64,000 nt of DNA from CAVYHJ01 sp963768165 [NCBI: uncultured bacterium] (GTDB lineage Bacteria > UBP4 > UBA4092): assembly GCA_963768165.1 (NCBI GenBank), contig CAVYHJ010000028.1, positions 124,001 through 188,000 of the forward strand, written 5' to 3'. Position 1 is the first letter of the stretch; the number at the start of each line of letters is the position of its first letter. The notes below the pieces were generated by a model. It was not told the DNA's origin, made no database searches, and saw nothing but the letters and a program-made list of their open reading frames with translations. The position numbers were made by a program, and so were the translations under genes. Shown here in pieces: positions 1 to 64,000 of this stretch.

Positions 1-693
1 AACGGGTTTCGGATTGTCCAGTTGTCAGACTTGCACCATAGCCGGGTAGTCTCCCGAAAGTATATTCGGTATTGCGTGACATTGGCCAATCAATTAAAAC
101 CGGATTTGTTTTTATTGACGGGGGATTACGTGACCAGCAGCGCGCGGTTTGCCGAACCGGTCGCGGAAGAATTATCCCGGTTACAAGCACCGTATGGAGT
201 TTTTGCCGTATTGGGAAATCACGATTATTGGGCCAATGGAGTCATCGTACACCGGGCATTGACGGATGCCGGAATACGGGTTTTGAAAAACGAGAATATC
301 TTTTTGCCGGTGAACGGGGATGGACTTTGGATATTGGGCGTGGACGATTTATGGGCGGGGGATTTCAATCTCGATAAAACCGTCTCAAATACTCCCTCCC
401 ATGAACCGAGAATCCTGCTGATGCATAACCCGGATACCTTCATGGAAGCCGTGCAGCATGGGATTGATTTGGTTCTTTCCGGACATACCCACGGGGGACA
501 GGTATCTCTCCCATTTGTCGGACCCTTGATTGTGCCTTCCAAATATGGATCGCGCTATGCGTCCGGTTTATTCCGAGATGGAAAAACACGGATGTATGTC
601 AATAAGGGATTGGGGCTTATGTCCCTGCCGGTGAGATTCAGAGTCAGACCGGAAATTACTCAATTTACCCTCCGCGCTCCAGTACGGGCTTAA
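1..693 (+). CDS. Metallophosphoesterase, YkuE-like (5' end outside window)
   Basis: Calcineurin-like metallophosphoesterase that would hydrolyse a phosphoester with a two-metal centre; the substrate is not known. The reading frame is open from base 1, and the residues before the first internal start continue the fold (RIVQLSDLHHS), so the true start lies upstream. The metal-binding blocks appear in order: SDLHHS (D-x-H), LTGDYV (GD), LGNHDYW (GNHD) and SGHTHGGQVS (GHTH). The GHTHGGQ form is typical of the YkuE/UPF0046-like branch, which is usually membrane-anchored by an N-terminal helix; that part is not in view. It stands alone on the plus strand, facing a convergent minus-strand gene 30 bp downstream. 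Confidence 0.9.
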   Translation, partial: NGFRIVQLSDLHHSRVVSRKYIRYCVTLANQLKPDLFLLTGDYVTSSARFAEPVAEELSRLQAPYGVFAVLGNHDYWANGVIVHRALTDAGIRVLKNENIFLPVNGDGLWILGVDDLWAGDFNLDKTVSNTPSHEPRILLMHNPDTFMEAVQHGIDLVLSGHTHGGQVSLPFVGPLIVPSKYGSRYASGLFRDGKTRMYVNKGLGLMSLPVRFRVRPEITQFTLRAPVRA

Positions 694-723
694 AGCCTTA
701 CACTACATACAGAGAGTAATTCT

Positions 724-1545
724 TTACGTTTTATCTGTTTTATTTCCCCAGAGATTTTTTAGGTGATAGACAAACCCGGCACCAACCACATAATTAGGTG
801 AATTCTTACTCAACCCTGCACCGATATTGGCATCCAGTGTAAAGTCGCAGATATCGTATTGCACACCAATTCTTGCCAGGGAGGTGGTATTTTCCACTTT
901 GGAACACGCCGTTCCAACTACTTCACCCATGACTTTCAGTTTTTCCATCACGGGATACACCACGGCAAAATTGTACGTGAACAAATCATCCTGGCCAAAA
1001 TCTGTGGAGACATTATCATATAATGCCAGACCTAAATTTAAGTGTGCATCTACCGGTCCTATTTTCTTACTAACCAATGCTTCCGCAAAAATATCTACTC
1101 GATTGTCACCCAGTCCCTTGCTATCATCAGCATCCGGTGCTTTCAATCCAAACCGCACACCCAAAGCAGGGATATTCCCATTTTCTTTTAAAATATTAAT
1201 TTTAGTATAAAGTCTTGCGTCTCCAGGACCAAAATTATCTCCATACACGGGACTGTTGATTTTGACAGCCGCCCAATTAATTTGGACTTCGACATTATCC
1301 GTTACCCCGATATTGGCGCCAATGCGGGGAAGCTCATAAAAATCCCCATGGTCCTTCCCGGTAGAGAATTCAGGGACATAATTATGGTAATACGCCAAAC
1401 TTAAACTCCAATCTATCTGTCCGCCGGGAAGGGTATTGGCATCCTGCGTTTCCAAGGCAGATAACGTTTCCGCGGAACCATAATTCACACAACATCCAAC
1501 CAACGCTATACTTGTCAATACCACAAAAAGCTTTTTGCATTTCAT
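724..1545 (-). CDS. Putative outer-membrane beta-barrel protein
   Basis: Secreted protein of 273 residues with an N-terminal signal peptide (basic MKCKK, a hydrophobic stretch to about residue 20, then NYGSA as a likely cleavage region). The rest alternates short hydrophobic/polar strands with Gly-Asn-Asp turns, for example IGANIGVTDNVEVQINWA and LNLGLALYDNV. This is the pattern of a small transporter-type or OmpA-like barrel, and the C-terminus contains VVGAGFVYHL. No enzyme motif is visible. A Cys pair near the signal peptide (VGCC) leaves a lipoprotein possible, but the context is not a clean lipobox. Gene order suggests it may be transcribed after thiL, 71 bp upstream. The function is inferred only from fold-like features. 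Confidence 0.6.
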   Translation of the reverse strand: MKCKKLFVVLTSIALVGCCVNYGSAETLSALETQDANTLPGGQIDWSLSLAYYHNYVPEFSTGKDHGDFYELPRIGANIGVTDNVEVQINWAAVKINSPVYGDNFGPGDARLYTKINILKENGNIPALGVRFGLKAPDADDSKGLGDNRVDIFAEALVSKKIGPVDAHLNLGLALYDNVSTDFGQDDLFTYNFAVVYPVMEKLKVMGEVVGTACSKVENTTSLARIGVQYDICDFTLDANIGAGLSKNSPNYVVGAGFVYHLKNLWGNKTDKT

Positions 1546-1616
1546 ATTGATTGTATTCCCTCCTTTTAAAGCCTCATCCCCGGCTTCCTTTCATTGTCAA
1601 AGGAAAGGGGTAAGAC

Positions 1617-2624
1617 TTATTTAATAAAATGTTCGTAACCAAATTTTGTTAATTGGGTTTCTTTTCCATCCTTATCAACCAAAAGAATCTTTTTATCGCG
1701 CGATACCACTTCTCCAATTTGGGCAATCTCTATTCCTGTTTCCATTTTAATCTGCTTTTGAAGTTGGGCAACGTTTTCTTTTGGTGCTGTAAATACTAAC
1801 TCATAATCTTCCCCGCCGTAAAGAGCCAAATCAAGGAGAGGTTGTTGGAGTACTTCGGCGGCTTTCCGGGTGGCTACATGAATGGGGATGTTTTCGATTC
1901 CTACTTTCATTCCGACATCGCTGGCGACACTGAGATTTCGCAAATCGGCCGCGAGTCCGTCACTGGAATCGGTCATGGCACGGTGATACCGTTGAGCCCC
2001 GATAATCTCTCCGAGAATCAAGCGGGGTTCGGGTAGTAAATGTCTTTCCGTGACATATCGCCGGGTCTCCTCATCCACTTGGATTTTTTTTTGCAAAACT
2101 TTTAATCCGGCATCCGAACCGCCAAAATCACCTGTCACCAAAATTGCATCGCCAATTTTTGCATTGGAACGCAAACACAAATGAGATACGGACACTTCTC
2201 CCAGCAAGGCAATGTTTAAAATCGTTTGCGGCGCGGATACCGTGTCCCCGCCGACAATGTCAAATTTATATTTTTCGGTAATCGCCTGCATTCCTTTATA
2301 AATATCTTCGAGCCATTCGATTTCGGTGTCTTTGGAAACACCCAGAGAAATCACAGCGACCGTCGGTGTCCCGCCCATCGAAGCGATATCACTGATATTG
2401 CATGCCATCGCCCGCCACCCGATTTGGTAACCTGTGGCATAATCTCGCGAAAAATGAATATTCTCAACCAGCATATCCGTGGTCACGAGAGAATATTTGT
2501 CACCACCAGTATCATAGACCGCGCAATCATCTCCAATCCCGACCACAACCTTTTTGCCAGGTAAAGATAGAATCCGCGCGACACGTTCAATGAATTCAAA
2601 TTCTCCAATGTCTTTGATTTTCAC
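1617..2624 (-). CDS. thiL: Thiamine-monophosphate kinase ThiL
   Basis: ATP-dependent phosphorylation of thiamine monophosphate to the cofactor thiamine diphosphate, the last step of thiamine synthesis. The 335-residue length fits the family. The N-terminal metal/phosphate motif VVGIGDDCAVY and the following TTDMLVENIHF are diagnostic of the PurM/ThiL superfamily. SDIASMGG, GGDTV, TGDFGGSDAG and the C-terminal GGEDYELVF match ThiL in the expected order. It is 19 bp downstream of the phosphoesterase/PQQ gene on the same strand, so probably cotranscribed, though no functional link is obvious. No other thiamine gene is present in the window. Confidence 0.95.
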   Translation of the reverse strand: MKIKDIGEFEFIERVARILSLPGKKVVVGIGDDCAVYDTGGDKYSLVTTDMLVENIHFSRDYATGYQIGWRAMACNISDIASMGGTPTVAVISLGVSKDTEIEWLEDIYKGMQAITEKYKFDIVGGDTVSAPQTILNIALLGEVSVSHLCLRSNAKIGDAILVTGDFGGSDAGLKVLQKKIQVDEETRRYVTERHLLPEPRLILGEIIGAQRYHRAMTDSSDGLAADLRNLSVASDVGMKVGIENIPIHVATRKAAEVLQQPLLDLALYGGEDYELVFTAPKENVAQLQKQIKMETGIEIAQIGEVVSRDKKILLVDKDGKETQLTKFGYEHFIK

Positions 2625-2643
2625 AATAATAACCCCTTTTTAT

Positions 2644-4788
2644 CTAGCTTGGATTCACTATGGCGGTGACGGTGCCATCCATTGCGGTGACATACACGGT
2701 TCCAAAATCATCCACGGTGGGCGCGGACATGACGGCTAATTGAGGAGTGATCTGATATTGCCAAAGAATTTTCCCGTCTTTGCTATCCACGCAATACAGA
2801 GTTCCCCAACAAGAAACGACATAGACCTTTCCATTTTTTTCAACAGGAGCAACGGTATATCGCAGGGCGCGCGCGGCATCGAATTGATTTAACCAAATGG
2901 GACAAGCCCAAACGAACTTTCCCTCGAGAGTCCATTTTTGCAATTGTGATTCCCCTCGTAAGGTGCGAACATAAAGAAATTCACCGTCTTCGGAAGCGGA
3001 TACCGCCAGGCAATTGGTGGTATACCAGGATAATATGCCGGTTTCGAGATTCATGGCGTTGAGATACCAATCCCGGTCGGTAATATAAAAATCGGCCAGG
3101 GATTTGGTGATTACGGGAGAGGATGCGGCGGCACTATAATATTTTTTTGCCGCTTTACGGATTTCGCTTCCGGCATTATGTACTCGCCACGCCAGATTAC
3201 CTGTCTTTGCATCAATTGCGTATACATAGGAATCCCACGCGGCATAATACACCAAGCCGGCCTTGATCACCGGCTGATCCTGGATACAATAGCTTCCTCC
3301 CGGATTATATTTCCATTGCATCACTCCACTGTCGGCACGTAGGGCATACAATATTCCGTTTCTTGAGCCAAAATATACTGTACCGTCCTGTACACAAGGT
3401 GAAGAATAAATCGGACTATTGGCTTTATATTGCCACTTGTTTTTCCCATCTGAAGATACCGCGTAAAAATTCCCGTCCCCTGAACCAAAGTAAATTATAC
3501 CGTTAACTACGGCAGGTTTAGAAATCACTTCCCCGCCTGTCCCATAGGTCCATTTGGTTTTTCCCGTTACCTGGTCTAATGCATACAATTTCCCATCCGT
3601 ACCGCCTACATAGAGAGTCTCATGATCCAGCACCGGACTGGTTTTGGAAGAACTTTGTAAAGTGACACACCATTTAGCTGACGGCTCACCCGATTTTTCA
3701 AAGATGAATTTTTGTGTGCGGAATGCTGTAATTTGAGAGTTGCTAAAAATCAAACGTAGATAGTGGACGCCGTTGACCAATCCATCCGTCGAAATCGTAG
3801 CCCCATAATAGGACCCGGCATTGGATAACGTTCCGAATTTTCCGCCGTCCATCTGATAGAGTGCATTTCCGATATTTCCCGGGAATTTATAAACTACTGA
3901 GCGGACTTCAAAACTCTTTTCTTTTATCACTTTGGATTCCGCAGGTTGGGAAATGACAATATTGGGGTATTCTTTTTGTTTCAAAATAGGTTTTTGCAAT
4001 AGGGCTTTTTTGGCCGTAGAATCATTGGCGGTATAATACACTACGTATAAAGTATTATTGGAAACGGTAATCAGATTAAATCCGGGATTCCCTCCAAAGG
4101 AACTTCCCCCTTCGACACCGTCCCATCCTTCAAAATTATGGTATCGGTCGGAATGACCGTGACCTACCAAAATACAAACCAGATTATACGGTTGAAACAG
4201 TTCCAATAACCGGTATCGTTCATAAGGGCTGGCAAATTCGGTGGAGTCCAGTGGATGATGAAAACAAAGGAAAATAGGCGTATCGGTTTTTATCTTTTTC
4301 AAATCATCTTTCACCCAGTTGATTTCTTCCTCACAGAATGAGGGTAACGGGTCTTGCACGGTCGCTGATTCCAAAATTATAAAATGACAACCAACGGTAT
4401 CGAATGAATAAAAGGGAGAACCGTGTTCAGCACGCAATTTATCCCGCAGAGGCGCCCAGGTATTATCATGATTTCCCAACACATTGTATAAAGGAATATT
4501 AATCCCCTGCCAATAGGATTGATAGGTTGTCCATCCCTCTTCACCAAATTCGGTCATATCTCCCGTATTGATAATAAAAGCCGGTGCGTAAGACTGAATT
4601 CCGAAAGGTTTTAAATCTACTTTCCATAAATTCTTTAATTGGTTGATGGTTTGTCGGGTTTGTTCAGACGGTGCATGGGTATCGCTAATTTGCACAAAAG
4701 TAAAATTTGGGATAGAAAATCCGGAGGAAACCAACACCCAACTAAATATCGCGTAGGAGATAAATAATATCTTTTTCACTTTACTCAA
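2644..4788 (-). CDS. Secreted metallophosphoesterase with PQQ-type beta-propeller
   Basis: A 714-residue exported two-domain protein. A signal peptide occupies roughly residues 1-24. A calcineurin-like phosphoesterase domain follows (about 27-270) with QISDTHA, NTGDMTE, LGNHDNTW, CFHHPL and GHGHSD carrying the metal ligands. A short Ig-like linker (about 280-365) leads into repeats of the PQQ/WD40-like propeller (about 370-714), with recurring blades such as LYVGGTDGKLYALD, IYFGSGDGNFYAVS and VYFGSRNGILYALR. The propeller probably binds a surface polymer or partner rather than PQQ; the full alcohol-dehydrogenase active site is not evident. The substrate is unknown. Operon position ahead of thiL suggests nothing specific. 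Confidence 0.85.
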   Translation of the reverse strand: MSKVKKILFISYAIFSWVLVSSGFSIPNFTFVQISDTHAPSEQTRQTINQLKNLWKVDLKPFGIQSYAPAFIINTGDMTEFGEEGWTTYQSYWQGINIPLYNVLGNHDNTWAPLRDKLRAEHGSPFYSFDTVGCHFIILESATVQDPLPSFCEEEINWVKDDLKKIKTDTPIFLCFHHPLDSTEFASPYERYRLLELFQPYNLVCILVGHGHSDRYHNFEGWDGVEGGSSFGGNPGFNLITVSNNTLYVVYYTANDSTAKKALLQKPILKQKEYPNIVISQPAESKVIKEKSFEVRSVVYKFPGNIGNALYQMDGGKFGTLSNAGSYYGATISTDGLVNGVHYLRLIFSNSQITAFRTQKFIFEKSGEPSAKWCVTLQSSSKTSPVLDHETLYVGGTDGKLYALDQVTGKTKWTYGTGGEVISKPAVVNGIIYFGSGDGNFYAVSSDGKNKWQYKANSPIYSSPCVQDGTVYFGSRNGILYALRADSGVMQWKYNPGGSYCIQDQPVIKAGLVYYAAWDSYVYAIDAKTGNLAWRVHNAGSEIRKAAKKYYSAAASSPVITKSLADFYITDRDWYLNAMNLETGILSWYTTNCLAVSASEDGEFLYVRTLRGESQLQKWTLEGKFVWACPIWLNQFDAARALRYTVAPVEKNGKVYVVSCWGTLYCVDSKDGKILWQYQITPQLAVMSAPTVDDFGTVYVTAMDGTVTAIVNPS

Positions 4789-4889
4789 ACTCCTTGTACA
4801 ATTTCGACAATAATGCTCTATTCGGTCAGACTCTTCAATTTACACTTCTATTGTAGCTCTGTCAACATGGAAAGGATCTTTGAATAGAA

Positions 4890-6656
4890 CTACTCCACGA
4901 CTTTGATGTGAAGTTCTTTGAGGAGTTTGGGGTTGGCTTCGCTGGGTGCGCCCGCCATGACATCCACTGCCTTTTGGGTTTTCGGGAAGGCGATGACATC
5001 ACGAATACTTTGGTTGCCGGTTAAAAGCATGATGAGACGGTCGAGACCCAGAGCGATTCCGCCGTGAGGAGGTGCGCCGAATTGTAAGGCTTCGAGAAAA
5101 AAACCGAATTTGGATTTGGCTTCTTCGCGCGAAATACCGAATATTTCAAACATTTTGCGCTGGAGTTCGGCATCATGGATTCTTATACTTCCTCCGCCTA
5201 ATTCCGTGCCATTAAGCACAAGATCATAGGCCCGCGCACGGGCTTTAACGGGATCGGTATCGAGTAACGGAACATCTTCTTCCACGGGGGACGTGAAAGG
5301 ATGATGGCGCGCTTTAAACATTTTTTCTTCTTCGCGGTATTCCAGGAGGGGCATGTCGGTCACCCAGAGGAGATTATAGACACCGGGAGTGCGGAGTTTT
5401 AATTCTTCCCCAAAATGTAAACGGAGTCTTCCAAGTACATCCGCCGCAATATCTTCCTTGTCCGCGATAAATAATAATAGATCGCCGGTTTTCGCATTAA
5501 ATTTCTTTTTTAACGATGCAATAGTCTCAGCATTAAGGAATTTGGCAACAGGGGAATCCACACCGGAGTCGGTCACTTTCAACCAGACCAATCCTTTGGC
5601 GCCAAATTGTTTGGCGGAATCCGTCAATTTATCGAGTTGATTGCGGGTATATTCCGCACAACCGGGGGCGCAAAATCCACGCACGACGCCTTTGCCAGCA
5701 ACGGCTTTGCTGAACACACCGAATTCAGAATTTTTAACATCCTCACTAATATCTTGAATTTCCAAACCAAAACGGGTATCGGGTTTATCGGAGCCATATT
5801 TGAGCATGGCTTCGGCATAGGGCATACGTGGGAAAGGACGTTTAACATCAAGGTCCAGAGCCAATTTCATAAAGCGCACAACGACGGGTTCAATAGTATT
5901 GTAAATCGTTTCTTCATCCGCGAAAGAGATTTCGACATCGAGTTGGGTAAATTCCGGTTGGCGATCAGCGCGATTGTCTTCGTCACGGAAACAGCGTGCA
6001 ATTTGGAAGTATTTCTCAAAACCTGAAATCATCAAAGTCTGTTTTAATTGTTGCGGAGATTGCGGTAAGGCATAAAATTGTCCCGGATTAATCCGGCTGG
6101 GAACGATATATTCGCGCGCGCCGGTTTCGGGAGTGCTTTTATAAAGAATCGGCGTTTCAATTTCCAAGAATCCCTGTTCATCGAAATAATCACGGATACA
6201 TTTAATGACTTTGTGCCGGAGAAAGAAATTGCGCTGCATCTTGGGACGGCGCAAATCCAAATAACGATATTTCAAACGTAAATCTTCAGACGTATCAATA
6301 TCGTCTTCCACCAAAAAAGGAGGGGTTTCGGATTTATTAAGCAATTGCAAACCCGTGGCACGGATTTCAATTTCGCCGGTCGGAAGATTTTTGTTAATTG
6401 TGCCTTCAGGCCGCTCAGAAACTTTCCCTTTGACAGCAATCACGAATTCCGTGCGCAGTTTCTGCGCCTGTTCATGCACTTCCTGATTCGCTGGGTCAAA
6501 AACAATTTGTACTAATCCACTTCTGTCACGCAGATCAATAAACGTCAACCCGCCGTGGTCACGGGAACGCTGCACCCAACCAAGCAGGAAGACTTCTTGA
6601 TTAACATGCGATTTGCGCAGTTCGCCGTTGGTATGTGTTCGTTTCCAAAATGCCAT
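4890..6656 (-). CDS. aspS: Aspartyl-tRNA synthetase
   Basis: Class II synthetase that charges tRNA with aspartate. The 588 residues match the bacterial-type enzyme, which carries an insertion (GAD) domain absent from the archaeal type. Seen in order: N-terminal OB-fold anticodon domain (GWVQRSRDHGGLTFIDLRD), motif 2 region (FQIARCFRDEDNRADRQPEF), insertion domain (about 280-420) and the motif 3 block GIALGLDRLIML near the C-terminus. gatA and gatB occur elsewhere in the window, so this enzyme may be non-discriminating and also load tRNA-Asn with Asp for amidation; that is inference. An AAGGAT ribosome site precedes the ATG. The upstream epimerase ends 12 bp before it, so the two are probably cotranscribed. 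Confidence 0.96.
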   Translation of the reverse strand: MAFWKRTHTNGELRKSHVNQEVFLLGWVQRSRDHGGLTFIDLRDRSGLVQIVFDPANQEVHEQAQKLRTEFVIAVKGKVSERPEGTINKNLPTGEIEIRATGLQLLNKSETPPFLVEDDIDTSEDLRLKYRYLDLRRPKMQRNFFLRHKVIKCIRDYFDEQGFLEIETPILYKSTPETGAREYIVPSRINPGQFYALPQSPQQLKQTLMISGFEKYFQIARCFRDEDNRADRQPEFTQLDVEISFADEETIYNTIEPVVVRFMKLALDLDVKRPFPRMPYAEAMLKYGSDKPDTRFGLEIQDISEDVKNSEFGVFSKAVAGKGVVRGFCAPGCAEYTRNQLDKLTDSAKQFGAKGLVWLKVTDSGVDSPVAKFLNAETIASLKKKFNAKTGDLLLFIADKEDIAADVLGRLRLHFGEELKLRTPGVYNLLWVTDMPLLEYREEEKMFKARHHPFTSPVEEDVPLLDTDPVKARARAYDLVLNGTELGGGSIRIHDAELQRKMFEIFGISREEAKSKFGFFLEALQFGAPPHGGIALGLDRLIMLLTGNQSIRDVIAFPKTQKAVDVMAGAPSEANPKLLKELHIKVVE

Positions 6657-6668
6657 AAATGATTATCC

Positions 6669-7799
6669 TTACGTTGTTAATCCTCGTTGTTCCAGTTCCT
6701 TTTTCGCTTTTTCAAAACCGTCTTGGGCGGTTTGCTTAGCCACCCATTTGGTTAATGCTACCATACCGTCTTCAAATTTTACTTTGGGAGTCCAGCCCAA
6801 TTTGGTTCTAATTTTGGTAGTATCCGCATAACAATGGCGAATATCACCCTTGCGGAATTTGCTGACGATTTCGGATTTTACTTTTCCTTTTTTACCAAGT
6901 TTCTCAATCAACACATCGGCAACATACGCAATCGGCTGCGGATTTCCCGAACCGACATTGAACATTTCATTATTCGCTTCTTTTTTCTCCATCGCCAACA
7001 TATTGGCTTGCACGATATCGCTGACATGAATAAAGTCACGGCTTTGTTGACCATCTTCATAAATCACCGGGGAGTTATTATTCAAAATGCGGGACGAGAA
7101 TATTGCGGCAACGCCAGTATAAGGATTGGAGAGAGCCTGGCGATCACCGTAAACGTTGAAATATCGTAATGCTACGGCAGGGATTCCGTAAGCGATACCA
7201 AATGCCAAAAACATTTCCTCATGGTCGCGCTTTCCGATAGCATAAATAGACATGGGCATGAAAGGTTTGGTTTCATCGGTAGGCGAAGGCACAACCGGCT
7301 TATTACAATTCGGACAATGAACATCCCAGTCGCCTTTTGCCAATTGCTCATCAGAACGGAGCTTGGGGTAAACGTGACCGCACAATGTACATCGATATTT
7401 CCCTTCGCCGTAACAGGACATGGAGGAAGCGACGATTAATTTCTCAACAGAATGTTTTTCATTCGCCAGAATATCAAGAAGTGTCGCGCCGCCCACTGCG
7501 TTGACATCCATGTAATGGCGGATTTGATACATAGATTGGCCAACTCCGACTGCGGCAGCTTTGTGGAACACTATTTGAATTCCAGCAAGGGCTTTTTTGA
7601 GAGTATCTCTATCACGAACATCTCCTTGAACAAATTCAGCATTCGAATTGAGATAGTCCGGTTTTGGGGCGTGCGGTCCATGAACCTGCTCAGAAAGAGA
7701 ATCAAAGACTCGGACTTGATGCCCGCGTTTGATAAGTTCATCTACAATATGGGACCCGATAAATCCTGCACCACCGGTGACGAGAATGTGTTTGCTCAT
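6669..7799 (-). CDS. NAD-dependent sugar epimerase with zinc-ribbon insertion
   Basis: Extended short-chain dehydrogenase/reductase of the nucleotide-sugar epimerase/dehydratase type, acting on UDP- or dTDP-sugars for surface polysaccharide. The Rossmann motif GGAGFIGSH is at residues 9-17, the catalytic Ser lies in SSMSCYGEG, and the Tyr-Lys pair is in YAIGKRDHEE. Between strand and catalytic Tyr is an insertion with two Cys pairs (CTLCGH and CPNCNK), a zinc-ribbon-like loop known in some dTDP-rhamnose epimerase-like relatives. That loop makes simple GalE function less likely. The C-terminus has the usual LGWTPKVKFEDG substrate-lid segment. It heads a likely two-gene transcript with aspS. 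Confidence 0.9.
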   Translation of the reverse strand: MSKHILVTGGAGFIGSHIVDELIKRGHQVRVFDSLSEQVHGPHAPKPDYLNSNAEFVQGDVRDRDTLKKALAGIQIVFHKAAAVGVGQSMYQIRHYMDVNAVGGATLLDILANEKHSVEKLIVASSMSCYGEGKYRCTLCGHVYPKLRSDEQLAKGDWDVHCPNCNKPVVPSPTDETKPFMPMSIYAIGKRDHEEMFLAFGIAYGIPAVALRYFNVYGDRQALSNPYTGVAAIFSSRILNNNSPVIYEDGQQSRDFIHVSDIVQANMLAMEKKEANNEMFNVGSGNPQPIAYVADVLIEKLGKKGKVKSEIVSKFRKGDIRHCYADTTKIRTKLGWTPKVKFEDGMVALTKWVAKQTAQDGFEKAKKELEQRGLTT

Positions 7800-7825
7800 A
7801 CTCTCTAACGCTTTCCTTTTTAGTT

Positions 7826-7914
7826 TGTCATTCTGAGCACAGCGAAGAATCCCTGTATTCTGATTAAGGCGATACGACCTTAAATTGAGATTCTTCGCTG
7901 CGCTCAGAATGACA
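7826..7914. repeat. Palindromic element, copy A (TGTCATTCTGA family)
   Basis: An 89-bp element with terminal inverted repeats: it opens TGTCATTCTGAGCACAGCGA and closes with TCGCTGCGCTCAGAATGACA. The internal part resembles that of the copies at 43497 and 60316. It is intergenic, between the epimerase start and the DUF507 genes. It looks like a non-coding, MITE-like or REP-like repeat. Confidence 0.85.
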
Positions 7915-7927
7915 GGTTGCTCAAGTT

Positions 7928-8218
7928 TTACAAATCAAAATTTCTCTTTTGGGCGATACGTTCTTTTGCCTGGATGTACATAGCTTCCCATTGCGGAGTT
8001 CCTTGTGCCACCTTTTGGGCATAAGGTTCAAGAACTTTAATAGCTTCCTGCTCGATTTCCATTTCAATTTTCTGGTCTTCGAAAAGGATACGCCCGACAT
8101 GCGCCACAAGAGCTTTGCGATAAACCGCAGAAGATCGGATCATATCTTCTTCCGCCAGCTTGGTAATAATTTTTTTGGAAATATTCTCGATTCTTTCTTC
8201 TGTAAATTTTGCCGCCAT
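7928..8218 (-). CDS. DUF507 family protein (downstream copy)
   Basis: A 96-residue protein of the DUF507 family, small mostly helical proteins of unknown function. The layout is typical: an N-terminal helix (ENISKKIITKLAEEDMI), a central acidic/hydrophobic segment (VGRILFEDQKIEMEIEQEA) and a C-terminal basic end (AKERIAQKRNFDL). It is paralogous to the neighbouring 93-residue gene: both end in an R-x-IA-x-(Q/K)-(R/K) helix and have the same spacing. The two genes are 6 bp apart and clearly co-expressed. No enzymatic residues can be named. The start has GCC-rich coding immediately after ATG and little upstream leader. Confidence 0.85.
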   Translation of the reverse strand: MAAKFTEERIENISKKIITKLAEEDMIRSSAVYRKALVAHVGRILFEDQKIEMEIEQEAIKVLEPYAQKVAQGTPQWEAMYIQAKERIAQKRNFDL

Positions 8219-8224
8219 ACGATT

Positions 8225-8506
8225 TTAAAGGACAAATCCTTTCTGTCGGGCGATTTGACGTTTGGTTTTATTAAGAAGCGCTAAATAATCTATGTTTTGG
8301 CCGGAGATTATATTGGCATGTTGTTCCAGAATTTTCTTGGCTTCTTCCTCTATTAAATCTTCTTCTTTCAGGTCTTCAATAATAATCGCTTTAATTTGGG
8401 CTTCAATGGTGGTTGAATCCACCAATTGCTTCAAATTCTTGTCTTTACTAATTAATTCCAACAGTTTTTTAGTAATCCGGTCAATCTTTTTATCGGAAAT
8501 TCGCAT
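8225..8506 (-). CDS. DUF507 family protein (upstream copy)
   Basis: A 93-residue DUF507 protein, first of a tandem pair. The N-terminus MRISDKKIDRITKKLLELI and the middle IIIEDLKEEDLIEEEAKKIL fit the family, in which paired paralogues are common; they may form a heterodimer (inference). It ends RQIARQKGFVL, parallel to the partner's C-terminus. No signal peptide or membrane helix is present, so it is probably cytoplasmic. Function is unknown. Confidence 0.85.
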   Translation of the reverse strand: MRISDKKIDRITKKLLELISKDKNLKQLVDSTTIEAQIKAIIIEDLKEEDLIEEEAKKILEQHANIISGQNIDYLALLNKTKRQIARQKGFVL

Positions 8507-8601
8507 GATTTTACCTTAATTAATTACAATATCTAAAGAGTAATAGGGTACAGCGAAACCACCCTTCTTGTCAAACCACTCTTCCCTGATTAAGAAGAAA
8601 G

Positions 8602-9372
8602 TTAGTAATTATTAATCCAATATTTAGTAGGAATTATTGCGACTTTGGGAATGGTTGTGATGGTATTGGCTGTAATTGTCCAGGGACCATTGATGTAATC
8701 TACAGTTTGATTATTAAGGTTCCGAACTTCTACTTTGGACACTGTCCCCACGGGAACGGCTAATTTAAAATAACCGGCTTCACCCGTATAATTATATGAT
8801 AATCCGGTGGATTCCGTAATATAGGAACCTAAAATATTATTGTTGCTGTCTTCCGCTAAGACTATGAAATTGGCTCCTTCATTGTATGTCCCTACCAACC
8901 AACCGGCGTTGGTCGTGGAATTCCAGGCATAGAAAGACACACCAGAGGTCACATTAAGATAAGTAAGACTCGTTTTATAAAATCGAATTGTGCAAGTGCT
9001 TGTCCCAAAATAACCTTTGCTAAATGATTTGGCAAACAACCATCCGCTTACTGTATCATTCGTAACCTGTAAAATCGGCAGGGTTCCTAAGGTAGCCTCG
9101 TCATTACGCCATCCAGATATCCCTGTGGTAGCCCAGGTATAATTATTGGCCGTTCCTCCGGATAAAGCCGGCAGAATACGAACTTTCGCCGTCACTACAG
9201 AAAGGCCTGAAAAGAAAGAACTGGAAACTGTAAAGTGAACGGCATATCCCGTATTACCATCGGACATAAATCCTTGCGGGAGAACATCGATACCGTCATC
9301 CGCCCAACCATAAGAAATGAGTAATAGCAACAAACCAATAGATACTAAAATGTTAACGGATAATAATTTCAT
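8602..9372 (-). CDS. Secreted protein of unknown function
   Basis: A 256-residue exported protein. The signal peptide is clear: MKLLSVNILVSIGLLLLLI followed by SYGWA at about residue 25. The mature part is rich in Ser, Thr, Asn, Gly and aromatic residues and looks like beta-sandwich segments, with a carboxypeptidase-regulatory-like stretch late in the protein (AGYFKLAVPVGTVSKVEVRN). No catalytic motif or C-terminal sorting signal is recognised. It lies just downstream of the terminator of the next gene, so it is probably its own transcription unit. Its job may be at the cell surface, near the pseudopilins; this rests on location only. Confidence 0.6.
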   Translation of the reverse strand: MKLLSVNILVSIGLLLLLISYGWADDGIDVLPQGFMSDGNTGYAVHFTVSSSFFSGLSVVTAKVRILPALSGGTANNYTWATTGISGWRNDEATLGTLPILQVTNDTVSGWLFAKSFSKGYFGTSTCTIRFYKTSLTYLNVTSGVSFYAWNSTTNAGWLVGTYNEGANFIVLAEDSNNNILGSYITESTGLSYNYTGEAGYFKLAVPVGTVSKVEVRNLNNQTVDYINGPWTITANTITTIPKVAIIPTKYWINNY

Positions 9373-9454
9373 GAGTAACCCTCCTTACTTTTTTATGAAA
9401 ATAACAGCTATTTTTCAAGTGAGAAGAATTATACTATTCCAATGAAAAACTGTA

Positions 9455-9495
9455 AAGAAAAAAATCCCCGGCGAGGGTTGCCTCGCCGGGGATTT
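9455..9495 (-). terminator. Intrinsic terminator of the 422-residue secreted protein gene
   Basis: Perfect 15-bp stem (9462-9476 pairing with 9481-9495) with a 4-nt loop, core CCCCGGCGAGG. Read on the minus strand it is followed by a run of T residues. It sits 24 bp past the stop codon of the gene ending at 9519. Confidence 0.92.
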
Positions 9496-9518
9496 ATATA
9501 TCCATTAAAAGTCAGACT

Positions 9519-10787
9519 TTATCTTTCTGAAGGTTTAATTATTGAAAAGTCTGTTACTCTTGGAACTGCCATAGAATCCATTGAAATATCCGGTGCAAGC
9601 GGTGCGGAAGTCACAGTATTCGTGACGACTCCAACAACTGTCGCTGTATAACCCTTGGAATCCGTAACAAGAACATTGGTCGTTCCTGCAGTTGAAGAAG
9701 GACTGAACACTCCACTGATAGAATCAATACTACCCACGGCAGGATTACTCAATGACCATGTATACGGTAGGAATCCACCCGTCGCTGTGAACGGAACACT
9801 CGCTCCACCCGGATGCACAACTATATTCGCGGGAGATACCGCTATGTAAGGCGTGACATCCGCACCGAGTGAGGCGCCACGACCAAAAAACCAATATGCG
9901 TCCTGGTTCAAAGCTGATCCCGGGAAGGCATTTTGATCAAATACGGCAACGAGATTAAATGGCCCGGCAGTAACAATTGCAAAGAACGTTGATTGGTTAC
10001 TTGCCGTTGAGTGCCTAAACGTAGAATCCTCACTAGCCGGTAAATCCAGTTGGATAATGGTCAAACTTGAATAACTTGGATATATCGCTTCATACACTGT
10101 AGTAACGTTTGCAATACTCGCATCAATAAGGGGTATGGTACCACTCGTTGTCCACACACCATGAGTAATTTGAGTAGTGTACCTACTGGCGGTTGTTAGC
10201 AGAGAAATATTATTTATCCGAACTAACTTGTCTAAATACGCCAGTCCACCGGTCTGTCCGGTTATATCCACCGACGTAACAGAAGCTAAACTTGAAATTA
10301 ACGTGGTGGGAATCGCATAACCGGTGCCTAGGCACGTGATATCACCTAAGACATCGCTGTCAGCTACACCAGAAATTTGAGCCGGGACAAATTCAAGGGT
10401 TTGGAAATATTGGTCAACGTACCCTTGGACTTGTACCAAGATTCCCTGTTTTTGTCCTGGAGTAGATCCCCCCCCTAAGTTTGCACTCCAGAAGGAATCA
10501 CCACCCTGCTGATAGATCCTCATTCCAACACCTGTGACAGGATCAATACCATCATACGAAAATGCATTGGACGTTTGAAGGGTAGTATCCTCTACTAATA
10601 TTAGTTGTACGGTGATGATATTCCAGTTTTGGTTTATCGTGCCGTTACCAACCCAATTGCCACCATCTAATGGATCACTCGAAAATATTCTAACATCGCT
10701 GGTTATTGGGGTAATCTGGCACCATCCAGTGGAAACCAGCAACATCAGTACACTGGAGAGAACTAACAATATAAATATTTTTTTCAT
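9519..10787 (-). CDS. Secreted protein with C-terminal Ig-like domain
   Basis: A 422-residue exported protein with signal peptide MKKIFILLVLSSVLMLLVST and a likely cleavage near GWC (about residue 23). Residues about 30-320 form beta-rich segments; one part (GILVQVQGYVDQYFQTLEF) resembles an OB-fold strand pattern, without certainty. Residues about 325-400 form a bacterial Ig-like domain, with IAVSPANIVVHPGG, FTATGGFLPYTWSL and GVFSPSSTAGTTNVLVTD as in putative-Ig surface proteins. It may bind cell-surface polymer or neighbouring proteins. It precedes no catalytic partner; the nearest upstream gene is a pseudopilin, 142 bp away. Confidence 0.6.
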   Translation of the reverse strand: MKKIFILLVLSSVLMLLVSTGWCQITPITSDVRIFSSDPLDGGNWVGNGTINQNWNIITVQLILVEDTTLQTSNAFSYDGIDPVTGVGMRIYQQGGDSFWSANLGGGSTPGQKQGILVQVQGYVDQYFQTLEFVPAQISGVADSDVLGDITCLGTGYAIPTTLISSLASVTSVDITGQTGGLAYLDKLVRINNISLLTTASRYTTQITHGVWTTSGTIPLIDASIANVTTVYEAIYPSYSSLTIIQLDLPASEDSTFRHSTASNQSTFFAIVTAGPFNLVAVFDQNAFPGSALNQDAYWFFGRGASLGADVTPYIAVSPANIVVHPGGASVPFTATGGFLPYTWSLSNPAVGSIDSISGVFSPSSTAGTTNVLVTDSKGYTATVVGVVTNTVTSAPLAPDISMDSMAVPRVTDFSIIKPSER

Positions 10788-10929
10788 ATTTTATCCACCT
10801 CCTCTCATTTAATTGTAAAACAAAACTTTAAATAACATTTTTATTACTCTAAACTACCTTTGTTACCCGGAAATTACAGAATTGTAAAATCCACGCAACA
10901 AAAGTGCCCAATTAAATTATCTTTTATTC

Positions 10930-11607
10930 CTAAGGTGAATTGGTTCCACCTGGTAACCTTACCACATACCCTAAAGAGACCGTCCCATTAGTCGGATCAT
11001 ACCAATACCGATAGGGTTGACAGACCTCATTGTAACCGTATGAATCACCGTTGTTGTACCAGAAATACCCATCCCCGCCTAATTGCGAACCCATTGATAA
11101 AGCTAAACTTTCTGCTGGACCTTCACTAAACAATACATAAGGGTATGGTGCATCTGCTCCATTTGGGCCGGTAATTTTTGCATAAGCCACATCCGTATCT
11201 GGATTGCCATCTGCTGTATTCTCAGCTATACCATACTCATATCCTTGCTTATTCCATTTCAATGGAAAATTTCCACTGCTAGCCGCTGGATCTATATCAA
11301 ATACATCGGTGGGAGTCGATGTTATATATGCAACGGGCGTTGTTAGATTAGTGGGGATGTCCCAATCGCTGTTGCCTGCTCCGTAATTGCTAGCATTTTC
11401 TAAAGGATACGAATTGTAATCTATATAGTAGGCTTCAAGAGCCGTAGCATCAGTTCTCAAACCTTCTTTCACATTGGCAACTTTCGCACGGATTTGTGCC
11501 TGTAGAAAATTCGGGATGGCAATGGCCGCCAAAATGGCAATAATCGCCACAACAATTAATAATTCAATTAGGGTAAACCCTTTTTTAGTTAGAAAATTAT
11601 TTCTCAT
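10930..11607 (-). CDS. GspG-like pseudopilin with WYDPTNGTVS tail
   Basis: Type II secretion/type IV pilus-like pseudopilin. The basic leader MRNNFLTKKG ends at the prepilin peptidase site, followed by FTLIELLIVVAIIAILAAIA, with Glu at position +5 of the mature protein and the usual hydrophobic helix to PNFLQAQIRAKV. I chose the ATG at 11607 because AAAGGTGG stands 6-10 nt upstream; a GTG at 11619 is also in frame. The globular part is rich in Asp, Tyr and Pro and ends with YRYWYDPTNGTVSLGYVVR, a tail shared with the pseudopilins at 11718 and 17876. It is too large (225 residues) for GspG proper. It may be a minor pseudopilin or a fibre of its own kind. Confidence 0.88.
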   Translation of the reverse strand: MRNNFLTKKGFTLIELLIVVAIIAILAAIAIPNFLQAQIRAKVANVKEGLRTDATALEAYYIDYNSYPLENASNYGAGNSDWDIPTNLTTPVAYITSTPTDVFDIDPAASSGNFPLKWNKQGYEYGIAENTADGNPDTDVAYAKITGPNGADAPYPYVLFSEGPAESLALSMGSQLGGDGYFWYNNGDSYGYNEVCQPYRYWYDPTNGTVSLGYVVRLPGGTNSP

Positions 11608-11717
11608 CGTTTTCACCACCTTTCTCTATCAACTTTAGGTTGGACTTATTACTTTAAAATTACACGCTTGTTAAATCTATATTACAAAAATATTTTACTG
11701 AGTTTATAATATCGTGT

Positions 11718-12437
11718 CTAGGGTGAAACCGGACCGCTGGATAAACGGACAATTTCTCCAATGGAAACGGTTCCATTGGTCGGATCATACCACATCCGAT
11801 AAGGGCCGGGAGCATGGGCTTCTGAAGAAACCGCTCCCGAATTCTCGTCCCAAAATCCGGATTCATTGGTTTGTTCATTTTGTGCCATTAATACTCCAGG
11901 ACCTAAACTGTATATGATATACCGGACATTTTCAATATCCGTATTATCCTGATCGGTATATACATCCGCAGATCTATCTCCTGGGTCGCTCGGATTGTCC
12001 ATATAAAGTTGAACATCAAAGGTACGTGGTGACGGCACAAAATAATCTCCCGTTCCACCCCAACCATTTCCTCCCGGTGCACGATATCCGATAGGCGTAA
12101 ATCCGACTCCCACCCCGTTAAATGAATTAAAAATATCATCCGGTATGCTGGTCATATACGCAATAGGAGTGGTCACGACAATAGGCAGACCGTATTCATA
12201 AGACAAAGAGGGTACATCGCCCACAAAAGAAGCCGGATAGGTATTATTATCCACGTAATAGGATTCTATGGCTGTTGCTGCGGATTGCATATTGCTTTTC
12301 ACTCTCGATACTTTCGCCCTTATTTGTGCGGCTAAAAAGTTTGGAATGGCAATGGCGGCCAGAATCGCTATAATCGCAACTACAATGAGTAACTCAATTA
12401 ATGTGAACCCCTTGCTATGCGTTTGATTCCAATCCAC
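11718..12437 (-). CDS. GspG-like pseudopilin with WYDPTNGTVS tail
   Basis: A 239-residue pseudopilin with leader MDWNQTHSKG, the cleavage site before FTLIELLIVVAIIAILAAIA, and PNFLAAQIRAKVSRVKSNM. The start is GTG, with AAGGAG about 12 nt upstream. The C-terminus YRMWYDPTNGTVSIGEIVR parallels the gene 110 bp downstream and the one at 17876. Internal Pro/Gly/Asp-rich sequence probably folds as the beta domain of a pseudopilin. It is likely a paralogue in tandem with the next gene. No assembly genes (ATPase, platform protein, secretin) are present in the window. Confidence 0.88.
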   Translation of the reverse strand: MDWNQTHSKGFTLIELLIVVAIIAILAAIAIPNFLAAQIRAKVSRVKSNMQSAATAIESYYVDNNTYPASFVGDVPSLSYEYGLPIVVTTPIAYMTSIPDDIFNSFNGVGVGFTPIGYRAPGGNGWGGTGDYFVPSPRTFDVQLYMDNPSDPGDRSADVYTDQDNTDIENVRYIIYSLGPGVLMAQNEQTNESGFWDENSGAVSSEAHAPGPYRMWYDPTNGTVSIGEIVRLSSGPVSP

Positions 12438-12689
12438 CTGGTCCGTTGACTCCTTCGTTTGAAAATAAGTGATATATTATACACTCTTCTTACCTTTTCA
12501 ATAAAGATAAATGACCTCTTGTTACATTAATAAAGTTTGAACATAGTTTAGTACGTCAAAACGCTCTTGTCAAGTCTTTTTTTTAGACCGGTTTACCGGT
12601 TGTTATTGAATTTTCATATAATATGTCAAATACCCTCTATTTCCCTTATTCAACCTCATTCTTACACCTCAAAACACTGCCCCTTTAGG

Positions 12690-12731
12690 GGATTTGCAAT
12701 GAACGAGACCCGTCTCGTTCATTGCAAATCC
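12690..12731. repeat. 42-bp near-continuous perfect palindrome
   Basis: Two perfect 20-bp arms (12690-12709 and 12712-12731) separated by only CC. The left arm reads GGATTTGCAATGAACGAGAC. It lies in the 358-bp gap before hisS, where no gene is visible. There is no T-run on either side, so it is not a normal terminator. The rest of the gap (12438-12689) is AT-rich with no other clear feature. Confidence 0.9.
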
Positions 12732-12795
12732 AGATAGTTTGGAAAGATGAAGAAATTTACAGGGAGAAGGAAATTCGATATAGTTAATCCAACTT

Positions 12796-14070
12796 ATGAG
12801 CCAAAAATATAATGCGCCACGGGGTACACAAGATGTTTTACCGCCGGATTCGGGTTTATATCAATATATTGTAGATACCGCCCGCCGGGTTTTTGGGTTA
12901 TACGGCTACAAGGAAATCCAGACTCCGATTTTTGAACATACCGAATTATTTGTTCGCGGAGTCGGAGAAGCCACGGATGTCGTCACCAAAGAAATGTATA
13001 CTTTTCTAGATAAAAAGGGACGTTCCTTGTCTTTACGACCGGAGGGCACCGCCGGAGTTATCCGTTCTTATCTGGAACATAACCTGGGCGCGCAAAATCC
13101 TATCAATAAATTGTATTATGTTGGCCCGATGTTTCGCTATGAACGTCCTCAAGCCGGTCGGTTACGCCAACACACCCAAATCGGTGCGGAGTGTATCGGG
13201 TCTTCTCAACCCACATTGGATGTGGAAGTAATCGCCATGTTCCAAAACTTCGTCAACTCCTTGGGATTAAAAGATGTCACATTATTATTAAACAGTCTCG
13301 GTGATACTCATTGTCGTCCTAAATATCGTGACACTCTACAAAATTATTTCAAGGATAATCTTTCGAATCTGTGTAAAGACTGCAATGAACGCTTTGAGAA
13401 AAATCCCTTGCGAATCCTCGACTGTAAAAACGAGTCCTGCCAAGTGATTGTCCAAAAATCTCCGGTCATGCTGGATTACCTATGCGACGATTGCAAAACG
13501 CATTTTGATACCATCCAAAAATCACTCAAAGATTTAAATATCAAATTTACTCTTGCCCCCTTGCTAGTACGCGGATTGGATTATTATACAAGGACACTTT
13601 TTGAATTTCAGGTTTCGACTCTTGGCGCGCAAAATGCGATTGGGGGCGGCGGACGGTACGATAATCTGGTTGAAGAATTGGGCGGCGCACCAACCCCGGC
13701 ATTGGGTTTTGGATTAGGCATTGAACGATTGGCATTGACCCTCAAAGCACAAAATATAAAAATTCCTCAATCAGTAAAATCTCCGATAGCTCTCGTGGCG
13801 CAAGGCGTAAATTGCATTCAAAGAGTCCTTCTCTTATCTGAAGAACTCCGACAAAATGGGATTCCCGTTGAGTTGGATCACCGTTTCGGCTCATTCAAAT
13901 CCCAACTTAAATTCGCGGATAAATTAGGTTCGACTCATGTTTTGATATTGGGAGAAAATGAACTTGCAAAAAATGTAATTCTTCTGAAAACCATGTCCAC
14001 TGGCGACCAGCAAGAAATCCCTCTGGACCAAATTGTTGAGGCACTCAATAAACTTAAACCAAACTTCTAA
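12796..14070 (+). CDS. hisS: Histidyl-tRNA synthetase
   Basis: Class II synthetase that loads histidine onto tRNA-His. The 424 residues match the bacterial enzyme. Motif 1 region (YNAPRGTQDVLPPDS), motif 2 (GPMFRYERPQAGRLRQHTQI), the histidine-binding loop GLDYYTRTLFEFQ and motif 3 (ALGFGLGIERLAL) are all in place, and a C-terminal anticodon domain begins at about residue 330. No Shine-Dalgarno precedes the ATG. A TATAGT box sits at 12779-12784, 11 nt before the start, which suggests a very short or absent leader. Confidence 0.96.
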   Translation: MSQKYNAPRGTQDVLPPDSGLYQYIVDTARRVFGLYGYKEIQTPIFEHTELFVRGVGEATDVVTKEMYTFLDKKGRSLSLRPEGTAGVIRSYLEHNLGAQNPINKLYYVGPMFRYERPQAGRLRQHTQIGAECIGSSQPTLDVEVIAMFQNFVNSLGLKDVTLLLNSLGDTHCRPKYRDTLQNYFKDNLSNLCKDCNERFEKNPLRILDCKNESCQVIVQKSPVMLDYLCDDCKTHFDTIQKSLKDLNIKFTLAPLLVRGLDYYTRTLFEFQVSTLGAQNAIGGGGRYDNLVEELGGAPTPALGFGLGIERLALTLKAQNIKIPQSVKSPIALVAQGVNCIQRVLLLSEELRQNGIPVELDHRFGSFKSQLKFADKLGSTHVLILGENELAKNVILLKTMSTGDQQEIPLDQIVEALNKLKPNF

Positions 14071-14085
14071 TAATTCATAAATTAC

Positions 14086-14943
14086 TTATGCTGCGGACTG
14101 GAAAATCGGTATAAGAGATTTGGCTTTAGATTGTAGTTGAGAACGTTCGGTTTCGGTCAAAGGGGTAAATCCTTTACACAAGATATCCAATGCCATTCTA
14201 AACAATTTTTCATCCCCGGGAGGGAGCAGGGCGGTGACCGGTTCGGAGAGAGTAAATCGCAGTGCCAGCTCTGCCAATACCGGCTCGTCTATGGGTTCAT
14301 ACCAGCATTTGGGATGAGGATGAGACTTTACATTTTCCGGCCATTTCGTTTTTGCCATAGATTTGAGCGCCAATAGACCCATATTTTTCTTGCGCGCGGC
14401 ATCCCGGATTTGCGAACCAAAATTACCAGAATAGTAGGTCACAAAATTTACTGGAAATAACACCGTATCAAAATCAAATTGGTTAATGGCATATAAGGCA
14501 GATTCAATATCATGAACTGAAAAGCCGATATAACGAATCAAACCATCTTTTCGTGCTTGAATAAAGGTCTCAATGGCTCCGCCGGACCCTAAGGCTTCTT
14601 TGGTCTCCTGCAGATTCGCCAACCCATGAATTTGGTAAAGATCAAAATGGTCAGTTCGGAGTTTTCTCAACGATTCGTATAATTCTTTTTGCGCCTCCAC
14701 TTTATTACGTTGGGTGGTTTTACAGGCAAGGAATACCTTTTGGCGATAAGAATCCAATGCCGGACCCAGACGTTCTTGGGCGTTTCCGTAGGTTGGAGCG
14801 ACATCGAAATAATTGATTCCCCTATCAATCGCTTTCGAGACCAAAGAGTAGGCGTGATTCTGGGTTTCATTGGAAACCAGTATTCCGCCGAATCCCAATA
14901 TGGAAAGCTTTTCATTGGTTTTGCCAAGTACGCGTTGTTCCAT
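14086..14943 (-). CDS. Aldo/keto reductase
   Basis: NAD(P)H-dependent oxidoreductase with an (alpha/beta)8 barrel, reducing aldehydes or ketones; the substrate is not deducible. The catalytic tetrad can be followed: Asp and Tyr in YFDVAPTYGNAQ, Lys in LACKTTQR and His in YQIHGL. The 285-residue length is normal for the family. The start region ORF (MEQRVLGKTNEKLSILGFGG) matches the family opening. It converges with hisS, 15 bp away. No cysteine cluster is present at the C-terminus, unlike the reductase at 28232. Confidence 0.9.
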   Translation of the reverse strand: MEQRVLGKTNEKLSILGFGGILVSNETQNHAYSLVSKAIDRGINYFDVAPTYGNAQERLGPALDSYRQKVFLACKTTQRNKVEAQKELYESLRKLRTDHFDLYQIHGLANLQETKEALGSGGAIETFIQARKDGLIRYIGFSVHDIESALYAINQFDFDTVLFPVNFVTYYSGNFGSQIRDAARKKNMGLLALKSMAKTKWPENVKSHPHPKCWYEPIDEPVLAELALRFTLSEPVTALLPPGDEKLFRMALDILCKGFTPLTETERSQLQSKAKSLIPIFQSAA

Positions 14944-15006
14944 AACAATATTCTAACTTCATTCTGTTAAAATAGAAAGCTTTAGGAAGAAAAAATGGGG
15001 GGGATA

Positions 15007-15951
15007 TTATTTTTTCTGGTACCAATTTGGGTTCTGCTTAAACCAGTCAGCAGTACGGCGTAGACCTTCCTCAAAATCAACCTTGGGAGTCCAGCCGAGT
15101 TCTTTTTTGATTTTATCGGCTTTGAGATAGATTTGATCTACTTCGCCAGGCCGTTCGGGAGCATAGTTGGCATTATGGGGAAATCCGGTAATTTTCTTGA
15201 GCGTATCATAAATCTCATTGACCGAAATTGGTTTTCCCCAACCGAGATTAAAGATTCCCTGTTTTTCTGTTTTTAATGCCAATAAATTGGCTTCCACGAC
15301 ATCCCCAATAAATACATAATCCCTCGTTTGTTCGCCATTGCCATAGATGGTAGGCGTTTTGCCGGTTAACATGTAACCGATAAATATGGCATTAACCCCC
15401 GCTTCTCCATAGGGATTCTGAAAAGGGCCATAGACATTGGGATAGCGCAAAATCACATAATTCAACTTATACAAATGCGCATACAGCTCGACATAATGTT
15501 CCACGGTGTGTTTGGAAATTCCATAAGGCGCCAAGGGATGAATCGGATGGTTTTCATCAGCAGGCAGGTATTGCGGCTCCCCGTAAACCGCCCCTCCTGT
15601 TGAAATGTAAATAATTTTTTTTACCTTATATTGGCGGCAATTTTCCAATAAGTTCAGGGAACCCAGGATATTAATCCGGGCGTCATAGATCGGTTCTTCC
15701 ACCGATTTGCGGACATCAATCTGGGCGGCATGATGGTCTATTACATCGAATTTTCCCTTTTTGAAAACGGATTCCAACGCCGGGTCCGTGATATCCAATT
15801 TATGGAACTCCGCCTGAGGGGGGATATTTTTTTCGTTGCCGGTGGCTAGATTATCTACAATGGAAACTTTGTGTCCCTCGGCTATAAACCGTTTGGCCAC
15901 TTGAGATCCGATAAATCCGGCACCGCCGGTAACTAGAATATTTAATGACAT
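15007..15951 (-). CDS. NAD-dependent nucleotide-sugar epimerase (GalE-like)
   Basis: Extended SDR enzyme for interconverting nucleotide sugars, most like UDP-glucose/UDP-glucuronate 4-epimerases. The Rossmann motif GGAGFIGSQ is at the N-terminus, the catalytic Ser lies in YISTGGAVYGEP and the Tyr-Lys pair in YGISKHTVEHY. The nucleotide-sugar site is marked by LRYPNVYGP and a C-terminal KELGWTPKVDFEEGL. The length (314 residues) fits. It is a paralogue of the epimerase at 6669, without the Cys-pair insertion. It is likely to supply sugars for surface polysaccharide. The 249 bp beyond its start, up to the DUF2306 gene, holds AT-rich sequence in which I see no gene. Confidence 0.9.
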   Translation of the reverse strand: MSLNILVTGGAGFIGSQVAKRFIAEGHKVSIVDNLATGNEKNIPPQAEFHKLDITDPALESVFKKGKFDVIDHHAAQIDVRKSVEEPIYDARINILGSLNLLENCRQYKVKKIIYISTGGAVYGEPQYLPADENHPIHPLAPYGISKHTVEHYVELYAHLYKLNYVILRYPNVYGPFQNPYGEAGVNAIFIGYMLTGKTPTIYGNGEQTRDYVFIGDVVEANLLALKTEKQGIFNLGWGKPISVNEIYDTLKKITGFPHNANYAPERPGEVDQIYLKADKIKKELGWTPKVDFEEGLRRTADWFKQNPNWYQKK

Positions 15952-16248
15952 TAGGACAATTATTATTCAGAATTTATACTCTCCTGTCAAATAATAATTC
16001 CAGGAGTTTCGGAAAATATTCAATTATATGTATTATTGACAATGTTCATAATACTGATATAGCATAATTTAAGCGAGGAGAGAGTCTGGTTAATTGATTA
16101 TTCTCCGGTTTTGAGTATCTAACCAATTGATGAATTTGTAGTATGAAGAGCAGTATTTGTAATCGATAGAGCTGTTATACCTGTTGATGATTTCAGTAGT
16201 GTGATGCATGACCAGTCACACACTATCTACTCAAGGAGAATAGAATAT

Positions 16249-16875
16249 ATGCTATCCAAAGAGGGTGCCCCCATAACTGCCGGAAACTCGTTCAAGATGA
16301 AACATGTGGTATTGATTATATTCGGACTGATGACCCTGTATGTCCTGCTCACCCGGGATTTAACGTTACTCGATCCCCACTCCTTCCTGCGACAACGTTA
16401 TGCGCCGATTCCCTTGTTGATGATGATTCATGGCATACCGGGAGCATTGGCTTTATTCCTTGGTTATTTCCAGTTTTCAGACCGGATTCGAAAGAGATAT
16501 TTACAGGTGCATCGGGTGATGGGTCGCATCTATGTTGTGAGTGTGTTAATCTCGGCACCGGTTTCAATTTTAGTCAGCCTTTATCTTGGGACACCGACCT
16601 TATTAATGGCTTCCATTATCCAGTCTATCGGCTGGATAGTGACCACCGGCACCGGGCTTTATTGCATTCGAACACACAATATCCAACAACACCGCGAATG
16701 GATGACTCGCAGTTACCCGTTTGCAATGGTGTTTGTTTTTGTCCGCACCATTACTGCCATTCCTGCAGTCAATCATATGGGTCAACTCGGAGTGATTACC
16801 ACGGTATGGAGTGTCCTTGCCACAGCCTGTTTTCTACCGTCGTTTATCATTGCCTGGCAGGGATTGGCAGAATGA
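16249..16875 (+). CDS. DUF2306-like membrane protein
   Basis: Integral membrane protein of about 208 residues with several helices: residues about 18-35 (VVLIIFGLMTLYVLLT), 55-75, 90-115, 125-150 and 165-200. The segments PIPLLMMIHGIPGALAL and RYLQVHRVMGRIYVVSVL fit DUF2306, a family with conserved His residues. I chose the ATG at 16249 because AAGGAGAA lies 8 nt before it; the longer frame from GTG at 16201 lacks a ribosome site. The final residues IIAWQGLAE run directly into a Kelch-repeat remnant in another frame, so the last turn may have been altered by that junction. Confidence 0.75.
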   Translation: MLSKEGAPITAGNSFKMKHVVLIIFGLMTLYVLLTRDLTLLDPHSFLRQRYAPIPLLMMIHGIPGALALFLGYFQFSDRIRKRYLQVHRVMGRIYVVSVLISAPVSILVSLYLGTPTLLMASIIQSIGWIVTTGTGLYCIRTHNIQQHREWMTRSYPFAMVFVFVRTITAIPAVNHMGQLGVITTVWSVLATACFLPSFIIAWQGLAE

Positions 16876-17227
16876 TGTTTGGGTACTCAGTAATGCCAAT
16901 GGTCTAGGTGGAACGCCCGTTTGGACACAGCTTTCTCCGAATCCCGACCCTTTAATTGGTTACCCCATGCCACGATCAAGTCATACGGCGGTCTACGATA
17001 ATACCAATAATCGGATGACGATCTTTGGGGGAAGTAATGGTAGTACTACTCTAAATGATTCGTGGGTGTTTCGACCTTCTGTTGCCACTGCACCGAAAAA
17101 CACCACTGATGTAAAAATTCACTGGGAACTCTTTGATCGAGAAGAATATATACCTGCTATCTCCAACAGATCATTCTTAAACAATTTTGATATGGATAAG
17201 CCAGAAAATCGGAAACAAGAAAAATAG
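16865..17227 (+). pseudogene. Remnant of a Kelch-repeat protein
   Basis: A reading frame with no plausible start of its own, overlapping the end of the membrane protein gene in a different frame. From 16871 it encodes NDVWVLSNANG, then WTQLSPNPDP, SSHTAVYDNTNNRMTIFGG and LNDSWVF: one Kelch blade plus the start of the next. Kelch proteins need several blades, so this is a decayed or truncated fragment. After about 17080 the frame (to residue QEK at 17227) no longer looks like Kelch. The gene's missing upstream part suggests a deletion or recombination at about 16865. Confidence 0.7.
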
Positions 17228-17257
17228 GAAAACATATTTTAGAAAAAAGAGTAGGTT

Positions 17258-17301
17258 AAAAAAACAGTAGGATTGTTCGGATGGCCTGTCCAAACAATCC
17301 T
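17258..17301 (-). terminator. Intrinsic terminator of the 114-residue gene
   Basis: Arms of 13 nt, 17269-17281 and 17289-17301, with 7 nt between. The one non-Watson-Crick pair becomes G-U only in minus-strand RNA, and a T-run follows on that strand. It lies 24 bp after the stop codon at 17326. Confidence 0.85.
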
Positions 17302-17325
17302 TGCTGAAAAAGTCACCCGCCCAGA

Positions 17326-17670
17326 CTAGGACATAGTGGGCGGAGTATTGGTGACGGTCGGTGGAGTTCCCGAATGATTGACAAGGAACTTGATATAGAC
17401 CCCGACATAGAGATTAAACCCGGACTCTTGTAAACTTTGAGTCTTGGCATAATCTGTCCAAGCCGTTCTGACCGTACTGGTTTCGGCATGCCAGGCACTG
17501 ACCGCGTCAGTAAAATACCCGCGGATTACCTGTTGTGCCGCAGTGTCCGGATTGGCAGGAATCACGTACCTACGCACGTAATTGATTCCTTTCCAACTGG
17601 AGTAGACAATCGCATTACCGACTTGTCCACTCGCGCTAAAACTAAATAACGGTGATGTCACTTTTGCCAT
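17326..17670 (-). CDS. Small conserved protein, phage-like in style, function unknown
   Basis: A 114-residue protein opening MAKVTSPLFSFSASGQVGN, then VYSSWKGINYVRRYVIPANP, with TAAQQVIRGYFTDAVSAWHA in the middle. Similar short proteins occur as lone genes or in phage-derived regions of many bacteria, but I cannot give a function. I chose the ATG at 17670 because AAAGGAGG stands 8 nt before it; the longer frame upstream lacks one. It has its own terminator. The 5' region (17671-17820) has some base-pairing potential (GCACCG with CGGTGC) that may shape the leader. Confidence 0.6.
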   Translation of the reverse strand: MAKVTSPLFSFSASGQVGNAIVYSSWKGINYVRRYVIPANPDTAAQQVIRGYFTDAVSAWHAETSTVRTAWTDYAKTQSLQESGFNLYVGVYIKFLVNHSGTPPTVTNTPPTMS

Positions 17671-17826
17671 TGTTCGATCCTCCTTTCCAAGATAAATCTG
17701 GTTCCGGCACCGCGCGGTCACCGGTGCATCACCCATCTTGCCGATGATGTAATTCCAGCATGACACGTGAACGGGAAAGGCTCTGTCCCCGCAATCCTAG
17801 GAATGGCAGGCAGTGAAAATTGTTTC

Positions 17827-17855
17827 TTGACTTTTTAGGTGGTTAAGAATACATT
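17827..17855 (+). promoter_or_regulatory. Sigma-70 type promoter of the third pseudopilin
   Basis: TTGACT at 17827-17832 and TACATT at 17850-17855, with a 17-bp spacer. It lies 20-35 bp before the start codons of the pseudopilin gene. Confidence 0.65.
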
Positions 17856-17875
17856 CTTATATATAAAAATAGGAT

Positions 17876-18577
17876 ATGAAAGAGAATCAAATGAAAAGAA
17901 AATTTTCAAAAACGGGGTTTACCCTCATTGAATTATTAATTGTTGTTGCCATTATCGTCATTCTGACAGAGATCGCCATCACGAATTATTTGCAGGCACA
18001 AATCCGTGCGAAAGTTGCCGATACCAAAGAAGCTATGGCGGTTATAGCTACAGCTCTGGAAGCATACGAAGTGGATAATAATGATTATCCATGGGACTTT
18101 GTCGGCGCTACGGGAAGCGGTGGCAACCAATATTGGGTACCCAATAGTTTGACGACCCCAATTACTTATATCACCAGCGTTCCGACTGATATCTTTAGTT
18201 TACATCCGCATCGGTCACATGGTGTAGGATTAGGTAGAATCAGTTGGAATTGTTATCTCGAACCCGAAGATCTCACTTGGTACGTGAATACAGGTCAAAA
18301 TGATGGAAATGCTCCGGATATTGCGGTTAATTCAAGACAGAACAATCCAGTAAATATTGAATATGTTCTATATAGCGTAGGTCCAGCGGTAACTTTGGCG
18401 ATTAGTATGGAAAATGCGGGTTCATTGCAGGGAGATGCCTATGGGGATTGGTACAACGAGAGCGACAATGAATATTACCCAATTCCCCAACCGTACCGGT
18501 ATTGGTATGATCCAACCAATGGTACAGTTTCTTTGGGTTATATAGTTCGGGAACAAGGGGGAACCAATTCACCCTAA
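17876..18577 (+). CDS. Pseudopilin with unusual membrane helix and WYDPTNGTVS tail
   Basis: A 233-residue GspG-like pseudopilin whose mature part begins FTLIELLIVVAIIVILTEIA. The helix carries Glu and Thr, then ITNYLQAQIRAKV, where the tandem paralogues have ALA-AIAIPNF: the conserved Pro is lost and a charge is placed within the membrane segment. Glu+5 is kept. The C-terminus YRYWYDPTNGTVSLGYIVR is nearly identical to the one at 10930. The start could be 17876 (ATG, crowded by AGGAT) or 17891 (ATG with GAGA at a better distance). It is likely a paralogue that has diverged or is decaying. Confidence 0.85.
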   Translation: MKENQMKRKFSKTGFTLIELLIVVAIIVILTEIAITNYLQAQIRAKVADTKEAMAVIATALEAYEVDNNDYPWDFVGATGSGGNQYWVPNSLTTPITYITSVPTDIFSLHPHRSHGVGLGRISWNCYLEPEDLTWYVNTGQNDGNAPDIAVNSRQNNPVNIEYVLYSVGPAVTLAISMENAGSLQGDAYGDWYNESDNEYYPIPQPYRYWYDPTNGTVSLGYIVREQGGTNSP

Positions 18578-18687
18578 ATTAAATCTTTTTCTTGACTTTT
18601 GATTCGGTTAGAGGGAATATATAATTTGTTTTTTTGGAGTAGGCATATCCGATATTTTTAGGAAATTCAAGGAGAGCAAAATATTTC

Positions 18688-18984
18688 ATGGATGAAAATC
18701 TAAATGGGGAACTATTAGAAGCAACGCTGGATGGGGATGCTCAGAAAGTCAAACAATTACTTAACTCAGGCGCCGATATCAACACCATCAACAAATTTTC
18801 CCTCACCCCTCTGATGCTGGCGGCAAGGGACGGGTACGCGGAAATTGTAGAGATGTTGCTTGAACATGGCGCGGATGTTCATTTGGAAGACGACCAGGGA
18901 TTTACCCCTGTACAAATCGCGGAAATGAATCAACATCCAGAGATCGCCGAGAAACTTAAGTTGTCTGGAGCTATCGGAAATTAA
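18688..18984 (+). CDS. Small ankyrin-repeat protein
   Basis: A 98-residue cytoplasmic protein of ankyrin repeats: LEATLDGDAQKVKQLLNSGA, then TPLMLAARDGYAEIVEMLLE and HGADVHLEDDQGFTPVQIAE. These units form an interaction surface of about three repeats. There is no signal peptide, unlike the ankyrin protein at 33486. AAGGAG stands 13 nt before the ATG. The partner is unknown. Confidence 0.85.
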   Translation: MDENLNGELLEATLDGDAQKVKQLLNSGADINTINKFSLTPLMLAARDGYAEIVEMLLEHGADVHLEDDQGFTPVQIAEMNQHPEIAEKLKLSGAIGN

Positions 18985-19008
18985 GACACCTGCGTTATAC
19001 TCTTTTCC

Positions 19009-19482
19009 ATGATGAAACGAAAACCATTATCCTGGACAATTTTCATAGTGACGTTGATTGCGAACTTCGTCGTGATTACCATCCTGGCGTGGTTTGGAAA
19101 TTATACTCTGTCCTCTGCCGATGAACTTCAATGCCGCAAACAAATGACGATTTTGCAAAATGCCGTTGACCAATACAACCGGGATCACCCGCAAGACAAA
19201 AAAGAAAATATGGAATTCGGATTCCCTGATTTTGTAGAAAAAACGTTGATTCCCCAAAATTACGTGAAAGGGACAATTACGGATTTGCGTGAAAAACATT
19301 CCTATTATTTACAGCGCAACGGTTTTGTCAATTGCCGGGAACATCCCCGGAATCCCTTTTCACTCTATCTCATGGGATTGATAATTTTGACGGTCATCGC
19401 TGCTGTTTTGGAACTGGGATTTCTAGGATACCAAATCCCTTGGAAAGAAAACGAAAATACCTTTTCTCCAACCTCTTCATAG
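19009..19482 (+). CDS. Membrane protein of unknown function
   Basis: A 157-residue protein with a hydrophobic N-terminal helix (about 7-28: WTIFIVTLIANFVVITILAW) and a second helix near the C-terminus (about 122-146: LYLMGLIILTVIAAVLELGF), enclosing a polar middle with a short helix and KENMEFGFPDF. The topology suggests an extracytoplasmic central domain. No motif is recognised. TATACT at 18996-19001 is 7 nt before the ATG and no ribosome site is present, so the message may be leaderless. Confidence 0.6.
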   Translation: MMKRKPLSWTIFIVTLIANFVVITILAWFGNYTLSSADELQCRKQMTILQNAVDQYNRDHPQDKKENMEFGFPDFVEKTLIPQNYVKGTITDLREKHSYYLQRNGFVNCREHPRNPFSLYLMGLIILTVIAAVLELGFLGYQIPWKENENTFSPTSS

Positions 19483-19488
19483 AATGTT

Positions 19489-20448
19489 TTAGGTACGAAC
19501 ATTTGGCGGTTTAGGTTTTTGGTATTGTGCCATGAACTCATTGGGTGATTTGCCCAGTAAGCCGCAATGTTCCAGATGATTGTATTCTATATTCCAGCGT
19601 TTCAATTTATTTTGCAAGTCTTGGAAGTTCTGGAAGGTGTTTTGGTCATAAAATTTCTCCTGGTCTTCCCGGTGACTTCGTTCGACGGTTCCATTTTGCG
19701 CGGGCTTTCCCGGATCAATAAGATAATGCACTATATTTCTTTCTTGGCAAAAGACATCCAGCGGGTGAAGGGTTTTCAGGGTTCGATCACGGCGTTTGTT
19801 TACGCCGGTGTAGTAGTTGGTGAAGATCACCCCGTTGTCAGTTTTAATCGCTTGTATTCTATGAGGGAAACGATCCAGGACCTCTTTTAAAAACCGGAGA
19901 GAGTGGAAACTGGATTGTTCGTCATAGACCGCCAAATGTCTCCAGCGGGACGCCAGATCAATGGCGGTATACTGATAATAGCGTTGTCCCGCTACCTTTC
20001 CGGGAACATACTTCACATCGATCTCTAGAAGTTCACCGACCGATCGTGGTGCTTTCAAATACTTGTATTTCATTTTCTTCACCCGATATTTCCTCACCAA
20101 CCCTTCTTTCTTCAAGATCTTCCCGATAGTCCGTGCATGAATCCTCACTCCTTCTTTGGCCAAGTGCCAATGGATCTTTAGAGCGCACTTTTTCGTTTTC
20201 TTCCGGATTTCCAGAATTCTCTCTTTCACTCGGAGAGTGGTTTCTTTTGTACAAGTTTTGGGTCGGGTGGATTGCGGCTCCAAAGCCTTCTCTCCTCCTT
20301 TCCGATACGCCGCCGCCCATCGCTCCAAACTTCGTTGGCTGTGTGGACAAATCTTACACACCTCCTTTAACCGTATCTCTTTCTTTATTATAGGTAATAC
20401 CCAGCGTAATCGTTCCTCTTGAATCGTCGTTGCCATACGTATAGACAT
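19489..20448 (-). CDS. IS481-like transposase
   Basis: Integrase-core (DDE) transposase of 319 residues. The N-terminus has helix-turn-helix segments (EVCKICPHSQRSLERWAAAY and a second near 75-125), and the catalytic triad is Asp in EIDVKYV, Asp in IKTDNGV and Glu in NGTVERSHRED. The C-terminus reads into the terminal inverted repeat (KPPNVRT), and the stop codon falls at the element boundary. It looks intact. The start could be 20448, which abuts GAGGAG, or the ATG at 20436 at 12 nt spacing. A degraded copy of the same C-terminal end lies at 27909. Confidence 0.92.
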   Translation of the reverse strand: MSIRMATTIQEERLRWVLPIIKKEIRLKEVCKICPHSQRSLERWAAAYRKGGEKALEPQSTRPKTCTKETTLRVKERILEIRKKTKKCALKIHWHLAKEGVRIHARTIGKILKKEGLVRKYRVKKMKYKYLKAPRSVGELLEIDVKYVPGKVAGQRYYQYTAIDLASRWRHLAVYDEQSSFHSLRFLKEVLDRFPHRIQAIKTDNGVIFTNYYTGVNKRRDRTLKTLHPLDVFCQERNIVHYLIDPGKPAQNGTVERSHREDQEKFYDQNTFQNFQDLQNKLKRWNIEYNHLEHCGLLGKSPNEFMAQYQKPKPPNVRT

Positions 20449-20483
20449 CTCCTCATTCTAAAAAACCCGCCATATGTCTGTAC
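19492..20483 (-). mobile_element. Insertion sequence, IS481-like, intact
   Basis: About 990 bp bounded by imperfect inverted repeats: GGTACGAACATTTGGCGG at the left end, and at the right end 20466-20483, whose complement is TGTACAGACATATGGCGG. The transposase fills the element. I cannot see a clear target duplication. TTTAG just outside the left end is also present next to the remnant at 27909, so the true end may lie a few bases further out. Confidence 0.85.
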
Positions 20484-20587
20484 ACATTACCAGAATCTTT
20501 TGATGAATTTATTCTTTTGAGTTAAGATTAAAAGAAAGATACTGATGAACAGATTTACTATACTGTTCATCAATTTTTATTTTCATT

Positions 20588-22590
20588 ATGCTAAGAAAAA
20601 TTGTTATCCTTTTAATACTTGTTGTTCTTGTGGTGGGGGCTTATAAATGTTTCAGCCATCCTCATTATACGAAACTTGACCAAAAAATCGTGGTCTTGGG
20701 ATTTGACGGAATGGACCCGACGCTTACTGAAAAATTTATGGCGGAAGGGAAATTACCCAATCTCGCGGCACTGGCTAAAGAAGGGACCTATTGCCACCTA
20801 TCCACCACCAATCCTGCTGAATCACCCGTTTCCTGGGCCTCTTTTATCACCGGTAGCAATCCCGGTAAACATGGAATTTTCGATTTCCTTTCTCGCGACC
20901 CGCAAACCTATATGCCCGATTTGGCGTTGGTCACTCCGGTTTTTCCCAAGAAATTTTTCCCTTTTGGAAAATATAAAATCCCTCTTGAGAAACCTCAAGC
21001 CGTAAATAATCGCCACGGAATACCGATTTGGGAAGTCACCAAAGAACATAATATCCATACGATGGCGCTCCATGTCCCGGACACGTTTCCCGCTGAAGAA
21101 CTCGCTGGAGAAATGTTATCGGGTCTCGGTGTGCCGGACACGCGGGGAACTTGGGGAACGTTTACGTTTTATTCCGACCAAGTGGATGACGCCAATACGG
21201 AATTCGGCGGAAAGATTATCAAGGTGACTATTGAAAAAGATGATACCATTCATACCTATATCTACGGCCCACGCGACCGGTTCTTAAAACAACCGATTGA
21301 TTCTGTCCATGTACCGGTCGTCATTCATTTAAATCGTCAGGATAAAACGATTGCCATTACCATCCAGGGTCAAACGCAAACTCTGAAAGTCGGTGATTGG
21401 AGCAACTGGTACACAATCAATTTCAATTTGGCGCCTTTTGTGAACATTCACGGCATCGGGCGATTCTGTTTTATTGACATGGGACCGGAATTCAAACTTT
21501 ATTTTTCACCGGTGAATTTCGATCCCCGTAACCCGCCTTTCCCGATTGCCTATCCCGCCAGTTTTGGAAAGAAATTAGTCAAGAAAATGGGTATTTATCA
21601 AACCCTGGGTTGGACAGAAGATACCTGGGCTTTGACCGAAGACCGGATTAATGAAGATATTTTCTTGCAGGATGTCAATTATACTTTTGATGAACATGAG
21701 AAACAAACTCTTATGATGCTGAAGAAATACAAGGATTTGAATTTATTTATGATGGTGTCGGAAGCTACCGACCGGGTGCAACATACCTTCTGGCGATATA
21801 TTGACCCGAAACATCCCATGTACACCGCGGAAGGCGCAAGAAATATGGCGATGCGATTTTGCATATTTACCAGAGAGCCGATGCCATGCTTGGAAAAGTG
21901 CGCAAGGAAGTTGACCCAAATACCACGATTATCGTTATTTCAGATCACGGGTTTCATTCCTGGAGATATTCGGTTAACCTAAACACCTGGCTGGTGAAAA
22001 ACGGGTTTATGACTTTGGTACCGGAGAAAGAAGAAGGCAAGGAAAGTCTTGATAAATTATTTGGTCACGGAAATTTCTTCGAGAATGTGGACTGGACGAA
22101 AACCCGCGCGTACTGTGTCGGTCTTGGCAAAATTTATATTAATGAAATCGGCAGGGAAGGACAGGGGATCGTTGCGCCGGGCAAAGAATATGAGGATACA
22201 CGCAATGAAATTATTGCCAAACTCAAACAACTCCGCAATCCTCTGGCGAATAACGAACCGGTGGTCATGAATGTATACAAACGCGATGAAATTTATACCG
22301 GACCGTACGTCGAAAAGGCCGGAGATTTGGTCGTCGGATTTTATGACGGATACCGGGTTTCTTGGCAGACCGCTCTCGGCGGAAGCCCCCCCGATGTCAT
22401 TGAACTCAATAAACGCAAATGGTCGGCAGACCATTGTTCCATTGACCCCACCATCACCAGCGGTGTTATCTTTAGCAATAAAAAACTCAGCCGTACCAAC
22501 CCCGCCATCATTGACGTCGCCCCTTCCATCCTCCATCTCCTCGGCGTCCCCAAACCCCAAGAATGGGATGGCAACACTTTTTTTGATTAA
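20588..22590 (+). pseudogene. Alkaline-phosphatase-superfamily phosphodiesterase gene with frameshift
   Basis: One enzyme encoded in two frames: the first from 20588 to about 21837, the second from about 21838 to 22590. Joined, it is about 667 residues. An N-terminal membrane anchor (MLRKIVILLILVVLVVGAYK) precedes metal site VVLGFDGMDPTL, the nucleophile region NPAESPVSWASFITGSNPGK, MMVSEATDRVQHTFWRY and, after the shift, VISDHGFHSW and the C-terminal ADHCSIDPTI. All catalytic blocks survive, and one missing base near 21836-21838 explains the shift: the second frame would read KKYGDAILHIYQRADAM there. It is either a recent pseudogene or an assembly error. The family is type I phosphodiesterase/nucleotide pyrophosphatase, outside the cytoplasm. 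Confidence 0.88.
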
Positions 22591-22644
22591 TACTTTTTGT
22601 ATATTACTACGATTGATTTATAATTAGCTATATACTGGTTAAGT

Positions 22645-24660
22645 ATGAATTACTTCCAAAAATACATCTCTTATTTATGCCTATGGAATATCGCATTAAT
22701 TAGTCTTGTGAGTGTGGCATTTTCGAATTCAGGAAAAGATAAAATTCCCAATCTTTATCCCTCCAATCATCTGGTTTCTGTTTTGCTACAAAACCCGGTC
22801 CCCCTTTATCCTACCCATTCCAATCCTGCTTCACCTTTATCCGCCGATTCGGGAAACTTAAATTTAATCCCCGCTCAGAGAGTCTGGGCTTCCAATTCGT
22901 ATAATACAAATCATCTCCCCGAAAATGCTATTGATGGAATATCCTCCACCGTGTGGAGTTCCGATGTGATGGATTCACAACCGTCACTTTATTCGTTAAT
23001 GTATCTGGTGGATTTGGGTGAAAATAATTCCATCCAAAAAATTGAGCTCGATGCCCCGGATTATTCCAATATTCCTTGGGCGCAAAAATCTACCTATACC
23101 TTCTTTCCAAAAACTTTCTTTTTGAGTATCGTGAAAGAAGTATTCGATACCACCGGAGCGGTTCAATTACAATGGAGTTATATTCCCAGATCTTTCAATC
23201 CCGGCAACAGCGATACCAGCACCTATTGTATGGCAACGAATTACAGACCACCGGAGGGCGGGCGTTATGTGGCGTATACTGATGGCACAGTGATCGGCAG
23301 ATATATCGCGGTAGTCGTTCAGGAGGCGGAACAATTTCCTCCTGGCGCAGGACCTCTCTTTGCGGGAAAATATGCCGCTCAAATTGCCGATATAAAAATC
23401 TATTCTTCGGATGCACCTCAACAGGGAATACCGTTTTCAAATATTCAATTATCCAAAGACACAACCAACAATAATATTAAAATATCCTGGAGCACCCAAT
23501 CCGCCATGTCTACCGTCTTGACCCAAGTTTACGGAACGAGCAGCAATTCCATCCCTATAGCGCAAAATGATAATACAACCACCCATTCCGTGACGATTAG
23601 CGGATTGTATACGTCCGCCACGGATGAATATATCTATCTCCCCTGCGGGATTTATAATGGTCAAAACTATGCCGCCAGTTTTTTGGATTGGATCACTTAT
23701 ATGCCCGTCCCCTATTATCTTATCGCGATTCATAACGAGCCTTGCGAATTACATATTTCTGCATCGGATGATTCCACCGAATTTGAGGGGTTTTATACGC
23801 AATTAAAACAAATGATTTTACTGGCAAATCAAAATAACATAAAATTAGTCTCGATGTTCGCTCCCGATTGGGCGGATTATCTCACCTTGGATACCACCAA
23901 ATTAATGGATTTGGAAACTTGGAAAAAACAAGGTCATGAAATTGGGATTTTCCATTCCAGTATCTATAATATAGGGGTATGGGATGGGTATTCCAATTAT
24001 TCCATCGGATGTGACTATGCCGTTCGACTGGCACTCCAGGGGAGTGTAGACACGGTCACGAACCAGTACGAAGGAAACATGGTCAATTTTATGGAGAAGG
24101 CTTCAAAACTCTATCCTGCCGGGGGCACCTTAAACTCAGGCTGTTCGGGTGCCAAATTTGATTTGAATGATTTACCGGATAAAGTTCTCTATGATACCTC
24201 CGGTCCCTGGCAAAACCATGATGCCCTCGGGGTGATACAAGATGATATTGAACCGCAACGCGGGGTCAATAACTATGTAATTTCAGGTCTTAGACATAAT
24301 ATAAAACATCACTGGATTTCCCACGCGATTCACAGCCCGAACGGGTTGGACCAAAACCTTGTCGTATTTAATCAAATGCCGAGCGGCGTCTATGGAATGG
24401 TATTCCATAGCCTATTTGGTCCTTATTCCGAATATTCCACTTTCACGCAATACATTGCCTTCTTGCATAAACTCGACCCGCAAGGAAATAAATCTATTAC
24501 CTTAACCAATATTATCAATCAACGAATACTTCCCGAAAATGTATGCGATATAGAAAGCTTCCCCATGGCGCAATGGACGGATAAAGACTCCACTTCCTGG
24601 CATACCGGACCGGACGTATGCACCACCTATTCCACCTGTTCCATTTGTAACAATAAATAG
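22645..24660 (+). CDS. Secreted discoidin-domain protein with deacetylase-like domain
   Basis: A 671-residue exported protein with a signal peptide (about 1-28). Residues about 80-250 form a discoidin (F5/8 type C-like) domain (NHLPENAIDGISSTVWSSD, VDLGENNSIQKIELDAPDY), a sugar-binding fold. A short fibronectin-like segment follows (about 260-330). Residues about 365-610 resemble a polysaccharide deacetylase/NodB fold (ISASDDSTEFEGFYTQLKQM, SMFAPDWADYL, HEIGIFHSS, GGTLNSGCSGAKFD), though not every metal ligand is obvious. A C-terminal Cys cluster is present (CTTYSTCSICN). It might act on extracellular glycans. TATACT at 22631-22636 is 8 nt from the ATG with no ribosome site. Confidence 0.7.
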   Translation: MNYFQKYISYLCLWNIALISLVSVAFSNSGKDKIPNLYPSNHLVSVLLQNPVPLYPTHSNPASPLSADSGNLNLIPAQRVWASNSYNTNHLPENAIDGISSTVWSSDVMDSQPSLYSLMYLVDLGENNSIQKIELDAPDYSNIPWAQKSTYTFFPKTFFLSIVKEVFDTTGAVQLQWSYIPRSFNPGNSDTSTYCMATNYRPPEGGRYVAYTDGTVIGRYIAVVVQEAEQFPPGAGPLFAGKYAAQIADIKIYSSDAPQQGIPFSNIQLSKDTTNNNIKISWSTQSAMSTVLTQVYGTSSNSIPIAQNDNTTTHSVTISGLYTSATDEYIYLPCGIYNGQNYAASFLDWITYMPVPYYLIAIHNEPCELHISASDDSTEFEGFYTQLKQMILLANQNNIKLVSMFAPDWADYLTLDTTKLMDLETWKKQGHEIGIFHSSIYNIGVWDGYSNYSIGCDYAVRLALQGSVDTVTNQYEGNMVNFMEKASKLYPAGGTLNSGCSGAKFDLNDLPDKVLYDTSGPWQNHDALGVIQDDIEPQRGVNNYVISGLRHNIKHHWISHAIHSPNGLDQNLVVFNQMPSGVYGMVFHSLFGPYSEYSTFTQYIAFLHKLDPQGNKSITLTNIINQRILPENVCDIESFPMAQWTDKDSTSWHTGPDVCTTYSTCSICNNK

Positions 24661-24712
24661 TAGTTCTCTATGGCAATATATTTTTTGATTAACAACTCTT
24701 CATCATTTACCC

Positions 24713-25534
24713 TTAAAATAATTTCAACTGACTTTCTTTTTGGGGATAAAAAACTCCCACAATCACAAAAGGATTTGGAAATCTTCTTCGATGACCATCA
24801 AATGTGGTTCCCAAAAATAGATATAAGTCTTTCTTTTCAACAAACTCATCGTAATATTTTTGCCGTACTTTATTTAATGCTTTTTCTTCATCTCCGTCTG
24901 TATTTTTCAAACAATTCCAAAATAATTGACCAATTTCCCAATCTTCAATCATTAACTTACTTTCCTTGCCTGCGTCATCTTCAAAATGATACTTAAATTT
25001 ATAAGGGACTTTCTTTATAGGAATTCTCATATTGTCTTTATCTCTTTGTCCCGTTGTAATAAACTCTAATTGCTTTAGTTTTTCCAACCATTTTGGATTC
25101 CATTCTCTCTCATCTTTTTCAACTAAAAAATCTATTATCCTTGCTGGTTTAAACGTGGCCAAAGATTTATTATTAGGTTCTTTCGAATCGTTGATAAGTT
25201 TCGTCAGATTAGTATAGAATTCCGCCAAACAAAATTTTTTGTGTTCCGCCCAATTATCTGTAGTATCAACTTTTTTTAGAACTATTAAATCGGATAAATC
25301 TGGTTTAACAGGTGAATAACTTTCAGGACGAAAATCTTTTGTCCTCCTTTGCAAATCTAATTCTATCCAATGGTATTTATGTGCATCAGTTTTAATTAAG
25401 AATTGTAAAGGTACGGGATATATTCGAATCCAGCTAAAATCCTCCAATATCCCTGCTGTGCATACTAAATCGTCATAACTTCTTGAAGCTTGTGGATAAG
25501 CAGTGACTGTTATTAACACTTTGGTTTTCGACAT
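24713..25534 (-). CDS. Conserved protein paired with DUF488 gene, function unknown
   Basis: A 273-residue soluble protein opening MSKTKVLITVTAYPQASRSY and DDLVCTAGILEDFSWIRIYPV, followed by a Lys- and Glu-rich middle and FLGTTFDGHRRRFPNPFVIVG near the end. The opening has a recognisable style seen in conserved hypothetical proteins next to DUF488 genes, but I know no characterised member. The partner is 2 bp upstream and clearly cotranscribed. The base composition is lower in GC than the neighbours. A nucleic-acid-related or defence role is possible; no catalytic motif can be named. Confidence 0.65.
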   Translation of the reverse strand: MSKTKVLITVTAYPQASRSYDDLVCTAGILEDFSWIRIYPVPLQFLIKTDAHKYHWIELDLQRRTKDFRPESYSPVKPDLSDLIVLKKVDTTDNWAEHKKFCLAEFYTNLTKLINDSKEPNNKSLATFKPARIIDFLVEKDEREWNPKWLEKLKQLEFITTGQRDKDNMRIPIKKVPYKFKYHFEDDAGKESKLMIEDWEIGQLFWNCLKNTDGDEEKALNKVRQKYYDEFVEKKDLYLFLGTTFDGHRRRFPNPFVIVGVFYPQKESQLKLF

Positions 25535-25536
25535 AG

Positions 25537-26430
25537 TTAAATATGTCTAGGATTTAAACCGCTTTTAGACATCCCCAAAATATAAGTAGCCAATGTATTG
25601 CGATGGCATTGACAATAATCTGATTCAAAACAAGTTAAAGCAATTCTTTTATATTTTTTAAGCAAGTTAATGATCTTTTGTATATCTTCTTCTTTATTAA
25701 CCAGGGAATTGCTATAAGTCTCAAACAGTCTTTGATAATCGGACACGTTATCTAAATTCTTCCGTAATTCAGCTTTGATTCCTAATTCGGGAAAATGCAA
25801 ATATTTTATGCTTAGACTTTCACAGGCATTATATAAGGGTTTTTTAGAGAAGCAATATTTCATACTGAATGGATTATTTCTTACGTCACACAACACTTTT
25901 ATATCATACTTAATTAATTTATTAAGATATGATTCCAAAGATAAACCTTGATAACCAATTGTAAACAATGCAAGCTCATTGGAATTCGGTTTATGTTCTT
26001 TCACAATATCAAAAGTTTTTGAATCCAATATTTCGTCAGCTATAGTGCTATTTATTGCATAATAGGGATATTTCTCATACGTATATTTTATTAATTCGTT
26101 CGATGAAAATTTTCCGTAAAGACGTTTTATTTCTAAAAAGATTGTTCTATCATTCTCTTTTAACATTTCAAAATAGTTTATAGAATCAGACTTGATCCAT
26201 TTTCCTTTAAACTCACCTTTTATTTCTTTAACAAGGTTCTGATTTTTTAGAATACTTAAATCTGAATAGGATTGAAATGAAAAACATCCAAATTTATATG
26301 GAACAAAATCAAAAGAAGGTGACTTCTGTAACCTAGTGATTAAAAATAAAAGTTTTTGAAAGTCCGTTTTAACCAAACTTCCATCAAACGTCTGTATCAA
26401 TGCTAATATAATTTTTCGTCTATATAACAT
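25537..26430 (-). CDS. DUF488 protein with N-terminal SocA/Panacea-like domain
   Basis: A 297-residue two-part protein. The C-terminal half (about 150-290) is a DUF488 domain: LALFTIGYQGLSLESYLNKL, KVLCDVRNNPFSMKYCFSKK, KYLHFPELGI, ALTCFESDYCQCHRNTLATY, where a Cys/His-rich tail is conserved in the family. The N-terminal part (about 1-110) resembles the helical SocA/Panacea-type domain found in antitoxins (TDFQKLLFLITRLQKSPSFD, FVPYKFGCFSFQSY). Function is unknown in both. It forms a two-gene unit with the 273-residue protein, and the AT-rich composition suggests transfer. The divergent 282-bp region upstream holds a candidate small RNA. Confidence 0.75.
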   Translation of the reverse strand: MLYRRKIILALIQTFDGSLVKTDFQKLLFLITRLQKSPSFDFVPYKFGCFSFQSYSDLSILKNQNLVKEIKGEFKGKWIKSDSINYFEMLKENDRTIFLEIKRLYGKFSSNELIKYTYEKYPYYAINSTIADEILDSKTFDIVKEHKPNSNELALFTIGYQGLSLESYLNKLIKYDIKVLCDVRNNPFSMKYCFSKKPLYNACESLSIKYLHFPELGIKAELRKNLDNVSDYQRLFETYSNSLVNKEEDIQKIINLLKKYKRIALTCFESDYCQCHRNTLATYILGMSKSGLNPRHI

Positions 26431-26527
26431 AATTTTATCAATCTTAACTCTTAATCAAATTCTATCACCTTTTTCAAATATTTATGAGAAAATTACCAAT
26501 TTATGGATGAATTGTCTATAAAGTGGA

Positions 26528-26602
26528 ATTAAAAAAGGAGCTTTCCGCAAATGCGGGAAGGTGCTGGTAGTAAACTTTGTACGAACGTACAAGGTTTTTT
26601 CT
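26528..26602 (+). ncRNA. Candidate small structured RNA with intrinsic terminator
   Basis: Two strong hairpins. One is at 26541-26560 (CTTTCCGCA pairing with TGCGGGAAG), the next at 26572-26597 (AAACTTTGTACG with CGTACAAGGTTT), followed by a T-run. In both, the single odd pair is a G-U wobble only if the plus strand is transcribed. A TATAAA box at about 26516-26521 could be the promoter. A third stem with a GAAA loop follows at 26643-26658. No gene in view ends here. Confidence 0.4.
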
Positions 26603-26712
26603 TTGATTGATTTTCTTGCAGTTACACGAAAACAAGGAATTCTTTACCGAAAGGTAAAAGTTATTTATGTGGGATTCTCGTAATAAGAAAAGATGGATGG
26701 TAGAATAGAAAT

Positions 26713-27603
26713 ATGAAGGTATTATTGGATACGGATATTGGGTCGGATATTGATGATGCGGTTGCGTTGGCGTATTTATTAGCACAGCCGGATTGTGAAT
26801 TGTTGGGAATCACAACGGTCAGCGGAGAATCGGATAAAAGAGCCGAATTGACCAGTGTGTTGTGCAAAGTCGCGGGACGGAATATCCCTATTTATTGCGG
26901 ACGGGAGGAACCGTTATTGTTTCCCCAACGCCAACCCCAGGCTCCGCAAGCCGCCGCGCTGAAACAATGGCCGCACGATACGGGTTTCCGGAAAGGGGAA
27001 GCGGCACACTTTCTACGTGAAACCATCCGTGCGAATCCCGGAGAAGTTGTGTTATTAACCATCGGCCCATTGACCAATATCGCCGCACTTTTTGCCATGG
27101 ATGAAGAGATTCCTCATTTGCTGAAAAGTTTGGTGATGATGTGTGGAGTATTTACCAACCAATTGTCTGGTGTGGGTCCCTTGGAATGGAACGCGATGCT
27201 GGACCCGCACGCCACGGCGATTGTCTATCACAGCGGCGTCAAGATTCATCGTTCCATCGGGCTGGATGTTACTATGCAAGTTAAGATGAAAGCAAAAGAA
27301 GTCCAACAGCGGTTTCAAACCGTGCTCCTGCGTCCGGTGCTGGATTTTGCCAAAGTCTGGTTCCAAGAAAACGATATGCTTACCTTTCATGACCCGCTCG
27401 CCGCCACTACATTGTTTGATGACAAGATATGCCAATTTGAACGAGGATGCGTGGATGTGGAACTGAAAAGTGACCGTGTTACAGGACAAACTCATTGGAC
27501 ACCGAAAACCGACGGCCCTCACGAAGTCGCTCTTCAGGTAAACCCGGCTCGGTTTTTTGACCACTATTTCAAGGTTGTGAATCGCTACAAGAAAAAATCA
27601 TAA
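26713..27603 (+). CDS. Inosine-uridine preferring nucleoside hydrolase
   Basis: Hydrolyses nucleosides to base and ribose, for salvage or carbon use. The 296-residue protein opens with [20 protein letters not shown], the Ca-binding Asp cluster, with [20 protein letters not shown] and [14 protein letters not shown] further on. A late His-rich region ([11 protein letters not shown]) completes the active-site set expected for the family. The extended -10 TGGTAGAAT at 26698-26706 ends 6 nt before the ATG and there is no ribosome site, so a leaderless message is likely. It is the only gene of this transcript; tRNA-Gly follows. Confidence 0.93.
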
Positions 27604-27808
27604 TCACCAAAGTGTTTTGAGCGCGGTCTATAATTGGGATATAAAAAACGGATTCTGGAGACTCACCCTGTGGCTTCTGTGAAGTGGGAAAATTCTCATA
27701 ATGAGCGGAACAAAATAATTAGGGAATAGGAATATGCTAAAATACTCTGTCCTTCTTCGGATTATGGGAAAGGGAATATAGTATTAATTTGATTATTGAT
27801 TTTTTTAT

Positions 27809-27883
27809 GCGGGAGTAGTTCAGCGGTAGAACGTCAGCTTCCCAAGCTGAATGTCGCGGGTTCGATCCCCGTCTCCCGCTCCA
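27809..27883 (+). tRNA. tRNA-Gly (anticodon CCC)
   Basis: Cloverleaf: acceptor GCGGGAG/CTCCCGC, D-arm GTTC/GAAC, anticodon stem TCAGC/GCTGA around loop TTCCCAA, T-arm GCGGG/CCCGT. CCA is encoded (27881-27883). The T residue before CCA is the discriminator. An extended -10-like TGCTAAAAT is at 27735-27743. Confidence 0.96.
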
Positions 27884-27908
27884 ACCGATAGCCTCTAAAT
27901 TACCTGTT

Positions 27909-28085
27909 TAGGTACGAACATTTGGCGGTTCGGTTAATTTGTATTCTGCCAGGGACTCATTGGGAAAACTAAAATATCCAGATTATTATACTCTTTATTT
28001 CACGTAATGAGTTTTTTTGTAAGTTTTGAACGTTGTGGAAAGTGTTTGTCTCACAGAATTTTTCAGGGTTGGGTAATTTGAAAAA
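27909..28085 (-). mobile_element. Degraded end of an IS481-like element
   Basis: Starts TTAGGTACGAACATTTGGCG, the left terminal repeat of the intact element at 19492, and continues with recognisable but decayed versions of its transposase 3' end (a match to CTCATTGGG, then to TTTTGCAAGTCTTGGAA-like and AATTTCTCC-like stretches). The right end is missing and no open frame remains. It begins 25 bp after tRNA-Gly. Confidence 0.8.
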
Positions 28086-28125
28086 CGGGTAAAGTGTAAT
28101 TTCGGCTTTTATAGGGAGGATATTG

Positions 28126-28168
28126 GGAGTAGTACCTAGGAGGGTCAAACACTCCTGGGTACTACTCC
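28126..28168. repeat. 17-bp hairpin near the end of the redox operon
   Basis: Arms 28126-28142 and 28152-28168 (GGAGTAGTACCTAGGAG against CTCCTGGGTACTACTCC), 9 nt apart, with one pair that is a wobble in plus-strand RNA. No T-run follows on either strand, so it is not a standard terminator of the operon ending at 28232. Confidence 0.75.
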
Positions 28169-28231
28169 GTATCTAAACTAATTCTTCAGGTCAGGAAGTC
28201 AGCAAATGATTGAGGTTGAGACCGGAACAAC

Positions 28232-29464
28232 TTACCCCAATACTTCTGAAGCTTCTTTCATGATTTTCCCAATTGCCAGTTTATTAGGACAACGGCTCTC
28301 CGCATGAGAGTAATCAAGAGAAGCTAATTTCCCGCGAACTGAAATAGGCAATTGAGCGAAATGCATCCGTGCTCTTTCCATGTCACCATAGCTGCGGCAA
28401 TACATCATATAGCGCATGACATCTCCGATGGGGATGGCATGAGTCACAGCCGATTCACAGATTTCACGGCATCCTTTGCAATAACCGGAATTACTGGCTT
28501 CCGCATATTCCCGAAGAACTTGAAAATCCGCCGCTTCCAATTTGGTTTTATCATTTGCGGCAACAACATTGGCTGCCAGCTTGGCCAGGTTATCCATTTG
28601 AGAACAAATACTGGCGATAGCCGGATTTTCCCAAATGGCTTTTATTTTTGCCTGTTCGGGAGAAAATCCTTTTTGAATAAAATGACCTGCCATTTTTAAT
28701 TCCGCTTCCGAGTCTGTCTTTACCTGACCGCCACCCTGGGTTTTCATGGCCGTTATACCAATCCCGGCTTTTTGACAGGCATCCACCGCCGCTATCATCT
28801 TATCATCATGCATAATGCGATAGTTATACGCCGGCATAAGCCCATCAACCCAACCCAACTTAGCGGCGCCTGCCAGACAGTCTGCCATATTAGAATGGGT
28901 ACTAAATCCTATAAATTTAATCTTGCCTTCTTTTTTCGCCGCTTCCGCCCAAGCTTTGATTTCCGGGGTCATTTCATCAATACTTCTAATCCCATGCATG
29001 AAATACAAATCAATATAATTGGTTTTCATCCGTTCCAGTGACAGGTTCAACATCTTCGTTAAACCATTCGGATCGCGGGCACCTCCTTTGGTAACCAGGA
29101 AGACTTTTTTTCGGTCATTGGGGAATTTCTCAAAATACATACCTATCCCCAGTTCACTATTTCCGCCGACATATCCATTGGCAGTATCCCAATAACTAAC
29201 TCCCCAATCCAAGGCTTTCTTTAAAACAATCATATTGGCAGTGATATCAAAAATTCCACCCAGGCAAAGGCTGGAGACCGAGACTTTAGTCTTTCCAAAA
29301 ATCCGGGTAGGGACTTTGACGGATGTTGGGTTTGATTCTTTTTTTTCATTTTGTGCCATGACAATACCGCTCAGGCTGCTAATAGCGAGAGCAGAAGTGA
29401 CGCCAGTGATACCAGTTTGTTTAATAAACTCTCTTCGGCTTAATTGTTTTTTTTCTTTGGACAT
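28232..29464 (-). CDS. Tat-exported aldo/keto reductase with C-terminal Cys cluster
   Basis: Periplasmic oxidoreductase of 410 residues. The N-terminus has the twin-arginine motif (SRREFIKQTG) followed by a hydrophobic stretch. The barrel carries the aldo/keto reductase tetrad: Asp and Tyr in WDTANGYVGGN, Lys in LVTKGGA, His in YFMHGIRS. The C-terminus (about 325-380) has YCKGCREICESAVTHAIPIG and MMYCRSYGD, the Cys arrangement seen where such enzymes bind a 4Fe-4S cluster. It lies 4 bp after the polyferredoxin gene, in a four-gene operon, so electrons may pass between them. The donor cofactor in the periplasm is unclear. Confidence 0.9.
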   Translation of the reverse strand: MSKEKKQLSRREFIKQTGITGVTSALAISSLSGIVMAQNEKKESNPTSVKVPTRIFGKTKVSVSSLCLGGIFDITANMIVLKKALDWGVSYWDTANGYVGGNSELGIGMYFEKFPNDRKKVFLVTKGGARDPNGLTKMLNLSLERMKTNYIDLYFMHGIRSIDEMTPEIKAWAEAAKKEGKIKFIGFSTHSNMADCLAGAAKLGWVDGLMPAYNYRIMHDDKMIAAVDACQKAGIGITAMKTQGGGQVKTDSEAELKMAGHFIQKGFSPEQAKIKAIWENPAIASICSQMDNLAKLAANVVAANDKTKLEAADFQVLREYAEASNSGYCKGCREICESAVTHAIPIGDVMRYMMYCRSYGDMERARMHFAQLPISVRGKLASLDYSHAESRCPNKLAIGKIMKEASEVLG

Positions 29465-29468
29465 ATAC

Positions 29469-31217
29469 TTATCCTCTCTTTAATAAAAGTGATTTATTAA
29501 TACTTCTTGTTTCATTTTCCGGTGTTACCCGGATGGCACGAAAGCCGCTGACCGGACATTCATGTTCACAAACACCGCACCCAGTACATTTCTCAATATC
29601 TACCACAGGTGCTTGAAGCCGGACTTGCAATTCGATTTTGTCTCCTTCCTTGAGTGGAATGATAGTTGTTTTGGGGGATTCTAGAGTAAATTGGTTTTCA
29701 GTATTGGCAGTGATTCTTAATCGGGTATCTTGATAAGCCATATAATAATCCCCTGATGAATATATTCCCGATTTCAGGGGACTTGTTTCAACCTGAAGGG
29801 TGGAATCTTTGATAGATTTCACTTGCATCTCTCCGTTGCGGATCGTAGCAAAAGATATTTTAACATAAATCGCTTTGGGTGTAACCGGACAATTTTCCTG
29901 GCAGACGATACAAGGTTTATCCATGGCCCAGGGTAGACAGCGGCCTCTATCTACAAATGCCGTTCCAATCCGGATAGGGCCTTTTTCCGCAAACTCATTT
30001 TTTCCCAGTTTCTCATCCAGGCTGATTGGGCGAATGGCCGAAGTGGGACAAATCATCCCGCAAGCCGTGCAATTTAGCTGGCAGCCGCTGGTTCCCACAC
30101 GAAAATTTAACACCGGTGTCCAAAGGTTCTCTATTCCACCATCCAAACCGCCCGGGGTAATAATATTCGTAGGACAAACTCGCATACATTGGTCACATTT
30201 GATACAGCGTTTTAGGAAATCTTCTTCCATCAAAGTTCCGGGAGGCCGTACTATCCTAGGTGACCAATTAGTGGCCATCTGCCCGGTTAACCGAATCATG
30301 GGGATTGCCAATACTCCCGATGCCAGAGAAAGAATAAATCCTCTTCTCCCGAAATCTGGATTGGTTATTTCGCCTTCCAATGATTCCTGTGTTTGATAAT
30401 TTATATATCCCTGGCGACAGGCACCGATACAATTAAAACAAAGCAGACATTCACTAATCCGGATTTTTCCAAAAGGTTCACAAGCGCCTTCGCAGCGGTC
30501 TTCACAAAGCGCGCACTCGGTACATTCCTCCTGAGTTTTCCCAATCCTCCAGATGGCAAACCCGCCAAGAAATCCAAAGAGAGCCCCTAGAGGACAGATA
30601 AACCGGCAATAGAATCTGGGAATGAGGAAATTTAACAGGATAAAGGTAAGAAAGACTGCGCCGACTACCCAGGCACCGTCATAATACCTGGGACTGATTG
30701 AGATTTGTTTTGTGAAATGATCCACGATAGGTAATAGGATTAAATTTACCGACCTGTGTACCAAGGGGATAGGGTCAAGTAATCCGGATTGAAGAGAAAC
30801 CGTCGAAGTCAATGGGAAAAGAGCCATGACAAGAAAAGCAATCAAAATAAAATATTTAATATTTTGCGCTTTCCTGTAATGATTATTCTCAATCCGCTTT
30901 TTAACTTTTTTTCCCAAATTACCCAAATAACCAAAGAATTGGTGCATGGTTCCGAACGGACAGACCCAACCGCAAAAAAATCTCCCGAGAAGAATCGTGA
31001 GTACGATGGTAACTAAAGCCCAGAGTAATCCTTGATACAAAGTATGCGTCGTGAAAATGTTACCGATAGCCACCAAAGGGTCTAATTGCAAAAACCAGTT
31101 GACAGGCCATCCCCGCATTTGCCACCACTGGATTCCAAACGTGCTGACTATACAAAACCAGAAAAACAGAAGTATGAAAAATACCTGGGTTATTCTTCGA
31201 ACTGTAACTATTCTCAC
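29469..31217 (-). CDS. NapH-like membrane polyferredoxin
   Basis: Membrane-bound iron-sulfur electron carrier of 582 residues. Membrane helices occupy about residues 9-30, 60-82, 113-135 and 175-200. Cys motifs follow one another: CGWVCPFG (residue 82) and CRFICPLG, both of the NapH type; CTECALCEDRC with CLLCFNCIGACRQG; CIKCDQCMRVCP; CQLNCTACGMICP; CIVCQENCP; and CTGCGVCEHECP near the end. That gives room for several 4Fe-4S clusters. It would carry electrons between the membrane quinone pool or a cytoplasmic donor and the Tat-exported neighbours. It is 4 bp from the aldo/keto reductase gene and 11 bp from the DUF362 gene. Confidence 0.9.
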   Translation of the reverse strand: MRIVTVRRITQVFFILLFFWFCIVSTFGIQWWQMRGWPVNWFLQLDPLVAIGNIFTTHTLYQGLLWALVTIVLTILLGRFFCGWVCPFGTMHQFFGYLGNLGKKVKKRIENNHYRKAQNIKYFILIAFLVMALFPLTSTVSLQSGLLDPIPLVHRSVNLILLPIVDHFTKQISISPRYYDGAWVVGAVFLTFILLNFLIPRFYCRFICPLGALFGFLGGFAIWRIGKTQEECTECALCEDRCEGACEPFGKIRISECLLCFNCIGACRQGYINYQTQESLEGEITNPDFGRRGFILSLASGVLAIPMIRLTGQMATNWSPRIVRPPGTLMEEDFLKRCIKCDQCMRVCPTNIITPGGLDGGIENLWTPVLNFRVGTSGCQLNCTACGMICPTSAIRPISLDEKLGKNEFAEKGPIRIGTAFVDRGRCLPWAMDKPCIVCQENCPVTPKAIYVKISFATIRNGEMQVKSIKDSTLQVETSPLKSGIYSSGDYYMAYQDTRLRITANTENQFTLESPKTTIIPLKEGDKIELQVRLQAPVVDIEKCTGCGVCEHECPVSGFRAIRVTPENETRSINKSLLLKRG

Positions 31218-31228
31218 GATATTGTTTC

Positions 31229-32227
31229 CTATACTAAATTAATAATGATGGGTTTCAATGACTGATAATCCATAGTCCCGGAACCTTTTTCAGCGGCCTG
31301 GGTTATATAAGGCAAATCGGATATCTTTCTTTCCAATAAACTGCATCCGAACGCATCCGCTGCCACCTGGTCAGTACTGACAATCATGGTATTGGTTTCT
31401 TTTAAATCGGACAATGAGCCACCTGTTGGACCATTGGTCATCATCGTCATCGTCCCGTCCAATATCACCAAAGTTGGTTTTATCATCATGGAGAGTTCCG
31501 TAATAATGGTATTAATATCCTGGTGAAAAATATTTCTTCTCCCGCCCAGGAGGCCATACCAATTTTTCATCGTCATGGAAGCTCCGCTCCGGTAATGGTC
31601 TTTGAGAGGAGCGATTCCTATTAATTTGGTAATACCATCCAAGGGTTTATAAAGCAGCGGCCAATCCCGAATCAAAACTGCATTTTTCAAAGTATAAGAC
31701 TGGAAATAATTATCCTGTGGAAGAATCAATTTTCCCCCGGCATTTTCCGCCGCTTCCGCTATTCCGGTTAATTGGAAACAACTGCCAGGATTATTGATGG
31801 GGTTATCCGTCACCCGCACCTCAGAAGCCCCCGCTTTTAAACAAAGTTTTACTACTTGTTTCACCAAATCCGGATGAGTAGTGGCACAGAAATCTGGCGG
31901 AGTAGCAAAAGCGGCATTTACTTTGATTAAAACTTTATCTCCCTTTTTAATAAAAGATTCAATCCCACCTAAAGATTCAAAAGCTTTGGTGATTGTCTGA
32001 GTCCGGTTTTTTCCCTTGATAATAGCCATCCGGGGACCTAAAGAGGGTATGGAATAATCGGATAAAAGAATAGATTTTTCTTGGTGAAGTGAAACTCCCG
32101 GTCCCTTGGAATCATAGAGGTAATAGCTGAGTCCTCCGGCAGCCGCAATGGACACACCAGCTTTGACTACCCGGCTGATAAATCTACGTCGGTTGATTTT
32201 CTCTTCATCTACCGGAGCTATTTCCAT
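31229..32227 (-). CDS. Tat-exported DUF362 protein
   Basis: A 332-residue protein of the DUF362 family, often associated with iron-sulfur proteins but without known function. The N-terminus has the twin-arginine-like INRRRFISRVVKAG followed by SIAAAGGLSYYLY, so it is likely exported. Conserved stretches are KGDKVLIKVNAAFATPP, ASEVRVTDNPINNPGS and MKNWYGLLGGRRNIFHQD. No Cys cluster is present in this member. It overlaps the upstream DUF6599 gene by 23 bp, a strong sign of translational coupling. Confidence 0.88.
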   Translation of the reverse strand: MEIAPVDEEKINRRRFISRVVKAGVSIAAAGGLSYYLYDSKGPGVSLHQEKSILLSDYSIPSLGPRMAIIKGKNRTQTITKAFESLGGIESFIKKGDKVLIKVNAAFATPPDFCATTHPDLVKQVVKLCLKAGASEVRVTDNPINNPGSCFQLTGIAEAAENAGGKLILPQDNYFQSYTLKNAVLIRDWPLLYKPLDGITKLIGIAPLKDHYRSGASMTMKNWYGLLGGRRNIFHQDINTIITELSMMIKPTLVILDGTMTMMTNGPTGGSLSDLKETNTMIVSTDQVAADAFGCSLLERKISDLPYITQAAEKGSGTMDYQSLKPIIINLV

Positions 32228-33245
32228 GTTCTTGTTTCGCTATGTTTTGATATAAAGAATCCGCAAGTTTCTTGCCAACGGCCTGGTTTTTCGCTTGGTG
32301 GATTCCTGCCAGTACTTTTCCTTCCGCAAATACCATTTCGGTATCCCCCAGTAAGTCCACCATTTTCAATCCTGGAATTGGGGTTTCTCCCGGTTCTGTC
32401 TTATCACTACCCAAACCCAGCAAGAATTCATAATACTCTTTGGCTAACGTTTGAGCTTCTTCCGGAGTGTTCTGAACAACGACAAATGCCATCGTGGTAG
32501 TACCTGAGATGTTATAATTCACGACAACCACCTGGTTCAATTTATCAAAACTGAATCCATTTTTTAGATAGACTTTAAAAGTATCTTTCATCAAGTTTTC
32601 CTTTGGAAAATACCGGTTTTCCGGAAGGTCTAATGAAGCACCTGCATTCAAGGAAATGAACTGCTTTCCAGCATCCAGCAGAGTATTGACTAAGATGGGA
32701 TTTGCCTGACTGGCAACTATTTCCAAATAATATTTTCCTTGAATGAAAAAGATGGCATTTTCAGTCTTATATCCAAATTGTGCGATAGAAATATCTTTTG
32801 AACCAGGACGGCGCTGATTGCTATACACCGCAAAGGCATTCCGGGAATTGCCCATATCATAGGTGTACACTTCATACCATATTTTGGAGTCTTTGGCAGA
32901 AACATATTTCTGGCATTCCAGTTTCTTAAACCCGCAATCCAGATAAAGGTCAGCTTTCCCGTCAATCTTATCGGATAGAGTCTTTTCATCGAATATTTCC
33001 TTATCTCCCATGGTCTGAAATCCAACAGGTATGATATTGGCCGTGGGTGTTGTAGAGACTTGAACAGAAGAAGGCGTTTCTTTCTCCACAATTCCTGTGG
33101 GGGGTATTGTCAGATTGAATTTCTCTTTGTTGTAGTGACTTTGTTTCCAATAAATAACGCTGGCAATAATAAATAATAAAAATAGAATCCCAATTCCAAG
33201 GAAAGTTTCTTTCAAGGAAGGTTTATATTTTGAACCGGATGACAT
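32205..33245 (-). CDS. DUF6599-like exported protein
   Basis: First gene of the redox operon, 346 residues. It has an N-terminal membrane helix (about 12-30: FLGIGILFLLFIIASVIYW). The body carries ADLYLDCGFKKLECQKYVS, WYEVYTYDMGNSRNAFAVYS and FIQGKYYLEIVAS, the pattern of DUF6599. These proteins recur beside DUF362 and 4Fe-4S genes. The role is unknown; it may be a periplasmic scaffold. No cysteine cluster or catalytic motif is visible. The final 23 bp overlap the DUF362 start. The 240 bp beyond its start (33246-33485) hold no gene. Confidence 0.75.
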   Translation of the reverse strand: MSSGSKYKPSLKETFLGIGILFLLFIIASVIYWKQSHYNKEKFNLTIPPTGIVEKETPSSVQVSTTPTANIIPVGFQTMGDKEIFDEKTLSDKIDGKADLYLDCGFKKLECQKYVSAKDSKIWYEVYTYDMGNSRNAFAVYSNQRRPGSKDISIAQFGYKTENAIFFIQGKYYLEIVASQANPILVNTLLDAGKQFISLNAGASLDLPENRYFPKENLMKDTFKVYLKNGFSFDKLNQVVVVNYNISGTTTMAFVVVQNTPEEAQTLAKEYYEFLLGLGSDKTEPGETPIPGLKMVDLLGDTEMVFAEGKVLAGIHQAKNQAVGKKLADSLYQNIAKQEHGNSSGR

Positions 33246-33485
33246 GATTTATAACCAATATCCTTTAGTTCTGTATAGATATTCATTATAAACTAAAAAT
33301 CACTTTTACACTCAACCCTGGGTTTGGGCAGTCTTAAGCGTCTTCCAGATTGTACTGGTTTCTCTGTTAAGGTTCGCTCCCTTTACTTGCGGAGGAAATA
33401 TTTAATGGAATAGACAGCGCTGTCATGGAAGGCATCGGGAAAAAGAAGAATATTTATTCCTGATGTAGAAAAAATAAATCCGCTG

Positions 33486-33986
33486 TTATTCTTGCGCACC
33501 GGCGCTTTTTAGGAGTTTTATGATGTCGGGATATTTATTGGATGCTGCTAATTTTAAGGCGGTGTTACCCACAGCGGCTTTCGTATTAACTGCTGCGCCT
33601 TTCGCTAATAAGGCTTGTACGGTCTCTGTATGGCCATACTGTGCCGCAAACATCAAGGCGGTTCTACCCGTGCTGTCTTTCGCATTAACCTCCGCGCCTT
33701 TCGCCAATAAGGCTTGCACGGTCTCTGTTTGGCCAAACCAGGATGCGGACATCAAGGCAGTCTGACCCCCGTTGTCTTTTACATTTGGATTCATCCCTGC
33801 ATCCAAAAACAATTTTACGGCGTCAGTTCTGCCTGCCTGTGTCCAGAAGAGAAAATCTTTTTCGGTATATTTAATCTTCATTTGTGCCAATTCATTTCTC
33901 GCATTTTTCTGGGTTTTGGCGTAGGAAGGGAATACGAGCGACAAGGATAATAACAGATAGAGGCTTTTACATGGAACGAATTTCAT
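33486..33986 (-). CDS. Secreted ankyrin-repeat protein
   Basis: A 166-residue protein with signal peptide (MKFVPCKSLYLLLSLSLVFP, cleaved near YAKT) and at least three ankyrin repeats: AVKLFLDAGMNPNVKDNGG, QTALMSASWFGQTETVQALL, KGAEVNAKDSTGRTALMFAA and a further unit to KLLKSAGAQE. The two central repeats share the same bases in part, the sign of recent repeat expansion. A protein-protein interaction role in the periplasm is likely. It has no obvious operon partner. Confidence 0.85.
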   Translation of the reverse strand: MKFVPCKSLYLLLSLSLVFPSYAKTQKNARNELAQMKIKYTEKDFLFWTQAGRTDAVKLFLDAGMNPNVKDNGGQTALMSASWFGQTETVQALLAKGAEVNAKDSTGRTALMFAAQYGHTETVQALLAKGAAVNTKAAVGNTALKLAASNKYPDIIKLLKSAGAQE

Positions 33987-34551
33987 AACAGTGGGTTCTC
34001 CTTTCTCTTACAGTTTGTATGAAGTTATTTTAAATTAATTCTTACCTATAATTTTCTCTTCATGAGTTCTAAGCTGAAGGAAATACGGATACATTACTTT
34101 TGATTTACCCATGAGATCCTTTATTTTCTTTATTATTATGATAATCTCCATATATTGCAATTAAATGAAGGTACTGTAAAATGTATGTGAAATCTGCATT
34201 TTTCTCACAGAATGAATGGGTTAGGAAACATTTGGGAGTCACAAATAGCCAAAGAACTATGGAATCAAGTGATTGAGTAAACATTTTCGATTCCTTCCTT
34301 TTTCGGGAAGGGTCCTTTGATGTAGGCGCATAGAGTGGTTTTTATCGATGCCACAACTATAATCCACAAGTTTTAATTGGTTTGTCTACACAAAACGACT
34401 AATCCCTACATTTTTAATATAATAACAATAAATAACTGTAACCCTAGCTTTACATATTGGCAAATTATCAAGAATTATAATTTCCTCCAATGTTCAATTA
34501 GATAATTGATTATATTATTGTTATGATTACTTTTTGAAAATAATAAGGTAA
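33987..34551. other. Gene-free AT-rich stretch upstream of the pilin promoter
   Basis: About 565 bp without a credible gene on either strand. A short hairpin is present at about 34295-34313 (CCTTCC with GGAAGG). The 3' part is very AT-rich (TTATATTATTG and similar), as is usual upstream of enhancer-dependent promoters, where an activator of the NtrC/PilR type would bind. I see no specific operator. Confidence 0.5.
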
Positions 34552-34566
34552 TGGCATGGGGTTTGC
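34552..34566 (+). promoter_or_regulatory. Sigma-54 (RpoN) promoter of the pilin gene
   Basis: TGGCAT at 34552-34557, five bases, then TTGC at 34563-34566: the -24/-12 layout with invariant GG and GC 10 bp apart. The predicted start of transcription is near 34578, leaving a leader of about 55 nt before the pilin ATG. Pilin genes elsewhere are often RpoN/PilR-controlled. Confidence 0.75.
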
Positions 34567-34632
34567 GTTATCATAACCTACAATGAAAAATAAAATACAC
34601 ATAAACCAAATTAGAAAGGGGGGGAATAATTA

Positions 34633-35007
34633 ATGAAAACATTAAGAAATAAACGTGGTTTTACCTTGGTGGAAATTATGATCGTAGTAGCGATCATCGG
34701 AATCTTGGCGGCTATTGCTATCCCGAACTTTATCAGAGCGCGGATACAATCTAATGCCAAGGCGTGCGTCAATAACCTGAAACAAGTATCGGGTGCCAAA
34801 GACCAATATGCCTTGGAATTCAAATTGACAGGTTCGAATTCCGTGAGTCCGTTTGCCAATCTGACGGTGTATCTGTTGAACCCGAATGCGACAACCTGCC
34901 CGACTAATGGGTCCGCCTATACCGGCGATGTGGTTATTCAAAATACTGTGGTCTGTCCGAACTTTGCTTCAACCGATCCAGAATTTTCACTACATCATTT
35001 CCCTTAA
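34633..35007 (+). CDS. Type IV pilin-like protein
   Basis: A 124-residue pilin. The short leader MKTLRNKRG precedes FTLVEIMIVVAIIGILAAIA, with Glu at +5, then PNFIRARIQSNAKACVNNL. The mature protein has Cys residues at CVNNL, TTCPTNG and VVCPNF. The length fits a short pilin or geopilin-like subunit, unlike the 225-239-residue pseudopilins in this window, and it lacks their WYDPTNGTVS tail. The sigma-54 promoter 67 bp upstream and a strong AGAAAGGGGGGG ribosome site suggest high, regulated expression. A clear terminator follows, so it is monocistronic. Confidence 0.92.
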   Translation: MKTLRNKRGFTLVEIMIVVAIIGILAAIAIPNFIRARIQSNAKACVNNLKQVSGAKDQYALEFKLTGSNSVSPFANLTVYLLNPNATTCPTNGSAYTGDVVIQNTVVCPNFASTDPEFSLHHFP

Positions 35008-35032
35008 AAGCATGCTTTCATGCTTAACAATC

Positions 35033-35073
35033 ACCGACGTCTTGGTTTAGTCACCAAGACGCCGGTTTTTTTA
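35033..35073 (+). terminator. Intrinsic terminator of the pilin gene
   Basis: Stem ACCGACGTCTTGG (35033-35045) with CCAAGACGCCGGT (35054-35066), one mismatch, followed by a run of T residues. It is 26 bp after the stop codon. Confidence 0.9.
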
Positions 35074-35314
35074 TATTCAGAGAAGAAATGGATTATCCTG
35101 ATATTCTATTGTTCTACCTGTTCCTCATCCTGATTCACCCGATAAAGTTGAGCAATAATGAGTCCACCGACGAAAATAGTTGACGATGAAATTATTCTTG
35201 AAATTTGGAGATTTTGCTTGATTCCTGCTCCTTTTTATAATAAACTAACCTTAGAAATATCCAGTTATCTTATATAGCGGATGCCAGTTCATTTGATGGT
35301 GCAAAGGAGAATAT

Positions 35315-36220
35315 ATGCTAAAGACTATAGATAAGTACATTTTCAAAATAAATTTATTCTGGACGGGTGTTTTTGTTATACTATTTCCTACAGTTATGTT
35401 TGCTCAAACCGGAAAAGTTTTTGACAATCTATCCATGCCCAGTAAAATATTGAAGAGCGACCGCAAATATGCTGTGTATCTGCCTCCCGATTACGAAACC
35501 TCTCAACGGTCCTACCCGGTCTTGTATCTGTTACATGGCCATGGTGATGACCAGACAGGCTGGGTCCAATTTGGCGAAGTATTACTTATCACTGATAAAG
35601 CCATTAGTGAAGGGACTGCCACACCCATGGTTATAGTTATGCCCGATGCCAATACAGATCATATCGGTTATTTGAATGGTATTAAAGGGGAATGGCAATA
35701 TGAGGATTTCTTCTTTCAAGAATTCATTCCTTACATTGAAAAAAAATATCGGATTAAAAGTGAAAAAAGATTTCGGGCTATTGCAGGGTTATCCATGGGC
35801 GGGGAAGGAACTTTAATCTATGCCATCCATCACCCGGAACTTTTCTCCTCGGCTTGCCCCTTAAGTGCTGCCACGGGTCCCCGGTCAATAGATGATGTCA
35901 AAAACCGACTGAAAAACTTCTATCAACTCGACACCACTAATGTATCGGATAGTGAAGTGGAAGCATATTACAAAAAATATAATGTATTATACCTAGTGGA
36001 GAATATGCCCGATGACCAGAAAAAAGCAGTCCGATGGTATATCGATTGCGGAGATAAGGACTTTCTTTCTGAAGCTAATTGCCTCCTCCATATTGCTATG
36101 CAGAAAAAAGAAATTCCTCATGAATACCGGGTTCGAGACGGTGGTCATACCTGGACTTATTGGCGGGCCTCTTTACCTGAAGTCTTGAAGTTTGTTTCCG
36201 ATGCGTTTCACCAATATTAA
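35315..36220 (+). CDS. Secreted esterase of the alpha/beta hydrolase fold
   Basis: Exported esterase of 301 residues, of the feruloyl/acetyl-esterase (esterase D-like, PF00756) type, which removes ester groups from sugars or formylglutathione-like compounds. A signal peptide runs to about residue 33 (FPTVMFAQT). LLHGHGDDQTGW is the oxyanion region. The nucleophile is Ser in GLSMGGEGTL, the acid is Asp in IDCGDKDF and the base is His in DGGHTWTYW. AAAGGAG precedes the ATG at the usual spacing. A GH5 glycosidase follows on the opposite strand after tRNA-Leu, and the two may share plant- or polysaccharide-related chemistry. Confidence 0.9.
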   Translation: MLKTIDKYIFKINLFWTGVFVILFPTVMFAQTGKVFDNLSMPSKILKSDRKYAVYLPPDYETSQRSYPVLYLLHGHGDDQTGWVQFGEVLLITDKAISEGTATPMVIVMPDANTDHIGYLNGIKGEWQYEDFFFQEFIPYIEKKYRIKSEKRFRAIAGLSMGGEGTLIYAIHHPELFSSACPLSAATGPRSIDDVKNRLKNFYQLDTTNVSDSEVEAYYKKYNVLYLVENMPDDQKKAVRWYIDCGDKDFLSEANCLLHIAMQKKEIPHEYRVRDGGHTWTYWRASLPEVLKFVSDAFHQY

Positions 36221-36363
36221 CGGTTGGGATAATCAACCAGGATAATATCCTTATTTTAAAATATTGGTACTCATTTTAAAGGTTATGTCAACCCTAGAAG
36301 TGAAGACCTTGAAATAATCGTTACTGGTCAAAAAACTCTATACTAGTGCCAGAAGTAGTGACA

Positions 36364-36392
36364 TTGAACGAGTCAATTCAAAATGCTAGAAT
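36364..36392 (+). promoter_or_regulatory. Promoter of tRNA-Leu
   Basis: TTGAAC at 36364-36369 and TAGAAT at 36387-36392 with a 17-bp spacer; TG stands before the -10 (extended -10). Transcription would start about 17 bp before the tRNA. Confidence 0.7.
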
Positions 36393-36415
36393 ATAACTCC
36401 ACATTTTTCAATCAT

Positions 36416-36503
36416 GCCGGAGTGGCGGAACTGGCAGACGCAAGGGACTTAAAATCCCTCGGTGCTTAGCACTGTATCGGTTCGATTCCGATCTCCGGCA
36501 CCA
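36416..36503 (+). tRNA. tRNA-Leu (anticodon TAA)
   Basis: Long variable arm as in class II tRNAs (GGTGCTTAGCAC). Acceptor GCCGGAG/CTCCGGC, anticodon stem AGGGA/TCCCT around CTTAAAA, T-arm ATCGG/CCGAT. A is the discriminator base, and CCA is encoded at 36501-36503. Confidence 0.96.
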
Positions 36504-36527
36504 TGTTTTTCAAATCTAGTATTTTCA

Positions 36528-38432
36528 CTATGGAGTTTCCGATTGATGGGTAATCTCAACCAACATACTCCTGACGACATTGCTTCCATCGTTAGCCTTT
36601 GCGACAACTCTCACGATACCATTGCTTTTAGAACCACCCATGGCTGTAAGTTTTCCGTCTTGTGTTATGACGGCCTTCCCGGTGATGTTTTCGACTTTCC
36701 AGGAGACATCCTTATTCGTGGCGATTAATGGATATACCCGGGCGGTTAATTGGAGAGAACCACGTTGGGTATGAATCCCCGTTAGGCCGTTTTCCCCTTC
36801 AAGTTCAATTTCCGCGACTTTAATGACTTGTTCCTGAATCGTCACGTTATTAATAAATACATCGGACTTAACCAATCCCATGTCAAATGACATTCGTGCA
36901 TGGGGATCGGTTTCCTTCATCATGGTAAACTGAGACGAATATGTTTTCCGTTCTGTGGTAATCGAGAATGTGGAATATCCACTATAGATAGTCCAGGGCG
37001 AAACATTCTGGGCTAGATAGGCAACGGTTTCTACGGGTTGAGCTGCATAAGCGTCAAAACTGAACTGATATATCTTTCCCGTTTCGATTGTTAATCCGGG
37101 ACAGGTCAATTGAATATCATACGGTTGATTTCCTCCACGTTCAATTTTGACATGGCATATCCCATCGTGGGCTTCCATATTGGCCATCGCGGGATCTCTT
37201 AGATAAATGACCCACGGAATTAATCCCTTCGAGAAATCGCTTTGGTAAACTAACGTACCCTTTTCCGGAACAACAGCCGGATAGAGCGGGTCATATAATA
37301 AGGCATTGACCAGACCGGTTCTCCATTCTTTTTTTACTTTGTCATAAATACCAAACCGGTCGCAAAATTCCCAGTATCCCCAACTGAATCCATACTTTTC
37401 AATAGTCCTCGCAACATAATTCGTCCATAATTTTCTGGAATATATATCCCCTTTGTTGAACGTCCCGAATTCTCCCACATAAACGGGTATTTGATGTTTG
37501 ATGGAATACTCTTTGACTTTTTCAAAAGCTGCCGTGATTGCATCACGCTGGTTTTCAAAGTTATCCCACGTGGTTCCAAGCCACTGGTCCATTCCATCCA
37601 TCCAATCCGCGCCTTGATTCACAAATTCGTTTGGCTCATAATAATGCACCGTGGCAATTAGGTTATCATCTTTGGGAAGAACCAGTTCATCAAGTCTGTC
37701 TATTGAATTGTAATTATCCGGTCCCACAATCACCATCCGGGTGGGATTGGTCAATCGGACTATGGATAGTGTCTCGGCAAACAGGGAATTCCATTGTTCT
37801 GCTCTCAGGTTGTCATGGGGTTCATTTAATAACTCGAAATAAAGTGTATCGGGATAATCCTTATACCGTTCGGCAATCTGTTTCCATATCGCCATAAATC
37901 GTTGTTTATGTTTCTCTGGAGATTTGTACAATTCATTATAATGGTGCATGCAGAGGATGACAGAAAGATTATTTTTAAATGCATTCTCAATTACCCAGTC
38001 AATCCGTTTAAAGAACTTTTCAGAAATGGTATAGGGAGGCTGAATTTCTGTTCGGTTGTCGGTTGACCAGTTGATAGGGATGCGTACGGAATCAAACCCT
38101 ATTTCCTTTGCCAATCTAAAATATTCTTCTTCGAGTGTTACTCCCCAAGTCCCTTCCACCGGAGCTTCGAGTGCGTTTCCCAGATTGACTCCCCGTCCCA
38201 ATCTGGCGCAAAGAGCATACCGTCTTGGTAAATTCGGTTGATGGGTAAGAGTAATCCTCTTCTGAGCTTTTACACCCGACCCGTCCGTAGCCTCCGCGAT
38301 AACCGTTACCGTACCATTTCCCGTTCCATTGGCCAAAAAAACTGTTCCGGCAGCGTGGCTAAAACAAATCACGGAAAAAAATAGTATTCCACCCAATATC
38401 AGAGATTGACGGTTTCTATCAGTCACACCCAA
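36528..38432 (-). CDS. Secreted GH5-type glycoside hydrolase with Ig-like repeats
   Basis: Endoglucanase-like enzyme of 634 residues. A signal peptide occupies about 1-28. The next 40 residues (GNGTVTVIAEATDGSG) look like the C-terminal half of a Big_2 Ig-like repeat. The (alpha/beta)8 domain covers about 50-365, with acid/base Glu in ELLNEPHDN and nucleophile Glu in VYVGEFGTF, and GVNLGNALEAP at its start. Residues about 395-545 form a carbohydrate-binding-like beta-sandwich, and a complete Big_2 repeat ends the protein. It probably cuts beta-glucans at the cell surface. The N-terminal half-repeat suggests an internal deletion or a module swap. Confidence 0.9.
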   Translation of the reverse strand: MGVTDRNRQSLILGGILFFSVICFSHAAGTVFLANGTGNGTVTVIAEATDGSGVKAQKRITLTHQPNLPRRYALCARLGRGVNLGNALEAPVEGTWGVTLEEEYFRLAKEIGFDSVRIPINWSTDNRTEIQPPYTISEKFFKRIDWVIENAFKNNLSVILCMHHYNELYKSPEKHKQRFMAIWKQIAERYKDYPDTLYFELLNEPHDNLRAEQWNSLFAETLSIVRLTNPTRMVIVGPDNYNSIDRLDELVLPKDDNLIATVHYYEPNEFVNQGADWMDGMDQWLGTTWDNFENQRDAITAAFEKVKEYSIKHQIPVYVGEFGTFNKGDIYSRKLWTNYVARTIEKYGFSWGYWEFCDRFGIYDKVKKEWRTGLVNALLYDPLYPAVVPEKGTLVYQSDFSKGLIPWVIYLRDPAMANMEAHDGICHVKIERGGNQPYDIQLTCPGLTIETGKIYQFSFDAYAAQPVETVAYLAQNVSPWTIYSGYSTFSITTERKTYSSQFTMMKETDPHARMSFDMGLVKSDVFINNVTIQEQVIKVAEIELEGENGLTGIHTQRGSLQLTARVYPLIATNKDVSWKVENITGKAVITQDGKLTAMGGSKSNGIVRVVAKANDGSNVVRSMLVEITHQSETP

Positions 38433-38474
38433 TTATACCCCTACTAAGAAAAACGGAAGATTTCAGTACGTAAA

Positions 38475-39173
38475 TCACCACACCCCCGGCAATAACCGGT
38501 ATTTTACTTTTTGGGTATATTCCAAGTATCCCGGTAATTCCTTTTGCAAGGTTTTATCTTCCAAATAAGTGCGGAGGACTATAAAAATCATAATGATTCC
38601 TGCCGGTATCAATCCCCAGAATGAACCGAGAACCAGCGGAGTTGCCAACATGTTTATATTAAACCCCACATACCCCGGATGGCGTACATACTGATAGGGT
38701 CCCTCCTGGATTACATGGTGTCCCCGGTCGGTCTGGATTCGCACTACTGATGAAAAAAATTTGTTGATTACCATCGCCCAAAACACAATCCCCATGGCCA
38801 CACAAAATAAAATCCAGCTAAATAAATAATGCACCATAGGCAGAGGTCTGGTCCAACCGTATCGCCCGGCATCCAAACTGCAAACCACAAAGGTTATCAA
38901 ATACATCGGAATAAAAATCACGATCCCTACTTTGTCCCATCCTCGCGTTTTTCCTCCGGGTTTCATTCTTTCTTTTGTCAAATCTATCATTTCCGGATTC
39001 CCCAGGCACAATATTATATAAATGATAAAAACACCCACATAGCCGCCAATCAATCCCCATCCCTGCCAATAATCCCACCGCCCGGCAGGGAGAAATAGTA
39101 ATCCAACAAACAGCACAATTTCTATGATTCCCCATACCGTCATTTTCAGTAATAGTTGGTTTCTATCCGTCAT
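38475..39173 (-). CDS. Isoprenylcysteine methyltransferase-like membrane protein
   Basis: A 232-residue membrane protein with about five helices. The late segment QEGPYQYVRHPGYVGFNINM has the conserved RHPxY signature of the ICMT/phospholipid methyltransferase family, with VLRTYLEDKTLQKELPGYLE after it. Family members methylate isoprenylated Cys or lipids using S-adenosylmethionine; here the substrate is unknown. It starts 41 bp after the glycosidase and may share its transcript. The 474-bp gap on its far side holds the hairpin array. Confidence 0.88.
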   Translation of the reverse strand: MTDRNQLLLKMTVWGIIEIVLFVGLLFLPAGRWDYWQGWGLIGGYVGVFIIYIILCLGNPEMIDLTKERMKPGGKTRGWDKVGIVIFIPMYLITFVVCSLDAGRYGWTRPLPMVHYLFSWILFCVAMGIVFWAMVINKFFSSVVRIQTDRGHHVIQEGPYQYVRHPGYVGFNINMLATPLVLGSFWGLIPAGIIMIFIVLRTYLEDKTLQKELPGYLEYTQKVKYRLLPGVW

Positions 39174-39356
39174 ACCAAATTATAACCCATACCCGAATTA
39201 ATACTCTATAGATGAGTAAATGCTCATTAATAAACCGTTGATTTTAAGGGAGATATCAAAGTCGTCCGGTGCGACTCTGAAACGCATAATTCATGAAATA
39301 TCTGGTTGGATATTTCACTTTATTGAAGTTACCATAAAATCTTTTCCCGAACCGGT

Positions 39357-39638
39357 TTTGGAGTGGAATTGAAATTTTCAATTCCACTCCAAAGACGGAT
39401 TAGGATTTAAGAGGGAATAGATGGGAAAAAGTGTCGTCAGTGGCGACACTTTTTTAGAAGATTGATTTCATTGAAAATAAATTTGTCTTCATCGTAGACA
39501 ATTTTCAAAGTGGGCAACGCCCACTTTGTTCACCATTTCATGGAGATGAGCAAAGGTGGCAAGGACACCTTTGAAAACTTTTGACAAATGTCAATAATTT
39601 ATCTTTAATAAAATCAATGGTTTAGTTTTTGACCATTG
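39357..39638. repeat. Array of six different inverted repeats
   Basis: Six hairpins in 280 bp: 39357-39374/39376-39393 (18-bp arms, 1-nt gap), 39426-39436/39444-39454 (A-tract and T-tract flanks, terminator-like both ways), 39506-39515/39519-39528, 39551-39558/39566-39573, 39581-39586/39589-39594 and 39615-39621/39632-39638. The arms are unrelated in sequence. The gap (39174-39647) has no open frame that looks like a gene. The last hairpin could end the minus-strand membrane protein gene. Confidence 0.85.
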
Positions 39639-39647
39639 GGACAAAAA

Positions 39648-40364
39648 TTAAATTTGAGGGGTAAATGACATCGTCGGAGTTTGAACGGGATGAGAATTAT
39701 CCTCGGACGGGGAGGAGATAAAATAACATTTCACTTGAGGACGGGATAGGAAATAAATGATTCCTACAAAAATTAATGACATTAGTAAACGAGGAATCCA
39801 ATCAAAGATAATTTCACCTGTATACCCGGGGAAGACAATTGGTTTTGGATAAAGAAGGTCGAATATGTATTTGCCTAGAATATCGAATAAAAAAAGGAGA
39901 AACCCTGCGGCAAAACCGAATACGACTAGAAACTTAGGAAAACGGTATTTCTGAAATAGAAATCGTTTTAAAGTGTAAATAAGCATAAAAAAGAGAATCA
40001 TACCGATATAAGATTCGAAATCATAAGTAAGTATATAAGAATGTTCATGATGCGCAAAAAAGTTGTATATTTCATAAGGCAAAAAGATTAAGGTCATTAT
40101 AGGAATAAAAGAGGATATAACGATAACAGCCGCCCTTGCCAATTCTTTAAATTGGTACAATCCAATAGCAATTTTAACGAGGACATATAAAAAAAGTAAA
40201 TCAACAATATTAACAAAAAATTTGTCTTTAAAATAATTGATTAAATTGATGGTAAACCCACATCTATTTAAATAAGTCCAAGTACCATTAAAAATTTCAT
40301 AGGATTGGGAAACAATCATTGCCAGAGCGATAAATTGAATCCAGAAGATTTTCTTTTCCGCCAT
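39648..40364 (-). CDS. Multi-spanning membrane protein, unknown function
   Basis: About 238 residues and largely hydrophobic, with helices around positions 8-24, 48-68, 75-100, 115-140, 155-180 and 195-220, and a polar tail. No family signature is recognised. I prefer the ATG at 40364 because GGGGAT lies 7 nt before it; an in-frame ATG at 40385 has no good ribosome site. There is no operon neighbour on its 5' side. It could be an acquired or fast-evolving gene. Confidence 0.6.
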   Translation of the reverse strand: MAEKKIFWIQFIALAMIVSQSYEIFNGTWTYLNRCGFTINLINYFKDKFFVNIVDLLFLYVLVKIAIGLYQFKELARAAVIVISSFIPIMTLIFLPYEIYNFFAHHEHSYILTYDFESYIGMILFFMLIYTLKRFLFQKYRFPKFLVVFGFAAGFLLFLFDILGKYIFDLLYPKPIVFPGYTGEIIFDWIPRLLMSLIFVGIIYFLSRPQVKCYFISSPSEDNSHPVQTPTMSFTPQI

Positions 40365-40492
40365 AGTTTTATCCCCATTCCACATGGCTGTTATTTTAAG
40401 CCCCTGTTAAAAAGATGTCAACTACCCAATAGATTTTATAAAATTACTTCAACTTCTCTAATAGCATCTGCCGCACAATCTATGAATTGGTT

Positions 40493-40894
40493 TTATCTTT
40501 TTTTAATATCTCGTGGTAGCCGACTAATAATAAATTTCTTGATCTTGACTGCAATATCAATCGCTTGGCGTGTTGTTTCTATCGAAGGCCAAAATTCATC
40601 ATCGTACCGCAGTTCAACTGCATAAGGAGTTAATTCTTCTCCCAATACTTTAACGCTTTTAAAAGAAGGATCATTTTGAATACAAAGCTGAATCAACTTT
40701 TCCAGGTTATGAATAAAGGGATATTCAATATCGTTCGCGGTTAAATAGGCTTTAATATATTTCTCTGCGGCTTGTTGTGTATGGAAACAGGCGGTATCCA
40801 AGGCTTGCTCTGAGGTCAAACATATCCTGGCATTGGTAAGATCACTTTCCGCTTTCTTCAACAATCCCTTGACCAAATCAGCCTTTTTTTTCAT
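40493..40894 (-). CDS. HEPN-domain protein of a HEPN/MNT pair
   Basis: A 133-residue helical HEPN protein. The pattern ARICLTSEQALDTACFHTQQ, AAEKYIKAYLTANDIEYPF and HNLEKLI is typical. In such pairs the HEPN partner is the toxin and usually an RNase. The canonical Rx4-6H motif is not obvious here, so activity cannot be assumed. The start overlaps the nucleotidyltransferase gene by 17 bp. Confidence 0.88.
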   Translation of the reverse strand: MKKKADLVKGLLKKAESDLTNARICLTSEQALDTACFHTQQAAEKYIKAYLTANDIEYPFIHNLEKLIQLCIQNDPSFKSVKVLGEELTPYAVELRYDDEFWPSIETTRQAIDIAVKIKKFIISRLPRDIKKR

Positions 40895-41252
40895 ACAATA
40901 CTTTTCCTTCGCGAAGGGCTGTGGTCACAAAGGCTTGCCGGATACGGCTCCATTCCTTTACTTCTTTGGGATTGTATACCAGAATATCCATGGGTATCAG
41001 AATATCTCGCAAGATTCCGTATAGGGGAATTGACCTTTTATACCTTGGCTCTTTGGAATCTGCAATGACCAGTAAATCAATATCACTGTCTTTCCGGTTA
41101 TCCCCGCGCCCCCTGCTTCCAAATAAGACTATCTTTTCAGGACGGATTAGATTTACTATCCTATTACGAATTTCGTCGAGGGTTGAATCTTTTATGGCGT
41201 TTTCCAAAATATATTTCTCCTTATGCACTGTTACAGGTTTATTATATATCAA
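40878..41252 (-). CDS. MNT-type nucleotidyltransferase
   Basis: A 124-residue minimal nucleotidyltransferase. The active site is GSRGRGDNRKDSDIDLLV: a GS motif followed by D-x-D. In HEPN/MNT pairs this protein blocks its HEPN partner, in some systems by adenylylating it. It is followed by the overlapping HEPN gene on the same strand. A zinc-finger-like gene lies 27 bp upstream and could belong to the same unit. Confidence 0.92.
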   Translation of the reverse strand: MIYNKPVTVHKEKYILENAIKDSTLDEIRNRIVNLIRPEKIVLFGSRGRGDNRKDSDIDLLVIADSKEPRYKRSIPLYGILRDILIPMDILVYNPKEVKEWSRIRQAFVTTALREGKVLYEKKG

Positions 41253-41279
41253 TCAGAAAATCATTCCTATAAAACAGGA

Positions 41280-42002
41280 TTATTTTGGTTTATTCCTAAG
41301 TTTTTGGGACAGAACTTGGAATAAATGAATATTATTATAAGTCTCTAGCCTTATAACCTGTTTGCCTTCTTTTGAAAGAAATAATTCCTTACCAGGAAAT
41401 TCGTTTACAAGTATAAATATTTGACTTACAAATATCCAAAAGCATCCTCCTAGAACAAACCTATAACATTTGTAATTATTAACAGTTTTAACATCCGGTT
41501 CCATTATTATATCATCTGCAATACGATTTTTATCATATAAAATTATACTAATAATGCATCCATAGTCTTCTGGTTCAAGTGGGTCACCATTTAATATTGC
41601 TTTTCTTAAATCTTCCTCTTCTCCAGATGAAAGTTTAATATTTTTAAAAAATTCCAATTTAGATATTGAAGCGCGCCATAAAAGAGACAACTCAAATAGT
41701 TTGAACTTTTTGTAATTAATATCTCCAATAATTATCGGATTTTGATTCGCTTGTATAGTTATTCCCGTCCCTCCTTTAAAAACTTGTCGTACATAATTTT
41801 CATTAACCCCCAAAAGTTGTTCGCAATCTTCGCATAGGAGCCTTTCTCGAGATCCTTTTTGTCCAAATGAATGTTTATGTTTAGGATCAGTAGACATTAC
41901 ATGGAATCTGTGTAGTTTATCGTATAAAGGTTTATACATAAATTCCGCTATTATGTGAGATTTACGGAGTATTTTATCTTTTAAACATAGTGCACAAATC
42001 AT
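41280..42002 (-). CDS. Putative zinc-binding (HNH-like) protein
   Basis: A 240-residue protein with paired Cys motifs, MICALCLKD at the start and LLCEDCEQLL at about residue 57, and KSHIIAEFMY between them. This layout (CxxC, SHI, CxxC) is like a treble-clef/HNH-type fold. The remainder (about 80-240) has no recognised domain. It could be a nuclease or a DNA-binding factor of a mobile or defence unit. It is AT-rich relative to gatB, which lies 41 bp downstream. The gene sits beside the HEPN/MNT pair. Confidence 0.65.
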   Translation of the reverse strand: MICALCLKDKILRKSHIIAEFMYKPLYDKLHRFHVMSTDPKHKHSFGQKGSRERLLCEDCEQLLGVNENYVRQVFKGGTGITIQANQNPIIIGDINYKKFKLFELSLLWRASISKLEFFKNIKLSSGEEEDLRKAILNGDPLEPEDYGCIISIILYDKNRIADDIIMEPDVKTVNNYKCYRFVLGGCFWIFVSQIFILVNEFPGKELFLSKEGKQVIRLETYNNIHLFQVLSQKLRNKPK

Positions 42003-42043
42003 AAGTAATTGAAAGAAAAAATAAATTATTCTGGAAGGCTTTA

Positions 42044-43474
42044 TTAACTTAGTTTCTTTAAGAGCAATTCTCGCACAATCTGAGGATTGGCTTTTCCTTT
42101 GGAGGCTTTCATGACCTGGCCAACGATGGAATTGAGAGCGCCCTCTTTTCCACCTTTGAATTCTTTGACCGCCGCCTGGTTATTGGCGATGGCTTCATCC
42201 ACAATTTTTTCAATGGCGCCGGTATCCGTAATCTGCACCAATCCCTTTTCTTTGACGTAAGCTTCCGGCGATGTAGTAGTTCGGAGAACATCCATAAATA
42301 CATTCTTGGCGGTTTTCCCGTTGATAGTTTGGTTGTCAATCAATTTCACCAATTCCGCCAGTTGCGTGGGTGAAATCGGAAATTCTTCCAGCTTGGTTTC
42401 TTTTCCTGACAATTCCCGCATGAGTTCCGCCATAATCCAATTGCTGATGGCTTTGGGGTTCTTGTGCAATATCGCCGTCGTCTCAAAAAAATCCGCGATG
42501 GCTTTGCTGCTGGTCAACACGCCCGCGTCATACAACGGCAAATCATATTGTTTCACAAATCGGTTTCTGCGTACCGTGGGCAATTCCGTCAGGGTCTTTT
42601 TAATTTCATCAATCAAGGAGAACGGAATTTCCAACGGCACCAAATCCGGTTCCGGGAAATAACGGTAATCATGGGCTTGTTCCTTTGACCGCATGGAACG
42701 GGTTACGTTCTCAGTGGAATCCCACAACCGCGTTTCCTGCACAATCTTTCCGCCTTCGTCCAACACTGCAATCTGCCTTTTCAATTCATATTCCAAGGCC
42801 TTTTCCACAAATCGAAAGGAATTGATATTCTTGACTTCCGTCTTTACGCCAAATTCTTTTTGTCCCACCGGACGAACTGAAATATTGGCATCGCATCGCA
42901 AACTGCCTTCTTCCATATTCCCGTCGCATACTTCGATATATTGCAAAATCGCCCGCAGCATTTGCATATATTCCTTCGCTTCTTCCGGCGAGCGCAAATC
43001 AGGCTCACTCACGATTTCCATAAGCGGTGTGCCCGTACGGTTCAAGTCAACATAACTTTCTCCATGTCCCGAATGAATCAATTTCCCGGCATCTTCTTCA
43101 ATATGCACCCGCGTAATCCCAATCCGCTTGGTTCCATTTTCCACGGGAATTTCAATATGCCCCTTCACAGATAAAGGTTGTTCATATTGGGAAATCTGGA
43201 AATTCTTGGGGAGGTCGGGATAATAATAATTCTTACGCGCGAATCGGCTGTACGGCGCAATCTCACAATTCAACGCCAGGGCGGTTTTGATGATCATGCG
43301 CAGCGCTTCTTTGTTGAGAACCGGCAATACGCCGGGATACCCCGTGCAAATGGGACAAATCTGGGAATTCGGTTCCTCGCCAAATTTCGTCCCGCAGGAA
43401 CAAAAGATTTTTGATTTAGTTAATAACTGGGCATGTACTTCCAGCCCTATGACACATTCATATTTGTTTGACAT
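42044..43474 (-). CDS. gatB: Asp/Glu-tRNA amidotransferase subunit B
   Basis: Subunit of the GatCAB complex, which converts mischarged Glu-tRNA-Gln or Asp-tRNA-Asn to the amide form. The 476 residues are normal. The opening EVHAQLLTKSKIFCSCGTKF and CPICTGYPGVLPVLN (zinc Cys motifs), YYYPDLPKNFQISQYEQPL and RTGTPLMEIVSEPD are conserved. The YqeY-like tail is complete. gatA follows only after a palindromic element and a GIY-YIG gene that lie in between; no gatC is adjacent. Together with the AspRS this suggests Asn-tRNA or Gln-tRNA by transamidation. Confidence 0.96.
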   Translation of the reverse strand: MSNKYECVIGLEVHAQLLTKSKIFCSCGTKFGEEPNSQICPICTGYPGVLPVLNKEALRMIIKTALALNCEIAPYSRFARKNYYYPDLPKNFQISQYEQPLSVKGHIEIPVENGTKRIGITRVHIEEDAGKLIHSGHGESYVDLNRTGTPLMEIVSEPDLRSPEEAKEYMQMLRAILQYIEVCDGNMEEGSLRCDANISVRPVGQKEFGVKTEVKNINSFRFVEKALEYELKRQIAVLDEGGKIVQETRLWDSTENVTRSMRSKEQAHDYRYFPEPDLVPLEIPFSLIDEIKKTLTELPTVRRNRFVKQYDLPLYDAGVLTSSKAIADFFETTAILHKNPKAISNWIMAELMRELSGKETKLEEFPISPTQLAELVKLIDNQTINGKTAKNVFMDVLRTTTSPEAYVKEKGLVQITDTGAIEKIVDEAIANNQAAVKEFKGGKEGALNSIVGQVMKASKGKANPQIVRELLLKKLS

Positions 43475-43496
43475 GTTAATATTTCTTTCCTTTATT

Positions 43497-43605
43497 TGTC
43501 ATTCTGACCCTGAGCCTGCGAAGGGGAAGAATCCCAGTGTTCTACCTGATGTTAAGCGACTTTTACCGGGATTCTTCGTCCTAAAGAGCAGGACTCAGAA
43601 TGACA
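43497..43605. repeat. Palindromic element, copy B (TGTCATTCTGA family)
   Basis: About 109 bp from TGTCATTCTGACCCTGAGCC to GACTCAGAATGACA. Its interior (GTGTTCTACCTGA and onward to AAGCGACTTTT) matches, in reverse, the interior of the copy at 60316. It lies right after the gatB start and 3 bp before the GIY-YIG stop codon. Confidence 0.85.
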
Positions 43606-43608
43606 GAT

Positions 43609-43893
43609 TTAGAACCATCCTTCACTTAAATCTAGCCATGTTGGATTCATAGATTCGATCAATTGAATTTTCTTTTTTCTAAGCCATCCTTTAATTTCTT
43701 TCTCTCGACCAATGGCGATACCTACATCGTTAGTTTCTTCAAAATAAACTAATTTACCCATATTGTATTTTTTTGTAAAACCTTCTATTGTTTTATTTTT
43801 ATGTTCCCATACTCGTCGTTCCAAGTCGTTTGTAAATCCAACATATATTCTTCTTGTCACGCTCGACATGATATACACATAATACGATTTCAC
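43609..43893 (-). CDS. GIY-YIG endonuclease-like protein
   Basis: A 94-residue single-domain GIY-YIG protein of the YhbQ/UPF0213-like class. The signature is split as YYVYIMSS and IYVGFTNDLERRVWEHKNK, with Arg in the helix and Glu near FEETNDVGIAIGREKEIKGW. The Tyr, Tyr, Arg and Glu positions are all present, so it could cleave DNA. The start is GTG without a clear ribosome site. The stop codon is 3 bp from palindromic copy B, and the start is next to half-copy C. Such genes tend to accompany this repeat type, from memory; that association is worth testing. Confidence 0.88.
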   Translation of the reverse strand: MKSYYVYIMSSVTRRIYVGFTNDLERRVWEHKNKTIEGFTKKYNMGKLVYFEETNDVGIAIGREKEIKGWLRKKKIQLIESMNPTWLDLSEGWF

Positions 43894-43900
43894 GTTTCTG

Positions 43901-43950
43901 CGACTTCAGACCGGGATTCTTCGTCTTAAAGAGCAGGACTCAGAATGACA
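43901..43950. repeat. Half of a palindromic element, copy C
   Basis: The sequence from CGACTTCAGACCGGGATTCT to AGGACTCAGAATGACA matches the right half of copy B (43556-43605) almost base for base. The left half is absent. The direct repeat of this half on both sides brackets the GIY-YIG gene. gatA's stop codon is 2 bp past its end. Confidence 0.85.
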
Positions 43951-43952
43951 AA

Positions 43953-45419
43953 CTATACCACTCCTAAAGGTGATTTCTTCTTATGATACTCTGTATTTTG
44001 TTCCAAAGTATACGCCGTGCGGAATATACTGGCTTCATCAAAATGTTTCGCCATGATTTGTAATCCGATTGGCAATCCATCCGCGAACCCGCAGGGCATA
44101 CTTATCGCGGGTATCCCGCCGAGGTTGACCGAAATCGTGAATATATCCGACAAATACATCTGCAACGGGTCTCCCATTTTTTCGCCAATCTTAAATGCCG
44201 GTGTGGGTGCGGTCGGTGTCAATATCACATCGCACTCCTTGAACGCTTCATCAAAATCTTGTTTGATTAACGTACGCACTTTTTGCGCTTTCAAATAATA
44301 CGCCTCATAATATCCCGCGCTCAGAACGTGCGTCCCCAGCATAATACGTCGTTTAACTTCCCGCCCGAATCCTTCACTGCGGGTTTTCATGTACATATCA
44401 ATCATGTCGTTATATTCTTTCGCGCGATACCCGTATTTCACCCCGTCATATCTGGCGAGATTGGAACTGGCTTCCGCCGTCGCTACTAAATAATACGTCG
44501 CCACGGCATATTCCGTATGCGGTAATGAAATATCCACCGTCGTTGCGCCAAGCGATTCCAATAACTTAATCGCTTCCTTAACCGCCTTCTCCACTCCCGC
44601 GTCCAACCCGCCGATAAAATATTCTTTGGGAATTCCTAATTTCATACCTTTCACATCTTTCACCAGTGACTTGGTATAATCCGGTACTTCCACATTCGCC
44701 GAAGTCGAATCCATCTTGTCATGTCCGGCAATTACATTCATGATGAGTGCCGCGTCCGTGATATCTTTGGTCATGGGCCCGATACAATCCAAGGATGAAG
44801 CGTATGCCACCAGGCCAAATCGCGATACCCGCCCGTAAGTCGGTTTTAATCCTACAATCCCGCAACAGGATGCCGGTTGTCGGATGGACCCGCCGGTATC
44901 TGTACCCAGCGCGATGATACCTTCATCTGCCGCCATCGCTGCCGCCGAGCCACCGCTTGACCCACCGGGGATAGTGTCTAAATTCCAGGGATTGTGTGTG
45001 ATTCCATAATAGGAAGTTTCCGTGGATGACCCCATCGCAAACTCGTCCATGTTGACTTTACCGACCATTACGGTTCCTTGTTCTTCCAATTTCTTGACTG
45101 CAGTCCCCGTGTAAGGTGGGATAAATCCCTTGAGTATATGCGACCCGCACGTGGTTTGTACCCCTTTCGTGCAAAGCACATCTTTCACTGCAATGGGAAT
45201 CCCAGTTAAGGGTTGAATTGGTTTTCCGCTCTTGATTTCATTATCAATTTCCACGGCTTTCTGGAAGGCTGATTCCTTGGTGAGTGTAACATAGGCATGA
45301 ACTTTCGGTTCCACCTTCTCGATTTGTTGATACACCGATTCAATAATCGCCGTCGCAGTCGTTTCCCCGCGTTTTAACAATTCATGTAATTGATTTGCAG
45401 TTTTTCCAGCTAAACTCAT
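43953..45419 (-). CDS. gatA: Asp/Glu-tRNA amidotransferase subunit A
   Basis: Amidase subunit that releases ammonia from glutamine for GatB. The 488 residues carry the amidase signature: Lys in [14 protein letters not shown], the cis-Ser/Ser nucleophile region in [17 protein letters not shown], and [19 protein letters not shown]. The ATG at 45419 follows AGGACATCAG and gives the usual N-terminus ([11 protein letters not shown]). An in-frame ATG at 45470 would add a 17-residue segment made of a doubled heptad, coded by a tandem repeat. The region before gatB is interrupted by the GIY-YIG unit. Confidence 0.95.
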
Positions 45420-45431
45420 TCTGATGTCCTT

Positions 45432-45473
45432 GTAAGAGATTTCATGCAATGGATAAGAGATACCATGCAATGG
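45432..45473. repeat. Tandem 21-bp direct repeat in the gatA leader
   Basis: Two 21-bp units, 45432-45452 and 45453-45473, differing at 3 positions (GTAAGAGATTTCATGCAATGG and ATAAGAGATACCATGCAATG). It lies in the leader of gatA and could be an operator or a slippage product. Confidence 0.75.
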
Positions 45474-45550
45474 TTTAGGAATAGATATGATAAAAGGTTA
45501 CGCGGGTTTCGTCAAGGAATGTCCGGTGGTTATTTGCCAACCATTCTTGT

Positions 45551-46051
45551 TTATCGGACGAATCCTACCCACTTTGTTGGGATATTCGCCGTTTGCCGCA
45601 ATCGCTCGACTAATTGAGCGGTATGGTGTTGAATATGCCGAATATTATAAATTTGCAATTCGAACTTGTTGAGTGGAACCCAGTGAAATCCGGAATCATC
45701 ATTGAGATTTATTTTATCCAGTTCTATTTCAACTTTTTTATAACATATCGGATAATATTCTAGAATATCTTCTTTGCTGTAAGGATTACATTTTTTCGGT
45801 TCTCTATTTCCTTCCCACGGCAAAGGTCCCATAAAATTGGATTCATCCTGGTGTTTATACCAGGGTTTGAAATCTTTTTCCGCCGGGCTTAAATACATGT
45901 CCGTACAAAACAAAGTATGATAGGCAATATGCCAAAACTTGTTTTTGTACTGGAGGTCATTCCAGAGAGCCTGCGGACATTTATCCACCGCCTCCTTAAA
46001 CATTTCCAAAGAAGCCCAATATTGCGATTTAAAAATCTTTATTTCATCCAT
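45551..46051 (-). CDS. DinB-like protein
   Basis: A 166-residue four-helix DinB/YfiT-like protein, a family of metal-binding (usually His-ligated) proteins with varied roles. Likely ligands: His in FWHIAYHTLFCTD and His in IRHIQHHTAQLVERL. It may act as a thiol transferase or be an orphan. There is no clear partner. The gene upstream of it on the chromosome, gatA, is on the same strand but 80 bp away. Confidence 0.85.
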   Translation of the reverse strand: MDEIKIFKSQYWASLEMFKEAVDKCPQALWNDLQYKNKFWHIAYHTLFCTDMYLSPAEKDFKPWYKHQDESNFMGPLPWEGNREPKKCNPYSKEDILEYYPICYKKVEIELDKINLNDDSGFHWVPLNKFELQIYNIRHIQHHTAQLVERLRQTANIPTKWVGFVR

Positions 46052-46449
46052 TTTTTTCTCCCTATTGCACAGAATTGGATATCACCTAATAAATAATCTG
46101 CCGAAATTTTAGTCTTATCCCATAGGTTTGTCAATACTTACCAACAAACAAAACCCCTATTTTTACATACCCACTCAAATCAAGCTAATGAATTGAATTA
46201 TAGTTATGTGCAACATTTGATACATTATGACCATTGTTTTCCATTGTTAAACAATATTTAATAATCCCTTGGGCTTGGTATTTGTTATTAGTAACCACCT
46301 TATACATAATTGATAATATTATTATTAGAAGAATTATTCATATAAAAATATCAAAACATTTTACCCCTATTGTAGAATTTACTGGTTATATATATAATAT
46401 TGTAATATAATAATAAGTAGAACGGTCTACTTATTAGTAAAGGAAAAAT
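46052..46449. other. AT-rich gap before glycogen phosphorylase
   Basis: About 400 bp with no plausible gene. Very A/T-rich, with several TATAAT-like blocks (for example TATATAATATTG at 46389-46400). An inverted repeat AAGTAG/CTACTT at 46417-46435 lies just ahead of the phosphorylase ribosome site and could be an operator. No tRNA or repeat of the known families is present. Confidence 0.5.
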
Positions 46450-48177
46450 ATGACAATGACCTTAAAAGAAGAAAAAACGTTCGTGGAAGTCAAACGTACG
46501 ATTGCCTATTTATCAATGGAAATTGGGATTACTCAAGAAGTCCCAACCTATAGTGGCGGGTTGGGTATTTTAGCAGGGGATACCATCCGCTCGGCGGCGG
46601 ATTTACGCGTGCCGATGGTCGCTGCGACTCTCTTGCATCGCAAAGGATATTTTAATCAGAAATTAGACTCCAACGGGTGGCAAAGTGAAGACCCGGTGGA
46701 ATGGAAAGTCGAAGATCACTTGGAAGAAATGGGACCTAGAACTTTTGTAAAAATTGAAGGGCGGACGGTACTCATTCGCTGTTGGAAATATGACGTTGTG
46801 GGAGTGGATGGTTTTATTATCCCGATATATTTCCTGGATACCGACCTTCCGCAAAACTCGGATTGGGATCGTGGGCTGACCTATTATTTGTATGGTGGAG
46901 ATTTGAAATACCGGTTATGTCAGGAAGTGGTTCTCGGGATGGGTGGAGTCAAAATGCTCCACGCTCTGGGATATGACAAAATTGACCGCTATCACATGAA
47001 CGAAGGGCACGCCAGTCTATTAACTATCGAACTCCTGGATGAAAAAATCAAAAATGACGGAAGAAAAGATATTCATTTTGAAGACTTGGAAGCCATTCGC
47101 AAACATTGTGTCTTTACCACGCATACGCCTGTTCCCGCCGGGCATGACAAATTCCCCATTGAATTGGTAGAAAGTGTGTTGGGACGGCATGAAATCTTTA
47201 ACATGACGGACGTCTGCCGCAATAATGGTCATCTCAATATGACCCATCTGGCATTAAATTTAAGCCGCTATGTGAACGGGGTCGCCAAGAAACACGGGGA
47301 AGTATCCCGGGAAATGTTCCCGACACATTCTGTGGAGTCCATCACCAATGGCGTTCACGCGCCGACCTGGACCTCGGAACCCTTTCGCAAGTTGTTTGAT
47401 CAATATATGCCTGATTGGAGAAAAGATGCCCAGTCTCTCCGCCACGCTTTAAATATCCCCAAACAGAATATTTGGCAGGCGCATCTGGAAGCGAAAGCCA
47501 CCTTGTTGGAATATGTGAAACAAACTACCCACAAGGAATTCGATAAAGAAATTTTTACCATCGGATTTGCCCGGAGGGCGGCCGCTTATAAACGAGCGGA
47601 TTTATTATTTTCTGATATTGAAAAATTAAAAAAAATAGCCGCCAAAGCAGGTGCGTTTCAAATCGTCTATGCCGGAAAGGCCCACCCTCATGATTACATT
47701 GGCAAGGAATTAATCCACCGGATATTTGAAGCAAAAGAATCGCTCAAAAAAGATATTCAGATTGTATATCTCGAAAATTACAACATGGAACTTGGCAAAC
47801 TCATTACTTCCGGCGTGGATGTCTGGCTGAACAATCCCCAACCCCCGCTCGAAGCCTCCGGTACCAGCGGAATGAAAGCAGCCCTCAATGGCATTCCCAG
47901 TTTTAGTATTCTCGACGGGTGGTGGATTGAAGGACATATCGAAGGGGTCACCGGTTGGTCTATTGGGAATTATGTGCCCAAACTGAATGAAGAATACGAT
48001 GGGTCCAAGGACGCGCAAATCCTTTATGAAAAATTGGAAAAGGTGATTATTCCCTTATATTATAAAGACCGCGATAAGTTCATTGATATCATGACCCACT
48101 GTATCGCCATCAACGGCTCTTTCTTCAACACCAACCGCATGGTTCAGGAATATGTCCTGAATGCGTATTTCCGGTAA
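46450..48177 (+). CDS. glgP: Alpha-glucan (glycogen) phosphorylase
   Basis: Phosphorolysis of storage glucan to glucose 1-phosphate. A 575-residue protein of the short phosphorylase class rather than the roughly 800-residue animal type. Conserved parts: [20 protein letters not shown] near the start, [30 protein letters not shown] and, around the PLP Lys, [27 protein letters not shown] precedes the ATG at 6 nt. It is the only gene of carbohydrate storage in the window. The PAP2 gene 58 bp downstream may share the transcript. Confidence 0.95.
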
Positions 48178-48235
48178 GTAAGCTTTAGTTTAATATTTTT
48201 CTTTACAGATTTTTAGAAAATAGATAGGATAAACT

Positions 48236-49144
48236 ATGCCTAAGAAAATATATATTAGGTTGCTTTTCTTACTATTTATTTTTAGTGCTTTTTTTTCCTT
48301 TATTTTTGCTGACAATAACGATTTGACTCTTTATTATGTTGACCAACGAACCCTCGTCTCTACGTTTACTACTTTACCGGTAAATACAGATACAACCGTC
48401 TCCTTCTCTCCCAAAGTTGAAAAATTGTTTTCCTTAGATTACGGTAAGACAGTTCTGGATGATACGCGATATGTATTTACTTCACCTTTCCGTTGGGAAA
48501 CAAAAGAATGGATAGAAGCTTCACTGATGTCCCTGGCCATAGTGGGAACCGCAGCTTATTTGGATAAACCGATTCATGATCAGGTACAAAATAATCGTAA
48601 TAATACGACAGATAATATTGCCAATATTTTCGAGCCGTTTGGCGCGGAATATTCTTTGGGGATTCTAGGCGCATACTATGTTGCCGGGATGGCGTTTGAT
48701 GACACCAAAGCCAAAACCATCGCTTTGGATGGAATATCCGCCAGTTTCATCGCTTCCGGTATCATTACTCCCATTTTGAAAGAAATAGTAGGACGGAGCC
48801 GTCCTTCGCAAAATCAAGGGACCTATAACTTTCAGCCTTTCAGTGGAAACGCCTCCTTCCCTTCCGGCCATGCCACACAGGCTTTTGCGGTAGCTTCCGT
48901 GATCGCGGAACACAATGATGCTCTTTGGATTAAAGCCGTATCTTATGGAACCGCTTCCATGGTAGGGTACGCACGCATTGAACAAAATGCCCATTATGCT
49001 TCGGATGTTCTGGCGGGTGCTGCCATCGGTACTTTTGTTGGGAGGGCGGTGGTTCATCGGAATGAAAAAAAGAGGAATGAGATTTCTTTGCAACCATACT
49101 TCAACGGAGATTCTCGCGGGTTAATGTTATCTTGTTCTTTCTAG
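48236..49144 (+). CDS. PAP2-family phosphatase
   Basis: Membrane-associated phosphatase of 302 residues, with a signal-like N-terminus (about 5-30). The three signature blocks of the PAP2 superfamily are intact: KEIVGRSRP, then NASFPSGHATQAFAVASV, then ARIEQNAHYASDVLAGAA. These provide the Lys, Arg, His and Asp of the active site. The substrate might be a lipid phosphate such as undecaprenyl pyrophosphate; inference only. AGGAT lies 6 nt before the ATG. Confidence 0.92.
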   Translation: MPKKIYIRLLFLLFIFSAFFSFIFADNNDLTLYYVDQRTLVSTFTTLPVNTDTTVSFSPKVEKLFSLDYGKTVLDDTRYVFTSPFRWETKEWIEASLMSLAIVGTAAYLDKPIHDQVQNNRNNTTDNIANIFEPFGAEYSLGILGAYYVAGMAFDDTKAKTIALDGISASFIASGIITPILKEIVGRSRPSQNQGTYNFQPFSGNASFPSGHATQAFAVASVIAEHNDALWIKAVSYGTASMVGYARIEQNAHYASDVLAGAAIGTFVGRAVVHRNEKKRNEISLQPYFNGDSRGLMLSCSF

Positions 49145-49168
49145 CCATTTCTTAACTCTTACCTTCTA

Positions 49169-49177
49169 TGTTAAAAT
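49169..49177 (+). promoter_or_regulatory. Extended -10 promoter element
   Basis: TGTTAAAAT, an extended -10. It ends 9 nt before the ATG at 49187, the same spacing as at 58276-58284 before the second YgfK-like gene. Confidence 0.6.
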
Positions 49178-49186
49178 TCGCTAATG

Positions 49187-49240
49187 ATGGTTGTTTTAGA
49201 TATCCGCGCCGTTTATGAACCTTCGGAGACAATAACATGA
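49187..49240 (+). CDS. 17-codon leader ORF overlapping the YgfK-like gene
   Basis: Reads MVVLDIRAVYEPSETIT and stops at 49238-49240, overlapping the next start codon (ATGA). The promoter, spacing and first codons match those of the second YgfK-like gene, whose protein begins MVDLYPAPFEQ. This suggests the leader is an eroded version of the original 5' coding sequence, now possibly used for translational coupling. It is not in the usual size range for a gene and could be coincidental. Confidence 0.4.
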   Translation: MVVLDIRAVYEPSETIT

Positions 49241-52200
49241 GTGATCGAATGAGATTAATCCCCTTCGACGAGTTAATGGAATGGATTTCTGCTGAATACA
49301 AAAATGCTAATGCGATATTTGGAGTAACCGCTAATAAGTTTTTCAAAAAAGAAAATAAAAATAATATACATATTTTTGAAGGTACCCTAGAAATTCCTTT
49401 TGGCCCTGCCGCCGGTCCTCACACCCAACTTTCCCAAAATATCATTGCATCGTATATTGCCGGTGCAAGATTTTTCGAGCTTAAAACGGTTCAAATCATA
49501 GATGGCGAAGATTTACCCGTAGGGAAGCCCTGTATTTTGGCAAATGATGAAGGGTATAACACCGAATGGTCTACAGAATTAACCGTGCCGGATGCGTTAA
49601 ACGAATATATTAAAGCGTGGTTTGCTCTTTCAATTATTTCCAAAGAATACGGTTTCGGCGACAAAGACGGTTTTATATTTAACATGAGTGTTGGCTATGA
49701 TTTTGCGGGAATTACTCAACCCAAAATTGATAACTTTATCGAAGGAATAAAAAATGCTGCCACAACACCCGTATGGGCGGAATGTAAAAAATATGTATTA
49801 GATAATGTTTCTAAATTTAAAAATATTGATGCAGGTTATGTAAACTCAATAACGGATAAAGTTTGTAAATCCATTACGTTATCTACTTTACACGGTTGCC
49901 CACCCCGGGAAATTGAAAAAATTGCCAGTTATTTAATATCTACTAAAAAATTAAATACCTTTGTAAAATGTAATCCAACCTTATTGGGATATGAATTTAC
50001 TCGTAATACTCTGAACAAAATGGGCTATGAATACCTTTCCTTTGATGATCATCACTTTAAGAATGATTTGCAATTTAGTGATGCAATACCCATGGTTAAA
50101 AAATTACAAGCACTGGCAAAAGAAAATAATGTTGTCTTTGGTTTGAAAATATCCAATACATTCCCCGTTGAAATTAAACATGGTGAGCTTCCGGGCAATG
50201 AAATGTATATGAGCGGACGTGCCTTGTATCCCCTTTCTATTAATCTTGCTTACAAGCTGGCAAAAGCATTTAAAGGCGACATTAAATTATCTTATTCCGG
50301 CGGAGCGGATGTGTTCAATGTCAAAGATATTTACGAAACAGGTATTATGCCAATCACTTGCGTAACCACGATACTGAAACCGGGCGGATACGCACGGTTC
50401 AATCAAATCGCCAAAATATTAGAAAAATGTTATTACACAGATAAATTTGTGCCGATTAATGTTGAAAAGCTTAAAAAGGTTGCAGAGGGTTCTATTACCA
50501 ATGAATTCCATGTAAAAGATAAAAGAGAAGTGGATAGTCGTAAAATCAAATTAACGGCGCCCCTGACCGACTGTTTTATTGCCCCCTGTACCGTCGGTTG
50601 CCCCATCAATCAAGATATTCCTGAATATGTTCGATTCGTGTCTAAAGGCAAACACCTGGAAGCATTAGAACTTATCACCAAGAAAAATCCCCTGCCCTTC
50701 ATCACGGGTACGCTTTGTGCTCACCCATGTATGGAAAAATGTACCCGGCTTGACTATGAGGAACCCGTACAAATTCGCCAATGCAAACTGGTAGCGGCAG
50801 AGAGTGCGTTTGCTAAATTAATTGAGAAACTGCCCAAGTCTGCGATAAATTCTAAATTCAAAGTAGCGATTATTGGCGGCGGCCCTGCGGGTATGTCTGC
50901 CGGATTTTTCCTGGGTCAAAACGGAGTAGACGTTACCCTATTTGAAAAACGTGACAAAATCGGCGGAATTATTGAACACATTATTCCCAATTTTAGAATT
51001 ACCCGGGAAGCGATAAATAACGATGTGAAATTGTTGGAACGGATGGGTGTTAAATTTATATTAAATTGTGATACCCATGTAACGATAGAAGATTATAAGA
51101 AAAAAGGTTTTAACTATGTGGTCCTGGCGATGGGTGCTTCTAAACCCGGCTCACTGAAATTAAGTAAATGTGATAAAGAATTTATGAATGCCTTGGAATT
51201 TTTGGAAACCTATAATAAGGCACCGGATAAAATTAAAGTTGGGAAAAGTGTGGCTATCATTGGTGGCGGGAATACCGCTATGGATGCTGCAAGAGCCGCC
51301 AAACGGTTAAAAGGGGTAGACGAGGTTTATATTGTTTATCGGCGGACGCTTAAATTAATGCCGGCGGATAAAGAAGAATTCAACAATGCCAAATTAAACG
51401 GGGTTAAATTTATAGAGTTGGTTGCACCGGTTACCTTTCTTGGCGGAGTATTGAAATGCCAAAAAATGAAACTGGGAGCAAAGGATGCCAGCGGTCGCCA
51501 AAGTCCTGTGGCGATAGACGGTGAATTTATTGACATTAAAGTGGATGATGTAATCATAGCCGTGGGTGAAAAAGTGGATAACGATTATTTAACCACCAAT
51601 AAAATCGGCTTAAATGAACGTGGGAAAATAGTAATATCCGATACGAACGAAACTTCTATTAAAGGGGTTTATGTTGCCGGAGACGCTAATTTAGGACCAT
51701 CTACCATTGTTGAAAGTATCGCAGAGGGAACCAAAGTGGCGCGTGCCATATTACTCAAAGAATTAAATAACGCGTTGGATTTATCCACTGAATTTACCGC
51801 CACAAAAGAACAAATCGCCGAAATTAACAATAAAATAGGCGACCTTAAAAGAGTGGATGAAAAAGATCGTTGTCTGGAATGCAGCTATGTGTGTAATATT
51901 TGCTCGGAAGTATGTCCCAACCGGGCGAACGTGCAAATTACGGTTTCCGGCATGAAAGATAAAAATCAAATATTGCACATGGATGGGATGTGTAATGAAT
52001 GTGGCAATTGTGAATCTTTCTGTCCTTATTCCAGTGCACCGTATAAAGATAAATTCACACTGTATTGGAACTTGCCGGATTTTGAAGACAACGAGAATAG
52101 CGGTTTCGTTGCAATAGGGGAAAATAAGTTTAAAGTGCGGATGCATGGAAAGATACAAGAAGTTACTTTTGATGAGAACGGAAAATGGGATTGTAGCGAA

Positions 52201-52290
52201 GACGGTTATGGAAATACTGCAGAAGGAATAGAACAATTAATATGGACAACTTACACAGAATATAAATATTTATTTGTGAATAGTAAATAG
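49237..52290 (+). CDS. YgfK-like multidomain iron-sulfur oxidoreductase
   Basis: A 1017-residue protein of the family annotated as selenate reductase subunit YgfK. Three parts. Residues about 1-430 form a TIM-barrel-like domain (PAAGPHTQLSQNIIASYIAG, ILKPGGYARFNQIAK). Residues about 450-860 resemble glutamate synthase small subunit: CTVGCPINQDIPEYVRF, the FAD motif VAIIGGGPAGMSAGFF and the NAD motif VAIIGGGNTAMDAARA. The C-terminus has CLECSYVCNICSEVCP and CNECGNCESFCP for 4Fe-4S clusters. It probably moves electrons between NAD(P)H and a partner; the substrate is unknown. GGAG lies 8 nt before the ATG. Confidence 0.9.
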   Translation: MSDRMRLIPFDELMEWISAEYKNANAIFGVTANKFFKKENKNNIHIFEGTLEIPFGPAAGPHTQLSQNIIASYIAGARFFELKTVQIIDGEDLPVGKPCILANDEGYNTEWSTELTVPDALNEYIKAWFALSIISKEYGFGDKDGFIFNMSVGYDFAGITQPKIDNFIEGIKNAATTPVWAECKKYVLDNVSKFKNIDAGYVNSITDKVCKSITLSTLHGCPPREIEKIASYLISTKKLNTFVKCNPTLLGYEFTRNTLNKMGYEYLSFDDHHFKNDLQFSDAIPMVKKLQALAKENNVVFGLKISNTFPVEIKHGELPGNEMYMSGRALYPLSINLAYKLAKAFKGDIKLSYSGGADVFNVKDIYETGIMPITCVTTILKPGGYARFNQIAKILEKCYYTDKFVPINVEKLKKVAEGSITNEFHVKDKREVDSRKIKLTAPLTDCFIAPCTVGCPINQDIPEYVRFVSKGKHLEALELITKKNPLPFITGTLCAHPCMEKCTRLDYEEPVQIRQCKLVAAESAFAKLIEKLPKSAINSKFKVAIIGGGPAGMSAGFFLGQNGVDVTLFEKRDKIGGIIEHIIPNFRITREAINNDVKLLERMGVKFILNCDTHVTIEDYKKKGFNYVVLAMGASKPGSLKLSKCDKEFMNALEFLETYNKAPDKIKVGKSVAIIGGGNTAMDAARAAKRLKGVDEVYIVYRRTLKLMPADKEEFNNAKLNGVKFIELVAPVTFLGGVLKCQKMKLGAKDASGRQSPVAIDGEFIDIKVDDVIIAVGEKVDNDYLTTNKIGLNERGKIVISDTNETSIKGVYVAGDANLGPSTIVESIAEGTKVARAILLKELNNALDLSTEFTATKEQIAEINNKIGDLKRVDEKDRCLECSYVCNICSEVCPNRANVQITVSGMKDKNQILHMDGMCNECGNCESFCPYSSAPYKDKFTLYWNLPDFEDNENSGFVAIGENKFKVRMHGKIQEVTFDENGKWDCSEDGYGNTAEGIEQLIWTTYTEYKYLFVNSK

Positions 52291-52379
52291 TAATATAAAT
52301 TGCTATGGTTATAAATAATTAAGATTTGCCGAGTAATTTATTTTGGTTATCTGAGAATATTCTATAAATAATATTAATT

Positions 52380-52799
52380 TTATCGAATCATAATAGTCAC
52401 ATAATCCGGCAACCGCCATGCTGGTGTATCAAGTTTTGTGCGCACTTCAAATCTTGCAGTTATCTTTTCTCTTATTCTTTGAATTTCATCACTAATTATT
52501 GGCAAACTTCTATTGGTAAGAAGCATTACAGGTATATTATGCGTGTTAACTTGATTAATATTATCCATCAGAAACTTTATTCCAGCATCCAAACCAACCA
52601 GTTCTTTGTCCCAATCTCTTGACGGTGGCATAATAATATCAAGAATAACTATTTCAATATTTTGGATATTTTGATTTAATACTCTCTGTGCTTCTTCAAG
52701 ATTATTGACATATACAACACGTTGCTTTCCGAATCCTTCACGAAGTTCCTCAAGATAATAACGAACAGCAAATGGTTCATCATCAATAAAAAGAATCAT
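52380..52799 (-). CDS. Single-domain response-regulator receiver, copy 1
   Basis: A 139-residue receiver domain without output domain. The acidic pair IDDEP, the phospho-acceptor Asp in VILDIIMPPSRDWDKELVG, a Thr in LLTNR and Lys in VRTKLDTPAW are the conserved residues. There is an unusual insertion after the acceptor. It is about four-fifths identical to copy 2 at 54109. It is separated from its likely kinase by a gene of unknown function. It may be a phosphate sink or work by protein contact. Confidence 0.85.
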   Translation of the reverse strand: MILFIDDEPFAVRYYLEELREGFGKQRVVYVNNLEEAQRVLNQNIQNIEIVILDIIMPPSRDWDKELVGLDAGIKFLMDNINQVNTHNIPVMLLTNRSLPIISDEIQRIREKITARFEVRTKLDTPAWRLPDYVTIMIR

Positions 52800-52811
52800 A
52801 TATTTCTATCC

Positions 52812-53297
52812 TTATAGCTTTTTTTTAACTTTTTTTGCTAATTCTTTCAAATTATAATCATTTGTACGATGAATTATTCCATCTATTTGTCCTTTGAGAA
52901 AGACCTTTAAATTACTACTCCATGCGTCAACATCATTATAAATTATTCCAAGAGCCTCTTTTAGTTCATCATTATCTGCCAAGTCAATAAATTTAATATA
53001 TGCTATTCTACGCAATTCATATATATTCTTCCAGATAATATTTAATACATCATTTAAATATTGCAAATTTAAAGTATGGGATATACATGATAATCCTACC
53101 GCTGCTTTGTATAGTTGCTCTGTATGATATAGATGTGTGTATATATCTTTATAAACTCTTTTACCAGGCAATTCATACCAATCAGGTTTATAAAAGCGCC
53201 AATAGCTTTTTTTAAATATTTTAGTATATTTAAATAATATTTCTACGAATAACTTGATTACAAACTCTTTTAAAAATATTAATAAAGAAGCATCCAT
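52812..53297 (-). CDS. Unknown protein in the kinase/receiver cluster
   Basis: A 161-residue protein, mostly helical and rich in Lys, Asn and Tyr (PDWYELPGKRVYKDIYTHLY, YNDVDAWSSNLKVFLKGQID). No motif is recognised. It lies between receiver copy 1 and the short kinase, 12 bp from the former; no equivalent gene is present in the other kinase/receiver pair. It is very AT-rich and may be an effector or an output protein of the small cluster. Confidence 0.5.
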   Translation of the reverse strand: MDASLLIFLKEFVIKLFVEILFKYTKIFKKSYWRFYKPDWYELPGKRVYKDIYTHLYHTEQLYKAAVGLSCISHTLNLQYLNDVLNIIWKNIYELRRIAYIKFIDLADNDELKEALGIIYNDVDAWSSNLKVFLKGQIDGIIHRTNDYNLKELAKKVKKKL

Positions 53298-53372
53298 ATA
53301 ATTTATAAAATTTTTTGTTTCAATTGCATTTATTAGAGAATATTAAGTAGTATTTGCCTATTATTTTATTTA

Positions 53373-54077
53373 CTATACTCCCTTTTTATGTGGAAAACAT
53401 AATATGAATTCGGTCATATTCACTTTGCTTTTAAGTTTAATATGCCCATTAACAATGTCCATTATTTTTTTTACTACATAAAGCCCTAATCCTTGACCAG
53501 GATGTCCTGATTCAATTCCCACACTTCCTCTATAAAAGGGTAAGAAAATATCGTTAAATTCAGATTCTGGTATTTGAGGACCATAATCAAGTACAGATAT
53601 AGAAAAGGTTTCCCTTCCCGGATTGAACCATGCCTTAATCTCTATATCTGTATTTCGATATGCATATTTAATCGCATTCATTAATAGATTAAAAAGAGCC
53701 TGTTCCACTAAATCTGGATCTATATAAACCTTACCCAGTGAATCAAAATCTGAAAAGGATAACCGTAACTTGTAATTAGATGCTATATTATAAAATATGG
53801 CTTTTATTCTGGTCACAATTTCCTCTAAATTGACTAACCTTGGATTAGTCGGAAGATCAGCACTCCAAATCCAATCTGTTTGTTTCAATAACATAAGAAG
53901 AAATTCAGATGTATTATAAGTATCGTCGATCGGATATTTAACTTTTTCATAAACACCTAACTTTTTTAACTTTTTACTAAGACTATTTGAAGCATCGCGA
54001 ATTGTGGTTCCAGCTGATTTTAAATCATGAAACAAAACAGTAAAAGCCTCATCTTTTTTTATCATTTCATTATTCAT
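53373..54077 (-). CDS. Short histidine kinase (kinase core only)
   Basis: A 234-residue protein with only the catalytic half of a sensor kinase. The H-box is LFHDLKSAGTTIRDASNSL, the N-box NLLMNAIKYAYRN, and the G-boxes are LDYGPQIPESEF and GHPGQGLGLYVVKKIMD. It lacks the GAF sensory part of the 726-residue paralogue, to whose C-terminal portion it is closely similar. Soluble. It probably acts with receiver copy 1. It could be a truncated duplication or a deliberately sensor-less kinase driven by another protein. Confidence 0.88.
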   Translation of the reverse strand: MNNEMIKKDEAFTVLFHDLKSAGTTIRDASNSLSKKLKKLGVYEKVKYPIDDTYNTSEFLLMLLKQTDWIWSADLPTNPRLVNLEEIVTRIKAIFYNIASNYKLRLSFSDFDSLGKVYIDPDLVEQALFNLLMNAIKYAYRNTDIEIKAWFNPGRETFSISVLDYGPQIPESEFNDIFLPFYRGSVGIESGHPGQGLGLYVVKKIMDIVNGHIKLKSKVNMTEFILCFPHKKGV

Positions 54078-54108
54078 TTATAAATTAATCCCAAAGTAAA
54101 TATTAATT

Positions 54109-54528
54109 TTATCGAATAATAACAGTAACATACTCTGGTAACCTCCATGCCGGCGTATCAAGTTTTGTACGCACTTCAAATCTGGCAGTTATTTTTTCTC
54201 TTATTCTTTGAATTTCATCACTAATTTTTGACAAATCTCTATTGGTAAGAAACATTACGGGTATATTATGTGTATTAACTCGTTCAATATTATCTATTAG
54301 AAATTTAATTCCTGCATTCAAACCAACCAATTCTTTGTCCCAATCTTTGGGTATTGGCATCATAATATCAAGAATAATTATTTCTATATTTTGAATATTT
54401 TGTTGTAATACTCTCTGTGCTTCTTTAAGATCATCGACATATACAACATATTCCTGTCCGAATTTTTCACGAAGTTCCTCAAGATAGTAGCGAACAGCCT
54501 GTGGTTCATCGTCAATAAAGAAAATCAT
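54109..54528 (-). CDS. Single-domain response-regulator receiver, copy 2
   Basis: A 139-residue receiver, paralogue of copy 1: IDDEP, phospho-acceptor in IILDIMMPIPKDWDKELVG, FLTNR, VRTKLDTPAW. Its start codon overlaps the last base of the large kinase gene. No DNA-binding domain. Divergence from copy 1 is concentrated near the N-terminus and before the acceptor. Confidence 0.88.
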   Translation of the reverse strand: MIFFIDDEPQAVRYYLEELREKFGQEYVVYVDDLKEAQRVLQQNIQNIEIIILDIMMPIPKDWDKELVGLNAGIKFLIDNIERVNTHNIPVMFLTNRDLSKISDEIQRIREKITARFEVRTKLDTPAWRLPEYVTVIIR

Positions 54529-56708
54529 TATTTTATTCCTTTCTTATAGGGAAATATTAATATAAATTCGGTTTTATTTTCTTCACTTTTAAGTTCAATA
54601 TGTCCGTTAACAATGTCCATAATTTTTTTAATAATATAGCAACCCAATCCTTGACCGGGATGTCCCGATTCAATTCCTACACTTCCCCTATAAAAGGGCA
54701 AGAAGATATCTTTGAATTCTGAAGTGGGTATCTTCGGACCATAATCAAGTACAGAAATAGAAAAAGATTCCATTCTAAGATTGAACCATGCCTTAATCTC
54801 TATATCGGTATTTTGATATGCATATTTAATTGCATTCATTAATAAATTAAAAAGAGCTTGTTCCACTAAATCTGGATCTATATAAACCATACCTAGTGAA
54901 TCAAAACCTGAAAAGGACAACCGTAACTTGTGATTAATAGTAATATTATAAAACATGGCTTTTAGTCTAGCCACAATTCCCTCTAAATTGACTAACTTTG
55001 GATTACACGGAAGATTAGTGCCAGGGATTCTTCCTGTTTGTTTCAAAAGTGCAAGAAGAAATTCAGATGTATTATAAGTATCGTCGATTGGGTATTTAAT
55101 TTTCTCATAAACACCTAAAGTTTTTAACTTTTTACTAAGACTATTTGAAGCATCGCGAATTGTGGTTCCAGCAGATTTTAAATCATGAACTGATATAGCC
55201 AATCCTTCTTCTCTTTTCAATTGGACATCGATCATTTGGAGAACGGGACTAAGTTGTTCGGCTATGAACGATAGATTCCCAAGATCAAATCGAAAAAATT
55301 CGAGATTTGCTTTACCCAAAACAGCTTGTTTCTCTACACATCTAATAACTCCGATTACGTTATTTCCAGATATAATTGGGACAAATAAAAATGGATACTT
55401 ATCTAGTTTATTAATTTTCTTTTCTACATATTTTCCTTTTGTACCAAGCATCTTATGCGTTGGTATTCCAGTTAAAAATACATTACCTGTAGTACCCTCA
55501 CCTTTATGATACTTTACTGTTTCTAATGGTGGATTTCCTTCAATTCCCGTTGTAGCGACACATTTAATATTTTCTTCGTCATCTGTTCTTACAAATATAC
55601 TGACTCCATAAACATTAAGATATTCTTTAATTAATTTAATAACACCATCATAGAATTTTTCAGATTTTTCCTTTACAGACTGGATAGGACTAGCACCAAA
55701 AGCATTACGAAACCATAAGTTAAACTTGTCTAAAATCTCTAATTTTTGATATATAAATGAATCTTGCAAAAAAAGTGAACTGTATTTGCCTAAATCATAT
55801 AAACGTTCATTTCTTTGATAAAAATGTTGTTCTGATTCAATGAATAAGTCCACTACCCCTAGACAAATTGCTTTATCATCTTTTACAGATTCATGAATTA
55901 GAGGGATACATATCAATTCATTGTATTCATGATTGATTATAGGAAGCCTGATTACCTTTTTCTCTATTAAACATAATTTCTCTTTTTCATCTCCTTTGAT
56001 TATGCATGTTTCGAGATTCGGCGAGTCTTCACTCCAGCCTGACAAAACAAATTCATCTGAAAGCTCATTATAAAGCCATATTTTCACATATCTGGCATGA
56101 GATAAACTCTTCCATGCTTTTGCCAAAATGGAAAGAACGTTTTCTGGCGTACCTCTTGCATCAAATATTAATTTCTCTCTAAACATTCTTCTATCTTCAT
56201 TTAATGATGGAGATTCTAATGAACTTATTAATTGAATATAGGGAGATAGGGTTTTAATTAAAAACTCAAGATATTCACGTTCATATTTTGTGAATCCATC
56301 TTTTTCCTCTTTTGAAAAAATAAAATAAAAATTACATTTTATGGACGTAATAAATATCCCCAAAGCTGAACCATTGGTTGATATTCCTAGTGTACTTATA
56401 TCTGATATATAATGTGATTGATTATTTTCAACTATTGGGGATTTACCTAATATTGTTTGGTTGGTAACTTTTCTGTCCATAAGAATATTGGGTTCTTTTT
56501 TTTCAACTGTAATTGCATAACCAGAAGTAAATTGCTTATCTACTGAGTCTCTTTTATCTAGAAGCAAAAAACTTATTTTTAGGATGGAAAAATTATTAAA
56601 AAGTGGCTCAGATATAATACGTAAAATATCTTTAGGAGTTAATTTATCTTTTTGCTTAACAATCTCATCCGCAACATCACTTAATAATTTTATATGATTA
56701 TTACGCAT
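54528..56708 (-). CDS. Soluble hybrid-like sensor histidine kinase with three GAF-like domains
   Basis: A 726-residue cytoplasmic kinase. Three sensory GAF-like regions occupy about residues 15-165, 175-325 and 345-490 (the third contains YLNVYGVSIFVRTDDEENIK and GEGTTGNVFLTGIPTH). The dimerisation helix has the H-box ISVHDLKSAGTTIRDA at about residue 506, with the N-box LLMNAIKYAYQNT and G-box LDYGPKIPTSEF and GQGLGCYIIKKI after it. It lacks membrane helices, so the signal is intracellular. The gene is much more AT-rich than the flanking YgfK-like genes and borders an insertion sequence. It pairs with receiver copy 2. Confidence 0.9.
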   Translation of the reverse strand: MRNNHIKLLSDVADEIVKQKDKLTPKDILRIISEPLFNNFSILKISFLLLDKRDSVDKQFTSGYAITVEKKEPNILMDRKVTNQTILGKSPIVENNQSHYISDISTLGISTNGSALGIFITSIKCNFYFIFSKEEKDGFTKYEREYLEFLIKTLSPYIQLISSLESPSLNEDRRMFREKLIFDARGTPENVLSILAKAWKSLSHARYVKIWLYNELSDEFVLSGWSEDSPNLETCIIKGDEKEKLCLIEKKVIRLPIINHEYNELICIPLIHESVKDDKAICLGVVDLFIESEQHFYQRNERLYDLGKYSSLFLQDSFIYQKLEILDKFNLWFRNAFGASPIQSVKEKSEKFYDGVIKLIKEYLNVYGVSIFVRTDDEENIKCVATTGIEGNPPLETVKYHKGEGTTGNVFLTGIPTHKMLGTKGKYVEKKINKLDKYPFLFVPIISGNNVIGVIRCVEKQAVLGKANLEFFRFDLGNLSFIAEQLSPVLQMIDVQLKREEGLAISVHDLKSAGTTIRDASNSLSKKLKTLGVYEKIKYPIDDTYNTSEFLLALLKQTGRIPGTNLPCNPKLVNLEGIVARLKAMFYNITINHKLRLSFSGFDSLGMVYIDPDLVEQALFNLLMNAIKYAYQNTDIEIKAWFNLRMESFSISVLDYGPKIPTSEFKDIFLPFYRGSVGIESGHPGQGLGCYIIKKIMDIVNGHIELKSEENKTEFILIFPYKKGIK

Positions 56709-56841
56709 AGATACCTATCCAAAGAACCTCAATCTTTTATTATGAAATAACTTGATAATAAACAGTAGTATTTACAAAAATTGACACCCTAAAAACTGAG
56801 TGAATTTTAGTATAGCTCAATATTAATGTCAACAATCCGAA

Positions 56842-56862
56842 TCAAGACACGTAAAATGTAAC
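56842..56862 (+). repeat. Second copy of an IS terminal repeat
   Basis: TCAAGACACGTAAAATGTAA, nearly the same as the left terminal repeat at 56876-56897, 13 bp beyond it. It may be a subterminal repeat or a relic of an earlier insertion. Confidence 0.75.
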
Positions 56863-56875
56863 TCTAGGAAGATAC

Positions 56876-58215
56876 GTCAAGACATCTAAAATGTAACCCA
56901 AAATAAGAGACCAAGAAAGGGGTTATATGAGACGGGAGTTACGCATGAAGTATTTGGAAAAGATCTGGGGAGACTACCAAAGAGCGGGGAAGAAAGAGAA
57001 GGGACACATTCTGCAGGAGTTCTGCCGGGTGTGTGGGTATCACCGGAAATATGCCATCCGGTTATTGAACAGTCCGATAGACCGAGAGCGGGGAAACCAT
57101 CCACCCCACCGACGCTATGTCTATTCTCCTCACACCCTTTCGATTCTAGAGAAGGTCTGGGAGGTGATGGGGTATCCCTGGAGTGAACGATTCAAGGCCA
57201 TGATTCCCTGGTTGATTCCTTTCCTTCGCACCGCGTATGGAACCGATCGAAAAACCGAGCAGGAGTTGCTCTGCATCAGTGCCCGGCAAATCGATCGGCG
57301 ACTGGCGGGCAAGAAGCACAAGGTCAAAAAGCGAATTTATGGAACCACTCGTCCTGGAACGCTTCTGAAACATCAGATTCCCATCCGCACCAAGAATTGG
57401 GATATCACCCAAGCGGGATACTTGGAGATCGACACGGTGGCCCATTGTGGAAACTCGTTAGCCGGGGAGTTTCTCTATACCTTGGACGGCGTGGACATCC
57501 AGACCACCTGGGTAGAGCGCCGAGCCGTCATGGGCAAAGGGGAAATCGCGGTGTTTACCGCTTTTACCCAGTTGCAACAGTCTTTCCCTTTTCCGATTCA
57601 AGGGATTGATTCGGACAATGGAGGAGAGTTTATTAACCATCATCTCTATCGCTATTGCCAGAAGAGCCGACCCCCGATTACCTTTACCCGGGGACGACCT
57701 TACGAAACCAAAGACTCCGCTCATATCGAGCAAAAGAACTGGACCCATGTCCGTAAAATCTTTGGCTGGGACCGCTATGCCTCCCCCGAAGCATTAGCTG
57801 CGTTCAATGACCTCTATCGAAATGAACTGCGCTGCTGGCATAACTTCTTCCAGCCTTCGGTTAAACAACTCACTAAGATTCAGATAGGCTCTCGCTGGAT
57901 TCGGCGCTATGATTCTCCCAAAACTCCCTTTCAGCGGGTCTTGGAATCTCCTCAAGCCGATCCCCGCAAAGTCATCCAGCTTAAAAAACAATTCGCTTCC
58001 CTGAATCCTTTTAAATTATCCCAACAAATTGACCGAAAATTAGAAAATATCTACGCTTTGGCGGTAAAATCCTACAGCCCTAGTAAACAAACTTCTCCTC
58101 CTCTCAGCAGGGGAACACCTTTTCAAAAAGGTTTCCCCCAAACCCCTTTCCAAAACCCTTCCCTCCCTCCTCTCTCTTCTTCTTCTCCTTCGGTTACATT
58201 CTTGAATGTCTTGAC
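56876..58215 (+). mobile_element. Insertion sequence with integrase-core transposase
   Basis: About 1.34 kb, bounded by GTCAAGACATCTAAAATGTA (22-nt repeat) and, at 58193-58215, the inverse GTTACATTCTTGAATGTCTT. The single transposase reads past the right end. It lies directly between the sensor kinase cluster and the second YgfK-like gene. I cannot define the target duplication. Confidence 0.85.
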
Positions 58216-58261
58216 AGGCAATCGTAGAATCTGTGTTTCCGCGATTTCGTTCTATTCCTAA
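56927..58261 (+). CDS. Integrase-core (DDE) transposase
   Basis: A 444-residue transposase. An N-terminal helix-turn-helix-like part (about 1-65: LQEFCRVCGYHRKYAIRLL) is followed by an rve core: Asp in LEIDTVAHCG, Asp in GIDSDNGGEF, Glu in SAHIEQKNWTHV, and a C-terminal basic region. The protein continues with a low-complexity Pro/Ser-rich tail that runs through the right inverted repeat into flanking DNA, stopping at 58261. This tail is unlikely to be native. The ATG at 56927 has AAAGGGG at 5-6 nt. The family assignment within IS groups is uncertain. Confidence 0.9.
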   Translation: MRRELRMKYLEKIWGDYQRAGKKEKGHILQEFCRVCGYHRKYAIRLLNSPIDRERGNHPPHRRYVYSPHTLSILEKVWEVMGYPWSERFKAMIPWLIPFLRTAYGTDRKTEQELLCISARQIDRRLAGKKHKVKKRIYGTTRPGTLLKHQIPIRTKNWDITQAGYLEIDTVAHCGNSLAGEFLYTLDGVDIQTTWVERRAVMGKGEIAVFTAFTQLQQSFPFPIQGIDSDNGGEFINHHLYRYCQKSRPPITFTRGRPYETKDSAHIEQKNWTHVRKIFGWDRYASPEALAAFNDLYRNELRCWHNFFQPSVKQLTKIQIGSRWIRRYDSPKTPFQRVLESPQADPRKVIQLKKQFASLNPFKLSQQIDRKLENIYALAVKSYSPSKQTSPPLSRGTPFQKGFPQTPFQNPSLPPLSSSSPSVTFLNVLTGNRRICVSAISFYS

Positions 58262-58275
58262 CTTCTTCCCATCTA

Positions 58276-58284
58276 TGCTAAAAT
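58276..58284 (+). promoter_or_regulatory. Extended -10 promoter of the second YgfK-like gene
   Basis: TGCTAAAAT, ending 9 nt before the ATG at 58294; no ribosome site follows. The same layout precedes the leader ORF of the first YgfK-like gene. Leaderless translation is probable. The insertion sequence ends 60 bp upstream. Confidence 0.65.
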
Positions 58285-58293
58285 TTGCATATC

Positions 58294-60303
58294 ATGGTCG
58301 ATTTATATCCCGCACCGTTTGAACAATTAGTCAAGCGGGCGTTTTATGAATTACAACAAAATGAGGCAATATTCGATTTGCCGAAATCGAAATTCTATCG
58401 CCCGAACTTGGCGGTAGATACCGGTGTTTCGTTTCACGGTATTCATGCCGGTACTCCTCTCGGACCCACTGCAGGGCCACATAACCAGATGATTCAAAAT
58501 ATTGTCTTATCCTGGTTGGGCGGGTCACGGATTATTGAATTAAAGACTATCCAGATATTAGACCAGCTTAAAATCAACCGTCCTTGCATTGATATCCCCA
58601 ATATTGGATTTAATGTTGAATGGTCTCAGGAATTACGCTTGAAACAATCCATGATTGAATATGTCTCCGCGTCCATGTTGCTTGATATTTTGAAATATGA
58701 AAAAGTTCTGGGTGAAGATATTCCTGATGACCGGTTGGATACCCTCTTTGACATGTCAGTCGGATATGATTTAAAAGGGATTTCCAGTAAGGAAATTGTC
58801 TCCTGGATTCAAGCCATCAAGAATGCCAAGCCGATAATTGATCAACTCCGAATGAAACTACCCCCCAAATACCGGGATTTGAATTTTAAGACAGATATTA
58901 TCAGTACCACTACGATATCCACGTTCCATGGTTGTCCCAAGGAAGAGATTGAGAAGATTGCCCATTTCCTGTTGACGGAAATGGATTTGCATACCATCAT
59001 CAAACTCAATCCCACCCAGTTACCCGAGGAGGAATTAAATCATGTATTACATGAGGTCTTGGGATATACCGATTTGGAAGTGAATCCTAAAGCCTATGTA
59101 GTCGGGATTACATTAGAAGAGGCATGTGATATTGTCCGGCGATTACAACCCGTCGCCAAAAAGCAAAACCGGGGATTGGGAGTTAAGTTTTCCAATAGTT
59201 TGGAAGTCATCAACCAGAGGGGAGTCTTTCCCAAAGACGAAATCATCTATATGTCCGGCGCACCGCTGCATGTTATTGCCATGCGGTTGGTACAAAGGTT
59301 CCGCGAGAAGATGGGACCGGACGTGCTGGTATCATTTTCCGCGGGGATAGATAAATTTAATTTCCCGAAAGCGGTTGCATGCAACCTTTGTCCTGTGACC
59401 ACCTGCACGGATTTACTTAAACCGGGCGGGTACGCACGGTTGTATCAATACATGGAAAACCTGGAAAAGGATATGATACGGCTGGGGGCGAAAACCATTC
59501 CTGAGTTTATCCTTGCATACTCCGGTAACAAGGGACTGGTGGATGATTTGGAATTACGCAGTGAACGTCTTGTCCCGGAGGAAACCAATGCGGTGGTAAA
59601 AGCCGGAATGAGAAATACTGTAATGATTGTGGAAGAGACTTTACGTGATCCGCGTTATACCAAGGCAAAAAATACTATGGTGCCCAAGAAAATTGATTCG
59701 CAGTTACACCTATATGATTGTATCAATTGCGATAAATGTATTCCCGTGTGTCCTAATGATGCCAATTTCTATTATGAGACCGAGCCGGTGGAATTCTCCT
59801 ATCCTATTTATCAATTTCTAACGGGGAATTTGGAACCTATTGACCAAAGGGCTTTTAAAATTGACAAGAAACACCAAATTGCCTGTTATCAAGATTTTTG
59901 TAATGAGTGCGGGAATTGCGATACCTATTGCCCGGAATATGGGAGACCGTTTATCCAGAAACCGGGATTTTATGGTTCTTTGGAGACCTGGAAACATCAT
60001 GCCGACCATGACGGGTTTTATGTGGAACGAGAAAATAGCATTGACCGTATCTGGGGGCGGATGAAAAAAAAGGAATATTATTTGGAAGTGGATACATCAA
60101 GTGACAAGGCGGCTTATCAAGATGATTTTGTGGAAGCGGAGATTGAATATTCCACCCATGAATTAATTAAATGGAAAATCCTACAAGAGCCTCTTCCAAC
60201 CGATTATCGCTTGGATTTCAGTATCTATCACACTCTGCGAATTCTACTCAATGGAATACTTGATACCCACAGAGTGAATTACGTAAATATGGCGTATTTG
60301 TAA
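58294..60303 (+). CDS. Short YgfK-like iron-sulfur protein without the central flavin module
   Basis: A 669-residue relative of the gene at 49237. The N-terminal TIM-barrel-like region is homologous (GTPLGPTAGPHNQMIQNIVL; LLKPGGYARLYQYMENL). The C-terminus has CINCDKCIPVCP and CNECGNCDTYCPEYG clusters, like the paralogue's. The roughly 400-residue glutamate-synthase-like NADPH/FAD part is missing, so electrons would have to come from elsewhere. The start at ATG 58294 is preferred over a TTG at 58285 because of the promoter spacing. The two paralogues may be subunits of one complex or alternatives. Confidence 0.88.
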   Translation: MVDLYPAPFEQLVKRAFYELQQNEAIFDLPKSKFYRPNLAVDTGVSFHGIHAGTPLGPTAGPHNQMIQNIVLSWLGGSRIIELKTIQILDQLKINRPCIDIPNIGFNVEWSQELRLKQSMIEYVSASMLLDILKYEKVLGEDIPDDRLDTLFDMSVGYDLKGISSKEIVSWIQAIKNAKPIIDQLRMKLPPKYRDLNFKTDIISTTTISTFHGCPKEEIEKIAHFLLTEMDLHTIIKLNPTQLPEEELNHVLHEVLGYTDLEVNPKAYVVGITLEEACDIVRRLQPVAKKQNRGLGVKFSNSLEVINQRGVFPKDEIIYMSGAPLHVIAMRLVQRFREKMGPDVLVSFSAGIDKFNFPKAVACNLCPVTTCTDLLKPGGYARLYQYMENLEKDMIRLGAKTIPEFILAYSGNKGLVDDLELRSERLVPEETNAVVKAGMRNTVMIVEETLRDPRYTKAKNTMVPKKIDSQLHLYDCINCDKCIPVCPNDANFYYETEPVEFSYPIYQFLTGNLEPIDQRAFKIDKKHQIACYQDFCNECGNCDTYCPEYGRPFIQKPGFYGSLETWKHHADHDGFYVERENSIDRIWGRMKKKEYYLEVDTSSDKAAYQDDFVEAEIEYSTHELIKWKILQEPLPTDYRLDFSIYHTLRILLNGILDTHRVNYVNMAYL

Positions 60304-60315
60304 TTGTTAAAACTT

Positions 60316-60410
60316 TGTCATTCTGAGCGCAGCGAAGAATCTCGGTCTAAAGTCGTGTAGTGTCAGGTAGAACACAGGGATTCTTCGTCGCTTCGCTCCT
60401 CAGAATGACA
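60316..60410. repeat. Palindromic element, copy D (TGTCATTCTGA family)
   Basis: About 95 bp, from TGTCATTCTGAGCGCAGCGA to GCTCCTCAGAATGACA. The interior is the reverse of that in copy B. It lies 13 bp after the YgfK-like stop codon and could affect transcript ends. Confidence 0.85.
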
Positions 60411-60450
60411 GCGTGTGAGGGTTTACCGACTTTTGCAGAGGATCAATTGT

Positions 60451-60741
60451 TTATATCCACTCTTTTAAGAAAGGTTGGAATTTCACGGGATTGAATTCGA
60501 TATAGCGGTATTGGGCGACATTGTGTTGAAGGAACGGGTCGTTTTTAAAATAGTCTTTGATATTCTCCAGGGATTGCGAACGGGCGACTATCAATCCGCC
60601 GGTCTTAGGTTCCTGTGGTCCGGAACATAACAGAATCCCTGCGTCATATCCCTTCTGCAAAAAGTTCCGGTGTTCCTGCAAGACTTCTTCGATTTTAGTA
60701 AAAGATACGGTATAGGTAATTTCGATGATAAAATGTTTCAT
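60451..60741 (-). CDS. YciI-like protein
   Basis: A 96-residue protein of the YciI family (dimeric ferredoxin-like fold), opening MKHFIIEITYTVSFTKIEEV with the typical HRNFLQKGYDAGILLCSGPQ and FKNDPFLQHNVAQYRYIEF. Members have a His/Asp active-site pair, here His in EHRNF and Asp in KNDPF. The role is unknown in most species. It starts 33 bp before the neighbouring gene's end on the same strand. Confidence 0.85.
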   Translation of the reverse strand: MKHFIIEITYTVSFTKIEEVLQEHRNFLQKGYDAGILLCSGPQEPKTGGLIVARSQSLENIKDYFKNDPFLQHNVAQYRYIEFNPVKFQPFLKEWI

Positions 60742-60774
60742 AGGTTTTCTTCATGAATATAATCAGCATTAATT

Positions 60775-62238
60775 TCATTTTGGATAAATATTAATGCGAA
60801 CTGATTTAGATTTTAGCATTCCCGGAATCTTTCTGAATCCGCCTCCCACGGGCTCCGCAGCATATCCATCTAATTCAAAGTAGCCATCGATTGCGCCCTT
60901 ATGAGAAACCTCAACATCGGGTATTGAAATTGTACAACTGACTAATCCGAGACCTCCATCCTCAGGCGGAGATCTTTTGCCTTCAACTTCGTCAAACATT
61001 TTATCGTTTCCCTTGGCTGGAATCACCATCCCGACAGGGATACTAGGAATCTCCGACGCCGTCACCTTAAAATTTCCCCCACCAGTAGCTGCAACTACAC
61101 CAACCATAAAGACTTTGACATCCGAATAGCCTTGCGCAGGCGTGATGTCTACAGAAACCTCGCTAAGAGAATAGTCCTTGCCAGGTTTCGCATCATTTTC
61201 ATTTACTAGTTTCGCGTTATTATCGTAAAGTCTGAGGGAAACACCTACGATAACAAAGAAAATGATAAAACCCAAAAATATGCTAACTTCAGATTTAATA
61301 AATATCTTACTTCGTTCCCACACATTTTCGCTGAACGTAGGAAGGTTTCCTAGCTTAACTTTTTCGATAACACTAAGCGCATTCGCCGATTGAATTTGTT
61401 CCGTACCCAGCATTTCGTCAAACACAGGAATGGCATCTTCTTTCATACTGCATAGCAGGCTGATAACGGAGTTTTGCTGTGATGGATTGGCATTATTTAG
61501 CGCTAGAACCAAAACAGGCACCGCAGGTTTGCCAATTCGTCGGATACTTTTACAAATATTTTGGGGTAGTCCAAATGGCGTCATAAGACTTATCAATCCT
61601 GCTGCACATACGTTTGGACGTTCCGATTCAAATTTTTTAAATGTAGCTTGAAAGCCACGCACTGCCCATACCGCAGGAATGAAGTTGCGGGACTCTTCCG
61701 GCGAAGTTGGAAACCATGAAAGTTCTAATAATGCTAGTGCCGCTTTAGAGCGTATAGTCTCGTTACTATTGCTTAGGTTCTTTAGGAACTCCTCCCGTAG
61801 GCTCGCACCAAGAGTCGGTATACGGCACGACGCGATCAATGAAAATGCTGTTAGACGATCGTTATCCGTCCCACTAGTGAGCGCAGCCCGAACATCGGAT
61901 ACGATAATGTCGAAGTTCTGCTCGACGATTAAGCGAGTTTGTCTTCGCTGTAGAACATTTGCCAAGCCCTCTAGGCTTCCACCGATTGCTGTGAAAGCCA
62001 CTAAAAACGCCAGAAAAAACAGATTTCCGAGAGAGTAATGTCCTCCCGACCTTTCCAACATATTCATAGATCTGATTAATCCATACCCTAAGCCTAAGTC
62101 GCCTAGAAAAAATAGTTTAGCGAAAAACCTTAGGACTTTTGAGGTAACGGGAGGAGATTCAAGCAGAGCTCCAGTCTTAAACAAATACGCGCCTGGTTTA
62201 AGGTTCGACTTATGTCCGAGCTTGAATGTTGGCTCCAT
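60775..62238 (-). CDS. Membrane protein with HEAT-like repeats
   Basis: A 487-residue protein of unknown function. A membrane region near residues 65-90 (LGNLFFLAFLVAFTAIGG), a helical repeat domain (about 100-300; units such as NLSNSNETIRSKAALALLEL and AVPVLVLALNNANPSQQNSV), then a second helix (about 312-332: VSIFLGFIIFFVIVGVSLRL) and a beta-rich outer domain to the C-terminus. The repeats resemble HEAT/armadillo units. AAAGGAGAT precedes the ATG, so the start is sure. Its codon style differs from neighbours, and it may be acquired. Confidence 0.6.
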   Translation of the reverse strand: MEPTFKLGHKSNLKPGAYLFKTGALLESPPVTSKVLRFFAKLFFLGDLGLGYGLIRSMNMLERSGGHYSLGNLFFLAFLVAFTAIGGSLEGLANVLQRRQTRLIVEQNFDIIVSDVRAALTSGTDNDRLTAFSLIASCRIPTLGASLREEFLKNLSNSNETIRSKAALALLELSWFPTSPEESRNFIPAVWAVRGFQATFKKFESERPNVCAAGLISLMTPFGLPQNICKSIRRIGKPAVPVLVLALNNANPSQQNSVISLLCSMKEDAIPVFDEMLGTEQIQSANALSVIEKVKLGNLPTFSENVWERSKIFIKSEVSIFLGFIIFFVIVGVSLRLYDNNAKLVNENDAKPGKDYSLSEVSVDITPAQGYSDVKVFMVGVVAATGGGNFKVTASEIPSIPVGMVIPAKGNDKMFDEVEGKRSPPEDGGLGLVSCTISIPDVEVSHKGAIDGYFELDGYAAEPVGGGFRKIPGMLKSKSVRINIYPK

Positions 62239-62373
62239 CTGCTTATCTCCTTTAATCTACATTGAAAATTTATAAACACTTAAACGACGTAAGTATAACA
62301 GCTTTGTAAAAGATTTTGAATAGTTTAGGTCAGGCGATTATTTATGTCAAATATTTATTTATAGACTTTTTTC

Positions 62374-62402
62374 TTGACATCTAGGGTGAGGCGGTTTAGT
62401 AT
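62374..62402 (+). promoter_or_regulatory. Sigma-70 promoter of rpiB
   Basis: Consensus TTGACA at 62374-62379, 17 bp, TAGTAT at 62397-62402. It lies 36 bp before the rpiB ATG, which has a GGAGAG ribosome site. Confidence 0.75.
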
Positions 62403-62437
62403 CGGAAGAGGTAAGAAGAAGGGGGATTGGAGAGAGT

Positions 62438-62893
62438 ATGGCGGTGAAGATGCAGATAGCGATAGGGTCGGATCATGCGGGGTTTCGGTATAAGGAGATT
62501 ATCAAGAAACATTTGACGGCGCAGGGACATAAGGTGCGGGATTACGGGACTGATTCGACGGAGATGGTGGATTATCCGCTATTTATCCGACCGGTAGCGG
62601 AAGCGGTCAGCAAAGGGGAGTGTGAACGGGGGATTGTTTTGGGCGGGTCGGGGAATGGAGAGGCGATGGTTGCAAACCGGGTACATGGCGTGCGGTGCAG
62701 TCTTTGTTGGAATATAGAAACCGCGCGATTGGCGCGGGCGCATAACAACGCGAATGTGTTGTCGCTGGGTGAGCTTATGATTGAGGAGAAGGATCTGTTA
62801 TTTATTGTGGATACGTGGATGACGACGGATTTTGAAGGTGGACGACATCAGCGCCGGATTGAAATGATTGATGGGGAGAAGAAAGAGGAATAA
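62438..62893 (+). CDS. rpiB: Ribose-5-phosphate isomerase B (Glu-type)
   Basis: Interconverts ribose 5-phosphate and ribulose 5-phosphate in the pentose phosphate pathway. A 151-residue RpiB/LacAB protein: GSDHAGFRYKEIIKKHL, DYGTDSTEMVDYP, GIVLGGSGNGEAMVANRV and ARAHNNANVLSLG. The residue that is Cys in the enteric form is here Ser/Gly within GGSGNGE, as in the mycobacterial type, in which Glu acts as base. The gene has its own strong promoter. Confidence 0.93.
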   Translation: MAVKMQIAIGSDHAGFRYKEIIKKHLTAQGHKVRDYGTDSTEMVDYPLFIRPVAEAVSKGECERGIVLGGSGNGEAMVANRVHGVRCSLCWNIETARLARAHNNANVLSLGELMIEEKDLLFIVDTWMTTDFEGGRHQRRIEMIDGEKKEE

Positions 62894-62952
62894 TTTCGAG
62901 GGTAAAACAATTCTTGACAGAATAAAAAACGGGGGTATAATTATAAATAACA

Positions 62953-62984
62953 AGTTTCTAGTTTCTAGTTTCGGGTTTCGAGTT
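62953..62984. repeat. Short tandem repeat, 7-bp unit
   Basis: AGTTTCT AGTTTCT AGTTTCG GGTTTCG and a partial AGTT. It lies between rpiB and a hairpin, in an otherwise gene-free gap of 259 bp. Confidence 0.8.
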
Positions 62985-63050
62985 AAATGAAAAAACTGGA
63001 AAGAGTGACCTACCTAACTTAAATAAATTCAGACTTCCTATAAAAACCGG

Positions 63051-63077
63051 ATAAGACCATCTCAGAGTTGGTCTTAT
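63051..63077. terminator. Hairpin, possible terminator of rpiB
   Basis: Arms ATAAGACCA (63051-63059) and TGGTCTTAT (63069-63077), 9 nt loop. It is the only strong stem between rpiB and the convergent gene ending at 63153. The T-run is weak, so termination is only suspected. Confidence 0.5.
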
Positions 63078-63152
63078 TCATCTCCGTACCATCTTCGCTT
63101 CTCCTTCGCTTCAGCTCCAGTGTTGGTTCGGTGGTGAATCGCTTGGGGTTTG

Positions 63153-63806
63153 TTACAACTTTTTGAGTATTTCGGCGGCGGGGTCGAGACCTAAAACCAT
63201 GAAATAGGCGAATGTGCCGAGAACTCCGTGCAAGAGAGCCAATGCCCAGAAATTGGGGTATTTCTCATAAATCCAAGTTGTGACGAAACCTAAAATGAAA
63301 ACCAGAAGAACTAAGGCATAATTGGGGAAATGGGATAACCCGAACATAAGCGCCACAATAGGCAGACGGAAAGCAAGGGATAATCCTAATTCCCGAAGAT
63401 TACGGTTGGCAAATACCTGTAGAGCGAATTGTTGTAATAATCCCCAAATTGGATAAATCAAGAGGATGATACAGAAGGATAGGAGAGAAGGGCGGATTCC
63501 TTTTAGAAAATAGCCATAGCAGAACAAAACCGGAACACTGATAATGGCGAACCAAAGGCAACGAACGGCAGCTTGTTTAAAATTATCCAACCGAAAACCC
63601 CAATCATGCAGAATCCCTTTATTTCGCAGAACCCGGTATAGAACATATTCCGACCAACCGAGGACGAATACTATATTACCGATAAAATGTATGCCGAATA
63701 ATTCAGTCTGGCTGTTGGCGGAAAGGATTAATAATTTCAGTCCAACGTGGATGACACCGGTTAATATCAAACACAAGATTTCCAGTTTGGGACGCGTCAT
63801 ATTCAT
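63153..63806 (-). CDS. CPBP-like membrane protein, possibly inactive
   Basis: A 217-residue protein with about six membrane helices. The order of features follows the CPBP (CAAX protease-like) family: a conserved helix holding LLQQFALQVFANR where active members have EExxxR, then FGLSHFPN (His) and HGVLGT (His). The two Glu residues appear replaced by Gln, which would remove the metal-activating acid; the protein may be a non-catalytic relative. The start is ATG at 63806, with an alternative at 63800. Confidence 0.7.
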   Translation of the reverse strand: MNMTRPKLEILCLILTGVIHVGLKLLILSANSQTELFGIHFIGNIVFVLGWSEYVLYRVLRNKGILHDWGFRLDNFKQAAVRCLWFAIISVPVLFCYGYFLKGIRPSLLSFCIILLIYPIWGLLQQFALQVFANRNLRELGLSLAFRLPIVALMFGLSHFPNYALVLLVFILGFVTTWIYEKYPNFWALALLHGVLGTFAYFMVLGLDPAAEILKKL

Positions 63807-63862
63807 AACCTTGAATATAGATATATATTAACTTTGGGGTGGATTTAGGAATTAAATTCCTT

Positions 63863-64000
63863 TCATCGAGAAACACCCACATATAATCCCCATTCTTTAT
63901 TCAATCCCTGTTTCAATAACTTTGCGCTTAATCCGGATTCTTTCATGACAGTGAGCATCTCTTCTACTTCAAACAACCCAATCTCGCGGTTCTCCTGAAT
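63863..64000 (-). CDS. C-terminal end of a methyltransferase-like protein (partial)
   Basis: An open frame of 45 codons plus a stop (TGA at 63863-63865) enters from the right edge of the window: IGLFEVEEMLTVMKESGLSA, then KLLKQGLNKEWGLYVGVSR. The style (short helix, then GLYVGV strand at the very end) resembles the C-terminus of class I SAM-dependent methyltransferases. Not enough is visible to name it. Confidence 0.55.
   Translation of the reverse strand: MQENREIGLFEVEEMLTVMKESGLSAKLLKQGLNKEWGLYVGVSR

What the first reader, a model, noticed from the sequence alone, without database searches (positions are those of the whole stretch)
43497..43950. GIY-YIG gene bracketed by pieces of a palindromic element
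The GIY-YIG gene (43609-43893) has copy B of the roughly 100-bp TGTCATTCTGA element directly after its stop codon and a matching half-element C directly before its start, so that the same 50 bp occur as a direct repeat on both sides. The nuclease has the residues expected for activity. This looks like a mobile or maintained unit: a nuclease that cuts or spreads a palindromic DNA element, comparable in concept to the REP/RAYT systems. The insertion also separates gatB from gatA. The repeat match is seen; the joint function is inference.
Basis: partly seen in the sequence, partly recalled or inferred. Interest (0 to 1): 0.75.

Follow-up and report, generated by a model that had tools for sequence, protein, structure and literature searches.

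The report
Nuclease gene inside its hairpin repeats
A small bacterial DNA-cutting enzyme gene is wrapped in short hairpin repeats, and the same gene-plus-hairpin pairing recurs across many distantly related bacteria, which suggests that this enzyme is the missing partner of a very common repeat family.

Summary
The GIY-YIG gene (43609-43893, minus) has one hairpin repeat 22 bp before its start and a head-to-head doublet 3 bp after its stop. The repeats are short hairpins tagged TGTC or CGTC, close to the "CGTC-tagged REPs" of Di Nocera 2013, said there to lack a dedicated transposase. The pairing is general. Of 80 homologous loci, 71 have such a hairpin within 250 bp. Hairpin density in intergenic DNA is 8.6/kb beside the gene, 0.6/kb elsewhere. 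Of genes read in two whole-genome samples, 59 of 75 of this subfamily have a hairpin within 200 bp, against 2 of 25 other GIY-YIG genes. Genomes with the nuclease carry the repeats: 44 of 54 against 16 of 136 Alphaproteobacteria. Hairpin class follows the nuclease tree (3 changes; 26-36 shuffled). In Azospirillum and Shinella plasmids, gene and hairpins are absent together from relatives at the same site. Cutting and movement are inferred. From memory, a 2025 paper on "Ssn" GIY-YIG single-strand nucleases covers part of this; I did not find it in the library.

The parts
43609..43893 (-). GIY-YIG nuclease gene, 94 aa
   Evidence: PF01541 E=1.7e-13. AlphaFold model pLDDT 95.9. Best fold match UPF0213 protein 1zg2 (Foldseek E 9e-5), then 1ywl and Slx1 entries at E above 0.01. 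Columns Y7, R27, E64, N83 invariant in 77 aligned rows.
43916..43950 (-). hairpin repeat (REP) upstream of the gene start; the repeated stretch runs on to 43910
   Evidence: grammar TGTC-ATTCT-GA-...-GA-AGAAT-C
43571..43605 (-). hairpin repeat 3 bp after the stop codon, same strand as the upstream one; inner half of the doublet
43497..43532 (+). hairpin repeat, outer half of the doublet, opposite strand
43497..43605 (.). complete head-to-head doublet (REPIN/MITE-like) between the nuclease stop and gatB
   Evidence: single-strand DNA fold z=-4.1
7826..7914 (.). doublet without a gene between its halves
   Evidence: (z=-10.1)
60316..60410. doublet without a gene between its halves; part of it matches 43526-43563 of the 43497-43605 doublet (38 nt, 84%)
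   Evidence: (z=-5.15)
42044..43474 (-). gatB, downstream neighbour
   Evidence: PF02934 E=7.5e-126
43953..45470 (-). gatA (Amidase family), upstream neighbour
   Evidence: PF01425 E=9.3e-162

Best explanation
The gene and its flanking hairpins form one selfish or domesticated unit: a REP-associated GIY-YIG nuclease (probably Ssn-type, acting on single strands) together with its own recognition hairpins. SHOWN: small hairpins tagged TGTC/CGTC bracket this nuclease subfamily across many phyla. Their stems co-vary. The left and right hairpins of one gene tend to match each other. Hairpin class follows nuclease phylogeny. Genomes with the nuclease hold many dispersed hairpins. Gene and hairpins are present or absent as a block in two plasmid lineages. 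INFERRED: when the region is single-stranded (lagging-strand template, or incoming DNA in transformation) the hairpin folds, and the nuclease recognises tag plus hairpin and nicks the strand. Host repair or replication then re-copies the released hairpin-gene-hairpin (or doublet) at a new place. The dispersed doublets are the non-autonomous form, as REPINs are to RAYTs, but the enzyme is a hydrolytic GIY-YIG nuclease and not an HUH transposase.
For: Position: 9.7 and 8.9 hairpins per kb within 100 bp up/downstream, against 0.15-0.28/kb at 1-5 kb; within those 100 bp the orientation is inverted (up 60 +, 17 -; down 18 +, 53 -). Against other intergenic DNA: 177 in 20,663 bp versus 61 in 100,960 bp. 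Motif-free inverted repeat across the gene, score 14 or more: 42 of 76 versus 1 of 351 control windows. Stem covariation: 164 of 257 5' halves find their own complement, permuted mean 29.6, max 46. Left/right stems identical in 38 of 84, shuffled mean 9.8. Class on tree: 3 changes versus 26-36 shuffled (108 rows). Specific to the subfamily: 59 of 75 versus 2 of 25. Co-occurrence: Alphaproteobacteria 44/54 versus 16/136 (p 3.6e-20), Chloroflexota 14/21 versus 13/100. Dispersed hairpins more than 1 kb away share the flank's stem type: 0.55 versus 0.27 shuffled (24 loci). Block presence/absence: Azospirillum sufB-sufC and Shinella.
Against: No cleavage, binding or transposition data. Empty sites are too diverged to show target duplications or exact ends. 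Repeat-rich genomes without the nuclease subfamily exist. 9 of 80 and 16 of 75 nuclease genes lack a recognisable hairpin nearby, and Rhizobium tumorigenes has a homologue with none beside it. Within Alphaproteobacteria alone hairpin class is not better placed on the tree than chance (2 changes, shuffled mean 2.0; only 2 GA-class rows). GIY-YIG enzymes hydrolyse and do not join DNA (established knowledge), so movement needs host repair and is the weakest step. Genomes in the counts share ancestry, so p-values overstate independence.
Confidence: 0.7

Rival explanations
1. The nuclease is a homing endonuclease that cuts pre-existing hairpin repeats and is copied into them by repair; the hairpins themselves spread by other means.
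For: The gene sits between direct copies of the repeat in the window and inside repeat arrays in Planktothrix and Neisseria. GIY-YIG enzymes are classical homing nucleases (established knowledge).
Against: Where the gene is missing in the relatives examined, the hairpins are missing too: none was found at 6 Azospirillum and 3 Shinella sites scanned. So the hairpins came with the gene, or both were lost together.
Confidence: 0.15
2. The pair no longer moves. It is kept because the nuclease, cutting incoming single strands at the repeats, tunes natural transformation or DNA repair (the role I recall reported for Ssn and its repeats in Neisseria).
For: A 43% identical homologue lies inside a CGTC-repeat array in N. 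gonorrhoeae. Catalytic columns are invariant. Loops of the DNA-stable GNA type suggest action on single-stranded DNA.
Against: Patchy distribution (strong subfamily in 21 of 121 Chloroflexota and 54 of 190 Alphaproteobacteria genomes), up to 10 strong copies in one genome (G255), in-frame stops in 4 of 80 and presence/absence between related plasmids look mobile rather than housekeeping. The role is from memory.
Confidence: 0.25
3. Chance and shared location: hairpins pile up in intergenic DNA for other reasons (terminators, mRNA stability) and this gene merely sits in long intergenic gaps.
For: Some genomes are full of the hairpins without the nuclease.
Against: 14-fold excess over other intergenic DNA in the same loci. 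Other GIY-YIG genes, 2 of 25, and PF01541 loci of mostly UvrC size, 1 of 16, are rarely flanked. Left/right matching and class tracking on the nuclease tree are not explained.
Confidence: 0.03

Closest known systems
CGTC-tagged REPs (Di Nocera, De Gregorio, Rocco 2013, PMC3733652; abstract, section 6, part 1 of 2 of the discussion and found passages read)
   Same: CGTC/TGTC tag, stem starting A-T, head-to-head dimers, many copies, several phyla. The long-stem hairpins found here beside the nuclease, mostly in Alphaproteobacteria (8-9 bp stem, 4-5 nt loop, mostly CCA tail), fit that description.
   Different: The paper lists no associated enzyme (Table 1: association to transposase genes '-'; 'GIY' does not occur in the text held). 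The window's class has a 5-bp stem, GA/GA step and inner part. The paper reports 5 phyla; strict-grammar hairpins beside the nuclease were found here under 23 NCBI phylum labels.
RAYT / REPIN systems (Bertels and Rainey 2011, PMC3116915, passages read)
   Same: Hairpin repeats flank the enzyme gene; inverted doublets are the dispersed form.
   Different: [quoted passage not shown] Here the enzyme is GIY-YIG and 53-71% identical homologues lie in many phyla.
Ssn GIY-YIG single-strand nucleases with the NTS repeat of Neisseria (RECALLED, 2025; not found in the library)
   Same: Small GIY-YIG nuclease with cognate repeats. The N. gonorrhoeae homologue found here sits among CGTC repeats; Di Nocera equates Neisseria CGTC-1 with dRS3.
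   Different: Identity of the gonococcal gene with SsnA was not checked. Whether that paper describes the cross-phylum hairpins, their covariation or the empty sites is unknown to me.
UPF0213 / YhbQ-like GIY-YIG proteins (1zg2, 1ywl; the name YhbQ is recalled)
   Same: Size and fold; nearest solved structures by sequence and by fold.
   Different: 26-27% identical in the fold alignment; weaker GIY-YIG relatives in the sampled genomes are mostly not flanked by the hairpins.

Membership tests
GIY-YIG nuclease superfamily | GIY-YIG domain with conserved Tyr, Arg, Glu, Asn | tested here: met
   PF01541 E 1.7e-13; Y7, R27, E64, N83 invariant in 77 rows; fold match to UPF0213 and, weaker, Slx1. The catalytic role of these residues is recalled.
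CGTC-tagged REP superfamily | unpaired CGTC tag (TGTC in many repeats) | tested here: met
   TGTC in all 7 window hairpins; the TGTC variant is stated in the paper
CGTC-tagged REP superfamily | stem beginning A-T | tested here: met
   ATTCT in all 7 window hairpins. In A3 and A4 the first pair is A-T throughout and the second T-A in 37 of 40 and 17 of 21; the scan itself required the first A and last T.
CGTC-tagged REP superfamily | 8-9 bp stem, 4-5 nt loop, CCA tail | tested here: not met
   Window class: 5-bp stem, GA/GA, inner part, tail not CCA. Met for the long-stem class beside the same nuclease subfamily, tails mostly CCA.
CGTC-tagged REP superfamily | head-to-head dimers | tested here: met
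   three doublets in the window
RAYT/REP (REPtron) | HUH tyrosine transposase | tested here: not met
   only Pfam hit at E 0.001 or better is GIY-YIG
RAYT/REP (REPtron) | enzyme gene flanked by the repeats it goes with; dispersed doublets | tested here: met
RAYT/REP (REPtron) | mostly vertical inheritance of the enzyme | tested here: inconclusive
   Source groups mix on a poorly resolved tree (12 changes for 23 Chloroflexota rows); no host tree was compared.
Ssn (recalled) | site-specific cleavage of single-stranded DNA at its repeat | not testable with these tools
   needs biochemistry; a homologue lies inside a CGTC array in N. gonorrhoeae
Homing endonuclease | insertion splits its own target, which is intact in empty alleles | tested here: not met
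   no hairpins at 9 scanned gene-free sites in Azospirillum and Shinella; not tested for the window itself
Insertion sequence | defined ends and target-site duplication | tested here: inconclusive
   block presence/absence seen, but flanks too diverged to place the ends

The most novel reading that the evidence does not exclude
A hydrolytic GIY-YIG nuclease, not a transposase, is the mobilising partner of the CGTC/TGTC REP superfamily. It reads the repeats as single-stranded DNA hairpins, many with a GNA mini-loop, and each nuclease lineage co-evolves with its own hairpin. This gives bacteria a second, independent REP-type mobile system, which has spread across many phyla.
Probability: 0.45. 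Interest if true: 0.87.

Novelty: new variant of a known kind. Interest (0 to 1): 0.74.

Why it matters
CGTC-tagged REPs were described from several phyla, and the paper that defined them left open what spreads them (abstract and discussion passages). A specific enzyme subfamily now sits beside them, with controls, which makes the question directly testable. Because nuclease lineages go with their own hairpin types, the pairs could also be a natural library of nucleases with readable target specificity.

Tried and rejected
Chance repeat: rejected. Generic intergenic clutter: rejected as sole cause. Known Rfam RNA: no match at 43400-44000 up to E 1. Anti-phage defence family: the nuclease has no PADLOC hit. 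Phage gene: no confirmed relative in viral contigs; in the phage collection 11 records with only distant hits at 36-40% identity, 10 of them Rhizobium phages. Empty site through relatives of genome G255: one flank only, not informative. Empty-site searches with the R. tumorigenes, Rhizobium CIAT894 and Planktothrix plasmids gave no clean empty site. Residue 74 as a specificity switch is kept only as a lead: K/R in 70 of 70 GA-class rows with the window, W in 34 of 38 long-stem rows, but this is essentially one deep split of the tree, and 4 long-stem rows (L005 K, L089 R, L133 K, L180 M) do not follow it. Literature: no paper joining GIY-YIG to REPs was seen in the listings (of long listings only the top rows were shown; these were listings, not readings); the library lacks most subscription papers.

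Limits of the counts: only the best 80 of 574 confirmed relatives were kept, itself capped. "Chloroflexota" and "Alphaproteobacteria" are the phylum of G001 and the class of G010, named from the record titles of L001 (Anaerolineales) and L054 (Micavibrio). In one search only genes whose neighbourhood had been fetched were read, not all hits; 2 of the 75 (L081, L127) are the same loci as 2 of the 80. R1-R3 copy numbers are capped at 38-61 scored candidates per genome. The centre genomes G001 and G010 were chosen because they have the nuclease. The counts for searches were typed by hand. The 40 rows of A3 were hand-picked among 29-nt hairpins that had already passed a 5-bp stem filter, and A4 rows had passed a 7-bp filter or were copied, so outer-stem counts are biased; and the inner pairs are not. 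Searches left out 16 rows of neither class from the class-on-tree test, and by a script filter also the window's own protein; one search repeats the test with it. In one search most loci could be read on one side only.

Full report
WHAT IS IN THE WINDOW. On the minus strand, gatA (43953-45470) is followed by a 94-aa GIY-YIG gene (43609-43893) and then gatB (42044-43474). A hairpin repeat (43916-43950) lies just upstream of the GIY-YIG start. An inverted pair of the same repeat (43497-43605) begins 3 bp after its stop. Two pairs without a gene between their halves lie at 7826-7914 and 60316-60410. All seven single repeats obey one grammar: TGTC, then stem ATTCT, GA, an inner part, GA, stem AGAAT, C. 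Markov-generated windows almost never contain such a thing (7 observed; mean 0.03 and maximum 1 in 30). As single-stranded DNA the three pairs fold far better than shuffles (z -4.10, -10.11, -5.15), whereas a lone half does not stand out (z 0.54). No whole genome is held for the window.

THE PAIRING IS GENERAL. A capped scan of one genome per species confirmed 574 relatives; the best 80 were kept, 53-71% identical, most over nearly the whole protein, in Chloroflexota, Nitrospinota, Planctomycetota, Acidobacteriota, Pseudomonadota, Bacillota, several CPR groups and more. A structure-based scan that requires only the tag, the closing T-C and a 5-bp stem starting with A, not the sequence of the stem, found hairpins within 250 bp upstream in 64 of 80 loci, downstream in 59 of 80, and as an inverted bracket in 47 of 80. 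71 of 80 have one on either side, 67 of 80 in the strict grammar, under 23 NCBI phylum labels. Density falls from 9.7/kb (0-100 bp upstream) to 0.17-0.18/kb beyond 1 kb. Compared only with other intergenic DNA in the same loci it is 8.57 against 0.60 per kb. A test that knows nothing of the motif, the best inverted match across the gene, reached score 14 in 42 of 76 loci, in 109 of 760 mismatched-locus pairs and in 1 of 351 control windows.

IT IS SPECIFIC TO THIS SUBFAMILY. In whole-genome searches of the phylum of G001 (Chloroflexota; 121 genomes) and the class of G010 (Alphaproteobacteria; 190 genomes) the hits fall into a strong group and a weak group. Of the distinct genes whose neighbourhood was fetched, 59 of 75 strong ones have a hairpin within 200 bp (46 upstream, 49 downstream, 29 as an inverted bracket) and 2 of 25 weak ones do (p 3e-10). 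PF01541 loci from repeat-rich genomes, mostly of UvrC size, show 1 of 16 within 250 bp.

THE HAIRPINS ARE REAL STRUCTURES, PROBABLY OF DNA. Taking every 5' half within 250 bp without asking for a 3' half, 164 of 257 are followed by their own complement; with stems permuted the mean is 29.6 and the maximum 46. In 40 aligned 29-nt copies 4 of 5 outer pairs and both inner pairs show changes on both sides; the outer stem was a selection criterion there, the inner pairs were not. The long-stem class, also selected for its stem, shows the same (8 of 9 pairs). Of 82 copies with a 7-nt inner part, 61 have a G-N-A loop. GNA loops on G-C stems make extraordinarily stable DNA mini-hairpins (PMC4686876, passages read). 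That fits recognition as single-stranded DNA and is inference; a computed fold of one 29-nt copy is not more stable than its shuffles (z 0.45).

NUCLEASE AND HAIRPIN GO TOGETHER. The nearest left and right hairpins of one gene have identical 5-nt stems in 38 of 84 cases (shuffled mean 9.8, max 20) and the same class in 75 of 84 (shuffled mean 35.8, max 50). On a tree of the nucleases, class (GA-interrupted or continuous long stem) changes 3 times, against 25-37 when shuffled (107 rows) and 26-36 with the window's own protein added (108 rows). Within Chloroflexota alone it is 1 against at least 3 (17 rows); within Alphaproteobacteria 2 against a mean of 2.0, so no signal there (27 rows, only 2 of the GA class). 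The tree is poorly resolved (66 of 119 inner branches open), and most long-stem rows come from one class of bacteria. In genome G255, 10 strong paralogues were read; 7 have hairpins within 200 bp, mostly of different stem types. Hairpins more than 1 kb away share the stem type of their own locus's nuclease more than expected (0.55 against a shuffled mean of 0.27, max 0.50; 24 loci).

CO-OCCURRENCE ACROSS GENOMES. Chloroflexota, model R1: at least 5 copies in 14 of 21 genomes with the strong nuclease and 13 of 100 without (p 1.3e-6). Five strong-nuclease genomes had no R1 hit (G051, G078, G086, G094, G118), and loci from them carry other CGTC/TGTC hairpin classes. Alphaproteobacteria, models R2 and R3: 44 of 54 against 16 of 136 (p 3.6e-20). 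Nine of the 54 had no R2 or R3 hit; two of these, G010 and G198, have GA-class hairpins beside the gene (L127, L140). Exceptions are real: 11 of the 136 have 10 or more copies; the 9 of them that were checked have no strong-subfamily hit, and most of their PF01541 proteins are of UvrC size. These may be incomplete assemblies, past losses or other partners.

NAMED EXAMPLES AND EMPTY SITES. tblastn found 32 records in the plasmid collection; of 8 inspected, 7 have hairpins beside the gene. In Azospirillum lipoferum 4B the unit (doublet - gene - doublet; one hairpin of the first doublet is imperfect) splits sufB from sufC with a 617-bp gap. Eleven other Azospirillum plasmids match both sides in two pieces, 87-88% of the query, without it. 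In the four measured the gap is 55-129 bp, and no hairpin was found at the six sites scanned. In Shinella, WSC3-e, WSD5-1 (identical over the query) and HZN7 carry it, while H4-D48, PSBB067 and a S. sumterensis plasmid have neither gene nor hairpin at that site. The N. gonorrhoeae homologue (43% identical) lies inside an array of CGTC hairpins.

PROTEIN. The model is confident (pLDDT 95.9). Its nearest solved fold is a UPF0213 protein (E 9e-5), followed at E above 0.01 by another small protein of that kind (1ywl) and Slx1, a branched-DNA nuclease (1ywl is named UPF0213). Y7, R27, E64 and N83 are invariant in 77 rows. In-frame stops occur in 4 of the 80 homologues. Residue 74 is K or R in 70 of 70 GA-class rows and W in 34 of 38 long-stem rows; since this is essentially one split of the tree it is a lead, not a test.

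INTERPRETATION. The best reading is a REP-associated GIY-YIG nuclease unit: it works like RAYT/REP but is not a member, since the HUH transposase is absent. The hairpins of the window are close to, but outside, the published definition of CGTC REPs (stem length and tail), while the long-stem hairpins beside homologues fit it. Cleavage, strand preference and the route of movement are inferred. I recall a 2025 paper describing Ssn, GIY-YIG nucleases that cut single-stranded DNA at a Neisseria repeat; it was not found in the library and could already hold part of this. That is why I rate this a new variant of a known kind and not categorically new.

Noticed in passing
window 40493-41252, minus: HEPN-domain protein (PF05168, E 2.8e-23) overlapping a small nucleotidyltransferase (PF18765/PF01909): a HEPN-MNT pair, a known toxin-antitoxin type (recalled), about 2.4 kb from the nuclease. 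The nucleotidyltransferase also matches PADLOC candidate models PDC-S09.
   Followed up: partly
window 52370-55217: Duplicated blocks of 184-300 bp at 82-87% identity with 1158 and 1729 bp spacing; not examined.
   Followed up: no
window 33543-33740: Two adjacent 99-bp copies (77% alike); not examined.
   Followed up: no
L095, L099, L108: The nuclease-hairpin unit occurs as near-identical tandem copies 508-649 bp apart (L095 and L108 are the same place in G118).
   Followed up: partly
L001, L004, L206 and similar: Hairpins form arrays of several units next to the nuclease.
   Followed up: no
genomes G307, G225, G174, G237 (Alphaproteobacteria), G128, G073 (Chloroflexota): Rich in the hairpins but without a hit of the strong nuclease subfamily; what maintains the repeats there is unexplained.
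   Followed up: partly
L205, L207 (plasmid collection): Records filed as plasmids that by size look like chromosomes: a 2.17-Mb N. gonorrhoeae record and a 3.7-Mb S. meliloti 'pSymB'.
   Followed up: no
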